This document shows, piece by piece, positions 1 to 64,000 of a stretch of DNA of 64,000 bases. Position 1 is the stretch's first letter. Each line of letters begins with the position of its first letter. Where the stretch lies: positions 62,001-126,000 of the forward strand of contig VBIW01000039.1 of assembly GCA_005880915.1 (NCBI GenBank), in the 5' to 3' direction. The stretch comes from Chloroflexota bacterium. GTDB taxonomy: Bacteria; Chloroflexota; Dormibacteria; Dormibacterales; Dormibacteraceae. The position numbers and the translations under genes are program-made. The notes below the pieces were generated by a model, which did no database searches, was not told where the DNA came from, and saw only the letters and a list, made by a program, of their open reading frames with translations.

Positions 1-194
1 TAGAACTCGAGCACCAGGTGCTCCTTGGACGGGAAGTAGTGGTAGGAGCTGCCAAGCGAAACTGCGGCGCGGTCCGCGATGGCACGCATCGTGGTCGCCT
101 CGTATCCCCGCTCCTGGAACAGGTCGAGGGCGGCGTTCAGGATGACCGCCCTCGACGTTTCGCCACGCTTGGTTTTCGGGGCTTCGACGGCCAA
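1..194 (-). CDS. TetR/AcrR family regulator, N-terminal part (cut by window edge)
   Basis: The gene reads leftwards off the window, so only about 64 codons are visible. They form the N-terminal helix-turn-helix of a TetR repressor: an ILNAALDLFQERGYEATTMR helix pair, then IADRAAVSLGSSYHYFPSKE, the recognition helix and the YHYF(P)SKE signature. The likely start is TTG at 194, with an AGGGAG ribosome site just upstream. It lies 9 bases behind the small membrane gene at 204-599 and probably shares its transcript. The palindromes at 621-640 and 680-689 in the divergent promoter are its likely operators. The ligand-binding domain is outside the window, so the effector cannot be guessed; fatty-acyl compounds would fit the neighbouring thioesterases (inference). 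Confidence 0.9.
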   Translation of the reverse strand, partial: MAVEAPKTKRGETSRAVILNAALDLFQERGYEATTMRAIADRAAVSLGSSYHYFPSKEHLVLEF

Positions 195-203
195 TCGAGC
201 TCC

Positions 204-599
204 CTAAGCCCCCGGGATCGGCTGATAGGGGTTGTAGTTGGGAGGCATGACGACTTTCTGGCGAAGGGGCCGGCGGATCATGTGGAAGATGAACAGGTTG
301 AAGAAGTGCATGGCGCCGAGCACGAGCAAAGCGACGCCCAGGCGGCTCGCCGTCTCCTGGACCATGTCCGCCACGGTGGTGGGGGCTCCACCCGAGTTGA
401 TGAGGAGAGCCACAGCGCCGAAGTTGATCAGGTAAAAGCCGACGACGAGCAGGTGGTTGACCGAGTCGGCGAGGCCTTCCTCTTTGAATACGGAAACCAG
501 GAAGGCACGGCCGCGGCGGTACAGAGTCCGGCCGACCCAGATCGTGACCATCGCGCTGGCGACGATATAGATGAGGTAGTCGATGAGTCGGAGATCCAT
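204..599 (-). CDS. Small integral membrane protein of unknown function
   Basis: This 131-residue protein has about three hydrophobic segments: LIDYLIYIVASAMVTIWVG near the N-terminus, a middle LLVVGFYLINFGAVALLI segment, and LGVALLVLGAMHFFNLFIF. It ends in a short polar, proline-rich tail. ATG at 599 is preferred because GGGGTGAT lies at good distance upstream; GTG at 608 is an in-frame alternative. I do not recognise the family with certainty. It is the first gene of a leftward unit with the TetR gene and faces the thioesterase genes across the operator region, so it is probably under TetR control. Confidence 0.75.
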   Translation of the reverse strand: MDLRLIDYLIYIVASAMVTIWVGRTLYRRGRAFLVSVFKEEGLADSVNHLLVVGFYLINFGAVALLINSGGAPTTVADMVQETASRLGVALLVLGAMHFFNLFIFHMIRRPLRQKVVMPPNYNPYQPIPGA

Positions 600-620
600 G
601 TTTATCACCCCAGTTCGATT

Positions 621-640
621 AATTTGAACATGTTCAAATT
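621..640. promoter_or_regulatory. Perfect 20-bp palindrome, probable TetR operator 1
   Basis: AATTTGAACATGTTCAAATT is a perfect inverted repeat in the gap between the leftward membrane/TetR unit and the rightward thioesterase gene. Its position, symmetry and neighbouring TetR gene fit an autoregulatory operator. A second related site lies 54 bases downstream, centre to centre. Confidence 0.8.
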
Positions 641-664
641 AGAGCCTAGTTGAGCCGAATCTGA

Positions 665-1198
665 ATGTCAAGAGAAAACGAACATGTTCAAATGAGGGGC
701 CTCCCCGCTACCGCTGGGGCCCCCGCGCCGCAGGCGTGGGAGGGTGCGCAGCCGCCGGAGGGGCGGGTCGGAATCCCCAACGCCGAGCGCGCGCGAGCCC
801 TGCTCGAGGCCCCGCCAGCGGGGTGGATGGAGACCCTCGGCGCCCGGATCACCGAGGCCGGGTCCGGCCGGGTCGTCCTGGAGCTGATCGCCGGGCCCGA
901 GCACCGTCACGGCGGGGGGGTGGTCCAGGGAGGGGTGATCACCCAGATCGCGGACGCGGCGATGGGGATGTCGCTCGCCACGCTCCAGCCGGATGGCATG
1001 TGGAACACCACCATCGAGCTCAAGATCAACTTCTTCCGGCCGGCGATCCAGGGCCGGCTGCGCGCCGTCGGCCGCGTGATCGACATGCGGCAGACCCTGC
1101 TGTTCAGCGAGGCGGACGTGTTCGACGAGCAGGACCGCCTGGTCGCTCGGGCGTCTTCGACCTGCATGCCGGTGCCGGAGGGTCAGGGCCGTGAGTAG
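665..1198 (+). CDS. PaaI-type hotdog-fold thioesterase
   Basis: A hotdog thioesterase of the PaaI/4HBT class, expected to hydrolyse an acyl- or aryl-CoA thioester. The core motif [20 protein letters not shown] matches the HGG...ADxA signature that forms the active-site helix. [14 protein letters not shown] is the conserved strand region, followed by a [11 protein letters not shown]-type strand. Starts at 665 and 692 are both possible and neither has a clear ribosome site. The operator-like palindrome falls between them, which favours 692. It overlaps the next thioesterase gene by 8 bases, so the two are co-transcribed and may form a heteromer (inference). Expression is probably controlled by the TetR protein at the left edge. 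Confidence 0.85.
680..692. promoter_or_regulatory. Second related operator half-site pair
   Basis: GAACATGTTC at 680-689 repeats the core of the 621-640 palindrome. The right arm (TGTTCAAAT) is fully conserved and the left arm is diverged beyond the 10-bp core. It abuts the in-frame ATG at 692 of the thioesterase gene. Binding here would therefore block early transcription or initiation, or the true thioesterase start is at or beyond 692. Confidence 0.65.
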
Positions 1199-1649
1199 CG
1201 TTCCACGCCCCTCTCCCCAACCCTCTCCCCTGGAGGGGAGAGGGGACATTTCGCCCGCTTGGCGGTGGCTCGGGATCGGGCTGGTTGAGGTTGGTGAGGG
1301 CAGCGCGACCGTGGAGATGACCCCTTCGGAGGACATGGCCAACCACGCCGGTTTCGTCCACGGTGGCATGATCAGTGCGCTGGCCGACTCCGCGATGGGC
1401 CGCTCGCTGCGCACCCTGGTACCCGGCGTGGCGCGTGCGATGAGCTTCGACCTCAAGCTGAGCTTCATCTCGCCGGCCAGGGTGGGCGAGACCCTGCGAG
1501 CGACCGGGCGCGTCGTGCATGCCGGGCGGCGGACCGCGGTCGGCGAGTGCCGGGTCGAGACCCTCGAGCGGCGGCTGGTCGCCACCGCCAGCGGGACGTT
1601 TGCGATCACGAGAGAAAAGGGGATAACCGAAGGTTCGAATGCCGACTGA
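1191..1649 (+). CDS. Second PaaI-type thioesterase, with repeat-encoded N-terminus
   Basis: A hotdog-fold thioesterase paralogous to its upstream neighbour: [20 protein letters not shown] is the active-site segment, then [16 protein letters not shown] and [15 protein letters not shown] strands. The GTG start lies inside the stop region of the preceding gene. Codons 5-18 are a translated copy of a dispersed hairpin repeat (peptide [14 protein letters not shown]), so this stretch is probably not part of the fold. If initiation were internal, the fold would begin near [12 protein letters not shown]. The stop overlaps the uvrA start by 11 bases. Function assignment is at family level only. Confidence 0.85.
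1204..1245. repeat. Dispersed hairpin repeat, family A copy 1
   Basis: A CACGCCCCTCTCCCC lead is followed by a CCTCTCCCCT/AGGGGAGAGG stem of 10 base pairs (1222-1243). The same unit recurs at 31630, 37681, 55232, 55830 and 62988. Here it lies inside the start of a coding sequence and stays in frame. Confidence 0.85.
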
Positions 1650-4527
1650 CCAGATAACCATCCGCGGGGCGCGCGAGCACAACCTCAAGAACGTCACCCT
1701 CTCCATCCCGCGAGACAAGCTCGTCGTCTTCACCGGCCTTTCCGGATCCGGCAAGTCCTCGCTCGCCTTCGACACGATCTACGCCGAGGGCCAGAGGCGC
1801 TACGTCGAGTCGCTGTCGGCCTACGCCCGCCAGTTCCTGGGCCAGATGGAAAAGCCCGACGTCGACATCATCGAAGGCCTTTCACCGGCCATCTCGATCG
1901 ACCAGAAGGGCACCTCGAAGAACCCGCGCTCGACAGTCGGCACTGTGACTGAGGTGTACGACTACCTGCGGCTGCTGTACGCGCGCGTCGGCCACCCTCA
2001 CTGCCCGAACGGGCACGAGGTTCGGCGGCAGACCGTCGACCAGATGGCCGACCAGGTCGAGAAGCTGCCCAAGGGCACGCGGGTCATGGTGCTGGGGCCG
2101 GTGGTGAAAGGTCGCAAGGGCGAGTACAGGTCACTGATCGAGGACGTGCGGAAATCCGGCTTCGTGCGCCTGCGCGTTGACGGGAGCCTGTACGAGATCG
2201 GCGAGCCGATCTCGATGGACAAGAACAAGAAGCACGATGTCGAGGTCGTGGTCGACCGCATCGTGATCGGGCCAGACCAGCGGACGCGGCTCGTCGAATC
2301 GATCGAGACGGCGACCAAGCTGGGCAACGGATCGGTGATCATCGCGCCGGTCGAGGCGGGTGCCGAGATACACATGTCGCAGGACTTCATGTGTCCGATC
2401 GACGGGATCAGCGTGCCCGAGCCTGAGCCGCGCAATTTCTCTTTCAACAACCCGCACGGCGCGTGCCCTGTGTGCACGGGGATCGGTTTCCAGCTCGTCG
2501 TCGACGGTGACCTGGTGGTTCCCGATCCTTCGCTGTCTTTGCGCGAGGGCGCGATCGCGGCCTGGAGCAAGTCGCAGTTCTTCTATCCCGAGCTTCTCGA
2601 ATCGGTCAGCAAGTACTTCGGGATCGACATGGACAAGCCGTGGTCGAAGCTGCCGAAGCCGCAGCGCGACGTGCTGCTGAATGGAACCGGCGACAAGAAG
2701 ATTCGCTTCGGCTACAAGAACCAGTACGGCCACTCGCGCTGGTACGAAGCGCCGTTCGAGGGCGTGATCGCGAACCTCCAGCGCCGCTATGAGGAGACGC
2801 AGTCGGAGTATTTGAAGGCCGAGCTGGAGCGCTACATGTCGGACAAGCCGTGCCCCGCGTGCAAGGGGCGCCGGTTGAAGCCCGAATCGCTCGCCGTCAC
2901 AGTGGCCGACCACAACATCGCCGAGGTGAGCGCGCTGCCGGTAAGCAACGCGATCAAGTTCTTCGACGACCTCCCCCTGACCGAGCGCGAACAGCTGATC
3001 GCGCGCGGAATCATGAAGGAGATCCGCGAGAGGCTGCAGTTCATGATCGATGTCGGTCTCGACTACCTGACGATCGAGCGTCCGGCCAACACCTTGAGCG
3101 GAGGAGAGTCGCAGCGCATCCGGCTCGCAACGCAGATCGGTTCGAAGCTCATGGGGGTGCTCTACATCCTGGACGAGCCTTCGATCGGTCTGCACCAGCG
3201 TGACAACCGGCGATTGATCGACACGCTGCTCCGCTTGCGCGACCTCGGCAACACGCTGATCGTCGTCGAACACGACGAGGAGACCATCCGCTCCGCCGAC
3301 TACATGGTCGACATCGGTCCCGCAGCCGGCGAGCACGGAGGGGAGATCGTGGCGGCCGGACCGGTCGAGAAGGTCCTCCGCGATCCGAATTCGATCACCG
3401 CCCAGTATCTGCGCGGCGACCGGATGATCCCGGTGCCGCCACAGCGGCGGAAGGGCACCGGGAAGAAGCTGGTGATTCGCGGCGCGCAGGCGAACAACCT
3501 GAAGAACATCGACGTGGCCATCCCGCTGGGCTGCTTCGTCGCGGTATCGGGAGTGAGCGGGTCGGGCAAGTCGTCGCTCATCACGGACATCCTCAGCCGC
3601 AAGGTGGCGCAGCATTTCTATCGCGCCAAGGATCGGCCGGGCCCGCATCGCGCGGTCGAGGGCCTCGAGCATCTCGACAAGGCGATCGACATCGACCAGT
3701 CGCCCATCGGCCGCACACCGCGCAGCAACCCAGCCACGTACACGGGGATGTTCACTTACATCCGCGACCTTTTCGCGAGCCTGCCGGAGGCGAAGATGCG
3801 CGGCTACAAGGCGGGCCGCTTCAGCTTCAACGTCAAAGGCGGGCGGTGCGAGGCGTGCCAGGGCGACGGCATCATCCAGATCGAGATGCAGTTCTTGCCG
3901 GACGTGTACGTGCCGTGCGAGGTCTGCCACGGCACGCGATATTCGCGCGAGGTGCAGGAGGTCAAGTTCCGCGGCCACTCGATCTCCGATGTGCTCGAGA
4001 TGACTGTGGACGAAGCGCAGGACGTCTTCGAGAACGTGCCCGCGATCAAGACCAAGCTCAGGACCCTGCACGATGTCGGCCTCGGCTACATCCGGCTCGG
4101 CCAGCCGGCTACGCAGCTGTCGGGCGGCGAGGCGCAGAGGGTCAAGCTTTCGTCCGAGCTGTCGCGCCGCGACACGGGGCGGACCCTGTACCTGCTCGAC
4201 GAGCCGACGACCGGCCTGCACTACGCCGACGTCGAACGCCTGCTCACCGTCCTGCACCGCCTGGTCGACCACGGCAACACCGTGGTGGTCATCGAACACA
4301 ACCTCGATGTGCTGAAGACGGCGGACTGGTTGATCGACCTCGGTCCGGAGGGCGGAGAAAGAGGCGGTTACGTGATCGCAGAGGGTTCGCCTGAGCAGCT
4401 GGCGGCCAACGCCGACTCGGCGACGGGTCACTACCTGCGCGAACCGCTCGCCAAAGCGCGCCGGAAGATGTCGGTCTCAGCCAACGGGGCCGGCCGCGCG
4501 CGGCGTTCAAAAGTCGCGGTCGGCTGA
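1639..4527 (+). CDS. uvrA: Excinuclease ABC subunit A (UvrA)
   Basis: UvrA is the damage-recognition ATPase of nucleotide excision repair; it loads UvrB on lesions. Two ABC modules are visible: Walker [10 protein letters not shown] near residue 34 and GVSGSGKSS near 637, with signatures [12 protein letters not shown] and [12 protein letters not shown]. The C-terminal zinc finger is intact (CEAC...CEVC). In the first zinc finger the expected C-x2-C reads CPID, so residue 255 is Asp instead of Cys, while the second pair (CPVC) is kept. The 962-residue length is normal for the family. The start overlaps the thioesterase stop. uvrC lies about 2 kb downstream, separated by an MFS gene and two small leftward genes. 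Confidence 0.98.
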
Positions 4528-4577
4528 AGACAGAACCACAACCCGCCACTGAGCTTGGATACGGCGCGCTCCTGCGG

Positions 4578-5750
4578 GTGCGGGGCTTTCCAGGCCTCGT
4601 CCTAAGTCAGCTTCTCGGCCGCGTGGCGGGGCAGATGCTGCGCGTCAGCTTGGTCCTGTTCGTGCTCTCGCGCTATCACTCGCCCCAGCTCGCAGGACTG
4701 GCTACGTTCTTGCTGCTGTTTCCAGGCCTGCTCGTCGCCCCGGTTGCCGGCGTGCTGCTCGATCGCCACGGGCGCACCCGGCTGATCACGATCGACTACC
4801 TGGTTGGGGCCGTCGCGCTCCTGTCGATCGCAGGTCTGTCGGCGCGTCAGGCGCTGCCTCCGGCTGTGCTGCTTGCGATCTGCGGGGTCGCCTCGATCAC
4901 GGGCCCCCTGAGCTGGGCCGGCCTTCGGTCTCTATTTCCGGCGCTGGTGCCCGGGCATCTGTGGGAGCGGGCCAACGCCCTCGACTCGAGCAGCGACGTA
5001 CTCGCCACGGTGCTCGGGGCGCCGCTCGGCGGAGTAATCGTCGGGATCGTCGGCGGTGAGTGGGCGCTGGCAGCTTCCGGAATGCTTTTCGCGGTCGCCG
5101 GTCTCGCGATGTTGCGCGTGCGCGACCCCGCGGTCAAAGCCCGCGGCGGCGCTCTCCTCGGCGAGGCATGGTCGGGCCTCGTGTACGTCCTTCGCAGCCG
5201 CTCGCTCGTCGGTCTGGCGCTGACGTTCATCACCTTCGGCGCCGGATGGGGGTGCCTGGTGATCGCGATCCCGGTCCTGGTCCTTGGCCGCCTGCACCAA
5301 GGCCCTGCCGCTGTCGGCTACGTCTGGGGGCTTGTCGGCGCGGCCACGCTTATATCGACGCTGGTCGTCGGCCGGCTCAAGACGTTGGGACGTGAGCGTC
5401 AACTGATGGCGGTATCGCTGCTTGCGATGGCGATTGCTGTGTCGTTCCTGCCGTTCGCCTCTTCGCTTGTGGCCGTCGCCCTGGCCCTGGCGGTGGCCGG
5501 CCTGGTCGAGACTCCCTTCGATATCGCTTTTCTGACGATGCGCCAGCGGCGGACGGACCCAGCAAGGTTCGGAAGGATGTTCGCGGTCTCGATGGCGCTC
5601 AACCAGCTGGGAGGTCCGATCGGCTCTGCCGTCGCCGGGCCCTTGATTGCCTGGTCGCTCACCGGAGCCTTGTGGGTCGCGGCCGGCCTCATGGCGGCCG
5701 GGGCGGCGCTTCCGATGCTGGTGATACCGGCGGCAGACGAGCCTGCCTAG
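4578..5750 (+). CDS. MFS transporter
   Basis: A 390-residue major facilitator superfamily protein with about twelve hydrophobic segments. It is a secondary transporter in the cytoplasmic membrane. DRHGRTRLITIDY between the second and third helices matches the MFS loop signature (GxxxDRxGRR-like). The GTG start at 4578 has no in-frame upstream alternative. It follows uvrA by 50 bases on the same strand. Its stop overlaps by 4 bases the stop of the convergent small membrane gene. The substrate cannot be predicted; the family includes many drug efflux pumps. Confidence 0.88.
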   Translation: MRGFPGLVLSQLLGRVAGQMLRVSLVLFVLSRYHSPQLAGLATFLLLFPGLLVAPVAGVLLDRHGRTRLITIDYLVGAVALLSIAGLSARQALPPAVLLAICGVASITGPLSWAGLRSLFPALVPGHLWERANALDSSSDVLATVLGAPLGGVIVGIVGGEWALAASGMLFAVAGLAMLRVRDPAVKARGGALLGEAWSGLVYVLRSRSLVGLALTFITFGAGWGCLVIAIPVLVLGRLHQGPAAVGYVWGLVGAATLISTLVVGRLKTLGRERQLMAVSLLAMAIAVSFLPFASSLVAVALALAVAGLVETPFDIAFLTMRQRRTDPARFGRMFAVSMALNQLGGPIGSAVAGPLIAWSLTGALWVAAGLMAAGAALPMLVIPAADEPA

Positions 5751-6166
5751 GACGTCGGGATGAAGGAGATCAGCGTGAGGATGCCCCCGATCGCGCTCAA
5801 GACGATCCCGACGATCCCGCCGGTCAGCTTGCCTGCCTGGATGGCGCGGAAGCCGTAGATGATTCCGATGATCGGAAGGAAGAAGAAGACGCGGCCGAAC
5901 GCGAACGGCACGATGATCGTGACGAGCCCGATGATGCAAGCCCACAGGGCCCTGCCCGAGAACTGGGAGATGATGCCTGCGGTTGCCGCGCCGGCGCCAA
6001 TGCCCTGCTGGGGGTTCTGCTGCCAGGTCTGGGGGTACCCCGCGGGAGGCTGGGCAACCGGCGGCGGCTGATAGTTCGGCATGGGCGAGGCGGCCGGCCC
6101 CTGGTAGACCGGGGGAGGGATGCTCGGCGGTGGAGGCGGCGGGTAGGCCGACGATGTATCAGACAT
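5747..6166 (-). CDS. Proline-rich DUF4190-like membrane protein
   Basis: This 139-residue protein has a cytoplasmic-type N-terminus of about 55 residues rich in Pro, Tyr and Gln (MSDTSSAYPPPPPP, then PPPVAQPPAGYPQ). Two or three hydrophobic segments follow (ALWACIIGLVTIIVPFAFG, VFFFLPIIGIIYGFRAIQAG, GIVGIVLSAIGGILTLISF). The arrangement and the IIGIIYGFRAIQ-like loop resemble DUF4190 proteins common in high-GC Gram-positive-type bacteria. Function is unknown. The next leftward gene has the same plan, so the two look like an ancient duplication. Confidence 0.8.
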   Translation of the reverse strand: MSDTSSAYPPPPPPSIPPPVYQGPAASPMPNYQPPPVAQPPAGYPQTWQQNPQQGIGAGAATAGIISQFSGRALWACIIGLVTIIVPFAFGRVFFFLPIIGIIYGFRAIQAGKLTGGIVGIVLSAIGGILTLISFIPTS

Positions 6167-6244
6167 GGCGGCATCCTAGCGAAGCCGGCTCGAATTTCAT
6201 CCCAGGTTAGTTAACGCTGCGGGCCTGAAGTTCGATCGGCGCTG

Positions 6245-6643
6245 CTAGTGGTGGAGTAGGGCCAGGCCTCCCAGGAAGAACACCACCACGATGAAGAAGA
6301 TGAATATCAGGGCGATGATCGCCAGGTGCGCGATGCCCAGGATCACGCCCAGCGTCGCCATCCACATTCCCTGCTCGCCGGTTCGCCTGATCTCGCGACG
6401 GCCGATGAAACCGGTCACGATCGCGATGAGCGCCAGCGAGCCGCCCCCGATTCCCGGTATCACGATGTGACCGAAGACCGAAAACGCGCCTGTGATGATG
6501 CTGACCACGGCCATCGAGTTGTAGCTGCTGCGGGATGGAACGTAGGCCGGGCCCTGCGGCACCACAGAAGTAGGCGCCGACTCCTGGCCGGCGATCTGGG
6601 TCGACGGCGCCCCGGAGGATGGGGGCGGCGGCAGGTCGCTCAC
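6245..6643 (-). CDS. DUF4190-like membrane protein
   Basis: A 132-residue protein with a short PPPPSSGAPS-type N-terminus and three hydrophobic segments, including VSIITGAFSVFGHIVIPGIG and LAIIALIFIFFIVVVFFLGG. The segment LIAIVTGFIGRREIRRTGEQ before the last helices is typical of the DUF4190 family. I place the start at GTG 6643 (VSDLPPPP), because longer in-frame starts up to 6709 would run into the divergent uvrC start. The chosen N-terminus also matches that of its neighbour (MSDTSS...PPPP). Function is unknown. Confidence 0.78.
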   Translation of the reverse strand: MSDLPPPPSSGAPSTQIAGQESAPTSVVPQGPAYVPSRSSYNSMAVVSIITGAFSVFGHIVIPGIGGGSLALIAIVTGFIGRREIRRTGEQGMWMATLGVILGIAHLAIIALIFIFFIVVVFFLGGLALLHH

Positions 6644-6680
6644 CGCCCCGAGTTTACGGCTTCCTAGAATCGCCATACAC

Positions 6681-8531
6681 ATGGCGGTAACCCTCGAGGA
6701 GACGATCAAGCGGCGGCTGCAGGCCGTGCCGGAGAGCCCTGGCGTCTACATGTTCCGCGACAACCGGAGCCAGGTGATCTACGTCGGCAAGGCCCTCCGC
6801 CTGCGCGACCGCCTGCGCTCGTACTTCACGCCGGGCTACGCGCCGACTGCGCAGGTCGCGGAGCTGATCCGGAGAGCCAATGACTTCGAGTTCGTGACCA
6901 CCGCGAACGAGGTCGAGGCCCTGGTGCTCGAGAACAACCTGATCAAGAACTACCGGCCGCGCTACAACATCCGGCTCAAGGACGACAAGAATTACCTCTA
7001 CCTGAAGCTTCCTGTCACCGAAGACTTCCCACGCGTGCACTATTCGCGCCGGGTGCAGGGCGACGGGGCGCTCTACTTCGGCCCTTACACGTCGGCCCAA
7101 TCGCTGCGCTCGACCGTGAAGTCCATCCGCCAGCTGCTGCCGTTCCGGACGTGCTCGGACGAGATCTTCAAGCAGGGCAAGGTCTGCCTCGACTTTCACA
7201 TCAAGCGCTGTCCGGGACCCTGCGAGCGCCGGATCAGCTCCGAGGACTACAAGGCGCGCATCCATGAGGTGGCGCTCTTCATGGAGGGGCGCTCGGACAT
7301 CCTTGTCCGCGAGCTGCACGAGAGGATGGAATCGTCGGCGGGGCGCCTGGACTTCGAGAACGCGGCGCGCTACCGCGACCAGCTTCAGTCGATCGAGCGG
7401 ATCGCGGACCGGCAGCGCGTCCTGACCCGCGGCCGCGACGACCAGGACATCGTCGCGTACGCCCGGAGTGGAAACGATGTGTTCGTCGAAGTCGCCTACG
7501 TCCGGCAAAGCAAGATGGTCGGCCACGACGGACACGCGCTGGACGGCGCTGCGGACGCCACGGAGCCCGAGCTTCTGCGCGGCTTCATGCTGCAGTACTA
7601 CTCGAGCGCCACCCACGTGCCGCGCACAGTCATCTTGCCGGGCCCTGTCGACGAACCGGAGCTGCTCCTGGGTTGGTTGAGCGAGAAGCGCGGCGGCCCG
7701 GTCACTCTCGAGATCCCCCAGCGAGGCCGCAAGCGCGGGCTCGTCACCCAGCTCGCCGAGACAGCGAAGCAAGAGCTCGAGCAGCTCCGGATCCAGGCCG
7801 ACTACGACCGCAGCCGGACGGAGCCGATGCTTGCGGCGCTGGCGCAGGCGCTCGACCTCGAGAGCCCGCCGAAGCGAATCGAGTGCTACGACATCTCCAA
7901 CATCCAGGGCGACTCGGCGGTTGGGTCGATGGTCGTCTTCGAAGACGGCCGTCCGCGGAACGATCACTACCGCCACTTCCGGATCAGGTACACGCCGGGT
8001 CCAAACGACTTCGCGATGCTGCAGGAGGTCCTGCGCCGGAGGCTGGAGCGGCTCGAGTCGGCGCAGCGCAGGGAAGAGGCGGACATCGTTGGCGATAGTT
8101 CGTTCACGACCAGGCCCGACCTGATCCTCATCGATGGCGGCAAAGGCCAGCTGAGCGCCGCGCTCGAGGTGATGGAGACGGCGGGCTACGCCGATATTCC
8201 CACCTTCGCGCTGGCGAAGGAGCGCGAGGAGATTTTCGCGCCCGGCCGCGCCGAGCCGATCGTGCAGGAGCGCAACTCGCCGGGAATGTTCCTCGTCCAG
8301 CGCATCCGCGACGAAGCGCATCGCTTTGCAATCACGCATCACCGCAAGGTCCGGGCGCGCAAGGCGCTGACCTCGCCGCTCGACTCGGTCGAGGGGATCG
8401 GCCCCGCGCGCAAACGCGCGCTCCTGCGACACTTCGGCTCGGTGCAGGCGATCCGCGAGGCGCCGGTCGACGAGATCGTGAAGCTCGGGATCCCAGAACG
8501 CCTTGCAGCGCGCTTGAAGGAAACGCTGTGA
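6681..8531 (+). CDS. uvrC: Excinuclease ABC subunit C (UvrC)
   Basis: UvrC makes the dual incisions beside a lesion held by UvrB. The N-terminal GIY-YIG nuclease is visible (GVYMFRD then VIYVGKALRLRDRLRSYF). A UVR motif follows (FENAARYRDQLQSIERI, about residue 215), then the RNase H-like second nuclease (CYDISNIQGDSAVGSMVVFE and LILIDGGKGQLSAALEV). The C-terminal helix-hairpin-helix is IGPARKRALLRHFGS. The 616-residue length is normal. A TAGAAT hexamer lies 10 bases before the ATG. It is followed by a repeat-bearing 100-base gap and the RapZ-like gene, the usual order in Gram-positive-type genomes. Confidence 0.98.
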   Translation: MAVTLEETIKRRLQAVPESPGVYMFRDNRSQVIYVGKALRLRDRLRSYFTPGYAPTAQVAELIRRANDFEFVTTANEVEALVLENNLIKNYRPRYNIRLKDDKNYLYLKLPVTEDFPRVHYSRRVQGDGALYFGPYTSAQSLRSTVKSIRQLLPFRTCSDEIFKQGKVCLDFHIKRCPGPCERRISSEDYKARIHEVALFMEGRSDILVRELHERMESSAGRLDFENAARYRDQLQSIERIADRQRVLTRGRDDQDIVAYARSGNDVFVEVAYVRQSKMVGHDGHALDGAADATEPELLRGFMLQYYSSATHVPRTVILPGPVDEPELLLGWLSEKRGGPVTLEIPQRGRKRGLVTQLAETAKQELEQLRIQADYDRSRTEPMLAALAQALDLESPPKRIECYDISNIQGDSAVGSMVVFEDGRPRNDHYRHFRIRYTPGPNDFAMLQEVLRRRLERLESAQRREEADIVGDSSFTTRPDLILIDGGKGQLSAALEVMETAGYADIPTFALAKEREEIFAPGRAEPIVQERNSPGMFLVQRIRDEAHRFAITHHRKVRARKALTSPLDSVEGIGPARKRALLRHFGSVQAIREAPVDEIVKLGIPERLAARLKETL

Positions 8532-8542
8532 GCGGCGATTGC

Positions 8543-8607
8543 GCGCGTTTGGCGCCTAACGCTCCCTTCGCTCTGCAGTCAAAGGCGCGTTTGGCGCCTA
8601 ACGCGCC
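8543..8607. repeat. Two copies of a GC-rich imperfect palindrome
   Basis: GCGCGTTTGGCGCCTAACGC occurs at 8543-8562 and again at 8585-8604. The second copy extends to a 24-base inverted repeat (8584-8607) with a single T-T mismatch among twelve pairs. It lies in the gap between uvrC and the RapZ-like gene. It could act as a terminator, attenuator or protein site; no T-tract follows. Confidence 0.7.
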
Positions 8608-8631
8608 GGACCGTGGCGTCGGTCTCTGTTC

Positions 8632-9303
8632 GTGACCCTGGTCATCGTCGGCGCGTCGACCGAGCAGCGGATGCAGGATGCGATCAGCGCTTTTGAGATG
8701 GCCGGCTTCCGCCGCATCAGCGAGCTCGACGGCGCCAGCGAGGGAGACCTGGTCCTCGGCATCAGCGACGGAGGCGCCGAGGTGCTGCGCGAAGCCGACC
8801 GGCGCGCGATCAAGTACGTGCTGGTCCACGACGGCGAGGATGACGGGCACGACGGCGGCACGTTCGAGAGGGCGCATCACCGCATCGAGGCGGGGCAGCG
8901 CGACGAGCTGGCGCAGCATCTTCGCAGCCGCGAGCGTCCGCTCATAACCTGCCTTGCGTTCGGCTACAAGAACGGCGCGCCGGCAGACGCCGCGCTGCTC
9001 ATCGACGCGCGGTTCCTCGACAACCCCTACTGGGTGCCCGAGCTGCGGCCACTCACCGGGCGCGACCCGGCCGTGGTCGACTACGTGATGAAGCAGCCCG
9101 CGGCGGCGCGCCTCCTCGACGACGTGCAGAGGATAGTGCGCGACCTGCTGCCCCTCTATCAGGAGAAGGGCCGCATGCACCTGGTGGTCGCGTTTGGCTG
9201 CACCGGCGGCCGGCACCGGTCGGTGGTACTCGCGTCAGAGCTCGCGGCGCGGTTGAGCGAGATCGAAGGCGTCGATGTCGACTTCGTCACCCGCGACGTA
9301 TAG
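8632..9303 (+). CDS. RapZ-like protein with degenerate N-terminal P-loop
   Basis: The C-terminal half is RapZ/YvcJ-like: CLAFGYKNGAPADAALLIDA, then RFLDNPYWVPELRPLTG and FGCTGGRHRSVVLASELA. In E. coli RapZ this domain binds GlcN6P and small RNAs. The N-terminal P-loop ATPase is reduced: at the Walker A position (LVIVGASTEQ) there is no GxxxxGK(S/T), and a Walker B segment is not evident. Length is 223 residues against about 285-300 for the family. The gene sits directly after uvrC, as rapZ does in many Gram-positive-type genomes, but yvcK does not follow. The GTG start at 8632 begins the first conserved strand. It is likely a nucleotide-independent RapZ remnant or specialist (inference). Confidence 0.85.
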   Translation: MTLVIVGASTEQRMQDAISAFEMAGFRRISELDGASEGDLVLGISDGGAEVLREADRRAIKYVLVHDGEDDGHDGGTFERAHHRIEAGQRDELAQHLRSRERPLITCLAFGYKNGAPADAALLIDARFLDNPYWVPELRPLTGRDPAVVDYVMKQPAAARLLDDVQRIVRDLLPLYQEKGRMHLVVAFGCTGGRHRSVVLASELAARLSEIEGVDVDFVTRDV

Positions 9304-9324
9304 AGTGGCGCGGCCGCGCCACTC
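9303..9324. promoter_or_regulatory. Perfect 22-bp palindrome between two genes
   Basis: Arm GAGTGGCGCGG is followed at once by its exact complement, giving a perfect inverted repeat without loop. It fills the space from the last base of the RapZ-like stop codon to the base before the next ATG at 9325. It could be a protein-binding operator or an mRNA hairpin that sets translation of the epimerase gene. Confidence 0.75.
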
Positions 9325-10266
9325 ATGACCAGAGCTCTCGTTCTGGGCGGGGCCGGATTCATCGGCGTCGCGGCGTGCAAGGAGCTGATGCGGCGCGGTG
9401 TCGAGACGATTGCTGCCGGCCGGAAGGACCGCCCGTACGGCACATTCACCAGCTACGTCGCTTTCGACCGGACCGATGAGGACCAGCTCGCCGCCGCACT
9501 CCAGCAAACGGAGCCGGACGTACTCCTCGACCTGGCGTGCTACCAGCCGCACGAAGTCAGTGCCGTGGCGCGGCACTTCAAGGGCGCGCGCTACATCTTC
9601 GTGTCGACGGGCGTCTACCCCGACCTGCATGGCAAGGCCGCGGGGGAAGAGGACTTCGTGCCGCTCAGCGGAGAACCGCCAGAGGCTCTCGACTACCGTG
9701 AAGGCAAGCGCTGGTGCGAGACAGCGCTCGCGCGGCTCGCCGATTTTCCGTGGACGGTGATCCGGCCTCCCGCCGTCTTCGGTCCCGCCGACCACACGCT
9801 GAGGATCGCCGCCTACATCCAGCGCGTGGCCGATGGCGGCCCGGTGCTGGTGCCGAGCGAGACGTATGAGTGGCAGGCGGGCCTCGCCTGGGTGAGGGAC
9901 ATCGGCTTCGCGTGCGCGTTGGCGTGCGACCTGCGCAGAGACTTGACGGGAAAGGCATACAACGCGTCATTCGAAGGTGTGAGCGTGAAGAACCTCGTCG
10001 AAGGCATCGCGCGGGCGCTCGGCCTACCGGCTCGGCTGCGTCCGATGCCATTTGCCGAGATTCCGGAAGAAGCCAAGCCTTACGGGCCGGATCCGCGGCG
10101 CTCGGCCGGCTACGTCCTCGATCGCGCACGCCGTGAGCTTGGCTTCGAGCCCTCGGCGCTCGAGGACGCCCTGGCCGAGACTCTGGCCTGGTACCGCGTT
10201 GCCCACCCGTCCCACCCGGGCTACGCGAAGCGCGCTGAGGAGCTCGCCCTTGCCGGAAGCGACTGA
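9325..10266 (+). CDS. NAD-dependent epimerase/dehydratase (extended SDR)
   Basis: A 313-residue extended short-chain dehydrogenase. The nucleotide-binding motif LGGAGFIGVAACKELMRRG is at the N-terminus. A DLACYQP stretch follows the fourth strand, and FVSTGVYPDL contains the conserved serine region. YREGK is the catalytic YxxxK. The substrate-side motif VIRPPAVFGP is typical of nucleotide-sugar epimerases. The C-terminal half has AYNASFEGVSVKNLVEGIA, as in UDP-sugar or isoflavone-reductase-like members. Substrate is unknown. It follows the RapZ-like gene across a 22-bp palindrome and overlaps the DUF2332 gene by 17 bases. Confidence 0.88.
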   Translation: MTRALVLGGAGFIGVAACKELMRRGVETIAAGRKDRPYGTFTSYVAFDRTDEDQLAAALQQTEPDVLLDLACYQPHEVSAVARHFKGARYIFVSTGVYPDLHGKAAGEEDFVPLSGEPPEALDYREGKRWCETALARLADFPWTVIRPPAVFGPADHTLRIAAYIQRVADGGPVLVPSETYEWQAGLAWVRDIGFACALACDLRRDLTGKAYNASFEGVSVKNLVEGIARALGLPARLRPMPFAEIPEEAKPYGPDPRRSAGYVLDRARRELGFEPSALEDALAETLAWYRVAHPSHPGYAKRAEELALAGSD

Positions 10267-11266
10267 GGCGGTTGCACGGCGCCTCCGGCGTCAGGCCGCC
10301 TACTGCCTTGTCGATGGATCGCCGCTCTACGCATCGCTGCTGGAAGCGGCTGCTGATGACGTCGAGGCCGACGGTCCGGTGCGCCACGTTCTGGCCGGAT
10401 TCGAGCAAGAACCGTGGAGCTCTGCGCTCAGCCTGCGGCTGATGGGCGCCGTGCATCGACTCGTGCTGGAGGACTCGCTGCCCGAGCTTGCACGTCACTA
10501 TCCCTCTACCGGCGGCGACGGCGACGCTGGGGCCGCATGGCTGGTGTTTCGGCAGGCGCTGGTCGACCAACGCGAAAGGATTCGAGCGCTTCTGCCCCGC
10601 GGCTGCCAGACCAACGAGGTCGGTCGCAGCGCCGCGCTGCTCGGCGGATTTCTCGAGGTAGCCCACCGCACGGGACTTCCGCTGCGCATCCTGGAGATCG
10701 GCTCCAGCGCCGGTTTGAATCTGCGCTGGGATCGCTACCGGTACGAGTCGGATGAAGGGGCATGGGGCGATCCGTACTCGAGAGTTCGCTTCCAGCACTC
10801 GTACGAGGTGCCGCCTCCGCTCAACCGGGCCGCGGAAGTGGTCGAGCGCAAGGGCTGCGACCTGCATCCGATCGACGCGACCTCCGATGAAGGCGCGCTG
10901 ACCCTGCGCTCCTTCGTCTGGGCGGACCAGCTCGGGCGGCTGGCCCAGCTCGACGGGGCGATCGAGATCGCTCGCTCGATGCCGGTTGAGGTGGAACAGA
11001 TCGATGCGGGAGCGTTCCTGGAGCGCGAGCTTGCCGAGCCGCGTCACGGGGTGTCGACCGTGGTCTACCACTCCATCTTCATGCAGTACGTCGGTGAGCC
11101 GGGCCGGCAGAGGATCGACGCGGCGATCGAGGCGGCAGACGTGTTCCATCTTCGGATGGAGCCTGGCGAGGACTCGATCGAGGTCCGCCTCAACGACGAG
11201 CGGCTCGGCACGGCGGGCGCGCACGGGACGCGAGTGCGCTGGAACGTAGACTCGACCCGGACATGA
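10250..11266 (+). CDS. DUF2332 family protein
   Basis: A 338-residue protein that resembles the DUF2332 family: a start region with LRRQAAYCLVDGSPLYASLL, the central ILEIGSSAGLNLRWDRYRY motif resembling a Rossmann methyltransferase glycine loop, and a late VYHSIFMQYV segment. The biochemical role of the family is not established; the GSSAG motif hints at SAM or nucleotide binding. I choose TTG at 10250 because GAGGAG lies 7 bases upstream; an open frame continues to 10052 but would overlap the epimerase gene deeply. It overlaps the histidine kinase start by 4 bases (ATGA). Confidence 0.82.
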   Translation: MPEATEAVARRLRRQAAYCLVDGSPLYASLLEAAADDVEADGPVRHVLAGFEQEPWSSALSLRLMGAVHRLVLEDSLPELARHYPSTGGDGDAGAAWLVFRQALVDQRERIRALLPRGCQTNEVGRSAALLGGFLEVAHRTGLPLRILEIGSSAGLNLRWDRYRYESDEGAWGDPYSRVRFQHSYEVPPPLNRAAEVVERKGCDLHPIDATSDEGALTLRSFVWADQLGRLAQLDGAIEIARSMPVEVEQIDAGAFLERELAEPRHGVSTVVYHSIFMQYVGEPGRQRIDAAIEAADVFHLRMEPGEDSIEVRLNDERLGTAGAHGTRVRWNVDSTRT

Positions 11267-12762
11267 CGCGGCGCCCGGCGCCTTACGCGGTCGCGGTCGG
11301 CGGAGCGATCGCGATCACGGCGGCGATCGGTGTGGTTACGGCGATCGGGCGCATCTCGGGGCTGTCGGCTTTCTACCTGCTCCTGGTGCTGTGGCTCGGC
11401 GCCCGGTGGGGCCGCGGCCCGGCGGTAGCCGGGAGCATCTCCGCCTTTGCTCTCTACGATTTCTTCTTCGTTCCACCCGTCGGCACCCTCACGGTTCGCG
11501 GGCCGGCCGAGCTGCTGGAGCTCGTCGTTCTGCTGGCCGTGGCACTCGTGACCAGCCAGCTCGCCGCATCGCAGCGGCGGGCGCAGGCGACGGCCGAAGC
11601 ATTGGCCAAGGATTCCCGCGCGCTGTACGAGCTGGCCACGTCGATGCTCCGAAGCCAGGATGTGACAGCGGCGCTGGGCATGGTCGCCGAGAGTGCCGAC
11701 AGGCTCAAGGGAGTGAGTCGCTTCGCCGTGGTTGGGATGGTCTCGGGCCAGCTGGTGTTTCTCGCCGGTAAGCAGTTAAGCGCCGATGAGATGAGCCAGG
11801 CGCAATGGTCGTACGCGAATGGAAAAGCAGTCGGGGTTGCGATCAAGGACGGGGTTGTCGTGCCCTTGAAGCTGCACGGCGTTCCGACACAGATGGCCTA
11901 TCTCCCTCTGGCGGGCGGAGTGGCCGCTCTCCGCGTCGACGCAAACAATTCGGAGCCGGGCGACCTCCGCACGGTGGCGGCGTTGATCGGTCTGGCCGAC
12001 CTGCTCCTGGATCGGCGCCGCGCCGTACTAGAAACCGAGCGGGCTCGGGGCTTCGAGGCATCGGACCGGTTGAAAGCGGCGATCCTGTCCTCGCTGTCGC
12101 ACGAGCTGAAGAGCCCGATCGCGGCCCTTCGCGCAGGCCTCACGGCATTGACCGCGCCGCGGGCGGGCCTCGAGCCAGAGCAGCGCGAGCTGCTCACCGA
12201 CATGGACCGCCAGGCGGCCCGGCTCGATCGGATGGTCGGCGACATGCTGGCGCTGTCCCGACTCGAGGCCGGGGTCGAGCTGGACCGCGAGCCGCATGCT
12301 TTCGCGGACATCGTGGGCGGATCGCTGCGCGGGCTGCGCAGCCAGATGGCCGGCCACGACGTCGCGCTGCGCATCCCGGATGATCTACCGCCGGTCGAGG
12401 TCGACGAGCTTCAGGCCGGGCGGGTTGTGAGCAACCTGGTGGAGAACGCGCTGGAATGGGCACCGGCCACGGGCGCGATCGAGATCGGCGCTGTCGCGAG
12501 GGAGGGCCGGCTCGAGGCGTGGGTCGAGAACGAGGGGCCGGAGATCGCGCCGGAAGACCTCGATCGCGTCTTCGACACGTTCTGGACGCGGCGCGCCAGG
12601 GGCACCGGCCTTGGTCTGGCGATCAGCAAGCGGGTTGTCGAGGCGCACGGCGGCACGATCCGCGCGGAGAACCGCAGGCGCGGTCCTCGTTTCACCTTCA
12701 CCCTCCCGCTCGCTGGCGTTACGGCCGGCCGCGCGCACGCCGACAAATCGACAGACAAGTGA
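11263..12762 (+). CDS. Short KdpD-like sensor histidine kinase
   Basis: This kinase has four N-terminal transmembrane segments of the DUF4118 type found in KdpD (for example FYLLLVLWLGARWGRGPAVA, LYDFFFVPPVGTL). A GAF-like region, a HisKA domain with H-box SSLSHELKSPIAALRAG, and a HATPase with N-box NLVENALEWA and G-box GTGLGLAISKRVVEAHGG follow. At 499 residues it lacks the large N-terminal KdpD/universal-stress cytosolic domain of classical KdpD (about 900 residues). It probably phosphorylates the response regulator at 12759. Both genes sit beside two KimA/KUP-like permeases, which suggests potassium or osmotic sensing (inference). Confidence 0.92.
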   Translation: MTRRPAPYAVAVGGAIAITAAIGVVTAIGRISGLSAFYLLLVLWLGARWGRGPAVAGSISAFALYDFFFVPPVGTLTVRGPAELLELVVLLAVALVTSQLAASQRRAQATAEALAKDSRALYELATSMLRSQDVTAALGMVAESADRLKGVSRFAVVGMVSGQLVFLAGKQLSADEMSQAQWSYANGKAVGVAIKDGVVVPLKLHGVPTQMAYLPLAGGVAALRVDANNSEPGDLRTVAALIGLADLLLDRRRAVLETERARGFEASDRLKAAILSSLSHELKSPIAALRAGLTALTAPRAGLEPEQRELLTDMDRQAARLDRMVGDMLALSRLEAGVELDREPHAFADIVGGSLRGLRSQMAGHDVALRIPDDLPPVEVDELQAGRVVSNLVENALEWAPATGAIEIGAVAREGRLEAWVENEGPEIAPEDLDRVFDTFWTRRARGTGLGLAISKRVVEAHGGTIRAENRRRGPRFTFTLPLAGVTAGRAHADKSTDK

Positions 12763-13439
12763 GCGGGCGGGTGCTGGTCGTCGACGACGAGGTTGAGATG
12801 CAGCGCGCACTTCGCGCGGGGCTGAGCTATCACGACTTCGACGTGCGGGCGGTCGGCACCGGGACGGCCGCGGTGCGCGAGGCGGCGGGGTGGAAGCCGG
12901 ACGTGATCCTTCTCGACCTCGGTCTGCCGGGGATGGATGGTTTCGCGACGCTGCGAGCCCTACGGCCCATGACGCGCGCGGTGGTGATCGTCGTCAGCGT
13001 GATGCCGGGGGAGAAGGACAAGGTGCGCGCGCTCGACGCCGGCGCCGACGACTACGTGGTGAAGCCGTTCGGGACAGAGGAGCTGGTGGCGCGAATCCGC
13101 GCTGTCTTGCGGCGGCAGGCGGATGTGCCCTCCGGCGAGCCGGTGATCCGCGCTGGGGATCTCGAGATCGATCTGGCGCGCCGCCTGGTTTCGGTGGGCG
13201 GGCAGGCGGTGCGGCTGACGCCGACTGAATATGAGCTGCTCCGCTACCTCGCGTTACACGCGGGGAAGCCTGTCACCCACACCACGCTGCTGCGCCAGGT
13301 GTGGGGCGACTACGCGGTCGGCGACAAATACAACACCCGTTACGTCGTGGCGCAGATCCGCAAGAAGCTGGGCGACGACCCGGCGAACCCGAGGTACATC
13401 GTCAACGAACCGGGGGTGGGATACCGGCTGGAGGCTTGA
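12759..13439 (+). CDS. KdpE/OmpR-type response regulator
   Basis: A 226-residue response regulator. The receiver domain has VLVVDDEVEM (acidic pocket), VILLDLGLPGMDG with the phospho-acceptor Asp, and the conserved Lys in YVVKPFGTEEL. A winged-helix OmpR output domain follows (TPTEYELLRYLALHAGKPVT...VWG and NPRYIVNEPGVGYRLE). The start is GTG at 12759, overlapping the kinase stop as GTGA; the open frame upstream is only a shadow of the kinase gene. It is the partner of the upstream kinase. Likely targets are the two permease genes just downstream. Confidence 0.95.
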   Translation: MSGRVLVVDDEVEMQRALRAGLSYHDFDVRAVGTGTAAVREAAGWKPDVILLDLGLPGMDGFATLRALRPMTRAVVIVVSVMPGEKDKVRALDAGADDYVVKPFGTEELVARIRAVLRRQADVPSGEPVIRAGDLEIDLARRLVSVGGQAVRLTPTEYELLRYLALHAGKPVTHTTLLRQVWGDYAVGDKYNTRYVVAQIRKKLGDDPANPRYIVNEPGVGYRLEA

Positions 13440-13462
13440 GCCTCGTAGTCAAGTTTCGGCGA

Positions 13463-13550
13463 GCCCCTCAGGCGCTGCCCCTCAGGCGCTTCGCGCCAGC
13501 TCCCCACAGGTGGGGAGCAGCCACCTCCCCATGAATGGGGAGGAGCTCCC
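13463..13550. repeat. Dispersed hairpin repeat, family B copy 1
   Basis: Consecutive small hairpins: CTCCCCACAGGTGGGGAG, then CCTCCCCATGAATGGGGAGG, preceded by a CCCCTCAGGCG(CTTCG)CGCC stretch. It lies between the convergent response-regulator and permease genes and may serve as a two-way terminator. Related copies are at 23700, 53560 and 57116. Confidence 0.8.
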
Positions 13551-13557
13551 ATTACTG

Positions 13558-15408
13558 CTATTGCTCGGCGTGGCTTCGGTTCAGCAGGTAGGCGGCGATG
13601 AAGGCAACGATCACCAGGCCCGGTGACCAGCCCAGGCCCGGACCGGTCGGGTCGATCGGGGACAGGTCGACGAACACCGCCAGGCCGCTGATGGCTGCGA
13701 AGACGAGCACGATCAGGATCCCCCGGACCGCGCCGTGGCGGGCGAAGAACAGCTCGAGCTCCAGCTGCCACGTGGGACGGTGCCGCTCATGGGGGCGCTG
13801 GATCGCCGCGACATGCCCGCTGACCCGTTCGCGCCGGCCCATCCGGTAGCGCGCGCTCCTCGGCAGGCTCTCGAACGGAACTCGCTCCACATCTCGGTCG
13901 TGCGGGGGAGGCACCTCGAGCGGCTCCCACAGCGGTTCTTTGCGATAGCGCCGGTAGGCGACGTACGTCAGCACCCCGAGGGCGAGCCACCCCATGAAGA
14001 TGAACGTCGAGTTGGAGATGTTCTGGAAGACCAGCTGCGTGAAGACGGTGCCGATGAACAGCGCACCCACAATAGAAAGGACGGGGATGCTGTCCCGACC
14101 AAACCGGATGTTCCACGGCATGCGATAGGGACGGTGCAGCGCAGGCTCGATGAATCGCAGACGCATCACCGAGAGGTGCGCGGAGCAGAACGCAAACGTC
14201 GCCGCCAGGGAGTACACGGCGGCCATCAGGTCGATCTGTGTGCCGTGCACGATGATGCCCGGCAGGACCAGGACCGCCGCCACGATCCCGAAAACGACGA
14301 TCGAGATGTACGGCGTCTGGAACTTGGGGTGCAGCTTCGCGAACCGCTTGGGCAGCAGATCGAAGCCCGCGAGGGAGTAGCTGAGCCGTGAGATCCCGAT
14401 CAGGCCCGCGTTCGTGGCGATCACGAGGATGGTGAAGGCGAGGAAGCCAACCCACATCTCGGCCCAGAAGGCGAGCGGTTGGACGAACTTGCTGACGATG
14501 CCGGCGACGGGATCGTCCTTGTAGCGCGTCGCGAGCTCGGTGACGTATTGATGATTGTTTGGGTCGAGGTGGACGGGGAAGACGCTCATGCCGATCGTCG
14601 GCAGGAAGGCGGAGACGAAAAGCACCGCGATGATGACCCACCAGGTCGCCCGCGGCACATTGCGGCCGGGGTCCTTAGCCTCCTCGGACAGGTTGGAGAT
14701 GGTTTCGATCCCCGTGTAGGTGACCATCGCGATCGAGATACTCGCGAGGAAGCTTCCCCACGTCGGAGCGAGTCCCAGGTGGACGTTCTCGATCACGGTC
14801 CGGATGTTCAGCAGCAGGATCAGCCCGAGGATGACCAGCACGAACTGCGTCACCAGGTCCGTGAAGGCGAGCACCAGGTTGAGCAGGCTCGACTCCTGGA
14901 TGCCGATCACGTTGACGACCATCAGGAATCCGATGAGCACGACGGTGGCCGTGACGTGCCAGAGATCGTTGTGGCGAAGCTCGCGAAAGATCGGGCTGTA
15001 TCTCTCGAACACGCCGAGATAGCCGATCGCGAAATATGCAGAGATGGAAACCGTCGCTGTGTAGTTGAGCAGCTGCACCCAGCCGACGATGAAGCCGATC
15101 GGCTGGTTGAACGCCCGTCGCGCGAAGCTGGAGCTGCCGCCGGCGTGGGGAAGGGCGGCCGTCCCTTCGGCGTAGTTGAGGGCCGTGGTGACGAAGATGA
15201 ACCCGGCCAGGATCAGCGCGACAGGCGTCAGGCCGAGGGCGAAGGCAGCCGTGACGCCGAGCGCGTAGTAGATGCTCGACCCGACGTTGCCGTAGCACGC
15301 TGCGAATAACGCTCCCGGTCCCAGGGTGCGGGGGAGCTTGGCGGGGCGGCGAACGACGACCCGGAGGTCACCCGGCCTGCTCCCGCGCCGGGCTACCGAA
15401 TCAGGCAT
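13558..15408 (-). CDS. APC-superfamily permease (amino acid or potassium transporter)
   Basis: A 616-residue membrane protein with about 12 core helices of the amino acid-polyamine-organocation superfamily, followed by a hydrophilic tail and two more C-terminal segments. The first core helix reads CYGNVGSSIYYALGV, the unwound helix-1 region that binds substrate in this superfamily; KUP and KimA potassium importers have a similar GDIGTS-like motif. ATG at 15408 (MPDSVARR) is chosen over 15477 because the longer form adds an unconserved-looking leader. It is divergent from a second permease of the same type and convergent with the KdpE-like gene. Amino acid versus potassium transport is undecided. 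Confidence 0.85.
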   Translation of the reverse strand: MPDSVARRGSRPGDLRVVVRRPAKLPRTLGPGALFAACYGNVGSSIYYALGVTAAFALGLTPVALILAGFIFVTTALNYAEGTAALPHAGGSSSFARRAFNQPIGFIVGWVQLLNYTATVSISAYFAIGYLGVFERYSPIFRELRHNDLWHVTATVVLIGFLMVVNVIGIQESSLLNLVLAFTDLVTQFVLVILGLILLLNIRTVIENVHLGLAPTWGSFLASISIAMVTYTGIETISNLSEEAKDPGRNVPRATWWVIIAVLFVSAFLPTIGMSVFPVHLDPNNHQYVTELATRYKDDPVAGIVSKFVQPLAFWAEMWVGFLAFTILVIATNAGLIGISRLSYSLAGFDLLPKRFAKLHPKFQTPYISIVVFGIVAAVLVLPGIIVHGTQIDLMAAVYSLAATFAFCSAHLSVMRLRFIEPALHRPYRMPWNIRFGRDSIPVLSIVGALFIGTVFTQLVFQNISNSTFIFMGWLALGVLTYVAYRRYRKEPLWEPLEVPPPHDRDVERVPFESLPRSARYRMGRRERVSGHVAAIQRPHERHRPTWQLELELFFARHGAVRGILIVLVFAAISGLAVFVDLSPIDPTGPGLGWSPGLVIVAFIAAYLLNRSHAEQ

Positions 15409-15536
15409 CGGGTTCGAGGTTAATTGATCGCAGCCGAATTCATACGGGGTCCATACGGGCCGGGCGCCTTCCCCCACGGAGTCTCAACAGAGCCGCGCGT
15501 ACCTTGGAGCCACATGCGCGGCGCGGTGCTTTGAGA
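15409..15536. promoter_or_regulatory. Divergent promoter region between two permeases
   Basis: This 128-base gap must carry the promoters of both permease genes. CATACGGG occurs twice, ten bases apart (15441 and 15452), a possible direct-repeat site for an OmpR-type regulator such as the neighbouring KdpE-like protein. No c-di-AMP riboswitch was recognised. Confidence 0.45.
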
Positions 15537-17405
15537 ATGACGCAAGACCAACTGCCCACCCGCCGCCGGATCAAGGTCCGGGGCGGGAACCTCGGTGCGT
15601 TCCTGTGCTGGGCCGTCGTCTTCGCCGATATCGGCACGTCCATCTATTACGTGCCCGGGATCCTCTATGGGCACTTCGGTCAGCGCTCCGCGCTCTTCGT
15701 CCTGATGACCTTGTTCGTCTTCGTCCTCCTGTGCTTGAAGTACGCGGAGGTGACGTGGCGCTACCCGGAGGGCGGCGGCGTCGTCAACGTGTCGTCCCAG
15801 GCGCTGCACCCGTTCGCGGGCCTCCTCGGCGGGCTGTTCATCCTCGTCGACTACTACCTGACCGCGGCCATCAGCGCGCTCTCCGGGATGCTGTATCTCG
15901 CGATCGTCCTGCCGTCCGTGGTGCCGCTGGTGATGACGATCACCGTCCTGGCCCTGGTCGGCCTGGGCGTCCTGAATGTGCTGGGGATCAAAGAGAGCGC
16001 GCGGACGACGGCGATCTTCGCGACCCTGGCCGCGGCCGGACAGCTCGCCGTCGTCGTGGCCACGGCGATCTATCTCGGACCGTCCGGCATCGTCGAGAGC
16101 TTCCTCGCGGTCATGCACGGACCGCCTCTGAACCTGCCCCTGGTGATCACGGGCTATGGCGCAGCGTTCCTCGCCTTTTCGGGCCTGGAGAGCATCGCCC
16201 AGCTCGCGCCGGCGATGCGCGCGCCTCGCCGCAAGACCGCCTACCGGGCGATGGGCGCGGTCGTCCTGACCATGGCGATCTCAGCCCCGCTCCTCACGTT
16301 GTGGTCAACGACGCTGCTGAGCGGGAACGCCGATCCCAACCAGTTCGTCTCGCTGCTCGGGGCCCACGTGGCGGGCCAGCTCCTCGCGGACTACGTCGCC
16401 GTCAGCGGGTCGGTGCTCCTCGTGTTCGCGAGCAACACCGCGATCATCGGCGCCTACCACGTCTTCATCGCGCTTGCGCGGATGGGATTCTTGCCTCGGG
16501 TGCTCGAGCGGCGCAACCGCTTGCGCCTCACCCCGCAGTGGGCGATCCTCGCCGCGGTCACGCTCCCGGTGGTGATCGTGATCGCCTCGGGAGGCAACTT
16601 GAACGCCCTCGGCGACCTGTACGCCTTCGGTCTCCTGGGCACCTTCGCCTTGACGTGCATCAGTCTCGACCTGGTTCGATGGCGCGAATACAGAAGCTGG
16701 ACGCCGGGTCGATTGATATTTTTCGCGGTTGGGGTGGTGACCACTGTGCTTGTCGCCGCTGCATGGCTCATCAACCTGGTGGCGAAGCCGGACGCGACCA
16801 AGTTCGGGGGCGGCCTCACCGTGGTTGGCCTGATCATCGGGCTCGCGACCTACCGCTACTACCGCAGCCGGCGTCCGGCCGTGTTCCCCCTCCCGTTCCG
16901 ACCGCAGAGGGCCGCGGAATCGATCGCCGCCTTCGGCGAGCGGCGTGGAGTCACCGAGGTGCTCGTCATTCTTCCGCACGAACAGCTCGCCGCCGAAGCG
17001 GTAATAGCCGACGGGGCGCGGGCCGCTGAGGGTAGAGGAGCGGTGTTCCTGTATCGGGGCGACCGCTATCCCAATCAGCACCACGAATTGCTGGAGGTCA
17101 GCGACCCATGGCTTCGCGACTATTCAGCTCGCGATGCATTCGCCCGGGCCGAGATGCTGGCCCGCAAGACTGTGCCGCACAGGCGCTTCGTCTATATCCC
17201 CGGCAGCCTGCCTCGGGAGATGGTGGGCGAGGTCTGGCGGACCATCCACCCCAAAGAGACCGTGGTCACACTGGAAGACAAGGACATGCTGCCTCCGACC
17301 GCGGTCGGCCGCGTGCGACACCATCACATCGACGGCCACACGGTCCTGCACATGTACACGCTCAAGATGGCGCCGGCGGTGCAGGGGACCGCGGTCGCCG
17401 GCTAA
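15537..17405 (+). CDS. KimA/KUP-like APC permease with C-terminal cytosolic domain
   Basis: A 622-residue permease. Helix 1 reads FADIGTSIYYVPGILYG, close to the GDIGTSPLY signature of KUP potassium transporters. The overall plan, with core helices to about residue 460 and then a roughly 150-residue soluble domain (RRGVTEVLVILPHEQLAAEA onward), resembles the potassium importer KimA (YdaO). ATG 15537 is preferred; TTG at 15504 is in frame. The gene lies back to back with another APC permease and close to the KdpDE-like pair. Potassium uptake is the favoured role, amino acid transport the alternative. The stop overlaps by 4 bases that of the convergent M24 gene. Confidence 0.85.
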   Translation: MTQDQLPTRRRIKVRGGNLGAFLCWAVVFADIGTSIYYVPGILYGHFGQRSALFVLMTLFVFVLLCLKYAEVTWRYPEGGGVVNVSSQALHPFAGLLGGLFILVDYYLTAAISALSGMLYLAIVLPSVVPLVMTITVLALVGLGVLNVLGIKESARTTAIFATLAAAGQLAVVVATAIYLGPSGIVESFLAVMHGPPLNLPLVITGYGAAFLAFSGLESIAQLAPAMRAPRRKTAYRAMGAVVLTMAISAPLLTLWSTTLLSGNADPNQFVSLLGAHVAGQLLADYVAVSGSVLLVFASNTAIIGAYHVFIALARMGFLPRVLERRNRLRLTPQWAILAAVTLPVVIVIASGGNLNALGDLYAFGLLGTFALTCISLDLVRWREYRSWTPGRLIFFAVGVVTTVLVAAAWLINLVAKPDATKFGGGLTVVGLIIGLATYRYYRSRRPAVFPLPFRPQRAAESIAAFGERRGVTEVLVILPHEQLAAEAVIADGARAAEGRGAVFLYRGDRYPNQHHELLEVSDPWLRDYSARDAFARAEMLARKTVPHRRFVYIPGSLPREMVGEVWRTIHPKETVVTLEDKDMLPPTAVGRVRHHHIDGHTVLHMYTLKMAPAVQGTAVAG

Positions 17406-18586
17406 GAGCCGACTATCAGGTCTTCCAGCCCGCGCGGATAGTCAGTCATCACGCGGCAGCCGTCCTCTGTGATGACGACCGTGTCCGAGTGCCGAAATCC
17501 GCCGAGCTCCTTGATGTAGACGCCGGGCTCCACCGTGAAGACCATGCCCGGCTCGAGGATCGCGTCGTCGCCTCGGTCGAGGAAGGGCGCCTCGTGTCCT
17601 TCCAGCCCGATCGAGTGGCCCACGTGGTGGCGGAGATTTTCTGTGACACCCAGCTCTTGGGCGAGGCGTACCGTGGCGAGCTCCACCTCGCCGGCCGGGA
17701 CGCCCGGAGCCATCACCTCGATGGCTCGCGACTGCAGCGCCAGCATCGCCTCGAAAGCCCGCTTCTGTTCGGGTGAGGGCTCGCCGACGATCATCGTCCG
17801 CTCCAGCTCGCTGCGGTAGCCGTCGATGTTCGCCGCGGCGCCGCTGACCAGGACATCGCCTCCCTGAATCCCGTGCCCTTTGACGAAGCCGTGCGGCATG
17901 GCTGTCTCGCGCCCTCCGACGAACATCGCGGTGATGCCCGTGTCGTCCCCGCCTCGGGGCCGCCAGCCGGGCATCTCGCGGACCATCTCAAAGAGCGTTT
18001 CGATGGCGGCCGGCGTGTAGCACTCCATCTCCGTCTTGCCGGTCTGGATCGCCCCCTGCATCCGGCGGTGCGCTCGCGCGGCCCAATCGCAGCTGAGCTG
18101 GATGCATTCGAGCTCGGCTTTTGACTTCACCCGGCGCAGCGACTCGACGAGCAGCTCGGCGTCGACCGGCTCCACGCCGACAAGGTCGCTGAGCCGAGGC
18201 CCGCGGTAGCCCCAGTACGGAACGTAGCCGTCGTGGTCGGCGCCGGTGCGCTCTGGCCGGGCGTTCATCTCGGTCAGCACTCCCACGACGCTCTCCATCG
18301 GGTGCTCGGCGCCGGGGTACTCGAAGTAGATGCGCACCTGGTCCACGGACGTCGAGGACTCGGCATGCTCCTTCTCGACTGCCGGCACGACGAGTGAGGA
18401 TTGGCCGCTCGAGCCGATGACGAGCGCGATCGGCCGTTCGGTCGGGATGTGGTGGAAGCCGGTCAGGTAAGCGACCCGCGCGGGATAGAAGACGCACAGC
18501 ACGTCGAGACCGGCGGCCTGCATGCCGGCGGCCACGCTTTCGCGCCGCAGGTCGTACTCGGCGCGCGAGATGTAGGGGACGGGCAT
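17402..18586 (-). CDS. M24 (aminopeptidase P/creatinase-fold) family protein
   Basis: A 394-residue pita-bread-fold protein with a creatinase N-terminal domain (VAYLTGFHHIPTERPIALVI) and an M24 catalytic domain. HHVGHSIGLEGHE and FTVEPGVYI keep one His and the Glu ligand region. The usual first metal Asp is Ser248 (VLVSGAAANIDGYRSELERT) and the second is Glu260. The SELERT pattern is like creatinase and ectoine hydrolase, which are metal-independent, so a non-peptidase hydrolase is possible. ATG at 18586 is favoured; the open frame continues to 18685 without conserved features. It lies 64 bases downstream of the E1-beta gene on the same strand. Confidence 0.87.
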   Translation of the reverse strand: MPVPYISRAEYDLRRESVAAGMQAAGLDVLCVFYPARVAYLTGFHHIPTERPIALVIGSSGQSSLVVPAVEKEHAESSTSVDQVRIYFEYPGAEHPMESVVGVLTEMNARPERTGADHDGYVPYWGYRGPRLSDLVGVEPVDAELLVESLRRVKSKAELECIQLSCDWAARAHRRMQGAIQTGKTEMECYTPAAIETLFEMVREMPGWRPRGGDDTGITAMFVGGRETAMPHGFVKGHGIQGGDVLVSGAAANIDGYRSELERTMIVGEPSPEQKRAFEAMLALQSRAIEVMAPGVPAGEVELATVRLAQELGVTENLRHHVGHSIGLEGHEAPFLDRGDDAILEPGMVFTVEPGVYIKELGGFRHSDTVVITEDGCRVMTDYPRGLEDLIVGS

Positions 18587-18650
18587 CGATCCTGTCCCAG
18601 CTCGCCGAGGCGGGCCAGGGTGGGGACGAACTGTCGATGTTGTCGTGCGC

Positions 18651-19634
18651 TTAGTACGCGGCAAGCTTTCGCATCGCCTCCGCAATCTTCTGCGGGCTGG
18701 GCATGAAGAACTCCTCCTGGGGAGTGTTGAACGGCATCGCCGGTATGTCTGGGGCCGCGACGCGGGTCACCGGCCCGTCGAGGTCGTCGAAAGCGTGCTC
18801 GGAGATGATCGCCGCGATCTCCCCGCCGAATCCCCCGGTGAGGTTGTCCTCGTGCACGACCAGCGCCTTCCCTGTCTTACGCACCGAGGCGAGGATGGTC
18901 TCGCGGTCGAGCGGCGCGAGCGTGCGCAGGTCGACCACCTCGACGCTGATGCCCTCGTTCTGGAGCTGGTCGGCTGCCTCCAGGCAGTAGTGGGTCATCA
19001 AGCCCCACGCGAAGCAGCTCATGTTCGCGCCCGCCCTCCTGACCACGGCCGGGCCGATTGGCACGAGGTGGTCGCCGTTCGGCACATCCTCGGCGACCAG
19101 GCGGTACACCTTCTTGTGCTCGAGGAAGAGGACCGGGTCGGGATCGCGGATGGCGGATTTGAGGAGGCCGTGAGCATCGGCCGGCATGCTGGGCACGACC
19201 ACCTTCAGGCCGGGCACGTGGGCATAGAAGGCCTCGATGGACTGCGAGTGGTAGAGCCCGCCGTGAACTCCACCGCCGAATGGGGTACGGATCACGATCG
19301 GCACCCCCCAGTCGCCGTTCGACCGGTAGCGGGTGCGGGCCGCCTCGCTCACGATCTGGTCAAAAGCAGGATGTATGAAGTCGGCGAACTGGATCTCAGC
19401 GATCGGGATGAGTCCGTTCAAAGCGGCGCCGATGGCAACGCCGACGATGGCCGACTCCGCCAGGGGCGTGTCGAGAACACGCGACTCGCCGAAGCGGGCG
19501 TAGAGGCCGTCGGTCGCCCCGAACACGCCGCCCTTGAGCCCGACATCCTCGCCCATGACCAGCACGCGCTCGTCGCGCTCCATCTCCTCGGTCATGGCGC
19601 TGCGCACCGCCTCGATCATCCGCATCTCGGGCAT
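18651..19634 (-). CDS. 2-oxoacid dehydrogenase E1 component, beta subunit
   Basis: A 327-residue transketolase-like protein, the beta half of a thiamine-diphosphate E1 (pyruvate or branched-chain 2-oxoacid dehydrogenase). Visible motifs are VLVMGEDVGLKGGVFGAT with the cofactor-contacting Glu, DTPLAESAIVGVAIGAALNG, the QIVSEAARTRYRSNG helix and the C-terminal domain DLRTLAPLDRETI. No alpha subunit, E2 or lipoyl protein is nearby, so its partners are elsewhere in the genome. ATG at 19634 is used, since the frame upstream runs into the divergent whiA promoter. The M24 gene follows on the same strand. Confidence 0.93.
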   Translation of the reverse strand: MPEMRMIEAVRSAMTEEMERDERVLVMGEDVGLKGGVFGATDGLYARFGESRVLDTPLAESAIVGVAIGAALNGLIPIAEIQFADFIHPAFDQIVSEAARTRYRSNGDWGVPIVIRTPFGGGVHGGLYHSQSIEAFYAHVPGLKVVVPSMPADAHGLLKSAIRDPDPVLFLEHKKVYRLVAEDVPNGDHLVPIGPAVVRRAGANMSCFAWGLMTHYCLEAADQLQNEGISVEVVDLRTLAPLDRETILASVRKTGKALVVHEDNLTGGFGGEIAAIISEHAFDDLDGPVTRVAAPDIPAMPFNTPQEEFFMPSPQKIAEAMRKLAAY

Positions 19635-19697
19635 TGAGAGACATTGTGCGCGGTCAGGGTCAAGACATATGTGGACTGGAAGGGCCCCCTCGCGCGT

Positions 19698-19741
19698 TAG
19701 ACTCGATGGGAAAGGGGGGAAGGTAATAACCTTCCTGGAGG
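19698..19741 (+). promoter_or_regulatory. Putative whiA promoter -10 and ribosome site
   Basis: TAGACT at 19698-19703 looks like a -10 hexamer. GGAGG at 19737-19741 lies 8 bases before the ATT at 19750, ideal Shine-Dalgarno spacing for that codon. Together they argue against a start at ATG 19669, which would be upstream of the transcript. Confidence 0.55.
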
Positions 19742-19749
19742 TAGACGCG

Positions 19750-20667
19750 ATTTCGTTCGCGGCTGAGGTCAAGAACGAGATGGCTGGGCTTCTTCCGGCA
19801 CGGCCCTGCTGTCAAATGAGCGAGCTGCTCGGCATCTATTACGGCTCGCGAGGACGCCTGCTCGGTGGCGAGCGCGGACGCTCCGCGTACTTCTCGCTGC
19901 TTCGCAACGCCGTCGCGCGCAAAGTCGTTCGGCTGGGGCGGGCGGTGGCGCGCATGGAGGCCAAGTACCAGGCCGTGAAGACGCGCAAGCGCATGTCCTT
20001 TTTCATCGAGCTTGTGCTGCCGAACGATGTTGTGGCCGCTTTCTCGAAACCGCCCGTGCAGGCGGTCCCAGATGCGGCATGCGACCGCAAGGCGATGCTG
20101 CGCGGTCTGTTTCTTGGCTGCGGCTCGGTCAACGCACCCAGCACTCGCTACCACCTGGAGTTCGTCGCCCCCACCGCATCGTGGGCGCTTGTGATCTCGC
20201 GCCTGATCGAGGGCGCGGGCGTGAAGGCCGGCGTCACCGAACGGGGCGGCCAGGCCGTCGTCTACGTCAAGGACGGCGATGGGATCGTGCGGCTGCTCTC
20301 GCTGATGGGTGCCAGCCGCGCGGTGATGGAGTTCGAGAACGTGCGCGTGGTGCGCGAGGTGAGCGGCGAGGTGAATCGCCGGCTGAACTTCGAGACCGCG
20401 AACATCGGCAAGACGATCGGATCGGGCATGCGCCAGGCTGCCGCCATCGGGCGGCTCGAAGCTGATGGCAAGCTCGACCGCCTTCCCCCCGCGCTCCGCG
20501 AGATGGCTCGCTGGAGAAGCCAGAACCCTGAGCTCAACCTGGGCGAGCTGGCGGGTCAGATGAAGCTGTCGAAGTCGGCCGTAAATCACCGTCTGCGTAG
20601 GCTGCAGCAGCTGGCCATATCGAACGGAGAATCGCGCTCCTCCAAGCCTGAACGCCGCTCCGCATAA
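19750..20667 (+). CDS. whiA: WhiA-family DNA-binding protein, probably ATT start
   Basis: WhiA regulates cell division or sporulation genes in Gram-positive-type bacteria. It has a LAGLIDADG-like N-terminal part (KAMLRGLFLGCGSVNAPSTR, then YHLEFV) and a C-terminal helix-turn-helix (LGELAGQMKLSKSAVNHRLR). The family begins MSF(S/A)xEVKxEL; here that segment reads ISFAAEVKNEM, where I is ATT at 19750 preceded by GGAGG at good spacing. There is no in-frame ATG, GTG or TTG nearby except ATG 19669, 27 codons earlier. The Cys pair RPCC is also typical. It precedes gap, pgk and tpiA, as in many Actinomycetota and Chloroflexota. Confidence 0.94.
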   Translation: MSFAAEVKNEMAGLLPARPCCQMSELLGIYYGSRGRLLGGERGRSAYFSLLRNAVARKVVRLGRAVARMEAKYQAVKTRKRMSFFIELVLPNDVVAAFSKPPVQAVPDAACDRKAMLRGLFLGCGSVNAPSTRYHLEFVAPTASWALVISRLIEGAGVKAGVTERGGQAVVYVKDGDGIVRLLSLMGASRAVMEFENVRVVREVSGEVNRRLNFETANIGKTIGSGMRQAAAIGRLEADGKLDRLPPALREMARWRSQNPELNLGELAGQMKLSKSAVNHRLRRLQQLAISNGESRSSKPERRSA

Positions 20668-20719
20668 CATTTACGGCGTCCTTCAACACTTCTCCGAACA
20701 TCACTAGGAGCACGCCCCT

Positions 20720-21730
20720 ATGGCACTCAAGGTCGGCATCAACGGCTTCGGACGCATAGGCCGCAACATCTACCGAGCGGCCTGGCAGCTCAAGCCGCAC
20801 TTCGAGATCGTCGCGGTCAACGACATCGGCGACGCCAAGACTTTTGCCCATCTCCTCAAGCACGACACCGCGCTGGGCACGTTCGAGCCGGCGGTAAAAG
20901 CTGATGGCGATTCCATCCGCGTCGACGGCCACACCGTCAAGTTCCTCACCCAGAAAGACCCGGCCGAGCTGCCGTGGAAAGACCTTGGGGTAGATCTCGT
21001 CATCGAATCGACCGGGCTCTTCACCGACGCGCATAAGGCTCGGGTCCACATCGACAAAGGCGGGACGAAGAAGGTCGTCATCTCCGCTCCGGCGACCAAC
21101 CAGGACTACACGGTGGTCATGGGCGTCAACCACAAGGGCTACGACACAAAAAAGCACGATGTCATCTCGAACGCGAGCTGCACGACCAACTGCTTCGTCC
21201 CGCTTGCCAAGGTGCTGCACGACTCCTTCGGCATCGAGACCGGGATGATGACCACGATCCACGCGTACACCGCGGACCAGAAGCTCCAGGACCTCCCGCA
21301 CAAAGACTTGCGGCGGGCTCGAGCTGCCGCGGACAACATCATCCCTACCTCCACCGGCGCCAACCGCGCAGTCGCCGAGGTGCTGCCTGACCTGGCCGGC
21401 AAGTTCGCCGGCATCTCGTTCCGCGTCCCCATCCTGGACGTGTCGGTCGTCGACCTAACGGTGCGGCTTGGGAAGACAACGACCGCGGAGGACATCAACG
21501 CGGCATTCGAGGAGGCGGCGAGCGGCGAGCTGCGTGGCATCCTCGCGGTCTCCCACGAAGAGCTGGTCTCGTCCGATTTCAAGAACGACTCACATTCCTC
21601 GATCGTGGACGCGCCCCTGACTGCCATGCTGGCCGGGGACTGGGCCAAAGTCGTCAGCTGGTACGACAACGAGTGGGGGTTCAGCTGTCGCATGGTCGAC
21701 CTGGTCAACTACATGGCGGAGCGGCTCTGA
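20720..21730 (+). CDS. gap: Glyceraldehyde-3-phosphate dehydrogenase, type I
   Basis: This enzyme oxidises glyceraldehyde 3-phosphate to 1,3-bisphosphoglycerate in glycolysis. KVGINGFGRIGRNIYRA is the NAD-binding start, SNASCTTNCFVPLAKVL holds the catalytic Cys, and HAYTADQKLQDLPHKDLRRA, PTSTGANRAV and SWYDNEWGFSCRMVDL are all present. The 336-residue length is normal. AGGAG lies upstream of the ATG. It heads a glycolytic run with pgk (overlapping by 4 bases) and tpiA. Confidence 0.98.
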   Translation: MALKVGINGFGRIGRNIYRAAWQLKPHFEIVAVNDIGDAKTFAHLLKHDTALGTFEPAVKADGDSIRVDGHTVKFLTQKDPAELPWKDLGVDLVIESTGLFTDAHKARVHIDKGGTKKVVISAPATNQDYTVVMGVNHKGYDTKKHDVISNASCTTNCFVPLAKVLHDSFGIETGMMTTIHAYTADQKLQDLPHKDLRRARAAADNIIPTSTGANRAVAEVLPDLAGKFAGISFRVPILDVSVVDLTVRLGKTTTAEDINAAFEEAASGELRGILAVSHEELVSSDFKNDSHSSIVDAPLTAMLAGDWAKVVSWYDNEWGFSCRMVDLVNYMAERL

Positions 21731-22893
21731 AAGCTTCGATCACGACAGTCGACGTCACGGGCAAGCGCGTCCTCGTCCGGGAGGACCTCAACGTCCCGAT
21801 GTCGAACGGCGCCATCGCCGACGACAGCAGGGTCCGCGCCGCTGCGCCGACGTTGCAGCACCTGGCGCGGCGCGGCGCCCGCGTGATCGTCATGTCGCAC
21901 CTTGGCCGGCCCAAGGACCGCGAGCCGGAGCTCTCCCTCAAGCCGATCGCCGCAGGCGTCGGTCGGTGGGTCGGCCGCGATGTCCAGTTTGCGGAGGACT
22001 GCGTCGGCGAGCCTGCAATCGCGGCTGTGGACAGCCTCCAGTCGGGCCAGGTCCTCCTCCTCGAGAACGTCCGCTTCCATAAAGAGGACGAGACGAACGA
22101 CGCGGCTTTCGCCCGGCGCCTCGCCTCGCTCGGCGACCTGTTCGTCAACGATGCGTTCGCGGCCTCGCACCGCGCTCACGCCTCGGTGGTCGGCGTGGCC
22201 GCCTACCTTCCGGCATTCGCTGGCGAGCTGATGGAAGCTGAGCTGGCCGCACTCCACCAGGCGCTCGACAACCCGCGCCGGCCGATGATCGCGGTCGTCG
22301 GTGGGGCGAAGGTCTCGACCAAGGTTGGCGTGCTGCGGAACCTGCTGAAAAAGGTCGACTTCCTCCTCATCGGAGGCGCGATGGCCAACACCTTTTTCAA
22401 GGCCAAGGGATGGCCGACGGGCAGCGGGCTGGTCGAGGAACCAGCGCTCGACGAGGCGAGAGCGGTCGCCGCGGAAGCGGGCGACAAGCTGGTGCTGCCG
22501 GTAGACCTCGTGTGCGCGCGAAAGGTGGAACCGGGCGAAGCCCTGCGCATCATGGAGGCGGACAAGGTCGAGCCCGGATGGAAGGCGCTGGACATCGGGC
22601 CGCGGACCGTCATCCAGTTCGGTGAAAGGCTGCGCGGCGCCGGCACCGTGATCTGGAACGGGCCGGTCGGCGTGGCCGAGATCAAAGACTTCAGCGACGG
22701 GACGAAGGCCGTCGGCGAGGCGATCGCCCGCTCGGGCGCCTACACGCTGGTTGGAGGAGGCGACACCGTCGCGGCGATCGAGGCGCTTGGCCTGGCCGGG
22801 CGCTACTCGCACGTTTCCACCGGCGGCGGTGCGACGCTCGAGTACCTCGAAGGCAAGGAGCTGCCGGGCATCGCAATCCTCAAGGAAGCGTGA
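21727..22893 (+). CDS. pgk: Phosphoglycerate kinase, likely CTG start
   Basis: Transfers phosphate from 1,3-bisphosphoglycerate to ADP. GKRVLVREDLNVPM, the VIVMSHLGRPKD substrate loop, VLLLENVRFHKEDE, the FVNDAFAASHRAHAS segment, VVGGAKVSTKVGVL and YTLVGGGDTVAA are all diagnostic. The family begins just before the first strand (KASITTVDVTGKRV). In this frame the only codon at that place is CTG 21727, overlapping the gap stop as CTGA with GGAG 5 bases upstream. GTG at 21673 would add 18 residues inside gap. Length from CTG is 388 residues, as expected for the family. Confidence 0.96.
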   Translation: MKASITTVDVTGKRVLVREDLNVPMSNGAIADDSRVRAAAPTLQHLARRGARVIVMSHLGRPKDREPELSLKPIAAGVGRWVGRDVQFAEDCVGEPAIAAVDSLQSGQVLLLENVRFHKEDETNDAAFARRLASLGDLFVNDAFAASHRAHASVVGVAAYLPAFAGELMEAELAALHQALDNPRRPMIAVVGGAKVSTKVGVLRNLLKKVDFLLIGGAMANTFFKAKGWPTGSGLVEEPALDEARAVAAEAGDKLVLPVDLVCARKVEPGEALRIMEADKVEPGWKALDIGPRTVIQFGERLRGAGTVIWNGPVGVAEIKDFSDGTKAVGEAIARSGAYTLVGGGDTVAAIEALGLAGRYSHVSTGGGATLEYLEGKELPGIAILKEA

Positions 22894-23685
22894 GTGAGTA
22901 GCCGCCCGCCCGGGATGCCGCTCGTGGCGGCCAACTGGAAGATGAACCCGACGAACATCGACGATGCGCTCGACCTCGCGCGCGGAATCCTTTCGGTCGC
23001 GCGAGGACACTCTGAGCGCGTCGAGGTGGTCATCGTGCCTCCCTTCCCGTGGCTGATCGGCGTTTCCGAGGTGCTCGACTCGTCAGGTGTGAAGCTCGGT
23101 GCCCAGGACTGTTTCTGGGAGATGTCGGGCGCCTACACCGGCGAGGTCTCGCCCGCGATGCTCAAGGGAATGTGCCAATGGGTGATCGTCGGCCACTCGG
23201 AGCGGCGTCTGTACCTCGGCGAGACCGATGACATGGTGGCGAAGAAGACGGCGTCGGCTCTCTCCAGCGAGCTCGGCGTGATCATGTGCGTCGGCGAGCT
23301 GGCGGACCACTACGACGCCGGAACGTCGGATCAGGTCGTCTCGGCCCAGGTCAAGGCGGGTCTGGCCAGCTGCTCGGCGGACGATTCGGCGCGCCTCGTC
23401 ATCGCCTATGAGCCGGTGTGGGCGATCGGGACTGGGAAGAACGCCGACCCTGAGCACGCGTACCGGACGATGCGGCTCATCCGCAAGGTGGTGGGGGAGA
23501 TGATCGGCGCGGGCGCGGCGCGCAAGGTCCGCATCCTTTATGGGGGGAGCGTCAACTCGAAAAACGTGCAGCAGTACGTCGAGCTGCCTCTATGCGACGG
23601 AGCGTTGGTCGGTGGGGCGAGCCTGGACGCTGACGAGTTCGCGCATATTGTGAAAGTGACCGCGGAGGTCTATGGCCATCGCTAG
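22894..23685 (+). CDS. tpiA: Triosephosphate isomerase
   Basis: Interconverts dihydroxyacetone phosphate and glyceraldehyde 3-phosphate. The three catalytic residues are visible: Lys in AANWKMNPT, His in VIVGHSERRLYLGET, and Glu in AYEPVWAIGTGKNA. The phosphate loop ILYGGSVNSKNV and GALVGGASLDADEF are present too. The GTG start follows directly on the pgk stop codon. At 263 residues it is slightly longer than typical because of a short N-terminal extension before MPLVAANW. It is part of the gap-pgk-tpiA transcript. Confidence 0.98.
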   Translation: MSSRPPGMPLVAANWKMNPTNIDDALDLARGILSVARGHSERVEVVIVPPFPWLIGVSEVLDSSGVKLGAQDCFWEMSGAYTGEVSPAMLKGMCQWVIVGHSERRLYLGETDDMVAKKTASALSSELGVIMCVGELADHYDAGTSDQVVSAQVKAGLASCSADDSARLVIAYEPVWAIGTGKNADPEHAYRTMRLIRKVVGEMIGAGAARKVRILYGGSVNSKNVQQYVELPLCDGALVGGASLDADEFAHIVKVTAEVYGHR

Positions 23686-23699
23686 ATCGGGTTCCATCA

Positions 23700-23770
23700 G
23701 CCCCTCCGGCGCTTCGCGCCACCTCCCCACAAGTGGGGAGGAGCCAGTTCCCCATGAATGGGGAGGTGCT
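23700..23770. repeat. Dispersed hairpin repeat, family B copy 2
   Basis: CCCCTCCGGCGCTTCGCGCC is followed by the inverted repeats CCTCCCCACAAGTGGGGAGG and TTCCCCATGAATGGGGAGG. It lies between tpiA and gpmA. The ATG in its loop (23758) is in frame with gpmA but is unlikely to be the start. Confidence 0.8.
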
Positions 23771-23787
23771 TTCTCCCGCGGAGGTTC

Positions 23788-24567
23788 ATGAACACCTCTA
23801 GTCGGCCCGGGACTTTGATCTTGTTGCGGCACGGGGAGAGCACCTGGAATCTCGAGAACCTGTTCACCGGGTGGACAGACGTCCCCTTGAGCGAGCGAGG
23901 CACGAAAGAGGCGGTGGAGGCCGGGCGCCTGATGAAAGAGGCCGGCCTCCGGCCGAGCGTGGTCCACGAGTCGCTGCTGCTGCGCGCCATCCAGACGACG
24001 CAGCTGGCGCTCGGCGAGATGGCAATGTCGTGGGTCCCAGTGAAGCGCACATGGCGGTTGAACGAGCGCCACTACGGTGCGCTGCAGGGACTCAACAAGA
24101 AGCAGACAGCCGAGAAATACGGCGAGGACAAGGTCAAGGTGTGGCGGCGCAGCTACGACGTAAGGCCGCCGGACCTCGACTCCTCCGACAAGCGGCATCC
24201 GTCACATGACCCCCGCTACGCGGCGCTGCCGCCAGAGCTGCTGCCCGGCGCCGAGTGTCTGAAAGACGTCGTCGAGCGAATGCTCCCCTACTGGTACGAC
24301 GCGATCGTGCCCGACCTGCTTCTGTATCCATGCGTGATGGTCTCCGCGCACGGGAACAGCCTGCGCGCGCTGGTCAAGCACCTCGAGGGCCTGGGCGACC
24401 AGGAGGTTGTCGAGCTGAACATCCCGACCGGCGTGCCCCGCGTGTACGAGCTGGGTTCAGACTTCCGACCGAAGTCGTGGCGATACCTTGGGGACGCTGC
24501 GGAGGTCGAGCGCCGCGCGGCGGCGGTCAAATCCCAGGCTTCAAGTTCGAAATCTTCAACCTCTTAG
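23788..24567 (+). CDS. gpmA: 2,3-bisphosphoglycerate-dependent phosphoglycerate mutase
   Basis: Interconverts 3- and 2-phosphoglycerate. [20 protein letters not shown] carries the phospho-histidine, [15 protein letters not shown] the loop of the dPGM family, and [19 protein letters not shown] the second catalytic His. ATG 23788 follows a GGAGG site. The longer in-frame ATG at 23758 lies inside a dispersed repeat and would add ten residues translated from it. The low-complexity Ser-rich tail ([12 protein letters not shown]) is beyond the fold. It continues the glycolytic gene run, separated from tpiA by a family B repeat. Confidence 0.96.
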
Positions 24568-24615
24568 ACTGGTTTAAGTCAGGACAACTTCAATTCGTGA
24601 AAGGGGGGACCACAT

Positions 24616-25230
24616 ATGGCTTTTGAGCTACCCAAGCTGCCCTACGCGTTCGATGCCCTCGAGCCGCACATCGACGCCAAGACGATGGAGATCCATCACG
24701 ACAAGCACCACGCCGCATACGTGACGAACGCGAACGCCGCGCTCGAGAAGCACCCTGAGTTCGGCAAGAAGACGGTCGAGGAGCTGCTGTGGGGCATCAA
24801 CGACGTGCCGGAGGACATCCGCACTGTGATCCGCAACAACGCCGGCGGCCACGCCAACCACTCGATCTTCTGGACCATCATGGGCCCGGGCGGTGGGGGC
24901 AACCCGAGCGGCCGCATCGCGGACGCGCTGAAGAACACGTTCGGCGGCTACGACCAGTTCAAAGAGCAGCTGCAGAAGACCGCGGTCGGTCAGTTCGGCA
25001 GCGGCTGGGCGTGGCTGGTCGCGGACAGACAGGGCAAGCTCGCGATCAAGGGGTATCCCAACCAGGACAGCCCCTACATGGACGAGCTGACGCCGCTCTT
25101 CGGCGTCGACGTGTGGGAGCACGCCTACTACCTGAAGTATCAGAACCGGCGCGCCGACTACGTCACGGCGTGGTTCAACACCTTGAACTGGGACGCGATC
25201 AACTCGCGATTCGGCTCCGTCTGGGCTTAG
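24616..25230 (+). CDS. sodA: Superoxide dismutase, Fe/Mn family
   Basis: Detoxifies superoxide in the cytosol. The N-terminal helical hairpin has METMEIHHDKHH-like EIHHDKHHAAYVTNAN with the first metal His. NNAGGHANHSIFW holds the second His, and DVWEHAYYLKYQNRRADYV holds the Asp and third His. The GPGGGGNPSG loop favours a manganese or cambialistic enzyme, but metal choice cannot be fixed by reading. AAAGGGGGGACC is a strong ribosome site before the ATG. Length is 204 residues, normal. Confidence 0.97.
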   Translation: MAFELPKLPYAFDALEPHIDAKTMEIHHDKHHAAYVTNANAALEKHPEFGKKTVEELLWGINDVPEDIRTVIRNNAGGHANHSIFWTIMGPGGGGNPSGRIADALKNTFGGYDQFKEQLQKTAVGQFGSGWAWLVADRQGKLAIKGYPNQDSPYMDELTPLFGVDVWEHAYYLKYQNRRADYVTAWFNTLNWDAINSRFGSVWA

Positions 25231-25261
25231 CCGGGCTCCACGGGTAAAATCTCCGGGTCCC

Positions 25262-25519
25262 ATGGCTAAGCTCCAGAACGCGCTGGTCATCGCGGAGGCC
25301 GTGCTCGCGATCCTCCTCATGGCCGGCGTGCTGATTCAGACACCCAAGGCGTCGGGCCTCGGCGGGACGATCGGCGGCGGCGATTCCGGGCTCGGCGGCG
25401 GTTACCGAACCCGGCGCGGCCTCGAGCGGCAGATCTACTGGACCACATGGGTCCTGGTCGCCGCGTTCCTCATCTGCTCGATAGCCAACGTCTGGGTGAC
25501 TACGCATCTCACGGGGTAG
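25262..25519 (+). CDS. secG: Protein translocase subunit SecG
   Basis: A small membrane subunit of the SecYEG channel. This 85-residue protein has two hydrophobic segments (ALVIAEAVLAILLMAGVLI and WVLVAAFLICSIANVWV) joined by the glycine-rich loop GLGGTIGGGDSGLGGGYRT and the TRRGLERQIYWTT segment typical of SecG. Its place after tpiA is the usual one in many Gram-positive-type genomes, here with gpmA and sod inserted. A TAAAAT hexamer lies 11 bases before the ATG. Confidence 0.93.
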   Translation: MAKLQNALVIAEAVLAILLMAGVLIQTPKASGLGGTIGGGDSGLGGGYRTRRGLERQIYWTTWVLVAAFLICSIANVWVTTHLTG

Positions 25520-25535
25520 CTTCCTCGTCGCCGCG

Positions 25536-27116
25536 TTGGCGGCGGTCATGGCCCTGGCCGGGTGCCAGCCCGTCGCCACCGTACCGAAGCCGGCGCGGGG
25601 CGGCACCGCCGTGGAGGCGCTGGTAGGCCAGGCGTCTGTGCTCAACCCGCTGTTCGAAACCAACGCGAGCACGCGCGACGTCGACAACCTGATCTACCAA
25701 GGGCTCACCGCGGTCGACTCGCAACAGAACGTGGTCGGCGTGCTTGCCCAGGACTGGAGCGTCTCGCCGGACCACCTCACGTATACGTTCAACGTCCGCA
25801 GTGGTGTGATGTGGGGCGACGGCCAGCCGTTCAGCGTCGACGATGTGCTGTTCACCTTCCACGTCCTGCAGGACCTCGAGTACCAGCAGCCCGGTGCGGA
25901 GGGCTATCGTCAGCTGGGCGTGGCTGCGGGAGGGCCGGGCCAGGTGGTCTTCAGCCTGCGCGCCCCCGACGCCTCGTTCCCGCAGCTGCTGCGCGTGGGG
26001 ATCATTCCCAAGCACATCTTCGTAGGCATGGCCCCCATGCAGATCGCGGCAAGCCCTTACAGCGGGATCCGTGCCTTCGGCACTGGACCTTTCAAGGTCG
26101 GTTCGATCAACCAGCTCGCGATCACGCTCGACCGCAACTCTTACGCCGTGCCGCAGCCATACCTCGACCACCTCGTGCTCCGCACCTATCCGGCGACGGA
26201 TCCGCAGCTTGCGATACGGGCGGTGCTGTCTGGGGCCGCCGACCTTGTGGGCGGGATCCAGCCCCAGGAAGTCGATACGCTGCAGGGCCGCACCGACCTG
26301 ACCGTGCACGAGTCGCGCCTGTTCACGAGCTCGTTCGTGACGTTCAACGTCGATGGAGATGGGCAGCAGTTCTTTGGCGACCCGAAGGTACGGCTCGCAA
26401 TGGTCCAGGCGGTGGACCGGCAGCGGATCGTGGCCGAGGTGCTTGCGGGGCGGGGCGACGCGGATCCGAATCCGATCCCTACGGCGGACTGGGCCTACTC
26501 GGCGGCGGCGGCAAACCTCCATCCGTACGATGCGGTTGCCGCGGCGAGGGCGCTGGACTCGGCCGGATGGGTGCCGGATGCCTCAACCAAGATGCGGTCG
26601 AAGAAGGGCGTGCCGTTCAAGGTCACGCTCGTCGCGGCGGCTTCGTATCCCAACCAGCAGATCGCCGAGGCGATCGCGCGGCAGCTGCTTGACATCGGAA
26701 TCCAGGTCGACGTCAAGCCGCTCCCTGCATCAAAGCTGCTGCAGGACTACCTGCTGACGCACAAGTACCAGATGGCGCTGACCTCGATCGACGTGGGGCC
26801 GGACCCGGACCAGTACTCGCTGTGGCACTCGGGGCTGGATCCCGGCTCGCTGAACTTCGCCTACTCGCGCGGATGGGGGTTGATCGACAAAGATCTCGAG
26901 GACGGGCGCGCGGCGGTCGATCCGCCATCGAGGCTCGCGGCGTACATCGACTTCCAGATGCTGATGGCGGATGCGGCGCCGGCCATCTTCGTCTACGCAG
27001 GCCGGTACGAATACGCGGTCTCGCAGCGCGTGCACGGAGTGCACATGAACAAGGCGATCGAGCCGAGCGATCGGTTCCAGTACGTGACGGACTGGTACGT
27101 GAACACGACCGGGTAA
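25536..27116 (+). CDS. ABC transporter substrate-binding lipoprotein, family 5 (peptide type)
   Basis: An extracytoplasmic solute-binding protein of the peptide/nickel family: GTAVEALVGQASVLNPLFET start, DLIYQGLTAV-like segment, the SBP family 5 signature around LAQDWSVSPDHLTYTFNVRS, then DDVLFTFHVL and FGTGPFKV. A lipobox LAGC follows a hydrophobic run. The TTG at 25536 leaves a very short signal with no basic residue. The same frame continues upstream to an RISRG segment before FLVAALAAVMALAGC, so the true start may be a rare codon such as ATC 25506 inside secG. No permease or ATPase genes are adjacent, so it is an orphan binding protein here. Confidence 0.9.
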   Translation: MAAVMALAGCQPVATVPKPARGGTAVEALVGQASVLNPLFETNASTRDVDNLIYQGLTAVDSQQNVVGVLAQDWSVSPDHLTYTFNVRSGVMWGDGQPFSVDDVLFTFHVLQDLEYQQPGAEGYRQLGVAAGGPGQVVFSLRAPDASFPQLLRVGIIPKHIFVGMAPMQIAASPYSGIRAFGTGPFKVGSINQLAITLDRNSYAVPQPYLDHLVLRTYPATDPQLAIRAVLSGAADLVGGIQPQEVDTLQGRTDLTVHESRLFTSSFVTFNVDGDGQQFFGDPKVRLAMVQAVDRQRIVAEVLAGRGDADPNPIPTADWAYSAAAANLHPYDAVAAARALDSAGWVPDASTKMRSKKGVPFKVTLVAAASYPNQQIAEAIARQLLDIGIQVDVKPLPASKLLQDYLLTHKYQMALTSIDVGPDPDQYSLWHSGLDPGSLNFAYSRGWGLIDKDLEDGRAAVDPPSRLAAYIDFQMLMADAAPAIFVYAGRYEYAVSQRVHGVHMNKAIEPSDRFQYVTDWYVNTTG

Positions 27117-27150
27117 GCCCTACGCGTCGCGCCGACCTCAGAATTGGCGT

Positions 27151-27888
27151 GTGGACCTCGGGCTCAAGGGCCGGCGCGCTCTCGTCACCGCTGCCAGCAA
27201 GGGGCTCGGGCGCGCTTGTGCTGAGGCCCTCATCGGTGAGGGCGCTCAGGTGTACATCTCGTCCCGTGACGCAAAAGCCATCGAGGCCACCGGAATCGCC
27301 ATCGCTGCCACGGGGTGGACCGCGGCCGACGTTGCCAGGGAAGCCGATATCGATGCGCTGATCGAGGCGGCGATCCGCAAGCTCGGGGGTCTGGACGCTC
27401 TCGTAGTCAACGCCGGCGGACCGGCGCCTGGCACCTTCGAGGCGACCCCCATCGAAGCGTGGGACACGGCCTACCAGCTCACCCTCTTGAGCGCCGTCCG
27501 GCTGGTCCGCGGGGCGCTTCCTCACCTCAAGCGCTCCGACCAGGGACGGATCGTTTTCATCACCTCGATCTCGGTCCGCCAGCCGATCCCGAACCTGGTC
27601 CTGTCCAACTCTCTCCGCGCCGCGGTCACCGGCATGGCGAAGACCCTTTCCGCTGAGCTGGCCCCGGATCGGATCACGGTCAACTGCCTGGCTCCAGATG
27701 CGATACGCACCGATGCTCTCCGGCGTCTTGGCGACCTGGAGCAGATGGCGGGGCGGGCTCCGATGAGGCGGCTCGGCGAGCCGGCCGAGGTGGGGGCGGC
27801 GTGCGCGTTCCTTTGTTCGAGCCAGGCGGCCTACATCACGGGGCAGTCGCTCGGGATCGATGGTGGTTCGCTGGTAGGAGTGCACTGA
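27151..27888 (+). CDS. Atypical short-chain dehydrogenase/reductase (BKR-like)
   Basis: A classical-size SDR of 245 residues with a TAASKGLGRACAEAL glycine motif, NAGGPAPGTFE after the fourth strand, and the C-terminal DGGSLVGVH. The catalytic Ser position is kept (FITSISVRQ), but where YxxxK is expected the sequence reads LSNSLRAAVTG, so Tyr and Lys are missing. This matches the SDR subgroup annotated as 3-oxoacyl-ACP-reductase-like with an incomplete active site. Its activity is uncertain. A CAGAAT hexamer lies 6 bases before the GTG, a leaderless-type arrangement. Confidence 0.88.
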   Translation: MDLGLKGRRALVTAASKGLGRACAEALIGEGAQVYISSRDAKAIEATGIAIAATGWTAADVAREADIDALIEAAIRKLGGLDALVVNAGGPAPGTFEATPIEAWDTAYQLTLLSAVRLVRGALPHLKRSDQGRIVFITSISVRQPIPNLVLSNSLRAAVTGMAKTLSAELAPDRITVNCLAPDAIRTDALRRLGDLEQMAGRAPMRRLGEPAEVGAACAFLCSSQAAYITGQSLGIDGGSLVGVH

Positions 27889-27892
27889 TTCG

Positions 27893-28036
27893 TTCAGGTG
27901 GGTGCGTACGTCCCCACCTCTCATTGATCCGTTCAGGTGGGTGCGTAGGTCCCCACCCGGGCCGCTCCGCGGCCCGACCTCCCCGGCAAGCGGGGAGGTG
28001 AAGCTCTCCGCCCCCGGCGAGCGGGGAGGTGAAGCT
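27893..28036. repeat. Dispersed repeat cluster, family C copy 1
   Basis: A direct repeat (TTCAGGTGGGTGCGTA.GTCCCCACC at 27893 and 27931) is followed by GGGCCGCTCCGCGGCCC and two CCCCGGC(A/G)AGCGGGGAGGTGAAGCT units. It fills the gap between the SDR and aminotransferase genes. The end of the last unit provides part of the putative -10 (TACGAT, 28036-28041) of the next gene. Confidence 0.8.
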
Positions 28037-28048
28037 ACGATTCGAACC

Positions 28049-29236
28049 GTGAGCACTGCGGTCCGATTTGCGGAGCGGATGTCGCGCCTGGGGACGGAGG
28101 GCGCCTTTGTGACGCTCGCCCGCGCCCGCAAGCTCGAGGCCGAGGGAAAGCGCATCGTGCATCTGGAGATCGGCGAGCCCGACTTCGCGACGCCGGACAA
28201 CATCGTCGAGGCGGCGATCGGCGCGATGCAGAACGGGTACACGCACTACACGCCGGCGAGCGGGATCTTCGAGGCGCGGGAGGCGGTCGCCGGCTTCGTC
28301 AGCAAGATGCTCAAGACACAGGTCGACACGGACGACGTCGTCCTGGTGCCCGGCTCGAAAAACGTCCTCCTCTTCACGCTGCTCGCATGCATCGAGCCAG
28401 GCGACGAGGTGATCCTGCCCGACCCCGGCTATCCGGCATACGCATCGCAGGTCAACTTCATCGGCGGGGTGCCGAAGCCAGTGCGGCTCCGCGAGGAGAG
28501 CGGCTTTCGCATCGACCTCGACGAGCTGGCCTCGCTGGTCACGCCGAAGACACGAATGCTGATCATCAACACGCCGCAGAACCCGACGGGCGGAGTGCTG
28601 ACCAATGAAGACGTCGACTTCGTATGTGAGCTCGCGCAGAAGCACGACCTGCTCGTGGTTTCCGACGAGATCTACAGCCAGCTGGTCTACGGCTTCCAGC
28701 ATGTGTCGCCGCTGTCGCGTCCCGGCATGCGCGAGCGGACCGTGCTGATGGACGGCCTGTCGAAGTCCTACGCGATGACTGGCTGGCGCCTCGGCTACGC
28801 AGTGGCCCCGCGCGCGCTCGCGGCCAAGCTGGACACGCTGATGATCAACTCGTCATCCTGCGCTGCCGCATTCACCCAGATCGCTGCAATCGAAGCTCTC
28901 AGCTCACCTGAGTCCGAGCATGCGGTGCACCGCATGGTGAAGGTTTTCGAGCACCGGCGAAACCTGGTCGTCGACGGCATCAACGAGATTCCTGGCATGC
29001 GCTGCGCGCGGCCGCAGGGCTCCTTCTACGCGTTCCCGAACATCGCGGGAACCGGCTTCGACGAGCACGAGCTCGCGGATCGCCTGCTCGATGAGGCCGG
29101 CGTCGCCGTGCTGCCCGGTACGGCGTTTGGAGACGGTGGGAAGGGTTTCATACGCCTCGCTTACACGCAGTCGGAGGACGAGCTCAAGCTGGGGCTTCGC
29201 CGGATCAAGGAGTTCGTCGCCGCGAACAAGAAATAA
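28049..29236 (+). CDS. Class I/II PLP-dependent aminotransferase
   Basis: A fold-type I aminotransferase of 395 residues in the aspartate/LL-DAP-like group. VHLEIGEPDFATPDNIVEAA is the N-terminal substrate region, INTPQNPTGGVL the PLP-stacking Asn motif, VSDEIYSQLVY the Asp pair, and DGLSKSYAMTGWRLGY the Schiff-base Lys. GTG 28049 is chosen; the frame upstream reads through the family C repeat. TACGAT lies 7 bases before the GTG. It ends 12 bases before the formate dehydrogenase gene and may be co-transcribed with it. Amino acid specificity is unknown. Confidence 0.92.
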   Translation: MSTAVRFAERMSRLGTEGAFVTLARARKLEAEGKRIVHLEIGEPDFATPDNIVEAAIGAMQNGYTHYTPASGIFEAREAVAGFVSKMLKTQVDTDDVVLVPGSKNVLLFTLLACIEPGDEVILPDPGYPAYASQVNFIGGVPKPVRLREESGFRIDLDELASLVTPKTRMLIINTPQNPTGGVLTNEDVDFVCELAQKHDLLVVSDEIYSQLVYGFQHVSPLSRPGMRERTVLMDGLSKSYAMTGWRLGYAVAPRALAAKLDTLMINSSSCAAAFTQIAAIEALSSPESEHAVHRMVKVFEHRRNLVVDGINEIPGMRCARPQGSFYAFPNIAGTGFDEHELADRLLDEAGVAVLPGTAFGDGGKGFIRLAYTQSEDELKLGLRRIKEFVAANKK

Positions 29237-29248
29237 CATGGTCAGCCC

Positions 29249-31156
29249 ATGGACGATGGTTTAACCCGTCTGACCGAGCCGCTGGTCAGAGAGGGCGGAC
29301 GTCTCCGTCCGGCCTCGTGGGAAGAAGCGCTCAGCAAGGCCGCCGCCGGCTTCGACGCTGCACGACAGAAGGGGCCGCAAGCGTTCGGCATGTTCAGCTG
29401 CTCCAAGACGACCAACGAGATGAACTTCATGGCCCAGAAGTTCACGCGAGTCGTCATGCACAGCAACAACGTCGACAGCTGCAACCGGACTTGACACGCC
29501 CCAAGCGTCGCCGGTCTGGCGACAGTGTTCGGAGCCGGAGGCGGGACATCTTCCTATCAAGAGGCTGAGGACACGAACGTCATCTTCCTGTGGGGTTCTA
29601 ACGCGCGTGAGACGCACCCGATCTTCTTCCACCACTTGCTGCGCGGTGTGCGCAACGGCGCGCGGCTGATCGCGGTCGATCCGCGCCGAACGAGCTCGGC
29701 CGAATGGGCCGACGTGTGGCTGGGCATCGACGTCGGCAGTGACATCGCGCTGGCGAACGCGATGGCGCGCGTCATCATCCACGCCGGCCTGGCAAGCAAG
29801 GAATTCATCGCCGGTGCCACGACTGGATACGAGGAGTTCGCGAGCTGCGTCGAGGCTTACACGCTCGAGCGCGCGGAGGCTGAGACGGGCGTGCCCGCCG
29901 ACGCGATCGAGAAGGTCGCGCTCGACTACGCCCACGCGGAACGCGGAATGATCTGTTGGACGCTCGGCATCACCGAGCATCACAACGCGACGGACAACGT
30001 GCTCGCGCTGATCAACCTCGGTCTCTTGACCGGAAAGGTTGGCCGCTATGGATGCGGGCTCAACCCGCTGCGCGGCCAGAACAACGTGCAGGGCGGCGGC
30101 GACATGGGAGCGATCCCGGCGCGCCTCCCCGGGTTCCAGGACCTCGAGATTCCAGCCATCCACGAGAAGTTCGCCAGGGCGTGGGGCGGCGCGGAGTTTC
30201 CGAGCAAGAAAGGCTGGCACCTCAGCGAGATGTTCGAGGCGATGGATCACGGCGAGCTGCGCTCGATCTATATCGTCGGCGAGAACCCGGCCCGGAGCGA
30301 GGCGGACCAGACGCGCGCTGTGCGTCTCCTGAGCGGGCTTGATCACCTGGTCGTGCAGGACATCTTCCTGACGCAGACGGCGGAGCTCGCGCACGTCGTG
30401 CTTCCCGCGGCGGCGGGCTGGGCCGAGTCGGAGGGCACCGTCACCAACAGCGAGCGCCGGGTGCAGCGGGTGCGCCGCGCCCTCGAGCCGCCGCCGGGTG
30501 CGCGCGACGATATCGACATCATCGGCGAGCTCGCGCGACGCCTCGGATCCGATTGGGGCCACCCGACGGCTGAGGAGGTGTGGGACGAGTGCCGCGCCCT
30601 GTCGCCGATGCACGCGGGCATGGCGTACCGGCGGCTCGACGAGCTCGGCGGGATCCAGTGGCCGTGCCCAGACGAGTCGCACCCCGGGACGCAGTTCCTG
30701 CACGGCCGGTTGTGGAAGGACCCGGTGGAAGGGCCTCGCGCTCCATTCCACGCCGTGGAGAACGATCCTCCCGTCGACAAGCTCACCGAGGAGTTTCCGA
30801 TCCGGCTCACGACGGGGCGGCGCCTGGACTCGTTCAACACCGGCGTTCAGACGGGCGAGTACACCTCGCCGCTGCGCAAGGGCGAGGCGCTGCTCATATC
30901 ACCGGAGGACGGCACGCGATTGGGCGTCGAGGATGGGGAGTGCGTGCGGGCTAGCTCGCGTCGAGGCTCTGTCGAGGTCAACGTTCGATTCGAGCCCTCG
31001 CTGCGTCCCGGTCTTGCCTTCATGACCCTTCATTTCCCTGACCAGGTCGCGACCAACGTGCTGACCATCGACGCGACCGACCCCAAGTCGGGTACGGCCG
31101 AGTTCAAGGCGAGCGCCATCCGGATCGACAAGATTCCCGCGCCGGCCGCGACTTAG
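29249..31156 (+). CDS. fdhA: Selenocysteine formate dehydrogenase, catalytic (molybdopterin) part
   Basis: Catalytic body of a molybdenum/tungsten formate dehydrogenase. The frame is open from ATG 29249 to TAG 31156 except for TGA at 29492-29494, codon 82. That TGA sits in NRT-U-HAPSVAGL, matching the Sec-His motif of FdhF-type enzymes (RV-U-HGPSVAGL), and a SECIS-like hairpin follows, so I read it as selenocysteine. GCGLNPLRGQNNVQGGGDMG holds the active-site Arg region, and the C-terminal MGD-binding domain begins near PIRLTTGRRLDSFNTG. The N-terminal [4Fe-4S] domain expected before RLTEPLVREGGRL is absent and is found at the end of the 32811 gene. Length is 635 residues. The next gene starts directly after the stop. 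Confidence 0.93.
29492..29523 (+). promoter_or_regulatory. Selenocysteine TGA codon and bacterial SECIS-like hairpin
   Basis: TGA at 29492-29494 is followed by stem GTCGCC (29507-29512), loop GGTCT (29513-29517) and stem GGCGAC (29518-29523). The GGTCT apical loop and its distance from the TGA are the same as in the E. coli fdhF SECIS element recognised by SelB. Confidence 0.9.
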
Positions 31157-32818
31157 TTGGACATCCGCACGACCGGGGGACCGGCGACCGCCGAGGAGAT
31201 GGCGGCGGTCGACGGCCTTCTCGGCGAGCCGGAGCCTGTTGACCATCGCGTTGCCTATGGCGGGCGCGCTGCGCGTTCGCAGCGGCACCTGCTTCTTCCG
31301 GTGCTGCATACGATCCAGGACCGCACCGGCTGGGTGAGCCGCGGCGCGCTGGAATATGCGTGCCGGCGCCTGTCGATCCCGCCCGCGGAGGCATATGGGG
31401 TGGTCAGCTTCTACGCGCGCTTCGCACTCGAGCCGCGCGACGCGAAGGTGGTGCACGTCTGCGATGACATCGTGTGCAGCCTCGTAGGGGTCAAGCCGGT
31501 GGAGGGGGCGATTCGCGTGCCTTGCCTCGGCCTGTGCGACCACGCACCGGCGGCCCTGGTCGAGCGATTCGGGGCTAAATACGAGGCGATGCAGATCGCG
31601 CCGTTCGGCCCCGCTGCGGACTCGCTTTTCACGCCCCTCTCCCCAACCCTCTCCCCTGAGGGGAGAGGGGGATTGCTGCGGCGGGTGGGGGTCGTCGATC
31701 CAGACGATATTGAGAGCTACCAGGCCCATGGAGGCTTTGCCGCCCTGAAGCGCGCGCGCGAAATTGGGCCGGCGGGCGTGATCGGCCGGCTGAAAGACGC
31801 CAATCTGCTCGGCCGCGGTGGTGCCGCTTTTCCGACCGGACGCAAGTGGGAGTCGGTCGCCGCGGCGGCGGGGCGGCCGCACTACCTGGTCTGCAACGCG
31901 GATGAGTCGGAGCCGGGAACGTTCAAGGACCGCGTGTTGATGGAGAACGACCCGTTCGCGGTGGTGGAGGCGATGGCGATCGCCGCTTTCGCCGCTGGAT
32001 GCGAGAGCGGCTTTATTTACGTCCGCGACGAGTACCCGCTGGCGCGCAGGCGCATCGGCAACGCGATCTCGCAGGCACGAGGCGCGGGGTTGCTCGACGT
32101 CGACATCGAGGTGCGGCGCGGCGCCGGCGCCTATATCTGCGGCGAGGAGACCGCGCTCTTCAACTCGATCGAAGGGAAGAGGGGAGAGCCGCGCAACAAA
32201 CCGCCTTTTCCGGTCGAGGTCGGGCTTTTCGGCAAGCCGACTCTGGTCAACAACGTCGAGACGCTGGTGAATGTGCTTGACATCGTCAACGGCGAGTTCG
32301 CCGACACGCGGATCTTCTGCGTGTCCGGCAACGTCAGCAGGCCCGGTGTCTACGAGGTTCCGATGGGGACGCCTCTGCGTTCGCTCCTCGAGATGGCCGG
32401 CGCTGGTGGCGTCCAGGCGGTGCTGCTGGGTGGGGCGGCGGGATCGTTTCTCACACCCCAGCAACTTGATGTGCCTTTGAGCTTCGAGGGGACGCGCGCG
32501 ATCGGGGCAACCCTTGGATCCGGCGCGGTGATCGTGTTCGACGAGGCGGCTGACATGAAGCAGGTCCTCTTGCGGATCGCTCGGTTTTTTCGGGACGAGT
32601 CTTGCGGGCAGTGCGTGCCTTGTCGCGTCGGGACGAAGCGGCAGGAGGAGATCCTCGAGCGGATGCTCACCGAGGGGAATGGCGATCGGAGTGCCGATGT
32701 CAGGTTGCTGAGCGATATCGCTCAGGCGATGCGCGACGCTTCGATCTGCGGTCTCGGCCAGACCGCGGCCAACGCCGTCGCTTCGGGGTTGACGCAGCTC
32801 AAGGTGCTGAATGGCTGA
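31157..32818 (+). CDS. NuoE-NuoF fusion: diaphorase subunit of NAD-linked formate dehydrogenase
   Basis: A single 553-residue protein. Residues 1-150 are NuoE/FdsG-like: helical part, then a thioredoxin-fold [2Fe-2S] site with Cys102, Cys107, Cys123 and Cys127. Only 15 residues separate the Cys pairs, against about 35 in usual NuoE. Residues 158-172 ([14 protein letters not shown]) are a translated dispersed repeat. From about 190 onward it is NuoF/FdsB: GRGGAAFPTGRKWE and NADESEPGTFKDR bind FMN and NADH, and Cys483, 486, 489 and 531 hold the N3-type [4Fe-4S] cluster. It should pass formate electrons to NAD+, or run in reverse. TTG start immediately follows the fdhA stop; its end overlaps the next gene by 8 bases. 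Confidence 0.93.
   Translation: MDIRTTGGPATAEEMAAVDGLLGEPEPVDHRVAYGGRAARSQRHLLLPVLHTIQDRTGWVSRGALEYACRRLSIPPAEAYGVVSFYARFALEPRDAKVVHVCDDIVCSLVGVKPVEGAIRVPCLGLCDHAPAALVERFGAKYEAMQIAPFGPAADSLFTPLSPTLSPEGRGGLLRRVGVVDPDDIESYQAHGGFAALKRAREIGPAGVIGRLKDANLLGRGGAAFPTGRKWESVAAAAGRPHYLVCNADESEPGTFKDRVLMENDPFAVVEAMAIAAFAAGCESGFIYVRDEYPLARRRIGNAISQARGAGLLDVDIEVRRGAGAYICGEETALFNSIEGKRGEPRNKPPFPVEVGLFGKPTLVNNVETLVNVLDIVNGEFADTRIFCVSGNVSRPGVYEVPMGTPLRSLLEMAGAGGVQAVLLGGAAGSFLTPQQLDVPLSFEGTRAIGATLGSGAVIVFDEAADMKQVLLRIARFFRDESCGQCVPCRVGTKRQEEILERMLTEGNGDRSADVRLLSDIAQAMRDASICGLGQTAANAVASGLTQLKVLNG
31630..31670. repeat. Dispersed hairpin repeat, family A copy 2 (inside coding sequence)
   Basis: Near-identical to the copy at 1204-1245. 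It lies exactly at the junction between the NuoE-like and NuoF-like domains and is read in frame, so the fusion may have arisen when this element replaced the stop/start region of two separate genes. Confidence 0.88.
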
Positions 32819-33680
32819 GACGGTTTTCGTTGGGCTTCCGAAGAGGTTCGTGTCGCTGAGCGTCGATGGTCGGGAGGTCGAGGTGCTCGAGGGGTCGACG
32901 ATCCTCGATGCGTGCCGTCGGCTTGAGGTGGACACGCCGACTTTGTGTCAGCTCGACAGCCTCACTCCGGTCAACGTTTGTCGTGTCTGCGTCGTTGAGG
33001 TGGAGGGGGCGCGGGTCCTTGTGCCTGCCTGTTCGCGGAAGGTCGAGGCGGGGATGAAGGTGAGGACCGATTCGGAGCGGGTGCGGCACAGCCGCCGGCT
33101 CGTGCTCGAGCTGCTGGGCTCGTCGGTTGACATGTCGCTTTGTTCGGCGCAGGTGCGGGGGTGGATGGAGCGGTACGGCGCGGTGCCTTCGCGGTTCGGG
33201 GCTGGGGCGGCCACGGTGGCGCAGCCGGTGAAGGTGGACAACGAGCTCTATGTGCGCGATTACTCGCGCTGCATCCTTTGTTACAAGTGCGTCGAGGCTT
33301 GTGGGGTCGATGCGCAGAACACGTTTGCCATCGGTGTTGCGGGGCGGGGGTTTGATGCGCACATCTCGACCGAGTTCGACACGTCGCTGCCTGACTCCGC
33401 TTGCGTGTACTGCGGCAACTGCATCGGGGTGTGTCCAACCGGCGCGCTGATGTTCAAGAGCGAGCACGACATGCGCGGGGCGGGGACGTGGGATGAGGGG
33501 CGGCAGGCGGTAACGGAGACGGTGTGTCCTTACTGCGGGGTCGGGTGCATGCTCGAGCTGCACGTGCAGGACAACTCGATCGTCAAGGTGACCTCGCCGC
33601 TCGATAACTCCGTCACCTCGGGGCACCTTTGTGTGAAGGGGCGGTTCGGGTTTGAGTTTGTGCAGAGGAGGAGGGGGTAG
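32811..33680 (+). CDS. N-terminal iron-sulfur part of formate dehydrogenase alpha (NuoG/FdhA-like)
   Basis: A 289-residue electron-wire protein. Cys46, 57, 60 and 74 form a [2Fe-2S] ferredoxin site. Cys154, 157, 160, 164 and Cys198, 201, 204, 208 form two [4Fe-4S] clusters. Cys239, 242, 246 and 274 (TVCPYCGVGC...HLCVKGRFG) form the [4Fe-4S] domain that normally opens the molybdopterin domain. The protein stops ten residues after LCVKG. The His-Cys-ligated cluster usually found after the [2Fe-2S] domain is not recognisable; only His93 and Cys111 remain. It must pair in trans with the catalytic part encoded at 29249-31156. ATG start overlaps the fusion gene. Confidence 0.92.
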   Translation: MAETVFVGLPKRFVSLSVDGREVEVLEGSTILDACRRLEVDTPTLCQLDSLTPVNVCRVCVVEVEGARVLVPACSRKVEAGMKVRTDSERVRHSRRLVLELLGSSVDMSLCSAQVRGWMERYGAVPSRFGAGAATVAQPVKVDNELYVRDYSRCILCYKCVEACGVDAQNTFAIGVAGRGFDAHISTEFDTSLPDSACVYCGNCIGVCPTGALMFKSEHDMRGAGTWDEGRQAVTETVCPYCGVGCMLELHVQDNSIVKVTSPLDNSVTSGHLCVKGRFGFEFVQRRRG

Positions 33681-34055
33681 GGGCGTAGGCGGGGGCACAG
33701 GTGGCCTTTGGCCTGGGTGGGTGGCATTGCGAGGCGGGTGGGGACGGGCTGTGAAGAGGGGTGGGTGGGTCGGTGTGGTGGCCCCGGGATTGCGTGGTGG
33801 CTGTGCAACGCGGGGTTGACGGGCTGTGAAGAGGGGTGGGGGTGGTCGGTCTTTGTGGCCCCGGGGATTGCGTGGTGGCATTGGGCTGCGGGGATAGGAC
33901 GGACTGTGAAGACAGGTGGGGTGGGGTGGTCTGCTGGCCTGGGGGTTGTGTTGTGGCATTGGGTGGGTGGGACGGGCTGTGAAGAGGGGGTGGCCGCGGT
34001 TTGTCTTGGTGGCTTGGAGTTGGGCTGGTGGAATAAGATTTTCTGTTAATTTCGC
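33681..34055. repeat. Degenerate tandem repeat of about 75 bp upstream of HNH gene
   Basis: This 375-base G/T-rich stretch has no credible gene. GACGGGCTGTGAAGAGGGG recurs at 33743, 33818 and 33971, with a variant at 33898, so the period is 73-80 bases; CCCCGGGATTGCGTGGTGG recurs between units. The translated open frame (33708-34049) only mirrors the repeat. The last unit lies 117 bases before the HNH start, and the second HNH gene has the same GGGCTGTGAAGAGG 115 bases before its start. Confidence 0.82.
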
Positions 34056-34089
34056 TTGACGTCGAACCGATGTTTGGTATAATTCTCTC
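34056..34089 (+). promoter_or_regulatory. Sigma-70-type promoter of HNH gene 1, leaderless
   Basis: TTGACG (34056-34061), a 16-base spacer and consensus TATAAT (34078-34083) are followed by only six bases before ATG 34090. Transcription would start at or next to the A of the ATG. The same promoter, base for base in most positions, precedes the second HNH gene. Confidence 0.85.
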
Positions 34090-35274
34090 ATGTCAGACGA
34101 GCTCGAAACACTGGAGTCTGCGGCTCGCGATTTCGAGCTCTCGGCTGACTTTGATTTCGTAGATCCCAAGCGCCTGTCGGCGGTCATCGACCGGCTCCAG
34201 GGCGTCCTCTGCAGAGTGGTAGACGGGGCTCGGTCGCGTGGCGACCACCTGCTGGCCGGCCAGAGCGCGTGTAGCTGGGTCGCCAACACCTGCGCCATGT
34301 CCAAGAACGCGGCCAGCGACCGGCTCTGCGTCGGTGCCCAGCTCAAGACGATGCCCAGGATCGCCCAGGCGCTCAGCTCAGGCGAGATCGGCTACCAGGC
34401 GGCTTCTGTGATCTGTCATCTGCAGGAGCACGTCAATGAGATCGGGGCTCGGATCGATGAGGAGATGTGGATCGGCAACGCGCGCAAGTTCTCGCTCAAG
34501 GATCTGAAAGACATTGCGGTCAGCACCTGGCACGGGGTCGATCCGGAAGGCTTCTGCCGCGCAGTGGAGGAGAACTTCGAGCGGCGCCAATTCTTCATCA
34601 GCGAGTCGGGCGGCATGTTCCGCGTCGACGGATGGCTTGACCCTGAGGGTGGGGCAGCGCTGGAGTCGGCGATCGACGCCCTGGCCAAGCCGCTCGGTTC
34701 AGACGATCGGCGGACGCCGCGTCAGCGCCGGGCCGACGCGCTGACCGAGCTGACTCACCACGCGCTGCAAGCGGGCACGATTCCGCGGCGCAATCGGGTC
34801 CGGCCGCACATCACCGTCCACACCACGGTGGAAGGCTTGAAGGGCGAGCTTGGTGCAGCGGCCTCGGAGCTGCAGCCCGGGATGCCGATCTCGAGCAAGA
34901 CCGTGCAGAGATTGGCGTGCGACGGGATGCTCTCCAGGGTCCTCAAGGCTGACTCCCAGGTGGTCGATGTGGGCCGAGCCACTCCGAATGTCTCGCCGGC
35001 GCAGTGGCGAGCCCTCAAGGCCCGGCACCGGACCTGCGGGTTTCCCGGTTGCGACCGGCCGGTCAGCTGGACCAGCCCGCATCACATCGAATTTCGGGCC
35101 AGAGGTGGGCCCAGCACCCTGCGCAACCTGCTCCCTCTCTGCCACCACCACCACCGACTCGTGCACGAGGGTGAGTGGCAGGTGGTCCAGGCCGGCGAAG
35201 GGGTGACGTTCATCCCTCCCGATCACGAGATTCCGCGGCGAGTTCGCAGCCCAGGAGTCCGCTGGGCGGCCTAG
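34090..35274 (+). CDS. DUF222/HNH endonuclease domain protein (13E12 type), copy 1
   Basis: A 394-residue protein with an N-terminal DUF222 helical region (LSSGEIGYQAASVICHLQEH and LTELTHHALQAGTI are recognisable) and a C-terminal HNH nuclease motif. The HNH segment reads HRTCGFPGCDRPVSW, then HHIEFRARGGPSTLRNLLPL and CHHHHRLVHEG, with Cys pairs and catalytic His in place. It resembles the REP13E12 proteins that are repeated in mycobacterial genomes. The paralogue at 53608-54843 is clearly related along the whole length. Both genes share promoter and upstream element. The role is unknown; a nuclease linked to repetitive DNA is plausible. Confidence 0.93.
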   Translation: MSDELETLESAARDFELSADFDFVDPKRLSAVIDRLQGVLCRVVDGARSRGDHLLAGQSACSWVANTCAMSKNAASDRLCVGAQLKTMPRIAQALSSGEIGYQAASVICHLQEHVNEIGARIDEEMWIGNARKFSLKDLKDIAVSTWHGVDPEGFCRAVEENFERRQFFISESGGMFRVDGWLDPEGGAALESAIDALAKPLGSDDRRTPRQRRADALTELTHHALQAGTIPRRNRVRPHITVHTTVEGLKGELGAAASELQPGMPISSKTVQRLACDGMLSRVLKADSQVVDVGRATPNVSPAQWRALKARHRTCGFPGCDRPVSWTSPHHIEFRARGGPSTLRNLLPLCHHHHRLVHEGEWQVVQAGEGVTFIPPDHEIPRRVRSPGVRWAA

Positions 35275-35279
35275 CTGCT

Positions 35280-35549
35280 TCAGTGTTTTTTGTGCTTGGC
35301 GGGCGGGGCTCCTTCTTGGGGCGGGGCCGGTGGCGGAGCTGGTGCCTGTGTGGGCTGGGGTGTTGGGCTCGCTTCGGCCGTCGGCGGAGTTGGCGACGCG
35401 GTCGTTTGCTGCGCCTCCACCGCGCCGCTCCCTGAAGGGCCTGGATTGCCCTCGCCCGGGAGGTGGATGGTCCCGGTTATCGCGGCTAAGCCGATAGCGA
35501 CCAGCATCGTCGCGGTCGCGCCCAAGATGATTTTGAGTGGGTTCCCCAT
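35280..35549 (-). CDS. Small Pro/Ala-rich single-span membrane or exported protein
   Basis: An 89-residue protein with one N-terminal hydrophobic segment (IILGATATMLVAIGLAAITG) and a Pro/Thr/Gln-rich tail ending in the basic AKHKKH. ATG 35549 (MGNPLK) is used; a longer frame to 35570 lacks a signal-like start. It converges on the HNH gene with a 5-base gap. No family is recognised. Two further exported Pro/Thr-rich proteins follow upstream on the same strand. Confidence 0.6.
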   Translation of the reverse strand: MGNPLKIILGATATMLVAIGLAAITGTIHLPGEGNPGPSGSGAVEAQQTTASPTPPTAEASPTPQPTQAPAPPPAPPQEGAPPAKHKKH

Positions 35550-35574
35550 ACATTGAGAACCGCCCGGCAAAGAG

Positions 35575-35603
35575 AAAGGGCCGGATTTGGGGTCCGGCCC
35601 TTT
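35575..35603 (-). terminator. Rho-independent-type terminator hairpin
   Basis: AAAGGGCCGGA pairs perfectly with TCCGGCCCTTT across a 7-base loop. It lies just past the stop of the leftward gene at 35625-36029, and the leftward transcript continues CCCTTTCTCTTTG. The symmetrical A/T ends mean it could work in either direction. Confidence 0.8.
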
Positions 35604-35624
35604 GAGATTCGAGTTCGGGTGGGG

Positions 35625-36029
35625 TTAGTCGCCGCTTCCTGACTTGTGCTCGCTGTCGCCGGAGCCACCGCCATCGTGCTCGTCTGAGCTGGTGGATCTG
35701 GTGGTTGTCACAGGTGCGGAACCGGCTGCGTCGTCGTTGGTCTCAGTGTCTGAGTCCGTCTCGGTGTCGGTGTCGGACTCGGTCTCGTTGTCGGCGGGTT
35801 CGGGGGCTTGCGCCGGCTCCGCTGTCGGGGCCGCGATTGGTTCGGTTTCCAGCGTGTCGTTTGGTTCGGGTGTCTCGACGCGAGCGCCTGACGCTTCACC
35901 GCCCAGGACGCCCAGGTGAACCCCAGGCGACTTCGTCGGCGAGAAGCCCGTGTGTGCTGAGGCGCCGATCGCGGCGATCAGCAGGGCTCCTGCCGCTGCT
36001 CCAACGATGAGGACTACTGGTCTTTTCAT
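35625..36029 (-). CDS. Exported acidic low-complexity protein
   Basis: A 134-residue protein with a clear signal or anchor (KRPVVLIVGAAAGALLIAAIGASAH). A mature part follows that is rich in Glu, Asp, Thr and Ser, including a DTDTETDSDTETNDD stretch and a Gly/Ser end. No folded domain is visible. Asp/Thr-rich tails suggest a surface-exposed or cation-binding stalk (inference). It lies in a leftward group downstream of the ECF sigma and putative anti-sigma genes and could be part of their regulon or transcript. A strong terminator hairpin follows it. Confidence 0.65.
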   Translation of the reverse strand: MKRPVVLIVGAAAGALLIAAIGASAHTGFSPTKSPGVHLGVLGGEASGARVETPEPNDTLETEPIAAPTAEPAQAPEPADNETESDTDTETDSDTETNDDAAGSAPVTTTRSTSSDEHDGGGSGDSEHKSGSGD

Positions 36030-36071
36030 GGAACTAGAAACGCCGATGGGGGCCCATGTCGGAAGTCCGGT

Positions 36072-36548
36072 TCAGTGGTCGCCCGGGGTCGGCGTGGGCG
36101 TCGGGAATGCATCGTTCGAATCTGAGCCCGAACCTTCGTCGCCCGGCTCGGGCGACTCTCGAGGCTCGGGCGATGCCGTCGGCGCCGGTCGGCTCGTCGG
36201 CTCAGGCCTCTCCGTTGGTTCGGCTGAGGCCTTGGGTGCGGGGGCAGCCTTTGGCTGAGGTGGGGTTGGGGTGACTTCGGGCGTGGGGGTCGGCGGGACC
36301 GGATGGACGACGGTGACGATTCGCTCAGTCCATACGGCCGGGTTGGCGCTGCCCGTTGCCGCGTACGCCGTCAGGCCGAGGAAGCCGGTCAGGGCGAGTG
36401 CCAGTGCGGCCGGCGCAAGGCGCCACGCGTGGATCTTTGTCGGGTTCAGATAGCGCGGCGTCGAGAAGCGCGGCTGCACCCGGTCGAGCTCGGAGCGCAA
36501 TCGCCAACCGAATCCGGGTCCGAGTGGGTCGCGCTCAGTCTTCGACAT
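36072..36548 (-). CDS. Putative anti-sigma factor / single-span Pro-rich membrane protein
   Basis: A 158-residue protein with a cytoplasmic N-terminal stretch of about 45 residues (SKTERDPLGPGFGWRLRSEL), one membrane segment (LAPAALALALTGFLGLTAYA) and an external part rich in Pro, Thr and Glu. The ATG at 36548 overlaps the end of the ECF sigma gene by 14 bases, so translation is coupled. The position and topology are those of an anti-sigma factor such as RsgI-type proteins. No zinc-binding HxxxCxxC motif is present, so the assignment rests on context. Confidence 0.65.
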   Translation of the reverse strand: MSKTERDPLGPGFGWRLRSELDRVQPRFSTPRYLNPTKIHAWRLAPAALALALTGFLGLTAYAATGSANPAVWTERIVTVVHPVPPTPTPEVTPTPPQPKAAPAPKASAEPTERPEPTSRPAPTASPEPRESPEPGDEGSGSDSNDAFPTPTPTPGDH

Positions 36549-37101
36549 AGTACTCACGGTCTTCTGAAGAAAACGCCGATGGCTGCTCGAGTGAGAAGGG
36601 GGAGTCCAGCACCGCGCGGAGCCGCTCTCCCGCCTGTTGCAAGCGCGAACCCACGGTTCGTTCCGAAACACCCAGCGCTGCTGCGATCTCGCGGTTGTTG
36701 TAGCCGTGGTAGTGGCGCAGGACTATGGCTGCCGACAGCTTGGGCGGAAGTGACCTCAGCGCGGTCAGAAGGTCTGGCCGCGTGGCCGCGTCGGCGGGGT
36801 CGACGCCGGGCCCCGGACTGCCCAGCCGGCGCAGCACCTCGCCGATGCTCCGCAGCTTCGCGCTTCGCCGGTAGGAGATGGCGCGATTGACCGCGATGCG
36901 GTGGATCCACGCTTCGGCGGGCGCATCGGGCCGCCAGCGCTTCCACGCCTGGAACGCCTGGACGAACGCGTCCTGGGCGCAGTCCTCCGCGGCTTCGGGG
37001 TCGCTCAGGATGGCCGACAGCGTCCGGTACACGCGTGGATACGCGGTCCGGTACAGCAGGTCGAAATCCTCCCGCGAACCGGGTTTGTAGCCCTCCCCCA
37101 T
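36535..37101 (-). CDS. ECF-type RNA polymerase sigma factor
   Basis: A 188-residue sigma-70 family protein of ECF type. Region 2 is visible as DFDLLYRTAYPRVYRTLSAI and DPEAAEDCAQDAFVQAFQAW, with AWIHRIAVNRAISYRR at its end. Region 4 is RSLPPKLSAAIVLRHYHGYN followed by the helix-turn-helix REIAAALGVSERTVGSRLQQ. ATG 37101 has GGAAG upstream; TTG 37110 is a slightly longer alternative. It is followed in the same transcript by a coupled single-span membrane protein that may be its anti-sigma factor. The signal sensed is unknown. Confidence 0.94.
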   Translation of the reverse strand: MGEGYKPGSREDFDLLYRTAYPRVYRTLSAILSDPEAAEDCAQDAFVQAFQAWKRWRPDAPAEAWIHRIAVNRAISYRRSAKLRSIGEVLRRLGSPGPGVDPADAATRPDLLTALRSLPPKLSAAIVLRHYHGYNNREIAAALGVSERTVGSRLQQAGERLRAVLDSPFSLEQPSAFSSEDREYYVED

Positions 37102-37132
37102 AGCTTCCAATAACGCCTTAGGCTACTCAAGC

Positions 37133-37675
37133 ATGCCCATCGTCTGGACGGAGGACCCGGCCGCCAACAAGTTGCTCGAGACGGACCCTCTCGCGCTCCT
37201 GATCGGGATGGTCCTCGACCAGCAGGTGAAGATGGAGAAGGCCTTCGGCGGACCCTATGAGCTCAAGCGCCGGCTCGGGCACCTCGACGCGCGGAAGATC
37301 GCGACCATGGATCCCGAGCGCCTCGACGCAGTGTTCCGTGAGCGGCCTGCGCTGCATCGCTTTCCGGGCTCGATGGCGCGGCGCGTGCAGGCGATGTGCG
37401 CCGCGATCGTGAAGGACTACGGCGGCGACGCGGGCTCGGTGTGGCGCGACGCGCGGGATGGCGACGACCTTGCTGCGCGGATCAAGAAGCTTCCCGGTTT
37501 TGGCGTTATGAAGGTGCGCATCCTCGTCTCGATCCTGGCCAAGAAGTTCGACGTCAAGCCGAAGGGGTGGGAGAAGCACGCGGCGGACTGGCACACGGTG
37601 GCGGACGTCGACTCCGCGGAGACGATGGCCAGGGCGCGCGAGGTGAAGCGGGAGATGAAAGCCAAGAAGTCTTAG
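37133..37675 (+). CDS. HhH-GPD family protein (DNA glycosylase-like)
   Basis: A 180-residue protein with an HhH-GPD-like fold. PLALLIGMVLDQQVKMEKAF is the first helix pair and LPGFGVMKVRILVSILAKKF the helix-hairpin-helix. The HhH-GPD superfamily contains base-excision DNA glycosylases, but the catalytic Asp after the hairpin and the C-terminal iron-sulfur Cys cluster are not evident. This short subfamily is common in high-GC Gram-positive-type bacteria and its activity is not established. TAGGCT lies 8 bases before the ATG, a leaderless-type arrangement. A family A hairpin follows the stop codon. Confidence 0.82.
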   Translation: MPIVWTEDPAANKLLETDPLALLIGMVLDQQVKMEKAFGGPYELKRRLGHLDARKIATMDPERLDAVFRERPALHRFPGSMARRVQAMCAAIVKDYGGDAGSVWRDARDGDDLAARIKKLPGFGVMKVRILVSILAKKFDVKPKGWEKHAADWHTVADVDSAETMARAREVKREMKAKKS

Positions 37676-37680
37676 CGCAG

Positions 37681-37720
37681 GCCCCTCTCCCCGGCCCTCC
37701 CCCTGAACGGGGGAGGGGGA
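37681..37720. repeat. Dispersed hairpin repeat, family A copy 3
   Basis: GCCCCTCTCCCCGGCCCTCC followed by CCCTGAACGGGGGAGGGGGA. It lies just after the HhH-GPD stop and before the trp operon, where it may terminate upstream transcription. The remaining 73 bases to trpE show no Trp-codon leader peptide or T-box. Confidence 0.78.
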
Positions 37721-37793
37721 AATATCTGATAAGGTTTTGCCTCCGGCCAGGCCGTAGAGAGCTCGGCGGAAAGATCTAGATGAGAGGAATGAG

Positions 37794-39203
37794 ATGAGAG
37801 ACTGCACGCCCTCCAGGGAAGAAGCGCGGGCCCTTGGCTCGCAGTTCGCTCTGATCCCCGTCTACCGAGAAGTCCTCGCCGACATGCTGACGCCTGTCCG
37901 CGCTTACTCCTTGCTCTGTCCTCCCGGCGAGCCTGGATTCCTGCTCGAGAGCGTCGAGGGTGGCGAGCGCCTCGCCCGCTATTCATTCATCGGGGTTTCG
38001 GCGCGTGACCTCGAGCTTGGCGACGGCAACCCTCTTCCGGCGCTCGCGATGGTCGCCGCGGAGCAGACCGCGCCGGTCAAGGGCGTGCCGCGTTTTCACG
38101 GCGGCGCGGTCGGATATCTCGGCTATGAAACGGCGCGACATTTCGAGCGGCTGCCCGTGGCGAGAGGGGCGGGGCCCCCTATGCCTGAGAGCGCATTCGT
38201 GCGCGCCGAAGACCTCGCGGTTTTCGACCACGTCACGCGGCGGCTACAGCTGCTGACCATCCACCGGCCCGACCGCGAGGAATACGACGACGCCGTTGCT
38301 CGCATCGATGCCATGGAGAAGAGCCTTGCCGGCGATCAGCCGCCGGCGGCCGACCGCGGCCTCGACGGCGCGAGGTGGGAGTCGAACGTGACACCGGGCC
38401 AGTTTCACGCCATGGTCGACGCCGCGCGCGAGCACATCATGGGCGGCGACGCATTTCAGATCGTCGTCTCGCAGCGCTTCCGCAAGCGCCTCGAGGCGAC
38501 GCCCTTCGACGTCTACCGGTGCCTGCGCGCTATCAACCCGTCGCCGTACATGTTCTTCCTCGCGCTTGGTGGCGACCGCCACGTCGTCGGCACGTCGCCC
38601 GAGAAGCTCGTCCAGGTGGAGGGGCGCCGTGTGGAGACCAGGCCCCTCGCGGGGACACGGCGACGCGGCGCCGATCCCGCCGAGGACCAGCGCCTGGAGA
38701 AGGAGCTGCTCGGCGACCTGAAGGAGCGAGCCGAGCATGTGATGCTCGTCGACCTCGGCCGCAATGACGTGGGTCGGGTCGCGAGTCCCGGGTCGGTCAA
38801 CGTCGACCGGTTGATGGAGGTCGAGCGCTACTCGCACGTGATGCACATCTCATCGACGGTCAGCGGCCAGCTGCGCGAGGGCAAGACCTCGCTCGACGCG
38901 CTGCGGGCCGCATTCCCGGCAGGCACTGTGTCTGGCGCGCCCAAGATCCGAGCCATGGAGGTGATCGCCGACCTCGAGCCCGACCAGCGCGGCGTGTATG
39001 CGGGGTCGGCGGGCTACGTCAGCTTTGGCGGCAACCTCGACATGGCGATCACCCTGCGCACGGTTGTGGTCGCAGACGGCATTGCTTACGTGCAGGCGGG
39101 GGCCGGGGTGGTGGCGGACTCGAAGCCCGAGCGCGAATTCGAGGAGACGCTAGAGAAGGCGGGCGCGATGTTCAAGGCCATCGAGATGGCGGAGGAGATG
39201 TGA
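37794..39203 (+). CDS. trpE: Anthranilate synthase component I
   Basis: Converts chorismate plus ammonia (delivered by TrpG) to anthranilate. The N-terminal part includes LLESVEGGERLARYSFIG, which carries the conserved region of the tryptophan feedback site. The chorismate-binding part has FQIVVSQRFRKRLEATPFDV, the LRAINPSPYMFFLALG segment, ETRPLAGTRRRGADPAED, LVDLGRNDVGRV and FPAGTVSGAPKIRAME. Length 469 is normal. It heads a long operon and overlaps trpG by one base. Upstream there is a family A repeat; I saw no attenuator. Confidence 0.98.
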   Translation: MRDCTPSREEARALGSQFALIPVYREVLADMLTPVRAYSLLCPPGEPGFLLESVEGGERLARYSFIGVSARDLELGDGNPLPALAMVAAEQTAPVKGVPRFHGGAVGYLGYETARHFERLPVARGAGPPMPESAFVRAEDLAVFDHVTRRLQLLTIHRPDREEYDDAVARIDAMEKSLAGDQPPAADRGLDGARWESNVTPGQFHAMVDAAREHIMGGDAFQIVVSQRFRKRLEATPFDVYRCLRAINPSPYMFFLALGGDRHVVGTSPEKLVQVEGRRVETRPLAGTRRRGADPAEDQRLEKELLGDLKERAEHVMLVDLGRNDVGRVASPGSVNVDRLMEVERYSHVMHISSTVSGQLREGKTSLDALRAAFPAGTVSGAPKIRAMEVIADLEPDQRGVYAGSAGYVSFGGNLDMAITLRTVVVADGIAYVQAGAGVVADSKPEREFEETLEKAGAMFKAIEMAEEM

Positions 39204-39829
39204 TGGGCATCGCGATGATCGACAACTACGACTCCTTCACCTACAACCTCGTCCAGTACATGGCCGAGCTCGGTGCAGAGCCGGCCGTTTTCCGCAACGA
39301 CGAGGTCACGGTCGGCGAGCTCGCTACCTTCGATGGCATCGTGATCTCGCCTGGACCCGGCACGCCGGACGACGCCGGCGTGTCCAATGACGCGATTCGC
39401 GAGCTGAGCGGCAAGGTCGCCATCCTCGGCGTGTGCCTGGGCAACCAGTGCATCGGCCAGGTCTTCGGCGGCGAGGTGGTGCGCAATGAGCCATCGCACG
39501 GCAAGACCTCGTGGATCCACCACGACAACTCAGGCGTGATGGCTGGAGTCAGCGATCCGTTCGAGGCGACCCGCTACCACTCGCTGATCGTCAAGCGATC
39601 ATCGGTGCCTTCGGAGCTCGTGATCACCGCCTGGACGCATGACGGGACGGTGATGGGACTGCGGCACGTCAAGCACCCGACCTACGGCGTGCAGTTCCAC
39701 CCTGAGTCCGTGCTGACCAAGGAAGGCAAGAAGATCCTGGGTAATTTCTTGAGGCGAGCAGCAAACGCGAACGTCCCCACCCTGACCCTCCCCGGCGAGC
39801 GGGGAGGGGAAGCACTCTTTCCCCGGTGA
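39203..39829 (+). CDS. trpG: Anthranilate synthase component II (glutamine amidotransferase)
   Basis: Releases ammonia from glutamine for TrpE. The class I amidotransferase motifs are intact: IDNYDSFTYNLVQYM, ISPGPGTPDDAG, the nucleophile in GVCLGNQCIG, and HPTYGVQFHPESVLT. The ATG at 39203 follows GGAGGAG at ideal spacing; GTG 39200 is one codon earlier. The last 19 residues (from NVPTLTLPGERGGEA) are a translated family C repeat and lie beyond the normal end of the domain. The start of trpD overlaps the stop by 4 bases. Confidence 0.97.
   Translation: MGIAMIDNYDSFTYNLVQYMAELGAEPAVFRNDEVTVGELATFDGIVISPGPGTPDDAGVSNDAIRELSGKVAILGVCLGNQCIGQVFGGEVVRNEPSHGKTSWIHHDNSGVMAGVSDPFEATRYHSLIVKRSSVPSELVITAWTHDGTVMGLRHVKHPTYGVQFHPESVLTKEGKKILGNFLRRAANANVPTLTLPGERGGEALFPR
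39772..39811. repeat. Dispersed repeat, family C copy 2 (3' end of trpG)
   Basis: GTCCCCACCCTGACCCTCCC then CGGCGAGCGGGGAGGGGAAG. It is read in frame as the C-terminal tail of TrpG and lies just before the trpD start at 39826. Confidence 0.8.
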
Positions 39830-40827
39830 TAGACGCGCTCGCCAAGCTCGTTCGGTGTGAGAACCTCTCCGAGGACGAGGCCGCGGCCGCTTTCGAGGTG
39901 ATCATGCGCGGCGACGCGACCCCGTCTCAGATCGCGGGCTTCGTCGTCGCGCTGCGGATGAAGGGCGAGACGGTCGAGGAGCTCACCGGATTTGCCCGGA
40001 CGGCACGCGGCGTCGCGACGCCGATCCAGGTCGAGGGTGCGCTGCTCGACACATGTGGCACCGGCGGCGACGGTCTCGCCACCTTCAACATCTCGACGCT
40101 CTCCGCGATCGTCGCCGCCGCATGCGGCGCTCGCGTCGCCAAGCACGGCAACCGCGCCGCCTCGTCGCTGTGCGGGTCGGCAGATGTGCTCGAGCAGCTC
40201 GGGGTCAAGATCGACCTGCAGCCGGAAGGCGTGGCGCGATGTATCACAGAGGCCGGCATCGGCTTTCTCTTCGCGCCGATCTTCCATCCGTCGTTTCGAT
40301 TCGCGGCCGTGCCGCGCAAGGACCTTGGGCTGCGCACGGTTTTCAATATTCTCGGCCCGCTGTGCAATCCGGCCGGCGCGAAGTACCAGGCGCTCGGCGT
40401 GGCCGACGCCAAGCTCGCGGGCAGCATGGCCGAGGTGCTGATCCGCCTGGGCGTCGAGCGGGCGATCGTCTTTCACGCGGCGGACGGGATGGACGAGCTG
40501 TCGGTCGCGACGCCGTCGTTCGTGATCGAGATCGACGGGCGGCGCAAGGAATACGAGCTCGACCCGGCAGAGCTCGGATTGGCGCGCGCTCCGGTCGAGT
40601 CGATGCGGGGCGGTGGGCCGGCGGACAACGCGCGCCTCGCCCGTGAGGTGCTGGGCGGGGCGAAGGGTCCTCGGCGCGACGTGGTTCTCCTCAACGGGGC
40701 GGCGGCGCTGCGCGCGGCCGGTCTGGCCCACGACTGGAAGGACGGGATCGGCCTCGCCGCGGAGGCGATCGATTCGGGGCGCGCCGGCGAGGTGCTGCAG
40801 CGGTGGGCCAGAATCTCCCAGGAGTGA
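39826..40827 (+). CDS. trpD: Anthranilate phosphoribosyltransferase
   Basis: Joins anthranilate to PRPP in tryptophan synthesis. The PRPP motif DTCGTGGDGLATFNIST, the KHGNRAASSLCGSADVLEQL anthranilate site and RTVFNILGPLCNPAGA are diagnostic. GTG 39826 overlaps the trpG stop as GTGA. At 333 residues the length is normal. It is followed by trpC with the same type of overlap. Confidence 0.98.
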   Translation: MIDALAKLVRCENLSEDEAAAAFEVIMRGDATPSQIAGFVVALRMKGETVEELTGFARTARGVATPIQVEGALLDTCGTGGDGLATFNISTLSAIVAAACGARVAKHGNRAASSLCGSADVLEQLGVKIDLQPEGVARCITEAGIGFLFAPIFHPSFRFAAVPRKDLGLRTVFNILGPLCNPAGAKYQALGVADAKLAGSMAEVLIRLGVERAIVFHAADGMDELSVATPSFVIEIDGRRKEYELDPAELGLARAPVESMRGGGPADNARLAREVLGGAKGPRRDVVLLNGAAALRAAGLAHDWKDGIGLAAEAIDSGRAGEVLQRWARISQE

Positions 40828-41609
40828 CCCAAGAGACCGAGGACGTCCTCTCGCGCCTTGTGCTGGAAGCTCGACAGGATCTGATGCGCAGGCGGTTCCT
40901 GCTGGGGTCCGAGCAGCTAGAGCTGGCGGTGGCCGCCTACACGCCGAAAGACTTCATCGGCGCCCTCCGCAAGCCCAACCTGGCGGTGGTCGCCGAGATG
41001 AAGCAGCGCACGCCGAGCATGGGAGTTCTGTCCGACGAGTACCGGCCCGCCGACCTTGCGCACGCGTACACGGACGGCGGCGCGGCGGCGATCTCTGTCC
41101 TCACGCACATGGCCGGATTCGGCGGACGCGTCGACCACATCCGCATGGCGCGAGCCGCGACACAGCTGCCGATCCTGCGCAAGGACTTCGTCACCGATCC
41201 ATACGAGATCGCGGAGGCGCGGGCCTGCGGCGCGGACGCAGTTCTGCTGATCGTTGCCGCGCTCGAGTCGCAGCAGCTTCGAGACCTTGTCGCTCTGACC
41301 AGGAGCCGGGGCATCGCTGCGCTGGTCGAGGTCCATGACGAGGCGGAGACGGCGGCGGCGATCGAGGCCGGCGCGCAGGTGGTCGGCGTGAACCATCGCG
41401 ACCTGAAGACGTTCACCGTCGACCTGAGCCTCACGGAGCGGTTGCGCAAGCTCGTGCCGAAGGAGGTCGTCTTCGTCGCCGAGAGCGGCGTCCACTCCGC
41501 GGCGGACGCCCGGCGGATGCGTGAGGCCGGCGCGGACGCGGTCCTGGTGGGCGAGGTGCTGATGCGGTCAGCCGATCCGGCGGCGACGATCAAAGAGCTC
41601 TCGGTTTGA
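40824..41609 (+). CDS. trpC: Indole-3-glycerol phosphate synthase
   Basis: Closes the indole ring of the tryptophan pathway. The TIM-barrel motifs VVAEMKQRTPSMG with the catalytic Glu and Lys, LRKDFVTDPYEIAEARACGA, LVEVHDEAETAAAIEAGA, VGVNHRDLKTFTVD and VAESGVHS are all present. GTG 40824 forms a GTGA overlap with trpD, the pattern seen throughout the operon; GTG 40803 is in frame but less fitting. It ends in a TTGA overlap with trpF. Confidence 0.98.
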   Translation: MTQETEDVLSRLVLEARQDLMRRRFLLGSEQLELAVAAYTPKDFIGALRKPNLAVVAEMKQRTPSMGVLSDEYRPADLAHAYTDGGAAAISVLTHMAGFGGRVDHIRMARAATQLPILRKDFVTDPYEIAEARACGADAVLLIVAALESQQLRDLVALTRSRGIAALVEVHDEAETAAAIEAGAQVVGVNHRDLKTFTVDLSLTERLRKLVPKEVVFVAESGVHSAADARRMREAGADAVLVGEVLMRSADPAATIKELSV

Positions 41610-42214
41610 TTCGCGTCAAGATCTGCGGCATCTGCGACCTCGAGGGAGCCACCGCGGCTGTCGAGGCCGGCGCGGACATGATCGGATTCCACTTCTGCGA
41701 CTCGCCGCGGCGCGTCTCGCCCGACGAGGCCCGCGCCATCCTCGACGAGCTGTCGGTACGGCCGAAGATCGTCGGGGTTTTCATCGATGAGTCGCCCGAC
41801 CAGGTGCGCCGGATCGCCGACGACCTCGACCTCGACCTGCTGCAGCTCCACGGCTCCGAGCCGCCGGGCTTCGAGGCGGGTCGGCCCGTGATAAAGGTGC
41901 TGAAGATTCGTGATGGCATGGTGCCGGACGCGGACGCCTGGCCCGACCCGATCATGCTCGACTCCTGGTCCGCGGACCAGCGGGGTGGGACCGGCCGGAC
42001 GTGGGACTGGGAGCTCGCGCGCCCCCTGCTCGCATCACGCAAGGTGTTCATCGCGGGTGGTCTGGAACCGGGTAACGTGGGCAAGGTCGTGAGCGAGCTC
42101 AAGCCCTACGGAGTCGACGTGTCCAGCGGCGTCGAGGCGCGGGCCAGAATCAAGGACCCGGCCAAGATCCGCGCCTTCGTGCGCGCCGTGAGGCTCGCCG
42201 AGGCCCTGGCTTGA
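41606..42214 (+). CDS. trpF: Phosphoribosylanthranilate isomerase
   Basis: Amadori rearrangement step of the tryptophan pathway. [20 protein letters not shown] carries the catalytic Cys, [15 protein letters not shown] and [12 protein letters not shown] the middle strands, and PIMLDSWS the catalytic Asp; the phosphate site is [11 protein letters not shown] and [15 protein letters not shown]. The TTG start overlaps the trpC stop and the stop overlaps the trpB start, both as TTGA. The length of 202 residues is normal. Confidence 0.97.
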
Positions 42215-43401
42215 GCATCCGCGCGGGGCTGACGCACCCGGTCGACGGGAGGTTCGGCGCCTTCGGCGGGCAGTATGTCCCGGAGACGCTGATGAGCGCG
42301 CTGCAGGAGCTGGAAGACGTGTGGCATGAGGCCAAGGCCGACCCACAGTTCCAGCTGGAGCTCGCCGGGCACAGGCGCGCCTTCATCGGCCGACCCACTC
42401 CCCTTTACGCCGCGACCCGCCTGAGCGAGAAGTTCGGCGGCGCGCACATCCACTTCAAGCGGGAGGACCTTTGCCACACGGGGGCGCACAAGCTCAACAA
42501 CGCGGTGGGCCAGGCGATGCTCGCCCTGCGCATGGGCAAGAAGCGGATCATCGCCGAGACCGGGGCGGGCCAGCACGGCGTGGCGACCGCCACGGTTTGC
42601 GCCCGGTTCGGTCTCGAGTGCACCGTCTACATGGGCACCGAGGACATGCGCCGGCAATCGATGAACGTTCGCCGCATGAAGCTTCTCGGCGCCGAGGTGA
42701 CCGAGGTGAAGAGCGGATCCAGGACTTTGAAAGACGCCACCACCGAGGCAATCCGCGATTGGGTGACCAACGTCCGCACGACCCATTACATCATCGGATC
42801 GGTCGTGGGTCCGCACCCGTATCCCGAGATGGTGCGCGACCTTCAGCGCGTGATCGGCGACGAGGCCCGCGAGCAGTATCTGTCTCTCGATGGCAAGCTG
42901 CCCGACGTCGTGGTTGCGTGCGTCGGCGGCGGCTCTAACGCGATCGGCATATTCACCGCGTTCCTCGATGACAGGGACGTGTCGCTGGTCGGCGTCGAGG
43001 CGGCCGGCAAAGGGATCAGGACGGGTGAGCACGCCGCGTCGCTGGTTGGCGGGCGCCCCGGCGTTTTGCACGGCGCCTACTCGTACGTGCTCCAGGATGG
43101 CGACGGCCAGATCCTGCCGACGCATTCCATCTCGGCAGGCCTCGACTACCCGGGAGTGGGACCCGAGCACGCGTTCCTGCGCGACATCGAGCGCGTCGAG
43201 TATGTCGCTGTGACGGACAAGGAGGCACTCGCCGCGTTCAAGCTCTGCACGCAGCTGGAGGGCATCATGCCGGCGCTGGAGCCCGCGCACGCGATCCACC
43301 AGGCCGGGGTGATCGCGCGCGACCTCGGTCCGGGCGGCCGGATCCTCCTGTGCCTCTCGGGGCGTGGAGACAAGGACATGGACTCAGTCGATGGTGGCTG
43401 A
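42211..43401 (+). CDS. trpB: Tryptophan synthase beta chain
   Basis: Condenses indole with serine using [39 protein letters not shown], the PLP Lys in [36 protein letters not shown], and the phosphate loop [12 protein letters not shown] are present, as is the C-terminal [10 protein letters not shown]. The sequence matches the TrpB1 type that pairs with TrpA. Start TTG 42211 overlaps the trpF stop. It overlaps trpA by 11 bases. Confidence 0.98.
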
Positions 43402-44164
43402 AAGAACGAAACTGGCGACAGCGCTCAAGGCCAATGGCGACCTCAAGCTGGTCGCCTACTTGATGGCCGGGCATCCGAACAAGAAGCGCTCGATCGAGGT
43501 GGGGAAGAAGCTGGCCGCGTCTGGCGTCGCTGCGATAGAGATTGGAATCCCGCACTCGGACCCGCTCGCCGACGGCCCCGTGATCCAGCGCGCGGGCCAG
43601 ATCGCCCTCGAGCACGGGATGACCGTCGCGGGCGCGCTCGAGGTCGCGGAAGCTATCGCCGCCGAAGGCGTACCGGTCGCGCTCATGACCTACATCAACC
43701 CGGTGCTGTCCTATGACCCGCGCAAGTTCGCCGCTGAAGCGGCCCAGGCTGGGGTGTCGGGCGTGATCGTGCCGGATCTGCCGATCGAGGAGGCCGAGCC
43801 CGTCGCGGGCTGGCTGCGGTCCGCCTCGCTCGACACCATCTTCATGGTCGCGCCGACGACTCCTCCCGACCGCATAGCCACGATCTGCTCGCACTCGAGC
43901 GGGTTCGTGTACTGCGTCACGGTGACCGGAATCACCGGTGCGCGGAAGGAGCTGCCGGAGGGCATGCACGAGCTGTTTGGCGAGTTGCGCAAGCACACGC
44001 AGCTGCCCATCGCCGCCGGTTTCGGCATCTCGAGGCCCGAGCACATGCGCTCGCTGCGAGGCACCGTGGACGCGGCGGCGGTCGGGAGCGCGATCGTGAA
44101 CGATATCGACCGCGGCGGCGACGCGGTTGCACTCGTCAAGGACCTTTTGAAGGCGTGCCGGTAA
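43391..44164 (+). CDS. trpA: Tryptophan synthase alpha chain
   Basis: Cleaves indole-3-glycerol phosphate and channels indole to Trp[21 protein letters not shown] and [20 protein letters not shown] carry the catalytic Glu and Asp region. [33 protein letters not shown], and [14 protein letters not shown] are typical of the barrel. ATG 43391 is chosen, overlapping trpB; GTG 43394 is equally possible. It overlaps aroH by 10 bases. Confidence 0.98.
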
Positions 44165-44550
44165 GAGGCATTCGGGGCGCGACCACGGCAAGCGCGAACA
44201 CCGCGGAGGCCATCACCGAGGCCACCGAGGAGCTGCTGCGCGAGCTGGTCAGGCTGAACGACCTCGACGCCACCGAGATCGCGTTCACTTACTTCACGAC
44301 GACGCTCGACCTGAATGCGGAGTTTCCTGCCCTGGCCGCGCGCAAGCTGGGATGGCTCGAGGTGCCGCTGCTGTGTGGACACGACATGAACGTGAAGCAG
44401 CCGAACCCACGGGGGGTTCCGATGTGCATCCGTATCCTGCTGCTGTACAACACGCCACGACCGCAGGCCTCGATGCGCTTCGCCTACCTGCGCGGCGCCG
44501 AGGCGATCAAAGTCGATCTCGACTACATGAGAGGTTCGTTGAAACCGTGA
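44155..44550 (+). CDS. aroH: Chorismate mutase, AroH type
   Basis: Converts chorismate to prephenate. The trimeric AroH fold is recognisable from [20 protein letters not shown] at the start, ATEIAFTYFTTTLDLNAEFP, LGWLEVPLLCGHDMNV and RILLLYNTPRPQASMRFAYLRGA-like residues at the end. The Arg near the N-terminus and the C-terminal Arg contact substrate in the family. Length 131 is slightly above the usual 120-127. GTG 44155 overlaps trpA. The stop overlaps the aroF start as GTGA. Confidence 0.96.
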   Translation: MPVRGIRGATTASANTAEAITEATEELLRELVRLNDLDATEIAFTYFTTTLDLNAEFPALAARKLGWLEVPLLCGHDMNVKQPNPRGVPMCIRILLLYNTPRPQASMRFAYLRGAEAIKVDLDYMRGSLKP

Positions 44551-45563
44551 TCATCGTGATGTCCCACCAGGCGACCCAGGCCGAGATCACCGCGGTCGTG
44601 GACCGCGTGGAGGAGATCGGCCTCAAGACCGAGCTCTCGCGAGGCGAGGAGCGGACGGTCATCGGCGTGATCGGCGGCAACGCCTACGCGTACCGGGACG
44701 CCTTCTCGCACCTCGGCGGGATCCAGGAGATCATCCCGATCACCAAGCCCTTCAAGCTGGCAAGCCGCGAGTTTCGGAGGGCGGATACGGTGGTCGACGT
44801 CGGCGGGGTGAAGATCGGGAGCGACGAGGTCGTGGTCATGGCCGGACCGTGCTCGGTCGAAGGCGAGGAGATGCTCCTCGACACGGCCCGTCACGTCGCC
44901 GCCCAGGGCGCGCGGATTCTCCGTGGAGGCGCGTTCAAGCCCCGCACGTCGCCCTACTCGTTCCAGGGACTGGGTGAGTCGGCGCTCAAGATGATGGCCG
45001 AGGCGCGCGACGAAACAGGTTTGAAGGTCGTGACCGAGGTGGTGTCCCCCGGCGACGTGGCCCTGGTCGCGAAGTACGCCGACATCCTCCAGCTGGGCAC
45101 ACGCAACATGCAGAACTACGCGCTGCTGCAGGAGGCGGGGCGCTCGGGCAAGCCCGTGCTGCTGAAGCGCGGCATGTCCTCCACGATCGAGGAGTGGCTG
45201 CTCGCCGCCGAGTACATCCTTTCCCAGGGCAACCGCAACGTAATCCTTTGCGAGCGCGGCATCCGCACGTTCGAAACCTCGACTCGATTCACGCTGGACC
45301 TCAACGCTGTTCCGCTGGTGCGCGAGCTGTCGCACCTGCCGGTGATCGTGGATCCGTCGCAGGCGACGGGCAAGTGGACGCTGGTCGGTCCGATGTCGCT
45401 CGCCGCGGTGGCGGCAGGGGCGAACGGGCTGATCATCGAGGTCCATCCGACGCCCAACCAGGCGCTGTCCGACGGCGCGCAGTCGCTCGACTTCGAGGCG
45501 TTCGACCGCTTGATGGTGGACGTGCGGCGGCTCCTCGGCGCGATGCAGAAGCAGCTGGCTTAG
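44547..45563 (+). CDS. aroF: 3-deoxy-7-phosphoheptulonate synthase, type I-beta
   Basis: First step of the shikimate pathway. The first 70 residues are a ferredoxin-like regulatory domain (IIVMSHQATQAEITAVVDRV) as in Thermotoga DAHP synthase, the site of Tyr/Phe control in that enzyme. The barrel shows VVMAGPCSVEGEEMLLDTAR, LRGGAFKPRTSPYSFQGLG, LQLGTRNMQNYALLQEAG, KRGMSSTIEEWLLAAEYI and PVIVDPSQATGKW with the metal ligands. GTG 44547 gives 338 residues, the expected size; the longer frame to 44352 is inside aroH. Confidence 0.97.
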   Translation: MIIVMSHQATQAEITAVVDRVEEIGLKTELSRGEERTVIGVIGGNAYAYRDAFSHLGGIQEIIPITKPFKLASREFRRADTVVDVGGVKIGSDEVVVMAGPCSVEGEEMLLDTARHVAAQGARILRGGAFKPRTSPYSFQGLGESALKMMAEARDETGLKVVTEVVSPGDVALVAKYADILQLGTRNMQNYALLQEAGRSGKPVLLKRGMSSTIEEWLLAAEYILSQGNRNVILCERGIRTFETSTRFTLDLNAVPLVRELSHLPVIVDPSQATGKWTLVGPMSLAAVAAGANGLIIEVHPTPNQALSDGAQSLDFEAFDRLMVDVRRLLGAMQKQLA

Positions 45564-45566
45564 ATA

Positions 45567-46451
45567 GTGCCCACGGTCGCGGTGGTGGGCCTCGGCCTGA
45601 TGGGCTCTTCTTTTGCGCTGGCGTTGAAGCAGGCGCGGCCCGACACGGTGATCGTCGGCAGCGACCGCAACCCGATCGTGGTCCGCAAGGCGCTGGACCG
45701 CGGCATCGTGGCGACCGCCAACACCGACCTGAGCATGGTGCCGATGGCGGACGTGATCGTGGTCGCCGCGCCGATCAGCGCCCTGCGCGCGGTGTTCGCC
45801 GGGCTGGGCGCGCTCTCCGAGGGCAAGCCCGTCACCGACATGGCCAGCACCAAGGCCTCGGTCATGGAGTGGGCGGCCGCGGAAGGAATCGACCTTGTCG
45901 GCGGGCACCCGATGTGCGGCAAGGAGCTCTCGGGCATCGATGCGGCCGATGCCACGATGTTCGAGGGGGCGCCGTGGGTGTTGACGCGTGACGAGCCCGC
46001 AGTCACCGGGCTGGTGGAGGCCGTCGGCGCGCATCCCGTGGTGATGGACGCGACGGCGCACGACAAGCTGGTGGCGGGGGTGAGCCACGCGGCATTCCTG
46101 CTGTCTGTCGGTTACGTGCTTGCGCTTTCACGCCGCAAGGACTGGCCAGAGGCGGCGAAGCTCGCGGCGGGCGGCTTTCGCGATATGAGCCGGCTCGCCG
46201 CGGGTGACCCGGACCTGTACGCGGGCGTGGCGCGTACGAATCGCGAGAACCTGCTGGAGATGCTCGACGCGATCAGTCAGGCGCTGGGGCGGCTCTACCG
46301 CCACCTCGAGACCGACGACCCAAGGCTGGTCGAACTGTTCGAAGAAGCGCGGGCGGTGCGGGAGCGGTGGGGACGCAGCAGCTCCGGTTCCACGTCCCCA
46401 CCCGGCGGCCTTGCCGCCGACGTCCCCGGCGAGCGGGGAGGTGAAGCCTGA
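45567..46451 (+). CDS. tyrA: Prephenate dehydrogenase
   Basis: Oxidises prephenate towards tyrosine using NAD(P). VAVVGLGLMGSSFALALKQA is the nucleotide-binding motif, TDMASTKASVMEWA and GGHPMCGKELSGIDAADATM hold the catalytic His region, and VSHAAFLLSVGYVLA the helical domain start. There is no ACT domain. The last 20 or so residues (STSPPGGLAADVPGERGGEA) are a translated family C repeat and not part of the fold. It starts 3 bases after the aroF stop; aroA follows after 31 bases. Confidence 0.96.
   Translation: MPTVAVVGLGLMGSSFALALKQARPDTVIVGSDRNPIVVRKALDRGIVATANTDLSMVPMADVIVVAAPISALRAVFAGLGALSEGKPVTDMASTKASVMEWAAAEGIDLVGGHPMCGKELSGIDAADATMFEGAPWVLTRDEPAVTGLVEAVGAHPVVMDATAHDKLVAGVSHAAFLLSVGYVLALSRRKDWPEAAKLAAGGFRDMSRLAAGDPDLYAGVARTNRENLLEMLDAISQALGRLYRHLETDDPRLVELFEEARAVRERWGRSSSGSTSPPGGLAADVPGERGGEA
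46393..46447. repeat. Dispersed repeat, family C copy 3 (3' end of tyrA)
   Basis: GTCCCCACCCGGCGGCCTTG, GCCGCCGAC, then CCCCGGCGAGCGGGGAGGTG. It is translated as the TyrA tail; its last bases lead directly into the TyrA stop codon. Confidence 0.8.
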
Positions 46452-46482
46452 TACAACGGGCTGAACCGGCATCATTCAGGGC

Positions 46483-47739
46483 GTGATCGCTACCGTCCGC
46501 CCCGCCAAGAAACTGGAAGGCTCGATCACCGTGCCTGGTGACAAGTCCATCTCGCACCGAGCGTTGATGTTCGGAGCGATCGCTTCCGGACAGAGCCGCG
46601 TGCGCGGGCTGTCGATCGGCGCTGACGTGCAGTCGACGGCCTCGTGCATGAGGGCGCTCGGCGTGGAGATCGAGGATTCGAGGATTGAAGGGCGCGGGAT
46701 GCAGGGGCTTCGCGCCGCCTCCGGGCCGCTCGACTGCGGCAACTCCGGCACCACGATGCGGCTGCTCGCCGGTTTGCTTGCGGCGCAGGGCTTCGAGAGC
46801 GATCTGGCCGGCGACGAGTCGCTGTCGCGGCGGCCGATGGGTCGGGTCGTCGATCCGCTGCGCGAGATGGGAGCCACGGCCTCCTGGCCGCCCTTGCGGG
46901 TTGGCGGCAAGACACCGCTGCACGGGATCGAGTACCAGGCTCCGATCCCCAGCGCGCAGGTGAAGTCCGCCATCTTGCTCGCAGGTCTCTACGCAGACGG
47001 TAAGACCGAGGTCGTCGAAACAGTCCGGACCCGCGACCACACCGAGCTCATGCTCGGGGCGATGGGCGCGGCGATCTCGGTCGACGGGCTGCGCGTGATC
47101 GTCGAGCGCACCGAGCAGCTCCAGCCGGTCGACATCTCCGTCCCCGGGGACTTCAGCTCCGCGGCGTTCTGGCTGGCGGCCGCCGGTCTCGTCGCGAAGT
47201 CGGGCGTCCGGTTGCTCGGCGTCGGTGTCAACCCGACGCGCACGGCGTTAGCCGACACGCTGGCCTCGGTCGGTTTTCGGATCAAGCGCTCGCACCCGCG
47301 CTTTGAGGCGGGCGAGCCGGTCGCGGACCTTGAGGTCTCATCCGTCGACCTGGCCCGGCCAATCGTTCTGGACGGCCACATGGCGGCCGAGATGCTGGAC
47401 GAGCTGCCGGTGCTTGCAGTGGTGGCGACGCAGCTGGCGGGAAAGAGCGTGATCTCCGGCGCGGCCGAGCTCCGAGTGAAGGAATCCGACCGGCTCGCCG
47501 CGATGGAGCAGGGCCTGACGGCGATGGGGGCGGACATCGTGGCGGATCAGGACGGCTGGATCATCAACGGACCGCGCTACCTCGAGGGCGCACGTGTGGA
47601 CTCGTTCGGCGACCACCGAGTCGCGATGGCGCTCGCGATCGCCGCCCTGATCGCCGACGGAAACACCGAGATTCAGGGCGCGGAGTGCGTGGAAATCTCG
47701 TATCCGGGCTTCTTCGACCACCTCGAATATCTGTGCTGA
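46483..47739 (+). CDS. aroA: 3-phosphoshikimate 1-carboxyvinyltransferase (EPSP synthase)
   Basis: Makes EPSP from shikimate 3-phosphate and PEP. VPGDKSISHRALMFGAIASG, LDCGNSGTTMRLLAGLLA, SLSRRPMGRVVDPLREMGA, SAQVKSAILLAGLYADG, and RVKESDRLAAMEQGLTAMGA are all diagnostic. The N-terminal NSGTTMR motif carries the usual Thr and Arg. The length of 418 is normal. GTG 46483 is the start. Its stop lies inside the first codons of the B3/B4 gene. Confidence 0.98.
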   Translation: MIATVRPAKKLEGSITVPGDKSISHRALMFGAIASGQSRVRGLSIGADVQSTASCMRALGVEIEDSRIEGRGMQGLRAASGPLDCGNSGTTMRLLAGLLAAQGFESDLAGDESLSRRPMGRVVDPLREMGATASWPPLRVGGKTPLHGIEYQAPIPSAQVKSAILLAGLYADGKTEVVETVRTRDHTELMLGAMGAAISVDGLRVIVERTEQLQPVDISVPGDFSSAAFWLAAAGLVAKSGVRLLGVGVNPTRTALADTLASVGFRIKRSHPRFEAGEPVADLEVSSVDLARPIVLDGHMAAEMLDELPVLAVVATQLAGKSVISGAAELRVKESDRLAAMEQGLTAMGADIVADQDGWIINGPRYLEGARVDSFGDHRVAMALAIAALIADGNTEIQGAECVEISYPGFFDHLEYLC

Positions 47740-48341
47740 AGGTCCGCCGTGAGATCGAGGTGGACGTGGTGGCGTTCGAGCTGTATGAGCTGGAGGTAAC
47801 TTCGCCGCGCGATGACTTCGAGCTCGAGGTCAAGCGGTCGACACAGGCTGTGCGCGCGGGCGACGTGGGCCAGCTGAAGCGGGCGCGCGAGCTCTACCGC
47901 AAGTTCGGCATCGACCCTACTCGCGTCCGTCCCTCCTCCGAGGCGCTGCTGCGCCGGATGCAGAAGGGTGAGCCGATGCCGCGCATCAACTCGCTCGTCG
48001 ATGTCGCCAACGCGCTTTCCGTTCAGCTGCAGGTGCCGGTGGGCCTGTACGACCTGGACAAGGTGAAGGGCGAAGAGCTCGTGGTCCGGCTGGGGGGCGA
48101 GGGCGAGGGCTATACCGGCATCGGGAAGGAGCGAGTGAACGTGGCCGGCCGGATCTGCGTCGCCGACGCCGACGGGCCGATCGGCAATCCGAGCGCGGAC
48201 TCGGCGCGCACGATGATCACGACGGATACGGAGCGAGCGGCATGGATCTATTTCCTGCCCGTGCGGGAGGACGACGTCGACCGCACCGCGGAGCTCATAG
48301 CGGTGTTCGGCCGCGGCCTGATGCGGATGGCCGGCGATTGA
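47733..48341 (+). CDS. Stand-alone B3/B4 tRNA-binding domain protein
   Basis: A 202-residue protein homologous to the B3/B4 domain of the phenylalanyl-tRNA synthetase beta chain: RELYRKFGIDPTRVRPSSEA, LVDVANALSVQLQVPVGLYD, GRICVADADGPIGNPSADSA and RTMITTDTERAAWIYFLP. In PheT this fold hydrolyses mischarged Tyr-tRNA(Phe); stand-alone versions are common but poorly characterised. It is unexpected but suggestive in an operon for Phe, Tyr and Trp synthesis. GTG 47733 overlaps aroA by 7 bases. Its stop overlaps the Nudix-like gene as TTGA. Confidence 0.86.
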   Translation: MLKVRREIEVDVVAFELYELEVTSPRDDFELEVKRSTQAVRAGDVGQLKRARELYRKFGIDPTRVRPSSEALLRRMQKGEPMPRINSLVDVANALSVQLQVPVGLYDLDKVKGEELVVRLGGEGEGYTGIGKERVNVAGRICVADADGPIGNPSADSARTMITTDTERAAWIYFLPVREDDVDRTAELIAVFGRGLMRMAGD

Positions 48342-48934
48342 AGGCGGCGAGCGAGCAGGTCCTGTGCGTGAGACGGGACGACATCTTTCCCGACGGGGCG
48401 TGGCATGGATTCGTCAGCGAGAACCTGGAGCGCCTTCAGTCGGTGATCCGCGAGCGCCACTCCTTCAGGCCGCGGGCGGAGGTCGAGCACGACCCGGCCT
48501 ATCAACAGATCATTCCGTACGTCGTCTTTCGCCACGGCGATCGGTACTTCTTGACCCACCGCTTGCGCGCGTCCTCGGAGAAGCGCCTGCGCAAGCAGTA
48601 TTCGCTCGGAGTTGGTGGGCATATCAACCCGGGCGACCTGGATGCCGGCGATCCAATCCTTGACGGGCTCAAGCGCGAGTGGGAGGAGGAGGTCGTGTAC
48701 GACGGGCGGTTCGAGGCCACGCTGCTCGGCTTTTTGAACGAGGACTCATCGCCGGTCTCGAAGGTTCACCTCGGTGTCGTGTTCATCGTCGATGGCGATT
48801 CGCCGAACATACAGATCCGGGAGACCGACAAGCTTGCGGGCGAGCTGCTCACGCTCGAGGAGATGCGCATGTACTACCTGGCGATGGAGTCGTGGTCGCA
48901 GATCGTGTACGACCGCCTTACCCTCCATCCATGA
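48338..48934 (+). CDS. Nudix-like hydrolase family protein
   Basis: A 198-residue protein with a Nudix-like fold. YVVFRHGDRYFLTHRL is the first strand pair and GVGGHINPGD, then LKREWEEEVVYDG, correspond to the Nudix box. The first Glu of the canonical GX5EX7REUXEE box is not at its place, while the REWEEE core is. This subfamily (often annotated phosphoesterase or Nudix) is widespread with unknown substrate. TTG 48338 overlaps the B3/B4 stop; the ATG of menC overlaps its own stop. The position suggests a housekeeping role linked to aromatic metabolism (inference). Confidence 0.78.
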   Translation: MKAASEQVLCVRRDDIFPDGAWHGFVSENLERLQSVIRERHSFRPRAEVEHDPAYQQIIPYVVFRHGDRYFLTHRLRASSEKRLRKQYSLGVGGHINPGDLDAGDPILDGLKREWEEEVVYDGRFEATLLGFLNEDSSPVSKVHLGVVFIVDGDSPNIQIRETDKLAGELLTLEEMRMYYLAMESWSQIVYDRLTLHP

Positions 48935-50028
48935 AGCTCCAGGCCGTGGAGATGCGCCGGATTGGGATGTCGCTCGTCGCTCCGTTCGAGACTTCGTTCG
49001 GGGTTCAGACGGAGCGGGACATCCTGCTGGTCAAGGCGATCACAAGCGAGGGAGAGGGTTGGGGAGAGTGCGTCGCGGGCGAGGAGCCCACGTACTCGTC
49101 GGAGTACGTCGACGCGGCGCAGCACGTGTTGATCCACCACCTGATCCCGCGACTGCTGGGCAGCGAGCTCGAGGCGGGCGATGTGGCGGCACGACTCCGC
49201 CCGGTGCATGGGCACCGCATGGCGAAGGCCGCGATCGAGATGGCTGTCCTGGATGCCGAGCTGCGCGCGCGGGGCGATTCGTTCGGCCACTTCTTCGGCG
49301 CCGTGCGGCAAGAGGTCGACTGCGGGGTTTCGGTCGGCATCCATTCCTCGATCGCAGAGCTGCTCGTGACGGTCGGCGGCTACCTCGACCAGGGCTACAG
49401 GCGGATCAAGCTGAAGATCAAGCCGGGCTGGGACGTGGAGCCCGTGCGCGCGGTCCGCGAAAAGTTTGGCGACGTGCCGCTGCAGGTCGACGCCAACACG
49501 GCCTATTCACTCTCCGACGCCGAGCATCTCGCGAAGCTGGACCCGTTCGGTCTGCTCCTGATCGAGCAGCCTCTGCCCGAGGAGCTGGTGCTCGCCCATG
49601 CGCAGCTCGCGAAGAAGGTGCAAACGCCGATCTGCCTGGATGAATCGATCGAGTCGTTGCAGAACGCAACCGACGCGATCGAGCTGGGCGCGTGCCGGGT
49701 CATCAACGTGAAGCCGGGGCGCGTCGGCGGCTACCTCGAGGCGCGCAAGATCCACGACCTGTGCGCGGAGAAGGGTGTGCCCGTGTGGATGGGCGGGATG
49801 CTCGAGACGGGGATCGGCCGGGCGGGTAACGTGGCGATGGCGGCCATGGCGAACTTCACCCTGCCGGGCGACACGTCGGCCTCAGCGCGCTACTACCACC
49901 GCGACATCACCGAACCGTTCGTGCTGCATGACGGGCGGCTGAAGGTGCCGACCGGAGCAGGCCTGGGCGTCACCGTGGACCAGGAGTTCCTGGACTCGAT
50001 CACGCACTGGAAGCAAACGGTCGCCTAG
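48931..50028 (+). CDS. menC: o-Succinylbenzoate synthase (enolase superfamily)
   Basis: A 365-residue enolase-superfamily enzyme of the OSBS / N-acylamino acid racemase type, the dehydration step of menaquinone synthesis. RIKLKIKPGWDVEPVRAVRE carries the KxK base pair, VDANTAYS the first metal Asp, LLIEQPLPEEL the Glu, CLDESIES the second Asp, and NVKPGRVGGYLEA the opposing Lys. ATG 48931 (MKLQAVEMRR) overlaps the preceding stop as ATGA. Menaquinone is also made from chorismate, which makes this a fitting last gene of the operon. N-acylamino acid racemase activity cannot be excluded. Confidence 0.9.
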   Translation: MKLQAVEMRRIGMSLVAPFETSFGVQTERDILLVKAITSEGEGWGECVAGEEPTYSSEYVDAAQHVLIHHLIPRLLGSELEAGDVAARLRPVHGHRMAKAAIEMAVLDAELRARGDSFGHFFGAVRQEVDCGVSVGIHSSIAELLVTVGGYLDQGYRRIKLKIKPGWDVEPVRAVREKFGDVPLQVDANTAYSLSDAEHLAKLDPFGLLLIEQPLPEELVLAHAQLAKKVQTPICLDESIESLQNATDAIELGACRVINVKPGRVGGYLEARKIHDLCAEKGVPVWMGGMLETGIGRAGNVAMAAMANFTLPGDTSASARYYHRDITEPFVLHDGRLKVPTGAGLGVTVDQEFLDSITHWKQTVA

Positions 50029-50930
50029 GCCTTGTTCCTCAGCGGCGCCGGAGGGACGGCGGCCATGAGGTCGTTCATCGGAGTGGCCTGGGCCGCGGCG
50101 CCGAGGCGGTCCACGCCAAGCACGTCTTCGATCGTGGCGAGGAGCGAGTAATGGTTGTAGGGGACGGTGCTCTGGTGGCGGAGCGGGTCGTGGTGGATGA
50201 CGAGCGTCAGCACGGAGTTGGCGTTGTCCTCGCCCTCGTCCCACGTGATGAAGAGCACGCCGTTGTCCTGCCATGCATCGGAGGCGAGGATCGACGGCAC
50301 GGTTTGCGAGAGCCAGGCATCGACCGTCGCGGTGTTGCAGTCGTGGCCGCTGTGACAGTTGTCGGGCGTGATCCAGACGAGGCGCGGCACGGCGGCCGTC
50401 ATATCGGTGGTGAAATTCGTGAAGGGGACGACCTGCGATGGGCACGTGCCGCCGTAATACGCAAAGGGATTGTGTTTGAGCGCGTAACCGGCGGTGTTGC
50501 GGTAGCAGCCGTTGCTCATGCCCTCCATGTAGGCGCGCCAGTCGATCCCGGCCGAGGTCAGCTGCGAACCGAGCCCGCCGGCGGGGAGCTTGTGCCATCC
50601 GTCATCGGCGACGCCCCACGTGCTGCCCGAGGTCATGGCGAGGTAGTTGGGCAGGCTCGGGTGATAGACGCCGTGGTAGTTGGTCGCCATGGCGTACTGC
50701 CGCGCGAGCTGCGCGATGTATCCGGCGCCCACGACCTGGTCGTAGCTGCGGTTCTCGAGGACGATCACGAAAACGTGCGTCGGGTCGGGGGCGGGCGTCG
50801 GATCGGGCGCAGCGCTGGGCCCAGCCAGGATCGTGGGCGACGCGGTGGGCGTGTGGTGGGCTTGCGCGGCCGGGCGGGGCGAGCAGGCAGCCAGGAAAAC
50901 GGCGCAAGCGGCGATGGCGGCGAGCCTCAT
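50025..50930 (-). CDS. Phosphoesterase-family lipoprotein (acid phosphatase / PLC-like)
   Basis: A 301-residue exported protein: lipobox LAAC in MRLAAIAACAVFLAACS, a Pro/Thr linker, and an alkaline-phosphatase-superfamily domain. HVFVIVLENRSYDQVVG is the metal and nucleophile region; YHPSLPNYLAMTSG, WRAYMEGMSNGCY, VWITPDNCHSGHD and LFITWDEGEDNA are typical of the phosphoesterase family that includes acid phosphatases and phospholipase C-like enzymes. The substrate is unknown; phosphate scavenging is plausible. ATG 50930 is used. Its stop overlaps that of menC. Confidence 0.88.
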   Translation of the reverse strand: MRLAAIAACAVFLAACSPRPAAQAHHTPTASPTILAGPSAAPDPTPAPDPTHVFVIVLENRSYDQVVGAGYIAQLARQYAMATNYHGVYHPSLPNYLAMTSGSTWGVADDGWHKLPAGGLGSQLTSAGIDWRAYMEGMSNGCYRNTAGYALKHNPFAYYGGTCPSQVVPFTNFTTDMTAAVPRLVWITPDNCHSGHDCNTATVDAWLSQTVPSILASDAWQDNGVLFITWDEGEDNANSVLTLVIHHDPLRHQSTVPYNHYSLLATIEDVLGVDRLGAAAQATPMNDLMAAVPPAPLRNKA

Positions 50931-50958
50931 CGGTAAAGAGCCTACGAAACAAGCCCCT

Positions 50959-51675
50959 GTGAGGTTGCAAAGAGATCCCTGGGAGCTCGAGGTGCGGCCT
51001 GAGCGCGGAGGTCGGATCAGCTCGCTGAAGCTTCGCGGCGAAGAGCTGCTCGACCAGGGCATCGACGTCGACGACCCGGGCGCTGAGGGATTCGTCGAGG
51101 GCGGCGCATGGGGTTGGGACGAGATGGTGCCGAACGTCCTGGCCACGGACGCGCTGCCCGATCACGGCGAGGCGTGGCGGATGTCGTGGGAGGTGCTCTA
51201 TCTGACTCGCCACTCAGTCTTCATGCGCGCGAGCGGTCGCCTGGTGCCGTGGGTGCTCGACCGCACGATCGAGGTGACAGATGTTGTTCGTGTTTCGTAC
51301 GTCTATCGCAATGCGGGCTCTGAACCTCACCTTGCCTACTGGTGCGCGCACCCCTTGTTCAAGTACGAGCCGGGGATGGAGACCGGCGTGCCGGCTCCGA
51401 GCGAGGGTTCGAGCGCCAAGGTCCACCTGGCGCCGGGGTCGGTGGAGCGGGTGGCGCTGCGTTGGGGGTCGGGAGCCGGCATCGAGATGAGCTGGGATGC
51501 GGCCGTGACTCCCTATGTCGGAATCTGGATTTGCAACGGCGACCTGGGCGGCTACCGGCAGATCGCGATCGAGCCCGCCACCGGAGGCAACGACAGGCCG
51601 GACCCGTCGGCGCCGCCGCCGCTGCTCGAGCCGGGCGGGACGTTGAGGTGGTGGCTCCAGATTCGCGATCTCTAA
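50959..51675 (+). CDS. Aldose 1-epimerase-like (galactose mutarotase fold) protein
   Basis: A 238-residue beta-rich protein resembling the aldose 1-epimerase superfamily: WELEVRPERGGRISSLKLRG at the start (the family opens with a similar RGGRI strand), GAWGWDEMVPNVLATDALPD, LAYWCAHPLFKYEPG with the position of the catalytic His, and GIWICNGDLGGYRQIAIEP at the end. It is shorter than classical GalM (about 340). GTG 50959 is chosen because longer in-frame starts fall inside the divergent lipoprotein gene. Sugar substrate is unknown. Confidence 0.8.
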   Translation: MRLQRDPWELEVRPERGGRISSLKLRGEELLDQGIDVDDPGAEGFVEGGAWGWDEMVPNVLATDALPDHGEAWRMSWEVLYLTRHSVFMRASGRLVPWVLDRTIEVTDVVRVSYVYRNAGSEPHLAYWCAHPLFKYEPGMETGVPAPSEGSSAKVHLAPGSVERVALRWGSGAGIEMSWDAAVTPYVGIWICNGDLGGYRQIAIEPATGGNDRPDPSAPPPLLEPGGTLRWWLQIRDL

Positions 51676-51686
51676 ACTTGGGCGCG

Positions 51687-52925
51687 ATGGCCAAGATCGT
51701 CGGTTTGCGTTGCCGCGAGTGCGGCGCGGAGTACGAGCTCCAGGCCACTCACGTGTGCGAGATGTGCTTTGGGCCGCTGGACGCGGTGTATGACCAGGCG
51801 GCGCTCAAGAAGGTGGTGAGCCGATCGCGCATCGAGTCGGGGCCGAAGTCGATGTGGCGGTATCGCGACCTGCTGCCGATCGAGGACTCGGTCAACGTCG
51901 TGACGCTGGGCGAGGGCTTCACCCCGCTTGTGAAGGCCGACCGGCTCGGGGCCGAGCTTGGCCTGCGAAATCTCTACCTCAAGAACGACAGCATGAACCC
52001 GACCAACTCGTTCAAGGACCGCGTCGTGTCGGTCGCGATCAGCTGGGCGCGGGCGCACGGCTTCGAGACGATCGCGTGCGCGTCGACGGGCAACCTGGCG
52101 AACGCCGTGGCTGCTTACGCGGCGCGGGCGGACCTCGAGTGCTTCGTGTTCATCCCTGTCGACCTCGAGCCCGCGAAGGTGGCGAGCATCAGCGTGTTCG
52201 ATCCGAACGTGGTCGCGGTGCGCGGCAACTACGACGAGGTGAACAGGCTGTGCTCACAGCTTGTCGAGTCGACGCCGTGGGCGTTCTGCAACATCAACAT
52301 CAGGCCGTTCTATGCCGAGGGCTCGAAGACGCTGACGTTCGAGACGGCCGAGCAGCTGGACTGGAAGCTGCCGGACGAGATCATCATCCCGATCGGAAGC
52401 GGGTGCCAGTTCGTGCGGCACCGGCAGGCCGCGCGGGAGCTGATCGAGTACGGGCTGGTGCGGGGTGATCGCGTCCCCGCATTCACGGGGGCGCAGGCCC
52501 TGGGGTGCTCGCCGGTGTACAACGCGTTTCAGTCGGACACGCCGGACCGCGTGCTGCCGGTGAAGCCGGACACGATCGCGAAATCGATCGCGATCGGCAA
52601 CCCGTCGGACGGCCTGTACGTGAACCGGATAGCGCGCGAGACGGGCGGCGTGGTGGAGGCCGTGTCCGAGGAGGAGATCGTCGAGGCCATGAGGCTGCTC
52701 GCCCGGACCGAGGGGATCTTCACCGAGACGGCGGGCGGAGTGACGATCGGGGTGCTGTCCAAGCTGGCGAAGGCGGGGCGGTGGAAGGGCGACGAGGTGG
52801 TGGTCGCGTATGTGACTGGGCATGGGTTGAAGACGGCGGACGTGCTGACCTCGGTGAACGGACACGCCAACCGGGTGGAAATAGAGCCGACGATGAAGTC
52901 GTTTCGGGAGAAGGTGACAATCTAG
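51687..52925 (+). CDS. thrC: Threonine synthase
   Basis: Converts O-phosphohomoserine to threonine with PLP. There is an N-terminal zinc ribbon (CRECGAEYE...CEMC) before the PLP fold. TLGEGFTPLVKADRLG, the Lys-bearing NPTNSFKDRVVSVAIS, and ACASTGNLANAVAAYAARA are typical; IIPIGSGCQFVRHRQAARE holds the phosphate loop region. Length 412 is normal. ATG 51687 is chosen; TAAACT lies 8 bases before it. It is followed 2 bases later by a MoaD/ThiS-like gene. A PLP enzyme related to threonine synthase but serving sulfur transfer is an alternative. Confidence 0.93.
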   Translation: MAKIVGLRCRECGAEYELQATHVCEMCFGPLDAVYDQAALKKVVSRSRIESGPKSMWRYRDLLPIEDSVNVVTLGEGFTPLVKADRLGAELGLRNLYLKNDSMNPTNSFKDRVVSVAISWARAHGFETIACASTGNLANAVAAYAARADLECFVFIPVDLEPAKVASISVFDPNVVAVRGNYDEVNRLCSQLVESTPWAFCNINIRPFYAEGSKTLTFETAEQLDWKLPDEIIIPIGSGCQFVRHRQAARELIEYGLVRGDRVPAFTGAQALGCSPVYNAFQSDTPDRVLPVKPDTIAKSIAIGNPSDGLYVNRIARETGGVVEAVSEEEIVEAMRLLARTEGIFTETAGGVTIGVLSKLAKAGRWKGDEVVVAYVTGHGLKTADVLTSVNGHANRVEIEPTMKSFREKVTI

Positions 52926-52927
52926 AT

Positions 52928-53200
52928 ATGGCGCAATTTCGAATTCCGGGCCCGCTCCGCCGCCTGTCCGAGGGCCACATCACCGTGGACGTCGAGGCGA
53001 GCGACCTGATCGGGGCGATCGTGGCGCTGGACGCTGCGTACCCGGGCTTCAAGGACCGGCTGATCGATGAGAACGGGGATCTCCGCCAGTTCGTGAACGT
53101 CTATTTGAATGACGAAGATGTGCGCCTGGGATCGGGCCTGGGGGCCAGGGTGGGGGAGAAGGACGAGATCTCGATCGTGCCGGCGGTGGCGGGCGGCTAG
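52928..53200 (+). CDS. MoaD/ThiS-family sulfur-carrier-like protein
   Basis: A 90-residue ubiquitin-fold protein ending in the required di-glycine (VPAVAGG). FRIPGPLRRLSEGHITVDVE is the first strand pair, and the FVNVYLNDEDVRLGSGLGA loop and DEISIVPA near the end are typical of the family. Such carriers are activated at the C-terminal Gly to a thiocarboxylate for thiamine, molybdopterin or cysteine/methionine synthesis. Here it is directly downstream of thrC, so a role in sulfur amino acid formation, as with mycobacterial CysO, is more likely than one in cofactor synthesis (inference). Confidence 0.9.
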   Translation: MAQFRIPGPLRRLSEGHITVDVEASDLIGAIVALDAAYPGFKDRLIDENGDLRQFVNVYLNDEDVRLGSGLGARVGEKDEISIVPAVAGG

Positions 53201-53203
53201 CTT

Positions 53204-53545
53204 CTAGCCAATCCGGGGCCGCGAGAGCGCGCGGTCGTCTGGGCCGGCGATCGCGTAGGCCACCATCCCGACAATTCCCAATCCGACCAGCTGCGCGATC
53301 AGGACTCCGGCGAACCACACCCACCTTCTGAGCCGCCTCAGGCGAAGCAGCGCTCCAATCCAGGTTCCGAGCATCACGAGCATGGAGAGCTGAGCGATCG
53401 TCCCGAGTCCCACCAGGCTTGGATTGCCAACCCAGAACGGAGAGCTTCGATCGACGTGTTGGTACGCGATCGAGAACCCGATCAGCGCCGCGACCCACAC
53501 CACCCAGGCGCCGATGTACCAGGTCGTGGATGTGGCCTTGGCCAT
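53204..53545 (-). CDS. Small three-span membrane protein
   Basis: A 113-residue protein with three hydrophobic segments (WYIGAWVVWVAALIGFSIAY, IAQLSMLVMLGTWIGALL, VWFAGVLIAQLVGLGIVGMV) and a basic loop RLRRLRRW before the last one. I recognise no family. ATG 53545 is chosen because the frame upstream (to 53605) translates a dispersed repeat. It converges on the MoaD-like gene with a 3-base gap. Confidence 0.68.
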   Translation of the reverse strand: MAKATSTTWYIGAWVVWVAALIGFSIAYQHVDRSSPFWVGNPSLVGLGTIAQLSMLVMLGTWIGALLRLRRLRRWVWFAGVLIAQLVGLGIVGMVAYAIAGPDDRALSRPRIG

Positions 53546-53559
53546 ATTGGGGAAACGTC

Positions 53560-53680
53560 CAGCGCCTTCGGCGCAACCTCCCGATAAGTGGGCAGGAACA
53601 GCCATCGCTAAGCGGCTTCCGGTTCAGCCCCTCCGGCGCCTTCGGCGCCACCTCCCCATGAATGGGGAGGACGCCACCCC
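53560..53680. repeat. Dispersed hairpin repeat, family B copy 3
   Basis: AGCGCCTTCGGCGCAACCTC, a diverged hairpin CCCGATAAGTGGG, then CCCCTCCGGCGCCTTCGGCGCC and CCTCCCCATGAATGGGGAGG. It encodes the tail and stop region of the leftward HNH protein (53608-54843). Confidence 0.8.
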
Positions 53681-54843
53681 GTGCGGATTCGGCGCCGCAC
53701 TTCGTGGTCGGGTGGGATGAACTTGACGCCTTCTTCTGTCTGGACCACCTGCCATCCGCCTTCATGGACCAGGCGGTGGTGGTAGTAGCAGAGGGGGAGG
53801 AGCTTGGGCAGGTTGGTCGGTCCGCCGTGCGCCCAGAACTCGATGTGATGGGGCTGGGTCCAGTTGATGGGCCGGTCGCAGCCGGGAAAAGCGCAGCCGC
53901 GGTGCCGGGCCTTGAGTCCGCGCCACTGCGCGCCGGAGACCGCCCGCGTCGCCCGCCCGACATCGACCACCACCGAGTCCGCTTTCAGGACCCGGCAGAG
54001 GGTGCCGTCACAGGCCAGGCGTTGCACGGTCTTGCTCGAGACCAGCATCCCGGTCTGCAGCTCCGAGGCGGCAGCGCCAACCTCGCCCTTCAAGCCCTCC
54101 AGCGTCGTGGTCACTGTGATGTGGGGGCGGACGCCTTGCCGCTTGGGCAGCGTGCCGGCTTCCAGGGCGTGGTAGGTGAGCTCGGTCAAGGCGTCGGCCC
54201 GGCGCTGCTTTGGCGTCCGAAGGTCATCGCCGCCCAGTCGCTTGGCCAGGGCGTCGACAGCCGACTTGAGGGCTGAGCCGCCTTCAGGGTCCATCACCCC
54301 GCTGAGGTGGTACATCCCGTCCATCTCGCTGATCTGGAGGAAGCGCTCTTCGTAGTTCTCTTCGGTCTCGCGGTCGAAACCATCCGGGTCGACCACGTAG
54401 CGGGTGTGGTTGGAGAGCAGGTTCAGGTCCTTGATCGAGAACTCGCGGGCATAACCGATCCACTCCGCTTCGTCGAGGCGCTCGCCTTTCTCGCCCAGCT
54501 TGTGGCTCAGGTGGCAGATCACCGAAGCCGACTGGTAGCCGATCTCGCCTGAGCTCAGCCTCTCCGCCACCTCAGGCAGCGCTTCCAGTTGCTTGCCGAC
54601 GCAGAGCCGGTCGGAGGCCGATGACTGCGACATGGTGCAGGTGCTCATGACCCAGGAGACGGCGCTGCAGTGGCCCCGAGCCAGGTGGTCACCGCGCTCA
54701 GCGCCTCGCCGCACCGCCCGCGAGAACATGCACTCCAGCCGGTCGATCTGAGAGCGGAGCTGCTTCGGATCTACCTCCAGCTCGTCCGCCTGGCGCATGA
54801 ACTCCGTGACGGCAGACTCAAACCGATCGAGCGGGGAGAGCAT
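53608..54843 (-). CDS. DUF222/HNH endonuclease domain protein (13E12 type), copy 2
   Basis: A 411-residue paralogue of the 34090 gene with matching DUF222 segments (LSSGEIGYQSASVICHLSHK, LTELTYHALEAGTL) and HNH core: HRGCAFPGCDRPINW, HHIEFWAHGGPTNLPKLLPL, CYYYHHRLVHEGGW-like CYYHHRLVHEG. The last 20 or so residues (HSWGGGAEGAGGAEPEAA) come from a family B repeat. The promoter and a further upstream element are nearly the same as those of copy 1, so the pair arose by duplication of a unit that included its control region. Function is unknown. Confidence 0.93.
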   Translation of the reverse strand: MLSPLDRFESAVTEFMRQADELEVDPKQLRSQIDRLECMFSRAVRRGAERGDHLARGHCSAVSWVMSTCTMSQSSASDRLCVGKQLEALPEVAERLSSGEIGYQSASVICHLSHKLGEKGERLDEAEWIGYAREFSIKDLNLLSNHTRYVVDPDGFDRETEENYEERFLQISEMDGMYHLSGVMDPEGGSALKSAVDALAKRLGGDDLRTPKQRRADALTELTYHALEAGTLPKRQGVRPHITVTTTLEGLKGEVGAAASELQTGMLVSSKTVQRLACDGTLCRVLKADSVVVDVGRATRAVSGAQWRGLKARHRGCAFPGCDRPINWTQPHHIEFWAHGGPTNLPKLLPLCYYHHRLVHEGGWQVVQTEEGVKFIPPDHEVRRRIRTGWRPPHSWGGGAEGAGGAEPEAA

Positions 54844-54849
54844 GCAAGA

Positions 54850-54877
54850 ATTATACCAAACATCAGTTCGTCATCAA
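54850..54877 (-). promoter_or_regulatory. Sigma-70-type promoter of HNH gene 2, leaderless
   Basis: On the minus strand TTGATG (54877-54872), a 16-base spacer and TATAAT (54855-54850) precede the ATG by six bases. The flanking bases (TTAATTTC.CTTGA and GATGTTTGG) are the same as before the other HNH gene. The GGGCTGTGAAGAGG element lies 115 bases upstream of the start. Confidence 0.85.
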
Positions 54878-54984
54878 GTGAAATTAACAGGCAAATCTAT
54901 TCAACTCCGCCCGACTTTCGGCCACTCAGACCACCCCACCATGTCCTCTTCACAGCCCTTCCGTCAAGCCTTACACTCGCGCTC

Positions 54985-55224
54985 GTGGGCCGCCGCCGTC
55001 TGAAGCTGATCTTCGGACCATCCCTGGTGAAGGAACCGGTCATCTATCAGCTTGGGCGCAAGTTCGAGATCGTGACCAACATCCGCCGCGCCGACGTAAC
55101 CCGCGACCAGGGCTGGGTCCTCCTCGAGGTGATGGGAGAGGCTGAGGAGCTGGACCGCGGCGTCGAATACCTGGAGTCGATGGGCGTTAAGGTCGAGCCG
55201 GCCGAGGGCGACCTGGTCGAATAG
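54985..55224 (+). CDS. NIL-domain protein
   Basis: A 79-residue ACT-like NIL domain, the fold attached to MetN-type methionine transporter ATPases and to some ferredoxins: KLIFGPSLVKEPVIYQLGRK, VTNIRRADVTRDQGWVLLEV and LDRGVEYLESMGVKVEP. Alone, such proteins may bind a small ligand such as an amino acid. GTG 54985 (VGRRRLKLIF) is chosen from the fold; the long open frame upstream overlaps the HNH gene in antisense. A family A hairpin follows its stop. Confidence 0.83.
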   Translation: MGRRRLKLIFGPSLVKEPVIYQLGRKFEIVTNIRRADVTRDQGWVLLEVMGEAEELDRGVEYLESMGVKVEPAEGDLVE

Positions 55225-55231
55225 TTCTTTC

Positions 55232-55273
55232 CGCGCCCCTCTCCCCGACCCTCTCCCCTGCGGGGAGAGGGGG
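55232..55273. repeat. Dispersed hairpin repeat, family A copy 4
   Basis: CGCGCCCCTCTCCCCGACCC then TCTCCCCTGCGGGGAGAGGG, followed by GGCTCTTTC. It lies between the convergent NIL and hypothetical genes, a good position for a shared terminator. Confidence 0.8.
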
Positions 55274-55278
55274 CTCTT

Positions 55279-55812
55279 TCATCGCTTCGTCAGCAGCAGG
55301 CGCGCGCCTTGTTGCGGTTTCGTTGCTGGTGGTAGTGCGTTGATCAGCTCCAGCAGGCGCGGGCCCACGTTCTTGGTCTCCGTGCGGAATGGGGTGAACG
55401 CGTCCTCGCGGTCCGGGTAGGCGCGGAAATGCAGCTCCACCTTCCGGCCGTGCTGCGCCGGAGCCCGCGAGGTGAGGCGGTTGAAATCCGGCGCCGGCAC
55501 GATCCACCACACCACCGGCGCCAGGTTCAGCACCAGCACCACCACATAGATCCATGACGGGTCGGTCGGGATGGTGCTCACCGAATAGGTCGCGTTCGAC
55601 TGCACGAATCCAGAAGCCCCGAGCGAGAAGCACGCCTTGGCTTGCAGTGACGCGAACGTGCTCTTGCCCTTTCCCGCGACGACCAGGTCGCGGTGGTCGT
55701 CGTCCGCCTCGACGTGGAAGGGCACCAGCTCGCCGTCCGTGGTCAGCATCGCGTACACCGAGAGAAGGTCCTCGCCAATGCGGCCCGCCTGGACGTCACT
55801 CAGCTTAGGCAC
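55279..55812 (-). CDS. Hypothetical protein with possible PD-(D/E)XK-like N-terminus
   Basis: A 177-residue protein. The first half reads AGRIGEDLLSVYAML, then HRDLVVAGKGKSTFASLQAK; the order Glu, Asp, Gln-x-Lys is that of the PD-(D/E)XK nuclease superfamily, a weak resemblance. A single hydrophobic segment follows (WIYVVVLVLNLAPVVWWIV), unusual in a soluble nuclease. The C-terminal part (PDREDAFTPFRTETKNVGPR) is polar. It starts 79 bases from the divergent monooxygenase gene, with a family A repeat between. No function assigned. Confidence 0.65.
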   Translation of the reverse strand: MPKLSDVQAGRIGEDLLSVYAMLTTDGELVPFHVEADDDHRDLVVAGKGKSTFASLQAKACFSLGASGFVQSNATYSVSTIPTDPSWIYVVVLVLNLAPVVWWIVPAPDFNRLTSRAPAQHGRKVELHFRAYPDREDAFTPFRTETKNVGPRLLELINALPPATKPQQGARLLLTKR

Positions 55813-55829
55813 GGTCGCAGATTACCTTT

Positions 55830-55870
55830 CACGCCCCTCTCCCTGGCCCTCTCCCCTGGGGGGAGAGGGG
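55830..55870. repeat. Dispersed hairpin repeat, family A copy 5
   Basis: CACGCCCCTCTCCCTGGCCC, TCTCCCCTGGGGGGAGAGGG. Unlike other copies it lies between two divergent genes, directly upstream of the TAAGAT hexamer (55878-55883) of the monooxygenase gene, so it cannot act there as a terminator for either flanking gene. Confidence 0.8.
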
Positions 55871-55891
55871 AAGCTTCTAAGATGCGCGCGG

Positions 55892-57136
55892 ATGAGTGAG
55901 AGTGTTGACGTTGCGATCGTTGGGGCCGGGCAGGCCGGGCTCGCGACCAGCTGGTACCTGACGCAGGCAAACGTCGATCACGTCGTGCTCGAGGCCGGCC
56001 GTGTCGCCGAGACCTGGCGCTCGCGCCGCTGGGATTCCTTCTGCCTCGTCACGCCCAACTGGAGCGTCAAGCTTCCGGGCGGCGAATACTCCGGCCCTGA
56101 GCCCGACGGGTTCATGGACCGTGCCGCCCTCGTCGATCACTTCCAGCGCTGGTCGGACTCGTTCCATGCCCCAGTGAGAGACGGATGCCATGTGTCCGCC
56201 CTCGATCCGGAGGGCGACGGCTTCGTGCTCAGCCTGCCTGGCGGAAAGCTGCGGGCGCGCACGGTCGTGGTCGCGTCCGGCGGATATCAGCGCGCTCACC
56301 TGCCGGCCAACTCGGATCAGATTCCGGCAACCGTAACGCAGCTCCTCGCCGAGGAGTACGGCAATCCCGCCTCGCTCCCGCCGGGTGCGGTGCTGGTCAT
56401 CGGCAGCGGGCAGACGGGATGCCAGCTGGCCGAGGAGCTGCACCACTCAGGACGCAAAGTCTTTCTCGCGTGCGGAAGGGCGCCATGGGCGCCGCGCCGG
56501 ATGGGCGGCCACGACCTCGTCTGGTGGATCCTCGAAACCGGCTGGTGGGATCGCACTCTCGGCCAGCTGCCTTCACCAGCGGCCCGCCTGCTCGGCAACC
56601 CACAGAACTCGGGCCACGGTGGCGGGCACGATCTCAACTACCGGACCCTCCACGCGATGGGGGTCGAGCTGGTCGGGCGATACCTCGGCGCTGACGGAAC
56701 CAAAGTTCATTTCGCCGACGATCTGGCCCAGACCATCCACTCCGGCGACGAGCTGTCGCGCACCTTCATGAAATCGGTGGCCGCGCTCTGCGAGAGGCGA
56801 GGTCTGCCCGTGCCCTGGGAGGTCCCGCCGCCGCCCGGGATCACCGGACGGACCGAGCTCGACCTGCGCGCCGAAGGCGTCACGAGCGTGATCTGGACCG
56901 CAGGCTACCGGCCCGACTACCGCTGGGTCCACTTTCCTGTCTTCGACGAGATGGGATTTCCCGTTCAGGTCGACGGTCGCAGCGCTGTGCCAGGCTTGTA
57001 TTTCATGGGCGTGCATTTCCAGCGCAAGGCGCAGTCAGCCGTTCTCTACGGCGTGGGCGAGGACGCGGAGATCGTGGCGCGGGACATTGTGGAGAACACG
57101 CGCCCCATCCCCGCCTTCGGCGGTACTTCCCCATAA
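55892..57136 (+). CDS. Flavin-containing monooxygenase-like oxidoreductase (CzcO type)
   Basis: A 414-residue FAD-dependent enzyme. VAIVGAGQAGLATSWYLTQA binds FAD, VLVIGSGQTGCQLAEELHHS binds NADPH, and VIWTAGYRPDYRW followed by GLYFMGVHFQRK are the late conserved motifs of the CzcO/flavin monooxygenase group. A full BVMO fingerprint is not seen. ATG 55892 is used; TAAGAT lies 8 bases upstream. The last residues (FGGTSP) and stop codon are supplied by the repeat at 57116, whose TAA is followed directly by an ATG. Substrate is unknown. Confidence 0.9.
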   Translation: MSESVDVAIVGAGQAGLATSWYLTQANVDHVVLEAGRVAETWRSRRWDSFCLVTPNWSVKLPGGEYSGPEPDGFMDRAALVDHFQRWSDSFHAPVRDGCHVSALDPEGDGFVLSLPGGKLRARTVVVASGGYQRAHLPANSDQIPATVTQLLAEEYGNPASLPPGAVLVIGSGQTGCQLAEELHHSGRKVFLACGRAPWAPRRMGGHDLVWWILETGWWDRTLGQLPSPAARLLGNPQNSGHGGGHDLNYRTLHAMGVELVGRYLGADGTKVHFADDLAQTIHSGDELSRTFMKSVAALCERRGLPVPWEVPPPPGITGRTELDLRAEGVTSVIWTAGYRPDYRWVHFPVFDEMGFPVQVDGRSAVPGLYFMGVHFQRKAQSAVLYGVGEDAEIVARDIVENTRPIPAFGGTSP

Positions 57137-57219
57137 ATGGGGAAGATCGCTATCGCCATGTCCGCCGTCGGCGGTACTTCCCCATAAATGGGGAAGATCG
57201 CTGTCGCCATGTCCGGCGG
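57116..57219 (+). repeat. 51-bp tandem duplication over the 5' end of mnmA (family B-like)
   Basis: The unit GGCGGTACTTCCCCATAAAT plus GGGGAAGATCGCTxTCGCCA plus TGTCCG occurs twice, offset by 51 bases. Each copy has TTCCCCATAAATGGGGAA, in which TAA and ATG are adjacent. Copy 1 gives a 16-codon frame from ATG 57137 (MGKIAIAMSAVGGTSP) that stops immediately before the mnmA ATG. Confidence 0.88.
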
Positions 57220-58243
57220 TGTCGACTCGTCCGTCGCGGCCGCGCTCCTGCAGGCTCAGGGACATGATGTCGTTGGGGTCACGCTGCAGCAGTGGCCACG
57301 CGATGACTCGGAGGAAGCGTCGCGTCACGGCGGCTGCTGCTCGCTCAACGCGGTCGAAGATGCGCGCCGCGTCGCATCAGTCCTCGGCATTCCTTATTAC
57401 TGCTGGAACCTCGAGAAGGATTTCGGCGAGCGGGTGATCGAGCCCTTCCACCGCGACTACCTCGAAGGCCGGACGCCCAACCCATGCGTGCGGTGCAACG
57501 CTTTCGTGCGGTTCGACCTCATGCTGTCGCGCGTCCTCGAGCTGGGTTTCGACCGGCTCGCCACGGGCCACTACGCACGAGTTGTGCCGGGAATCGATGG
57601 TCCCGAGCTGCACACCGCCGTCGATCCCGCGAAAGACCAGTCCTACATGCTCTACCACCTCGACCGCGAGCGCCTGTCGCGGATCCTCTTCCCGCTCGGC
57701 ACCATGACCAAGACCGAGGTGCGCGAGCACGCACGCGAGTTCGGCCTCCCGGTCGCCGACAAGGCGGAGAGCCAGGAGATCTGCTTCGTGCCGCGCGGCC
57801 AGACGGCGCGCTACCTGTCCTCCCGTCTGCCGGTGCGGACAGGGGCCGTGGTCGACTCGGCCGGTCGCGAGCTCGGCACTCACCGCGGCACACCGCTCTA
57901 CACCGTGGGCCAGCGCAGCGGTTTCGGTGACCTCGCCGAGGCCGGGCCCTGGTTCGTGCTTCGCGTCGACGCGCCCGCGAACCGGATCGTCGTCGGGCGC
58001 CGCGATGAGCTGGCGGTGCGGGAGGTCGCGCTGCACGACGTGACGTTCATCGATGGCGCAGCCGCCGAGCCACTCCCATGCGACGCACGCTTGCGCTACC
58101 ACGCGCCGGCCATCCCCGCGACGTATGAGGACGGCCGGCTCTCGCTCCACGAACCCTTTCTCGGCGCGGCGCCGGGTCAGGCGGCGGTCCTCTATTCGGG
58201 CAGCCGCGTGCTCGGCGGAGGGATCATCGCCTCCGCCGCGTGA
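57188..58243 (+). CDS. mnmA: tRNA-specific 2-thiouridylase MnmA
   Basis: Thiolates U34 of Lys, Glu and Gln tRNAs. [20 protein letters not shown] is the PP-loop. [20 protein letters not shown] holds the first catalytic Cys, ATGHYARVV and [13 protein letters not shown] follow, and [11 protein letters not shown] holds the second catalytic Cys. The C-terminal beta domain is complete. A C-rich insert [20 protein letters not shown] near residue 40 is found in MnmA/TrmU of related phyla. ATG 57188 follows directly on a TAA; upstream lies a duplicated copy of the first codons. It overlaps the CopD-like gene by 4 bases. Confidence 0.97.
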
Positions 58244-58944
58244 GCGGTAGACCGGATCTCGTCGCGGCGGTCTTCCACGCGATTGAATACCTAGGGCTGC
58301 TCGCCGGGGTCGGATCGTTTGTGATCAGGCGGCTCGGCCGCCTCACCCCGCAAATCGCGTGGGCGCGTCCGCCGATGCCAATCGCCTTCGCGGCCGCCCT
58401 TGCGGGGGGATCTGCATTGCTCGTGGTCGAACGCGACTGGGCAGTCGCGATCCGCGTCGTCTTCGAAGGCCTGGCGTTGCTTCTCTGCCTGCGCCGCAGT
58501 GGATTCGTGGCTCCGCCTGCAGTGCTGGCCGCGCTCTTTCTGCCCGTCCACCTGCACGGCCCCGGGTCGTTGTTCGGCGCCGAGCTCCACGTGCTGTCGG
58601 CCGCGATGTGGGCGGGGGGCGTCCTTGCGCTTGCGAGCCTCAGGCCACCCGACGGATGGGCGAGTCCCGAGGCGCGGATGCTGCTGCAGAGATTCGGCCG
58701 GATCGCCTTCATCGCGTTCGGCGTCACCGCGCTGACCGGGGTGCTCCGAGCCTCAGAGCTCATTCACGATGTGAGCGACCTCTGGACGACCACCTATGGG
58801 GTCGTGCTCGCGCTGAAACTGGCCGGGGTGCTGGTCATGCTCGCTCTCGCACCGCTCTGGCGGCGCGGCCCGGCTGAGGCATACGCGGGTGTCGTCGTCA
58901 TCGCCGCGACGGCGCTCCTCGCCGCTTTTCCCTTTCCGGCATAG
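58240..58944 (+). CDS. CopD-like membrane protein
   Basis: A 234-residue membrane protein with about seven hydrophobic segments. Its second half matches the CopD (copper resistance D) domain: [18 protein letters not shown] with the conserved His, [20 protein letters not shown], and [20 protein letters not shown]. CopD proteins are linked to copper handling, though the mechanism is not settled. No CopC domain is fused. GTG 58240 overlaps the mnmA stop as GTGA. A CBS-domain gene follows three bases later. Confidence 0.82.
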
Positions 58945-58947
58945 CAT

Positions 58948-59313
58948 GTGAGCGTGGGGCGGGTTCGGGACGTTATGCAGACGCATCTTCATGTCGTCGA
59001 GCCGTCCGACACGGTCGGCGAGGCCGTCGCGGTGATGGCCCAGAACCGCGTCGGGTCGGTGCTCGTCATGCAGGGCGACCAGCTGCTCGGGATCTTCACC
59101 GAGCGCGACACCGTGCGCGCCCTTTCCCAAGCCCACGACGCGGCTCGACACGAAATCCAGTCCTGGATGACGCACGACCCGAAAACGGTCGCGCCCGATG
59201 TGGACACCGATGACGCGCTGCACACGATGCTCGATAGCGGTTTCCGTCACCTGCCCGTCGTGGACGGGGGCAAGGTGATCGGCATGGTGTCGATGAGGGA
59301 TCTCGCGGGTTAG
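58948..59313 (+). CDS. CBS-domain pair protein
   Basis: A 121-residue protein made of two CBS motifs, a Bateman module that senses adenosine nucleotides: VRDVMQTHLHVVEPSDTVGE, then GSVLVMQGDQLLGIFTERDT, and WMTHDPKTVAPDVDTDDALH with HLPVVDGGKVIGMVSMRDLA. The (T/S)xRD ends of each half are the ribose-binding residues. There is no further domain, so it must act through a partner. GTG 58948 follows the CopD-like gene by three bases. Confidence 0.93.
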   Translation: MSVGRVRDVMQTHLHVVEPSDTVGEAVAVMAQNRVGSVLVMQGDQLLGIFTERDTVRALSQAHDAARHEIQSWMTHDPKTVAPDVDTDDALHTMLDSGFRHLPVVDGGKVIGMVSMRDLAG

Positions 59314-59324
59314 GCAGCTCGATA

Positions 59325-59381
59325 GTCCCCACCCCCTCCGTGCGCGATAGCGCGCGGCCCCCGGCGAGCGGGGAGGTGAGG
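59325..59381. repeat. Dispersed repeat, family C copy 4
   Basis: GTCCCCACCCCCTCCGTGCG, CGATAGCGCGCGGCC, then CCCCGGCGAGCGGGGAGGTG. It lies between the CBS gene and the ABC exporter, next to a TAAGCT hexamer 8 bases before the TTG start of the exporter gene. Confidence 0.78.
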
Positions 59382-59396
59382 CTAAGCTAAAACGCT

Positions 59397-61133
59397 TTGG
59401 GTCTCCTCGCACTCCGTCGCTACGTGCCGTACCTCCGGCCGTACATTGGGCTCGTCGTGACCTTCGGCCTGGCCCAGCTGGGAAGCCTCGCCGCGGCCGC
59501 GTCGATCCCCAAAGTGATCCAGTACATCATCGACGGCCCGATCACGCACCACGACCTCGGCCGCCTGGTGCCGTTCGCCGGCCTGCTCGTGCTGATCGGC
59601 GCGCTCGAGTTCCTGTTCATCCTCATGCGCCGCGTCTTCTCGGGCAACGCGTCGCTGCATATGGAGACGGACCTGCGCAACGACTTCTACGCGCACCTGC
59701 AGAGCCTGCAGGTCTCGTTCCACGACAACTGGCAGTCGGGCCAGCTGCTGTCGCGAGCAATCTCGGATATCGCCACCGTGCGGCGCTTCGTCAGCTTCGG
59801 TCTGATCTGGTTCCTGCAGACCATCGTCACTTTCATCGTCGTCTTCGTGCTGATGGCGCAGCTCGACTGGCAGCTCGCGCTCGTGGTCTTCCTCTTCATG
59901 ATTCCGATCGCGATCTTCAGCTACACGTTTCACAACAAGTACAAGGTGATCGCGCGCCGGCTGCAAGACCTGACCGGCGACATGACCACCACCATCGAGG
60001 AGATGGCCACCGGCGTCAGGATCGTCAAGGCCTTCGGCAGGATGCCACTGATGCAGAAGCGCTATGAGGACGAGGCGCGCCTGATCCGGACCACGAGCCT
60101 CGAAGGGATCAGAGCCAGGGCGGCCCTGTGGTCGACGCTCAACTTCCTGCCGAACCTGTCGCTGGCCGCGGTCCTTCTGCTCGGCGGGATGAACGTTGTG
60201 CAGGGCAGGCTGACCATCGGCGGCCTGGTCGCGTTCATGAACTACGTCTTCATGCTGATCTGGCCGATGGACGCCATCGGCTGGGTGCTTTCGATGAGCG
60301 AGGAATGCCAGACCGCATCGCAGCGGCTCAACGAGGTGCTCGACTCGCACCCCGAGATCGCCGACCAACCACGCGCGCGGCCGCTCGAGCGCAGCCGTGG
60401 CCGCCTGGAGTTTCGCGGTGTCGGGTTCAAGTACCCGAAATCGGACGCGTGGATCCTGCGCGACCTGAACCTGGTCGTGGAGCCGGGCGAGACCGTGGGT
60501 CTTGTCGGGCGGACCGGGAGCGGCAAGACATCGCTCTCGTATCTGGTGCCGCGTCTCTACGACGTCACCGAGGGGAGCGTTCTGCTCGACGGGATCGACG
60601 TGCGCGAGATACTGCTGCGGTCGCTCCGGTCGCACATCGGATTCGCGTTCGAGGACCCGATCCTCTTCTCCGCGTCTGTGCACGAGAACCTCGTGATGGG
60701 CCGGCCCATCGTGTCGGACCAGGAGCTGAAGCGGGCAATCGACGTCGCGCAGGCCGGCTTCGTGTGGGACCTTCCGTGGGGGCTCGAGACGCGAGTCGGC
60801 GAGCAGGGGTACACGCTTTCCGGGGGCCAGCGGCAGCGGCTCGCCCTCGCGCGCGCGGTATTGGGGTCGCCGCCGGTGCTCGTCCTCGACGACCCTCTGT
60901 CATCAGTCGACGTGCACACCGAGGCGGTTATCGAGGCGGCGCTGGCCAACGTGCTCGAAGGGGTGACAGGTCTGCTTGTCGTGCACAGGCCCTCCACGCT
61001 TGCGCTGGCCGACCGCGTGGCGCTGATCGATGAAGGACGGGTGGTCGCGACCGGGACGCACACCGAGCTGATGCTCACCAACGAGCTGTATCGCGCGCTG
61101 CTCTCGCAGGAGTACGAGGAGGCTCTGGCGTGA
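59397..61133 (+). CDS. ABC exporter half-transporter A (degenerate ATP site partner)
   Basis: A 578-residue type IV ABC exporter half: six membrane helices, then an ATPase domain with Walker A LVGRTGSGKTSLSYL, signature YTLSGGQRQRLALARAV and Walker B VLVLDDPLSSVD. The residue after Walker B is Asp where the catalytic Glu is expected, and the Q-loop reads AFEDPILF, with Glu for Gln. This is the pattern of the degenerate site in heterodimeric exporters such as BmrC or TM287. It overlaps its partner gene by 4 bases. Substrate is unknown; lipid or drug export is common. Confidence 0.95.
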   Translation: MGLLALRRYVPYLRPYIGLVVTFGLAQLGSLAAAASIPKVIQYIIDGPITHHDLGRLVPFAGLLVLIGALEFLFILMRRVFSGNASLHMETDLRNDFYAHLQSLQVSFHDNWQSGQLLSRAISDIATVRRFVSFGLIWFLQTIVTFIVVFVLMAQLDWQLALVVFLFMIPIAIFSYTFHNKYKVIARRLQDLTGDMTTTIEEMATGVRIVKAFGRMPLMQKRYEDEARLIRTTSLEGIRARAALWSTLNFLPNLSLAAVLLLGGMNVVQGRLTIGGLVAFMNYVFMLIWPMDAIGWVLSMSEECQTASQRLNEVLDSHPEIADQPRARPLERSRGRLEFRGVGFKYPKSDAWILRDLNLVVEPGETVGLVGRTGSGKTSLSYLVPRLYDVTEGSVLLDGIDVREILLRSLRSHIGFAFEDPILFSASVHENLVMGRPIVSDQELKRAIDVAQAGFVWDLPWGLETRVGEQGYTLSGGQRQRLALARAVLGSPPVLVLDDPLSSVDVHTEAVIEAALANVLEGVTGLLVVHRPSTLALADRVALIDEGRVVATGTHTELMLTNELYRALLSQEYEEALA

Positions 61134-62944
61134 GCTCAGCCGTTCAGACCGACCGGTGGCGCGGTGTTGCTGCGGAGGAGGTCGACGAGTTTTCGCCCAG
61201 CGTCGCCGGGCTCCTTCGGCAGCGGAGCCGCCGGCTGCTCGCGAGCCTGGCTCGGCCTTATCGCGGCCGCCTTGTGCTGGCGGCGGCACTCATCTCGATT
61301 CGATCCGCCGCGTACCTGTCGCTCCCTTACCTGGTCGGCCTTGGGATCGACAGGGGCGTCCGCGCCGGCAACCTGACCGCGCTCGTCCAGGTGGTCGGAG
61401 TTCTTCTGTTCGCGCTGATGGTCAACGCCGGGGCCAACTATGTGTTCCTGCGCGTGTCGGGCCGTATCGGTGCGGACATCCTGTTCGACCTGCGGCGGAT
61501 GCTTTTCGCCCACGTCCAGGAGCTTTCGCTCTCGTTCTATGAGCGCTACACGTCGGGCCGCATCATCTCCAGGCTCACGTCGGACATCGACGCTCTCAAC
61601 GAGCTCCTGGCCACCGGGCTCACCTCGGTCATCACATCCCTGATCTCGGTGGTGGCGATCACGGTCATCCTGATGCGCCTCGACTTTCGCCTGGGCCTGG
61701 TGACCCTGGTCACGATGCCTCTCGTCATCGCGCTCACCTGGTGGTTCCGCGCCAACTCCGCGCTTTCGTACCGCGCAGTGCGGCGCGCCATCGTGCTGGT
61801 GATCGTCCACTACGTTGAGTCGCTGGGCGGCATCCGCGCCGTGCATGCCTTCCGCCGCGAGCCGCGGAACCAGGAGATCTTCGAGGACGTCAACGGCCGC
61901 TACCGCGACGCCAACATCTGGTCGAACCGGCTGGTGTCGACGTATGGCCCAGCGATCAACCTGCTCGGGCGGCTCACAACCGCTTCGGTGCTGCTGTTCG
62001 GCGGTTACCTCGTCGTGCAGGGACAGGTCACCCTCGGCGTGCTGACCGCGTTCGTCCTTTACCTGCGCCAGTTCTTCGACCCGATGCAGGAGCTTTCCCA
62101 GTTCTACAACGTGTTCCAGGCCGCCGGTGCGGCGCTTGAGAAGCTCGCCGGGGTCCTGGAGGAAGCACCGACCGTGCCAGAGCCGGTTGCGCCGGTTGCC
62201 CTGCACGATGCCGCTGGGGCGATCGCGTTCGAGCACGTGACGTTCGCGTATCTCGAGACCCCGGTGCTGCACGACATCGACGTTCGCGTGCCGGCGGGGC
62301 AGATCGTGGCGTTGGTGGGGGAGACCGGGGCGGGCAAGACCACCATGGCGCGGCTGATCGCCCGGTTCTACGACCCGACCTCTGGCCGCATGACGCTGGA
62401 TGGGGTCGACCTGCGCTCGATCGCGGTTTCGGATCTCCGGCGCGCGGTCGTGATGGTCACGCAGGAGAGCTTCCTGTTCTCCGGCACGGTCGGGGACAAC
62501 ATCCTGTTCGGCCGGCCGGGTGCCAGTCGGGAGGAGGTGGAGAACGCGGCTCGCGTCATCGGCGCGCACGAATTCATCGCCGCGATGCCCAACGGGTACG
62601 ACACCGACGTGCGGCGGCGAGGGGTGCGGCTGTCTTCCGGGCAGCGCCAGTTGGTTGCATTCGCGCGCGCTTTTCTGGCCGACCCGCGGGTGCTGATCCT
62701 CGACGAGGCGACCTCATCTCTGGACCTGCCTTCCGAGCGGCTGGTCCAGCGCGCACTGCGCACGCTGCTGCGCGGGCGGACCGCTTTCATCATCGCCCAC
62801 CGCCTGTCGACCGTTGAGATCGCGGACCGGGTGCTGGTCATCGATGCGGGGAGGGTGGTGGAAGATGGGGCGCCGGCCGAGCTGCGGAGGGGCGAGGGGC
62901 GGTACGGGTCCCTGCATCGCGCGTGGGTGGAGTCGCTGGCCTGA
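61130..62944 (+). CDS. ABC exporter half-transporter B (catalytic partner)
   Basis: A 604-residue exporter half with six membrane helices and a canonical ATPase domain: Walker A LVGETGAGKTTMARL, Q-loop MVTQESFLF, signature VRLSSGQRQLVAFARAF, Walker B VLILDEATSSLD with the catalytic Glu, and the H-loop AFIIAHRLST. It forms the consensus ATP site together with the preceding subunit. A roughly 35-residue hydrophilic N-terminal extension precedes helix 1. GTG 61130 overlaps the previous stop as GTGA. It ends just before a family A repeat and a convergent GNAT gene. Confidence 0.96.
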   Translation: MSSAVQTDRWRGVAAEEVDEFSPSVAGLLRQRSRRLLASLARPYRGRLVLAAALISIRSAAYLSLPYLVGLGIDRGVRAGNLTALVQVVGVLLFALMVNAGANYVFLRVSGRIGADILFDLRRMLFAHVQELSLSFYERYTSGRIISRLTSDIDALNELLATGLTSVITSLISVVAITVILMRLDFRLGLVTLVTMPLVIALTWWFRANSALSYRAVRRAIVLVIVHYVESLGGIRAVHAFRREPRNQEIFEDVNGRYRDANIWSNRLVSTYGPAINLLGRLTTASVLLFGGYLVVQGQVTLGVLTAFVLYLRQFFDPMQELSQFYNVFQAAGAALEKLAGVLEEAPTVPEPVAPVALHDAAGAIAFEHVTFAYLETPVLHDIDVRVPAGQIVALVGETGAGKTTMARLIARFYDPTSGRMTLDGVDLRSIAVSDLRRAVVMVTQESFLFSGTVGDNILFGRPGASREEVENAARVIGAHEFIAAMPNGYDTDVRRRGVRLSSGQRQLVAFARAFLADPRVLILDEATSSLDLPSERLVQRALRTLLRGRTAFIIAHRLSTVEIADRVLVIDAGRVVEDGAPAELRRGEGRYGSLHRAWVESLA

Positions 62945-62967
62945 GGGTCCGAGGTTGTTCCGGGCGT

Positions 62968-63861
62968 TTACCCGTCCAGACTCATTTCACGCCCCTCTCC
63001 CTGGCCCTTTCTCCCTTCACGCCCCTCTCCCTGGCCCTCTCCCCTGTGGGGAGAGGGAAGGGGGTCCAGGTAGAAGCGGCGTTCGTCTACCGTTTCGAAA
63101 CCCAGCTTGGACAGTATCGGGGCTGACATGGCGCCACCCCAGACTGCCAGGCCTCCTTCGATTCCCGCCTCGCGGGCCATCTCCAGGCGGGCCGCGACCA
63201 TCGCCCGGTATATGCCGCGGCCGCGGAACTTCGCGCGCACCCCGCCGCCGTTGATGGTCGCCCCCGCCGGCGGGAACAAGGTCATGCCCGCGCTGCCCGC
63301 CGGCTCGCCATCGATCGTAGCCAGGATCACGCGGCGGTCGCCTGCGGCGATCTGGTTGCGGCGCCGCCGTTCGAGCGCCGCGCTCCGGGCCGGATCATCG
63401 TCGAGCGTCTTCGAGGTGAACGCTTCGGCGTTCACTGCGTCTGCCATGCGGAACGCCTCCGCGTCAGCAAGAGCGTCCTTCATCTCCAGGCCGGCGACCG
63501 TCGGGCCTTCGATCTCTGCGTCGATCGGCAGGACCATCACCGCCGCGGTCGGCCCATGCGGATCGGGGTGGATGCCACAAGCCTCCAGGTAGTCCGTGAA
63601 GTCGGCCGGCTCGGTCTCCGGGTCCAGGATCCACATCAGTGGGACGTGGCGCGGCGCGACCTGCGCGCGTACCTCGTCGATCAGCGCGGCGGCCTCCTCG
63701 GGACGGCAGCGCACCCATCCGACGCTGTTCGGCCCAGGGATGGGAAAGTCCGGCTGCAGGACGATCCGGTAGCGAGGCGTCTCGATCACCTCGATGCCGG
63801 GCGCTGCAGGCTGACGGAGGTATTTGGCGAAGTCGACAAGCGCCTGCGATACTGCCCCCAT
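62968..63861 (-). CDS. GNAT-family N-acetyltransferase
   Basis: A 297-residue protein whose second half is a GNAT domain. VILATIDGEPAGSAGMTLFP is the core strand pair, VRAKFRGRGIYRAMVAARLE the acetyl-CoA pyrophosphate loop (R/QxxGxG/A), and AVWGGAMSAPILSKLGFETV the end. The N-terminal 120 residues form a further, weakly similar domain. The tail (PLPSPHRGEGQGEGREG) is a translated family A repeat. ATG 63861 shares its CATG with the ATG of the divergent gene at 63860. GAGAAT lies six bases upstream of the start. Substrate is unknown. Confidence 0.88.
   Translation of the reverse strand: MGAVSQALVDFAKYLRQPAAPGIEVIETPRYRIVLQPDFPIPGPNSVGWVRCRPEEAAALIDEVRAQVAPRHVPLMWILDPETEPADFTDYLEACGIHPDPHGPTAAVMVLPIDAEIEGPTVAGLEMKDALADAEAFRMADAVNAEAFTSKTLDDDPARSAALERRRRNQIAAGDRRVILATIDGEPAGSAGMTLFPPAGATINGGGVRAKFRGRGIYRAMVAARLEMAREAGIEGGLAVWGGAMSAPILSKLGFETVDERRFYLDPLPSPHRGEGQGEGREGRKGQGEGREMSLDG
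62988..63058. repeat. Dispersed hairpin repeat, family A copy 6 (one and a half units)
   Basis: A truncated unit CACGCCCCTCTCCCTGGCCC at 62988 is followed by a full unit from 63018 (CACGCCCCTCTCCCTGGCCC, TCTCCCCTGTGGGGAGAGGG). The C-terminal tail of the leftward GNAT protein is translated from it. Confidence 0.82.
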
Positions 63862-64000
63862 GGCCGTATTCTCCCGCGAGCTGCGCAAGCGAGACCTTGT
63901 TCAGGTCGCCGCCTGGGCGCTTGGACTCGCCTGGCTCATCCTCCTGGCGGCCTACGCGTACAGCGCCCTGAGCGTGGCGCCGACCACCGGCGCGCTGGTC
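63860..64000 (+). CDS. Membrane protein, N-terminal part (cut by window edge)
   Basis: Forty-seven codons are visible: a short basic N-terminus (VFSRELRKRDLVQ) and one hydrophobic segment (VAAWALGLAWLILLAAYAYS), after which the window ends. The start resembles that of an ABC-2-type permease or other multi-span membrane protein, but the family cannot be named. GATACT lies exactly six bases before the ATG, so the mRNA may be leaderless. The start codon overlaps that of the divergent GNAT gene by two bases. Confidence 0.7.
   Translation, partial: MAVFSRELRKRDLVQVAAWALGLAWLILLAAYAYSALSVAPTTGALV

Follow-up and report, generated by a model that had tools for sequence, protein, structure and literature searches.

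A predicted selenocysteine formate dehydrogenase with its [4Fe-4S] domain encoded apart from the catalytic chain, in an apparently permuted operon of soil bacteria

The NAD-dependent formate dehydrogenase (FDH) FdsABGD of Rhodobacter capsulatus carries a NuoF/NuoE-like diaphorase on an iron-sulfur arm beside the bis-MGD domain; the operon order is given as fdsGBACD and the diaphorase is said to attach to a HoxU-like N-terminal part of FdsA (PMC7171172). The HylCBA-FdhA enzymes of Clostridium acidurici and others pair a selenocysteine (Sec) FdhA with NuoEF-like and iron-sulfur subunits that are separate chains (PMC5736913). In the solved contiguous FDHs matched by the locus described here, the pterin-adjacent [4Fe-4S] domain sits on the catalytic chain.

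The locus reported here divides FdhA between two genes. We found no description of a split FdhA in the literature searched, some of it available only in part, with bioRxiv and most subscription journals outside its scope. Horizontal transfer of an fdhA that encodes a selenoprotein, possibly a member of the split family, has been reported for planctomycetes (PMC4807772).

Layout of the locus and selenocysteine signals

Three genes on the + strand of the window (the whole 64,000-nucleotide stretch of DNA that was analysed) make up the locus. The first, at 29249..31156 (ATG start, 635 residues when its TGA is decoded as Sec), encodes the catalytic chain with its Molybdopterin and MGD-binding domains, hereafter the C-part of FdhA. 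It is followed directly by the diaphorase chain, a NuoE-NuoF fusion at 31157..32818 (+, TTG start) with thioredoxin-like [2Fe-2S], Complex1_51K, SLBB and NADH_4Fe-4S domains, the end of which is overlapped by 8 bp (32811 vs 32818) by the start of the third gene, at 32811..33680 (+, ATG start), encoding the iron-sulfur chain or N-part (Fer2_4, two Fer4 clusters, Molybdop_Fe4S4). The first-pass annotation had placed all three genes at these positions, with a NuoEF fusion between the FdhA halves, and both points were confirmed. Upstream, across a gap of 12 bp, lies a gene for a PLP aminotransferase (27902..29236, +), which we count only as a neighbour of the locus. The frame of the C-part is open for only four codons upstream of the ATG at 29249, so no in-frame iron-sulfur domain can precede it. 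The surrounding genes (the aminotransferase, a TPP lyase-like enzyme and an MFS efflux permease) give no firm physiological role from context.

The division of FdhA between the outer genes, also claimed in the first reading, is borne out by the coverage of Pfam and TIGR01591 models. A Pfam scan found only Molybdopterin (PF00384, 226.2 bits) and Molydop_binding (PF01568, 86.3 bits) in the C-part, Fer2_4, Fer4 and Molybdop_Fe4S4 in the N-part, and Complex1_51K, SLBB, NADH_4Fe-4S and 2Fe-2S_thioredx (profile positions 10-85 of 145) in the fusion. Against the 672 positions of TIGR01591, the C-part covers 52-672 (643.5 bits) and the N-part 1-50 (54.0 bits); neither half alone reaches the cut-off of 666.25 for this single-chain equivalog, the C-part falling short because its first 51 positions are missing. 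Nor does either chain correspond to a single-chain FdsA/FdhA, the [4Fe-4S] domain being found on the N-part and none on the catalytic chain. A structure model of the C-part superposes on E. coli FDH-H from residue 55 onward. That of the N-part is poor (mean pLDDT 53.6, the Fe4S4 domain mostly below 50), and the Foldseek matches obtained with it (7t30_A and 6tg9_A, TM 0.40, rmsd ~20) therefore carry little weight.

The first reading had taken the 29249 protein as a plain open frame and overlooked the TGA that stands in frame at codon 82 (29492-29494, +; context NRT*HAPSVAGL) and interrupts the frame so that the ORF listing gave just 29525-31156. In an alignment with E. coli FDH-H, the Sec of that enzyme (X) stands opposite codon 82, directly before HAPSVAGL, and TGA is present at this position in 84/84 loci. 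A SECIS-like hairpin (29507..29523, +; stem GTCGCC/GGCGAC, loop GGTCT) lies at a distance of 15 bases, counted from the first base of the TGA; all six pairs are kept in 81/81 loci, one of them varying as C-G, U-G or U-A, and the loop, presumably the same as that of the E. coli fdhF hairpin (GGUCU), in 80/81. Because the stem falls in conserved codons, its conservation alone is not evidence for RNA structure; an alifold consensus over 84 sequences supports the hairpin, and single-sequence folding, judged by eye, gave the form with a 5-nt loop in 8 of 12 sequences, the window's own sequence (which took another structure), L106 and L125 not favouring it and L083 showing it shifted. In the genome that contains the window, SelA (403.9 bits) and SelB (334.2 bits) are encoded side by side on contig C48, and a tRNA-Sec (72.4 bits; gathering threshold 47) is present as well. 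Of 20 other genomes with the split that were tested for SelA, 19 have it, the exception being that of L121. With its in-frame UGA, its hairpin and a genome encoding SelA, SelB and tRNA-Sec, the C-part is a predicted selenoprotein. Position 82 (Sec), His83 and Arg275 are invariant (40/40), and we take the active-site residues of Mo/W-bis-PGD FDHs to be this Arg and a metal ligand, Sec or Cys, with His as the next residue.

A NuoE- and NuoF-like diaphorase encoded in the same operon as the FDH parts is the mark of an NAD-dependent FDH of the FdsABG kind, and the locus has one. The same complex could instead be NADP-dependent, electron-bifurcating or CO2-reducing rather than an NAD+-reducing formate oxidase, as NuoEF-type diaphorases are known in bifurcating complexes, the best PDB matches of NuoE-NuoF include 9bov_B and HydB subunits, and bifurcation has been suggested for HylCBA-FdhA (PMC5736913). 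However, our NuoF has one C-terminal 4Fe-4S domain, the terminal Fer4 domains of HydB type do not appear in its Pfam listing, and the catalytic site and operon resemble those of NAD-dependent FDH; we consider such a departure from NAD-dependent formate oxidation unlikely.

Ancestry of the two halves

In a C-part tree of 57 rows (43 chosen split and 14 contiguous), the split forms lie on one side of a branch with an SH-aLRT of 100, and under a mixture model with 34 rows (21 split and 13 contiguous) they form a clade supported at 100/100. The N-part tree, from which four of the 13 contiguous rows (L142, L143, L147 and L149) were omitted, their N-part pieces being missing or their span too long, sets 21 split N-parts and 9 contiguous FdhA apart from 11 NuoG on a branch with 100/100 support; within it the split N-parts form one clade (99/96), in a run that gave long-branch warnings. 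Recruitment of the N-part from a protein of NuoG type was thus rejected, since it groups with contiguous FdhA and away from NuoG. The sister of the split clade is the same four contiguous rows (L144-L146 and L152) in both trees, which argues that both halves derive from one FdhA, cut once; as read from these trees, the fission of FdhA is a single ancient event.

In the 13 contiguous loci that were opened, the Fe4S4 domain directly precedes the catalytic part. Two of them (L140 and L141) have the order NuoE-NuoF-FdhA, and a third (L148) begins within NuoF and continues into FdhA; NuoE and NuoF were not seen beside the other contiguous loci within the fetched stretch, which in some was cut short, and neither was present within that stretch in the sister clade. 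Because these contiguous relatives and fdsGBACD show the order E-F-A, the split operon looks circularly permuted relative to it. With no NuoE or NuoF in the stretches from the sister clade, it is from less closely related loci that we infer E-F-A to have been the order before the split. A tandem duplication of NuoE-NuoF-FdhA followed by loss of the outer pieces could have produced the order C-E-F-N in two steps.

Among the 67 loci in which the C, N and NuoF pieces are all present, each of the 16 cluster cysteines of the N-part is kept in at least 66: Cys 46/57/60/74 for the [2Fe-2S] cluster, Cys 154/157/160/164 and Cys 198/201/204/208 for the first and second [4Fe-4S] clusters, and Cys 239/242/246/274 in the Fe4S4 domain. 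Lys276, which follows the latter and which we take to be the lysine bridging cluster and pterin in FDH-H, is found in 67/67. Pairwise distances in the same loci correlate (r 0.77 for C-N, 0.85 for C-NuoF and 0.71 for N-NuoF, in a comparison without an unlinked control gene); when the C-N distances were permuted in 500 rounds, the highest r was 0.35. The C-part occurs at 60% identity or more in 32 of 61 near genomes, and the N-part likewise in 30 of those 32; in the remaining two (G006 and G011) the contig breaks off within the C-part or NuoF.

One could envision that the C-part acts alone, without a [4Fe-4S] domain, and that the N-part and NuoEF form an independent diaphorase of the NuoG/HoxU kind, in which case the Fe4S4 domain of the N-part would be a relic or would serve another partner. 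A precedent of sorts is 9mqx_A, a 247-residue NuoG-like separate chain of a bifurcating aldehyde oxidoreductase that resembles the N-part, and other genes separate the C-part from NuoE in five loci (2.1-4.0 kb in L087, L096, L101 and L117; 3.9 kb in L135). Yet the four Fe4S4 cysteines and the lysine are conserved as given above, the cut between the halves is exact on TIGR01591, the N-part descends from FdhA rather than NuoG, and the N-part accompanies the C-part in every near genome that has the latter and whose contig runs far enough, so that we regard independent action of the C-part as very improbable. Given this exact complementarity, the conserved ligands, the shared ancestry and the co-occurrence, two chains probably combine to form the metal-cofactor pocket.

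Two chains could also become one after translation, for example through a trans-splicing intein. The reversed order of the DNA means that only a reaction in trans could restore the ordinary chain; positive evidence for such joining is nil, neither an intein nor a splicing domain came up in the Pfam scan of the three proteins, and the tails at the two new ends are short or variable, leaving this proposal with almost no weight beside a pocket shared by two separate chains.

Recurrence of the split order

The first-pass annotation had described an order in which the catalytic part comes first and the iron-sulfur part last, and had pointed to recurrence among relatives as a check; both the order and its recurrence are now plain. 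The best 80 of 572 relatives were examined in a scan of genome contigs; chosen as the most similar of the 572 matches, these loci do not represent them at random. The order C, NuoE, NuoF, Fer2, Fer4, Fe4S4 is complete on one strand in 60 of the 80, each with exactly one Fe4S4 match; in the other 20, all cut by a contig end and with no such match, the visible pieces keep the same order until the contig ends, and none contradicts it. Of 84 loci examined, 80 showed both NuoE and NuoF, which share a single open frame in 79 of them, and genes intervene between NuoF and the N-part in L104 (1.2 kb).

A search of 301 genomes of the phylum found a C-part homologue in 37 (61-100% identity); the other matches listed are at most 45% identical, mostly in frames of ~690-1,380 aa with TGA present or absent, and by this separation in identity the split forms make a discrete clade. 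Seven further loci of the 37 were opened, of which six are complete in the split order and one is cut. One candidate for a contiguous form, an 886-aa frame in G045, was rejected, its flank having the split order and the extra length coming from an upstream open frame with no Fe4S4 match. Plasmid homologues were likewise set aside: all 485 records are below 60% identity, those listed are ordinary FdhF, and in the plasmid record that was opened (L132) FdhF adjoins an [FeFe] hydrogenase.

The split FDH reaches far beyond the window's contig, into many soil bacteria. Record titles of split loci name Chloroflexota, Dormiibacterota, Acidobacteriota, Planctomycetota, Gemmatimonadota, Actinomycetota, Rokuibacteriota and others. 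Titles of metagenome-assembled genomes may err, as one locus titled Bacillota (L075) has the length and match positions of the contig of G036, which belongs to the window's own family. The nearest genomes to that of the window are Dormiibacterota/Chloroflexi MAGs. Both halves escape TIGR01591 and UGA truncates the open reading frame, and for these reasons annotations of soil genomes probably under-represent the enzyme.

The first reading would have been undone by a misassembly, or by an intact fdhA elsewhere with decay of this locus in relatives. Neither was found: the order stands in many independent assemblies, among them a single-record chromosome of 5.1 Mb (L127) and the isolate Aquisphaera insulae JC669 (L125), and the relatives' genes are intact. 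The three Molybdop_Fe4S4 matches in the window's own genome are the N-part, NuoG, and another Sec-type FDH, whose leader is twin-arginine-like, so that no intact soluble FdhA was found there. Although this genome is a draft in 228 contigs, its contamination estimated at 8.59%, and single relatives (G019, G267 and L073) have extra stops or a broken frame, recurrence without contradiction and conservation of the ligands rule out assembly error or a decaying pseudogene as the source of the architecture, and the chance of either is negligible. Sequence thus establishes that FdhA is split and at exactly which point, that the gene order, the Sec signals and the ligands are conserved, and that the halves share their ancestry.

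Proposed enzyme and comparison with known formate dehydrogenases

The locus very probably encodes a three-chain, cytoplasmic, NAD-type Sec Mo/W-formate dehydrogenase whose [4Fe-4S] domain is supplied in trans, and which arose by a single fission and spread widely. We infer docking in trans, the electron path, formate as substrate, NAD as acceptor and the duplication route. The C-part chain would carry the bis-pyranopterin cofactor with Sec82, His83 and Arg275, and the N-part chain one [2Fe-2S] and three [4Fe-4S] clusters. The C-terminal Molybdop_Fe4S4 domain of the N-part would dock on the C-part at the place of the fused domain in an ordinary FdhA, so that the pocket-proximal cluster and the lysine that follows it would be supplied in trans; the N-part would also carry NuoEF, in the manner of HoxU-like arms. 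Electrons would pass from formate to the Sec-bound Mo/W and the docked [4Fe-4S], then over the pair of Fer4 clusters to the [2Fe-2S], and onward through the [4Fe-4S] of NuoF and FMN to NAD+.

We are evenly divided on a broader proposition, that a single ancient cut with permutation gave rise to an FDH with a two-chain pocket, widespread in soil and subsurface bacteria, whose catalytic chain may mature separately. Under such circumstances the catalytic chain may receive Sec and the Mo/W cofactor first and be wired to its electron arm later, as a plug-in FDH. A clade with the [4Fe-4S] domain on another chain, apparently long-lasting, suggests that the pocket can be built from two parts. The split enzyme makes the interdependence of cofactor insertion, Sec insertion and iron-sulfur wiring directly testable, and offers a natural split point for engineered CO2-reducing enzymes.

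Among known systems, the FdsA of R. capsulatus (6tg9) aligns with the N-part over residues 15-303 and with the C-part over 308-933. FdsA is one chain with Cys, whereas the split enzyme has two chains with Sec and permuted genes; FdsB and FdsG are separate in R. capsulatus and NuoE-NuoF is fused here; and the His-ligated cluster motif of FdsA is not seen in the N-part in their alignment. In FDH1 of Methylorubrum extorquens (7vw6, 8j83), which we take to be an enzyme with W and Cys, the alpha chain is contiguous, the N-part aligning with 70-340 and the C-part with 372-984. Nearest to the C-part in catalytic-chain sequence are E. coli FDH-H and the FdhF of HDCR (1aa6/1fdi, 7qv7); FDH-H likewise contains Sec, and a hairpin follows its UGA, but in FDH-H/FdhF the [4Fe-4S] domain makes up residues 1 to ~55 of the catalytic chain, whereas here it has a separate gene. 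The FdhA of HylCBA-FdhA, according to PMC5736913, bears a 4Fe-4S and a 2Fe-2S domain, and the split catalytic chain bears none. In FwdB/FwdD of Methanothermobacter wolfeii, according to a figure legend of PMC7171172, the C-terminus of FdsA is replaced by an extra subunit. FwdB/FwdD thus offers a precedent for a split Mo/W chain, but there it is the C-terminal part that is detached, and here the N-terminal [4Fe-4S] part.

Variation among the split formate dehydrogenase loci

The split locus farthest from that of the window among those found is L133 (G289:C115), which shares 61% identity with it; its gene order is identical to that of the other split loci, and NuoE and NuoF occupy separate frames in its ORF list. 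In most loci beyond the close kin of the window (e.g., L074, L087, and L106), the separate FdhA iron-sulfur chain carries a His-rich insert of ∼20–30 residues (e.g., GHHHAP) that separates the Fer2 and Fer4 regions, and the window's own protein (32811–33680) is without it. The reading frame of this chain is broken at locus L073, and the genes for the catalytic chain in G019:C26 and G267:C137 contain an additional in-frame TAA or TAG; these may be either sequencing errors or genuine changes. Locus L075 (JAJPKS010000244.1), Bacillota by title, seemingly represents the same contig as one from G036, a genome of the window's own family; the Bacillota title is thus probably wrong.

Repeats within the window and a second formate dehydrogenase

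A palindrome, CCCTCTCCCC...GGGGAGAGGG, is present in five copies within the window, at 31634–31669 and at about 1208, 55236, 55834, and 63022. The first of these falls within the linker of the NuoE-NuoF fusion (31157–32818), where it is read in frame and encodes a 14-letter peptide stretch. Two HNH-type proteins of the window (34090–35274 and 53680–54843), encoded on opposite strands, share 65% identity. The same genome contains a second formate dehydrogenase (L002; G000:C31:35020–35790); its leader is twin-arginine-like, and its coding frame, too, is interrupted by a TGA.

Genes bordering the formate dehydrogenase loci

A TPP enzyme is encoded close to the formate dehydrogenase genes in two of 103 loci searched (L091:14023–15789 and L102:3728–5437); its top model is acetolactate synthase, followed by 2-hydroxyacyl-CoA lyase, with all scores below the cut-offs. 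Aminotransferases of one family border the split genes, on the upstream side in Dormiibacterota, where the window's copy (27902–29236) adjoins them, and on the downstream side in Terriglobia, the downstream placement being found in L106, L108, L111, and L113. Homologues of this aminotransferase are present in 24 of 103 loci searched, and a member of the same family (L150:3691–4830) also stands right behind a contiguous fdhA, the ordinary one-chain form.
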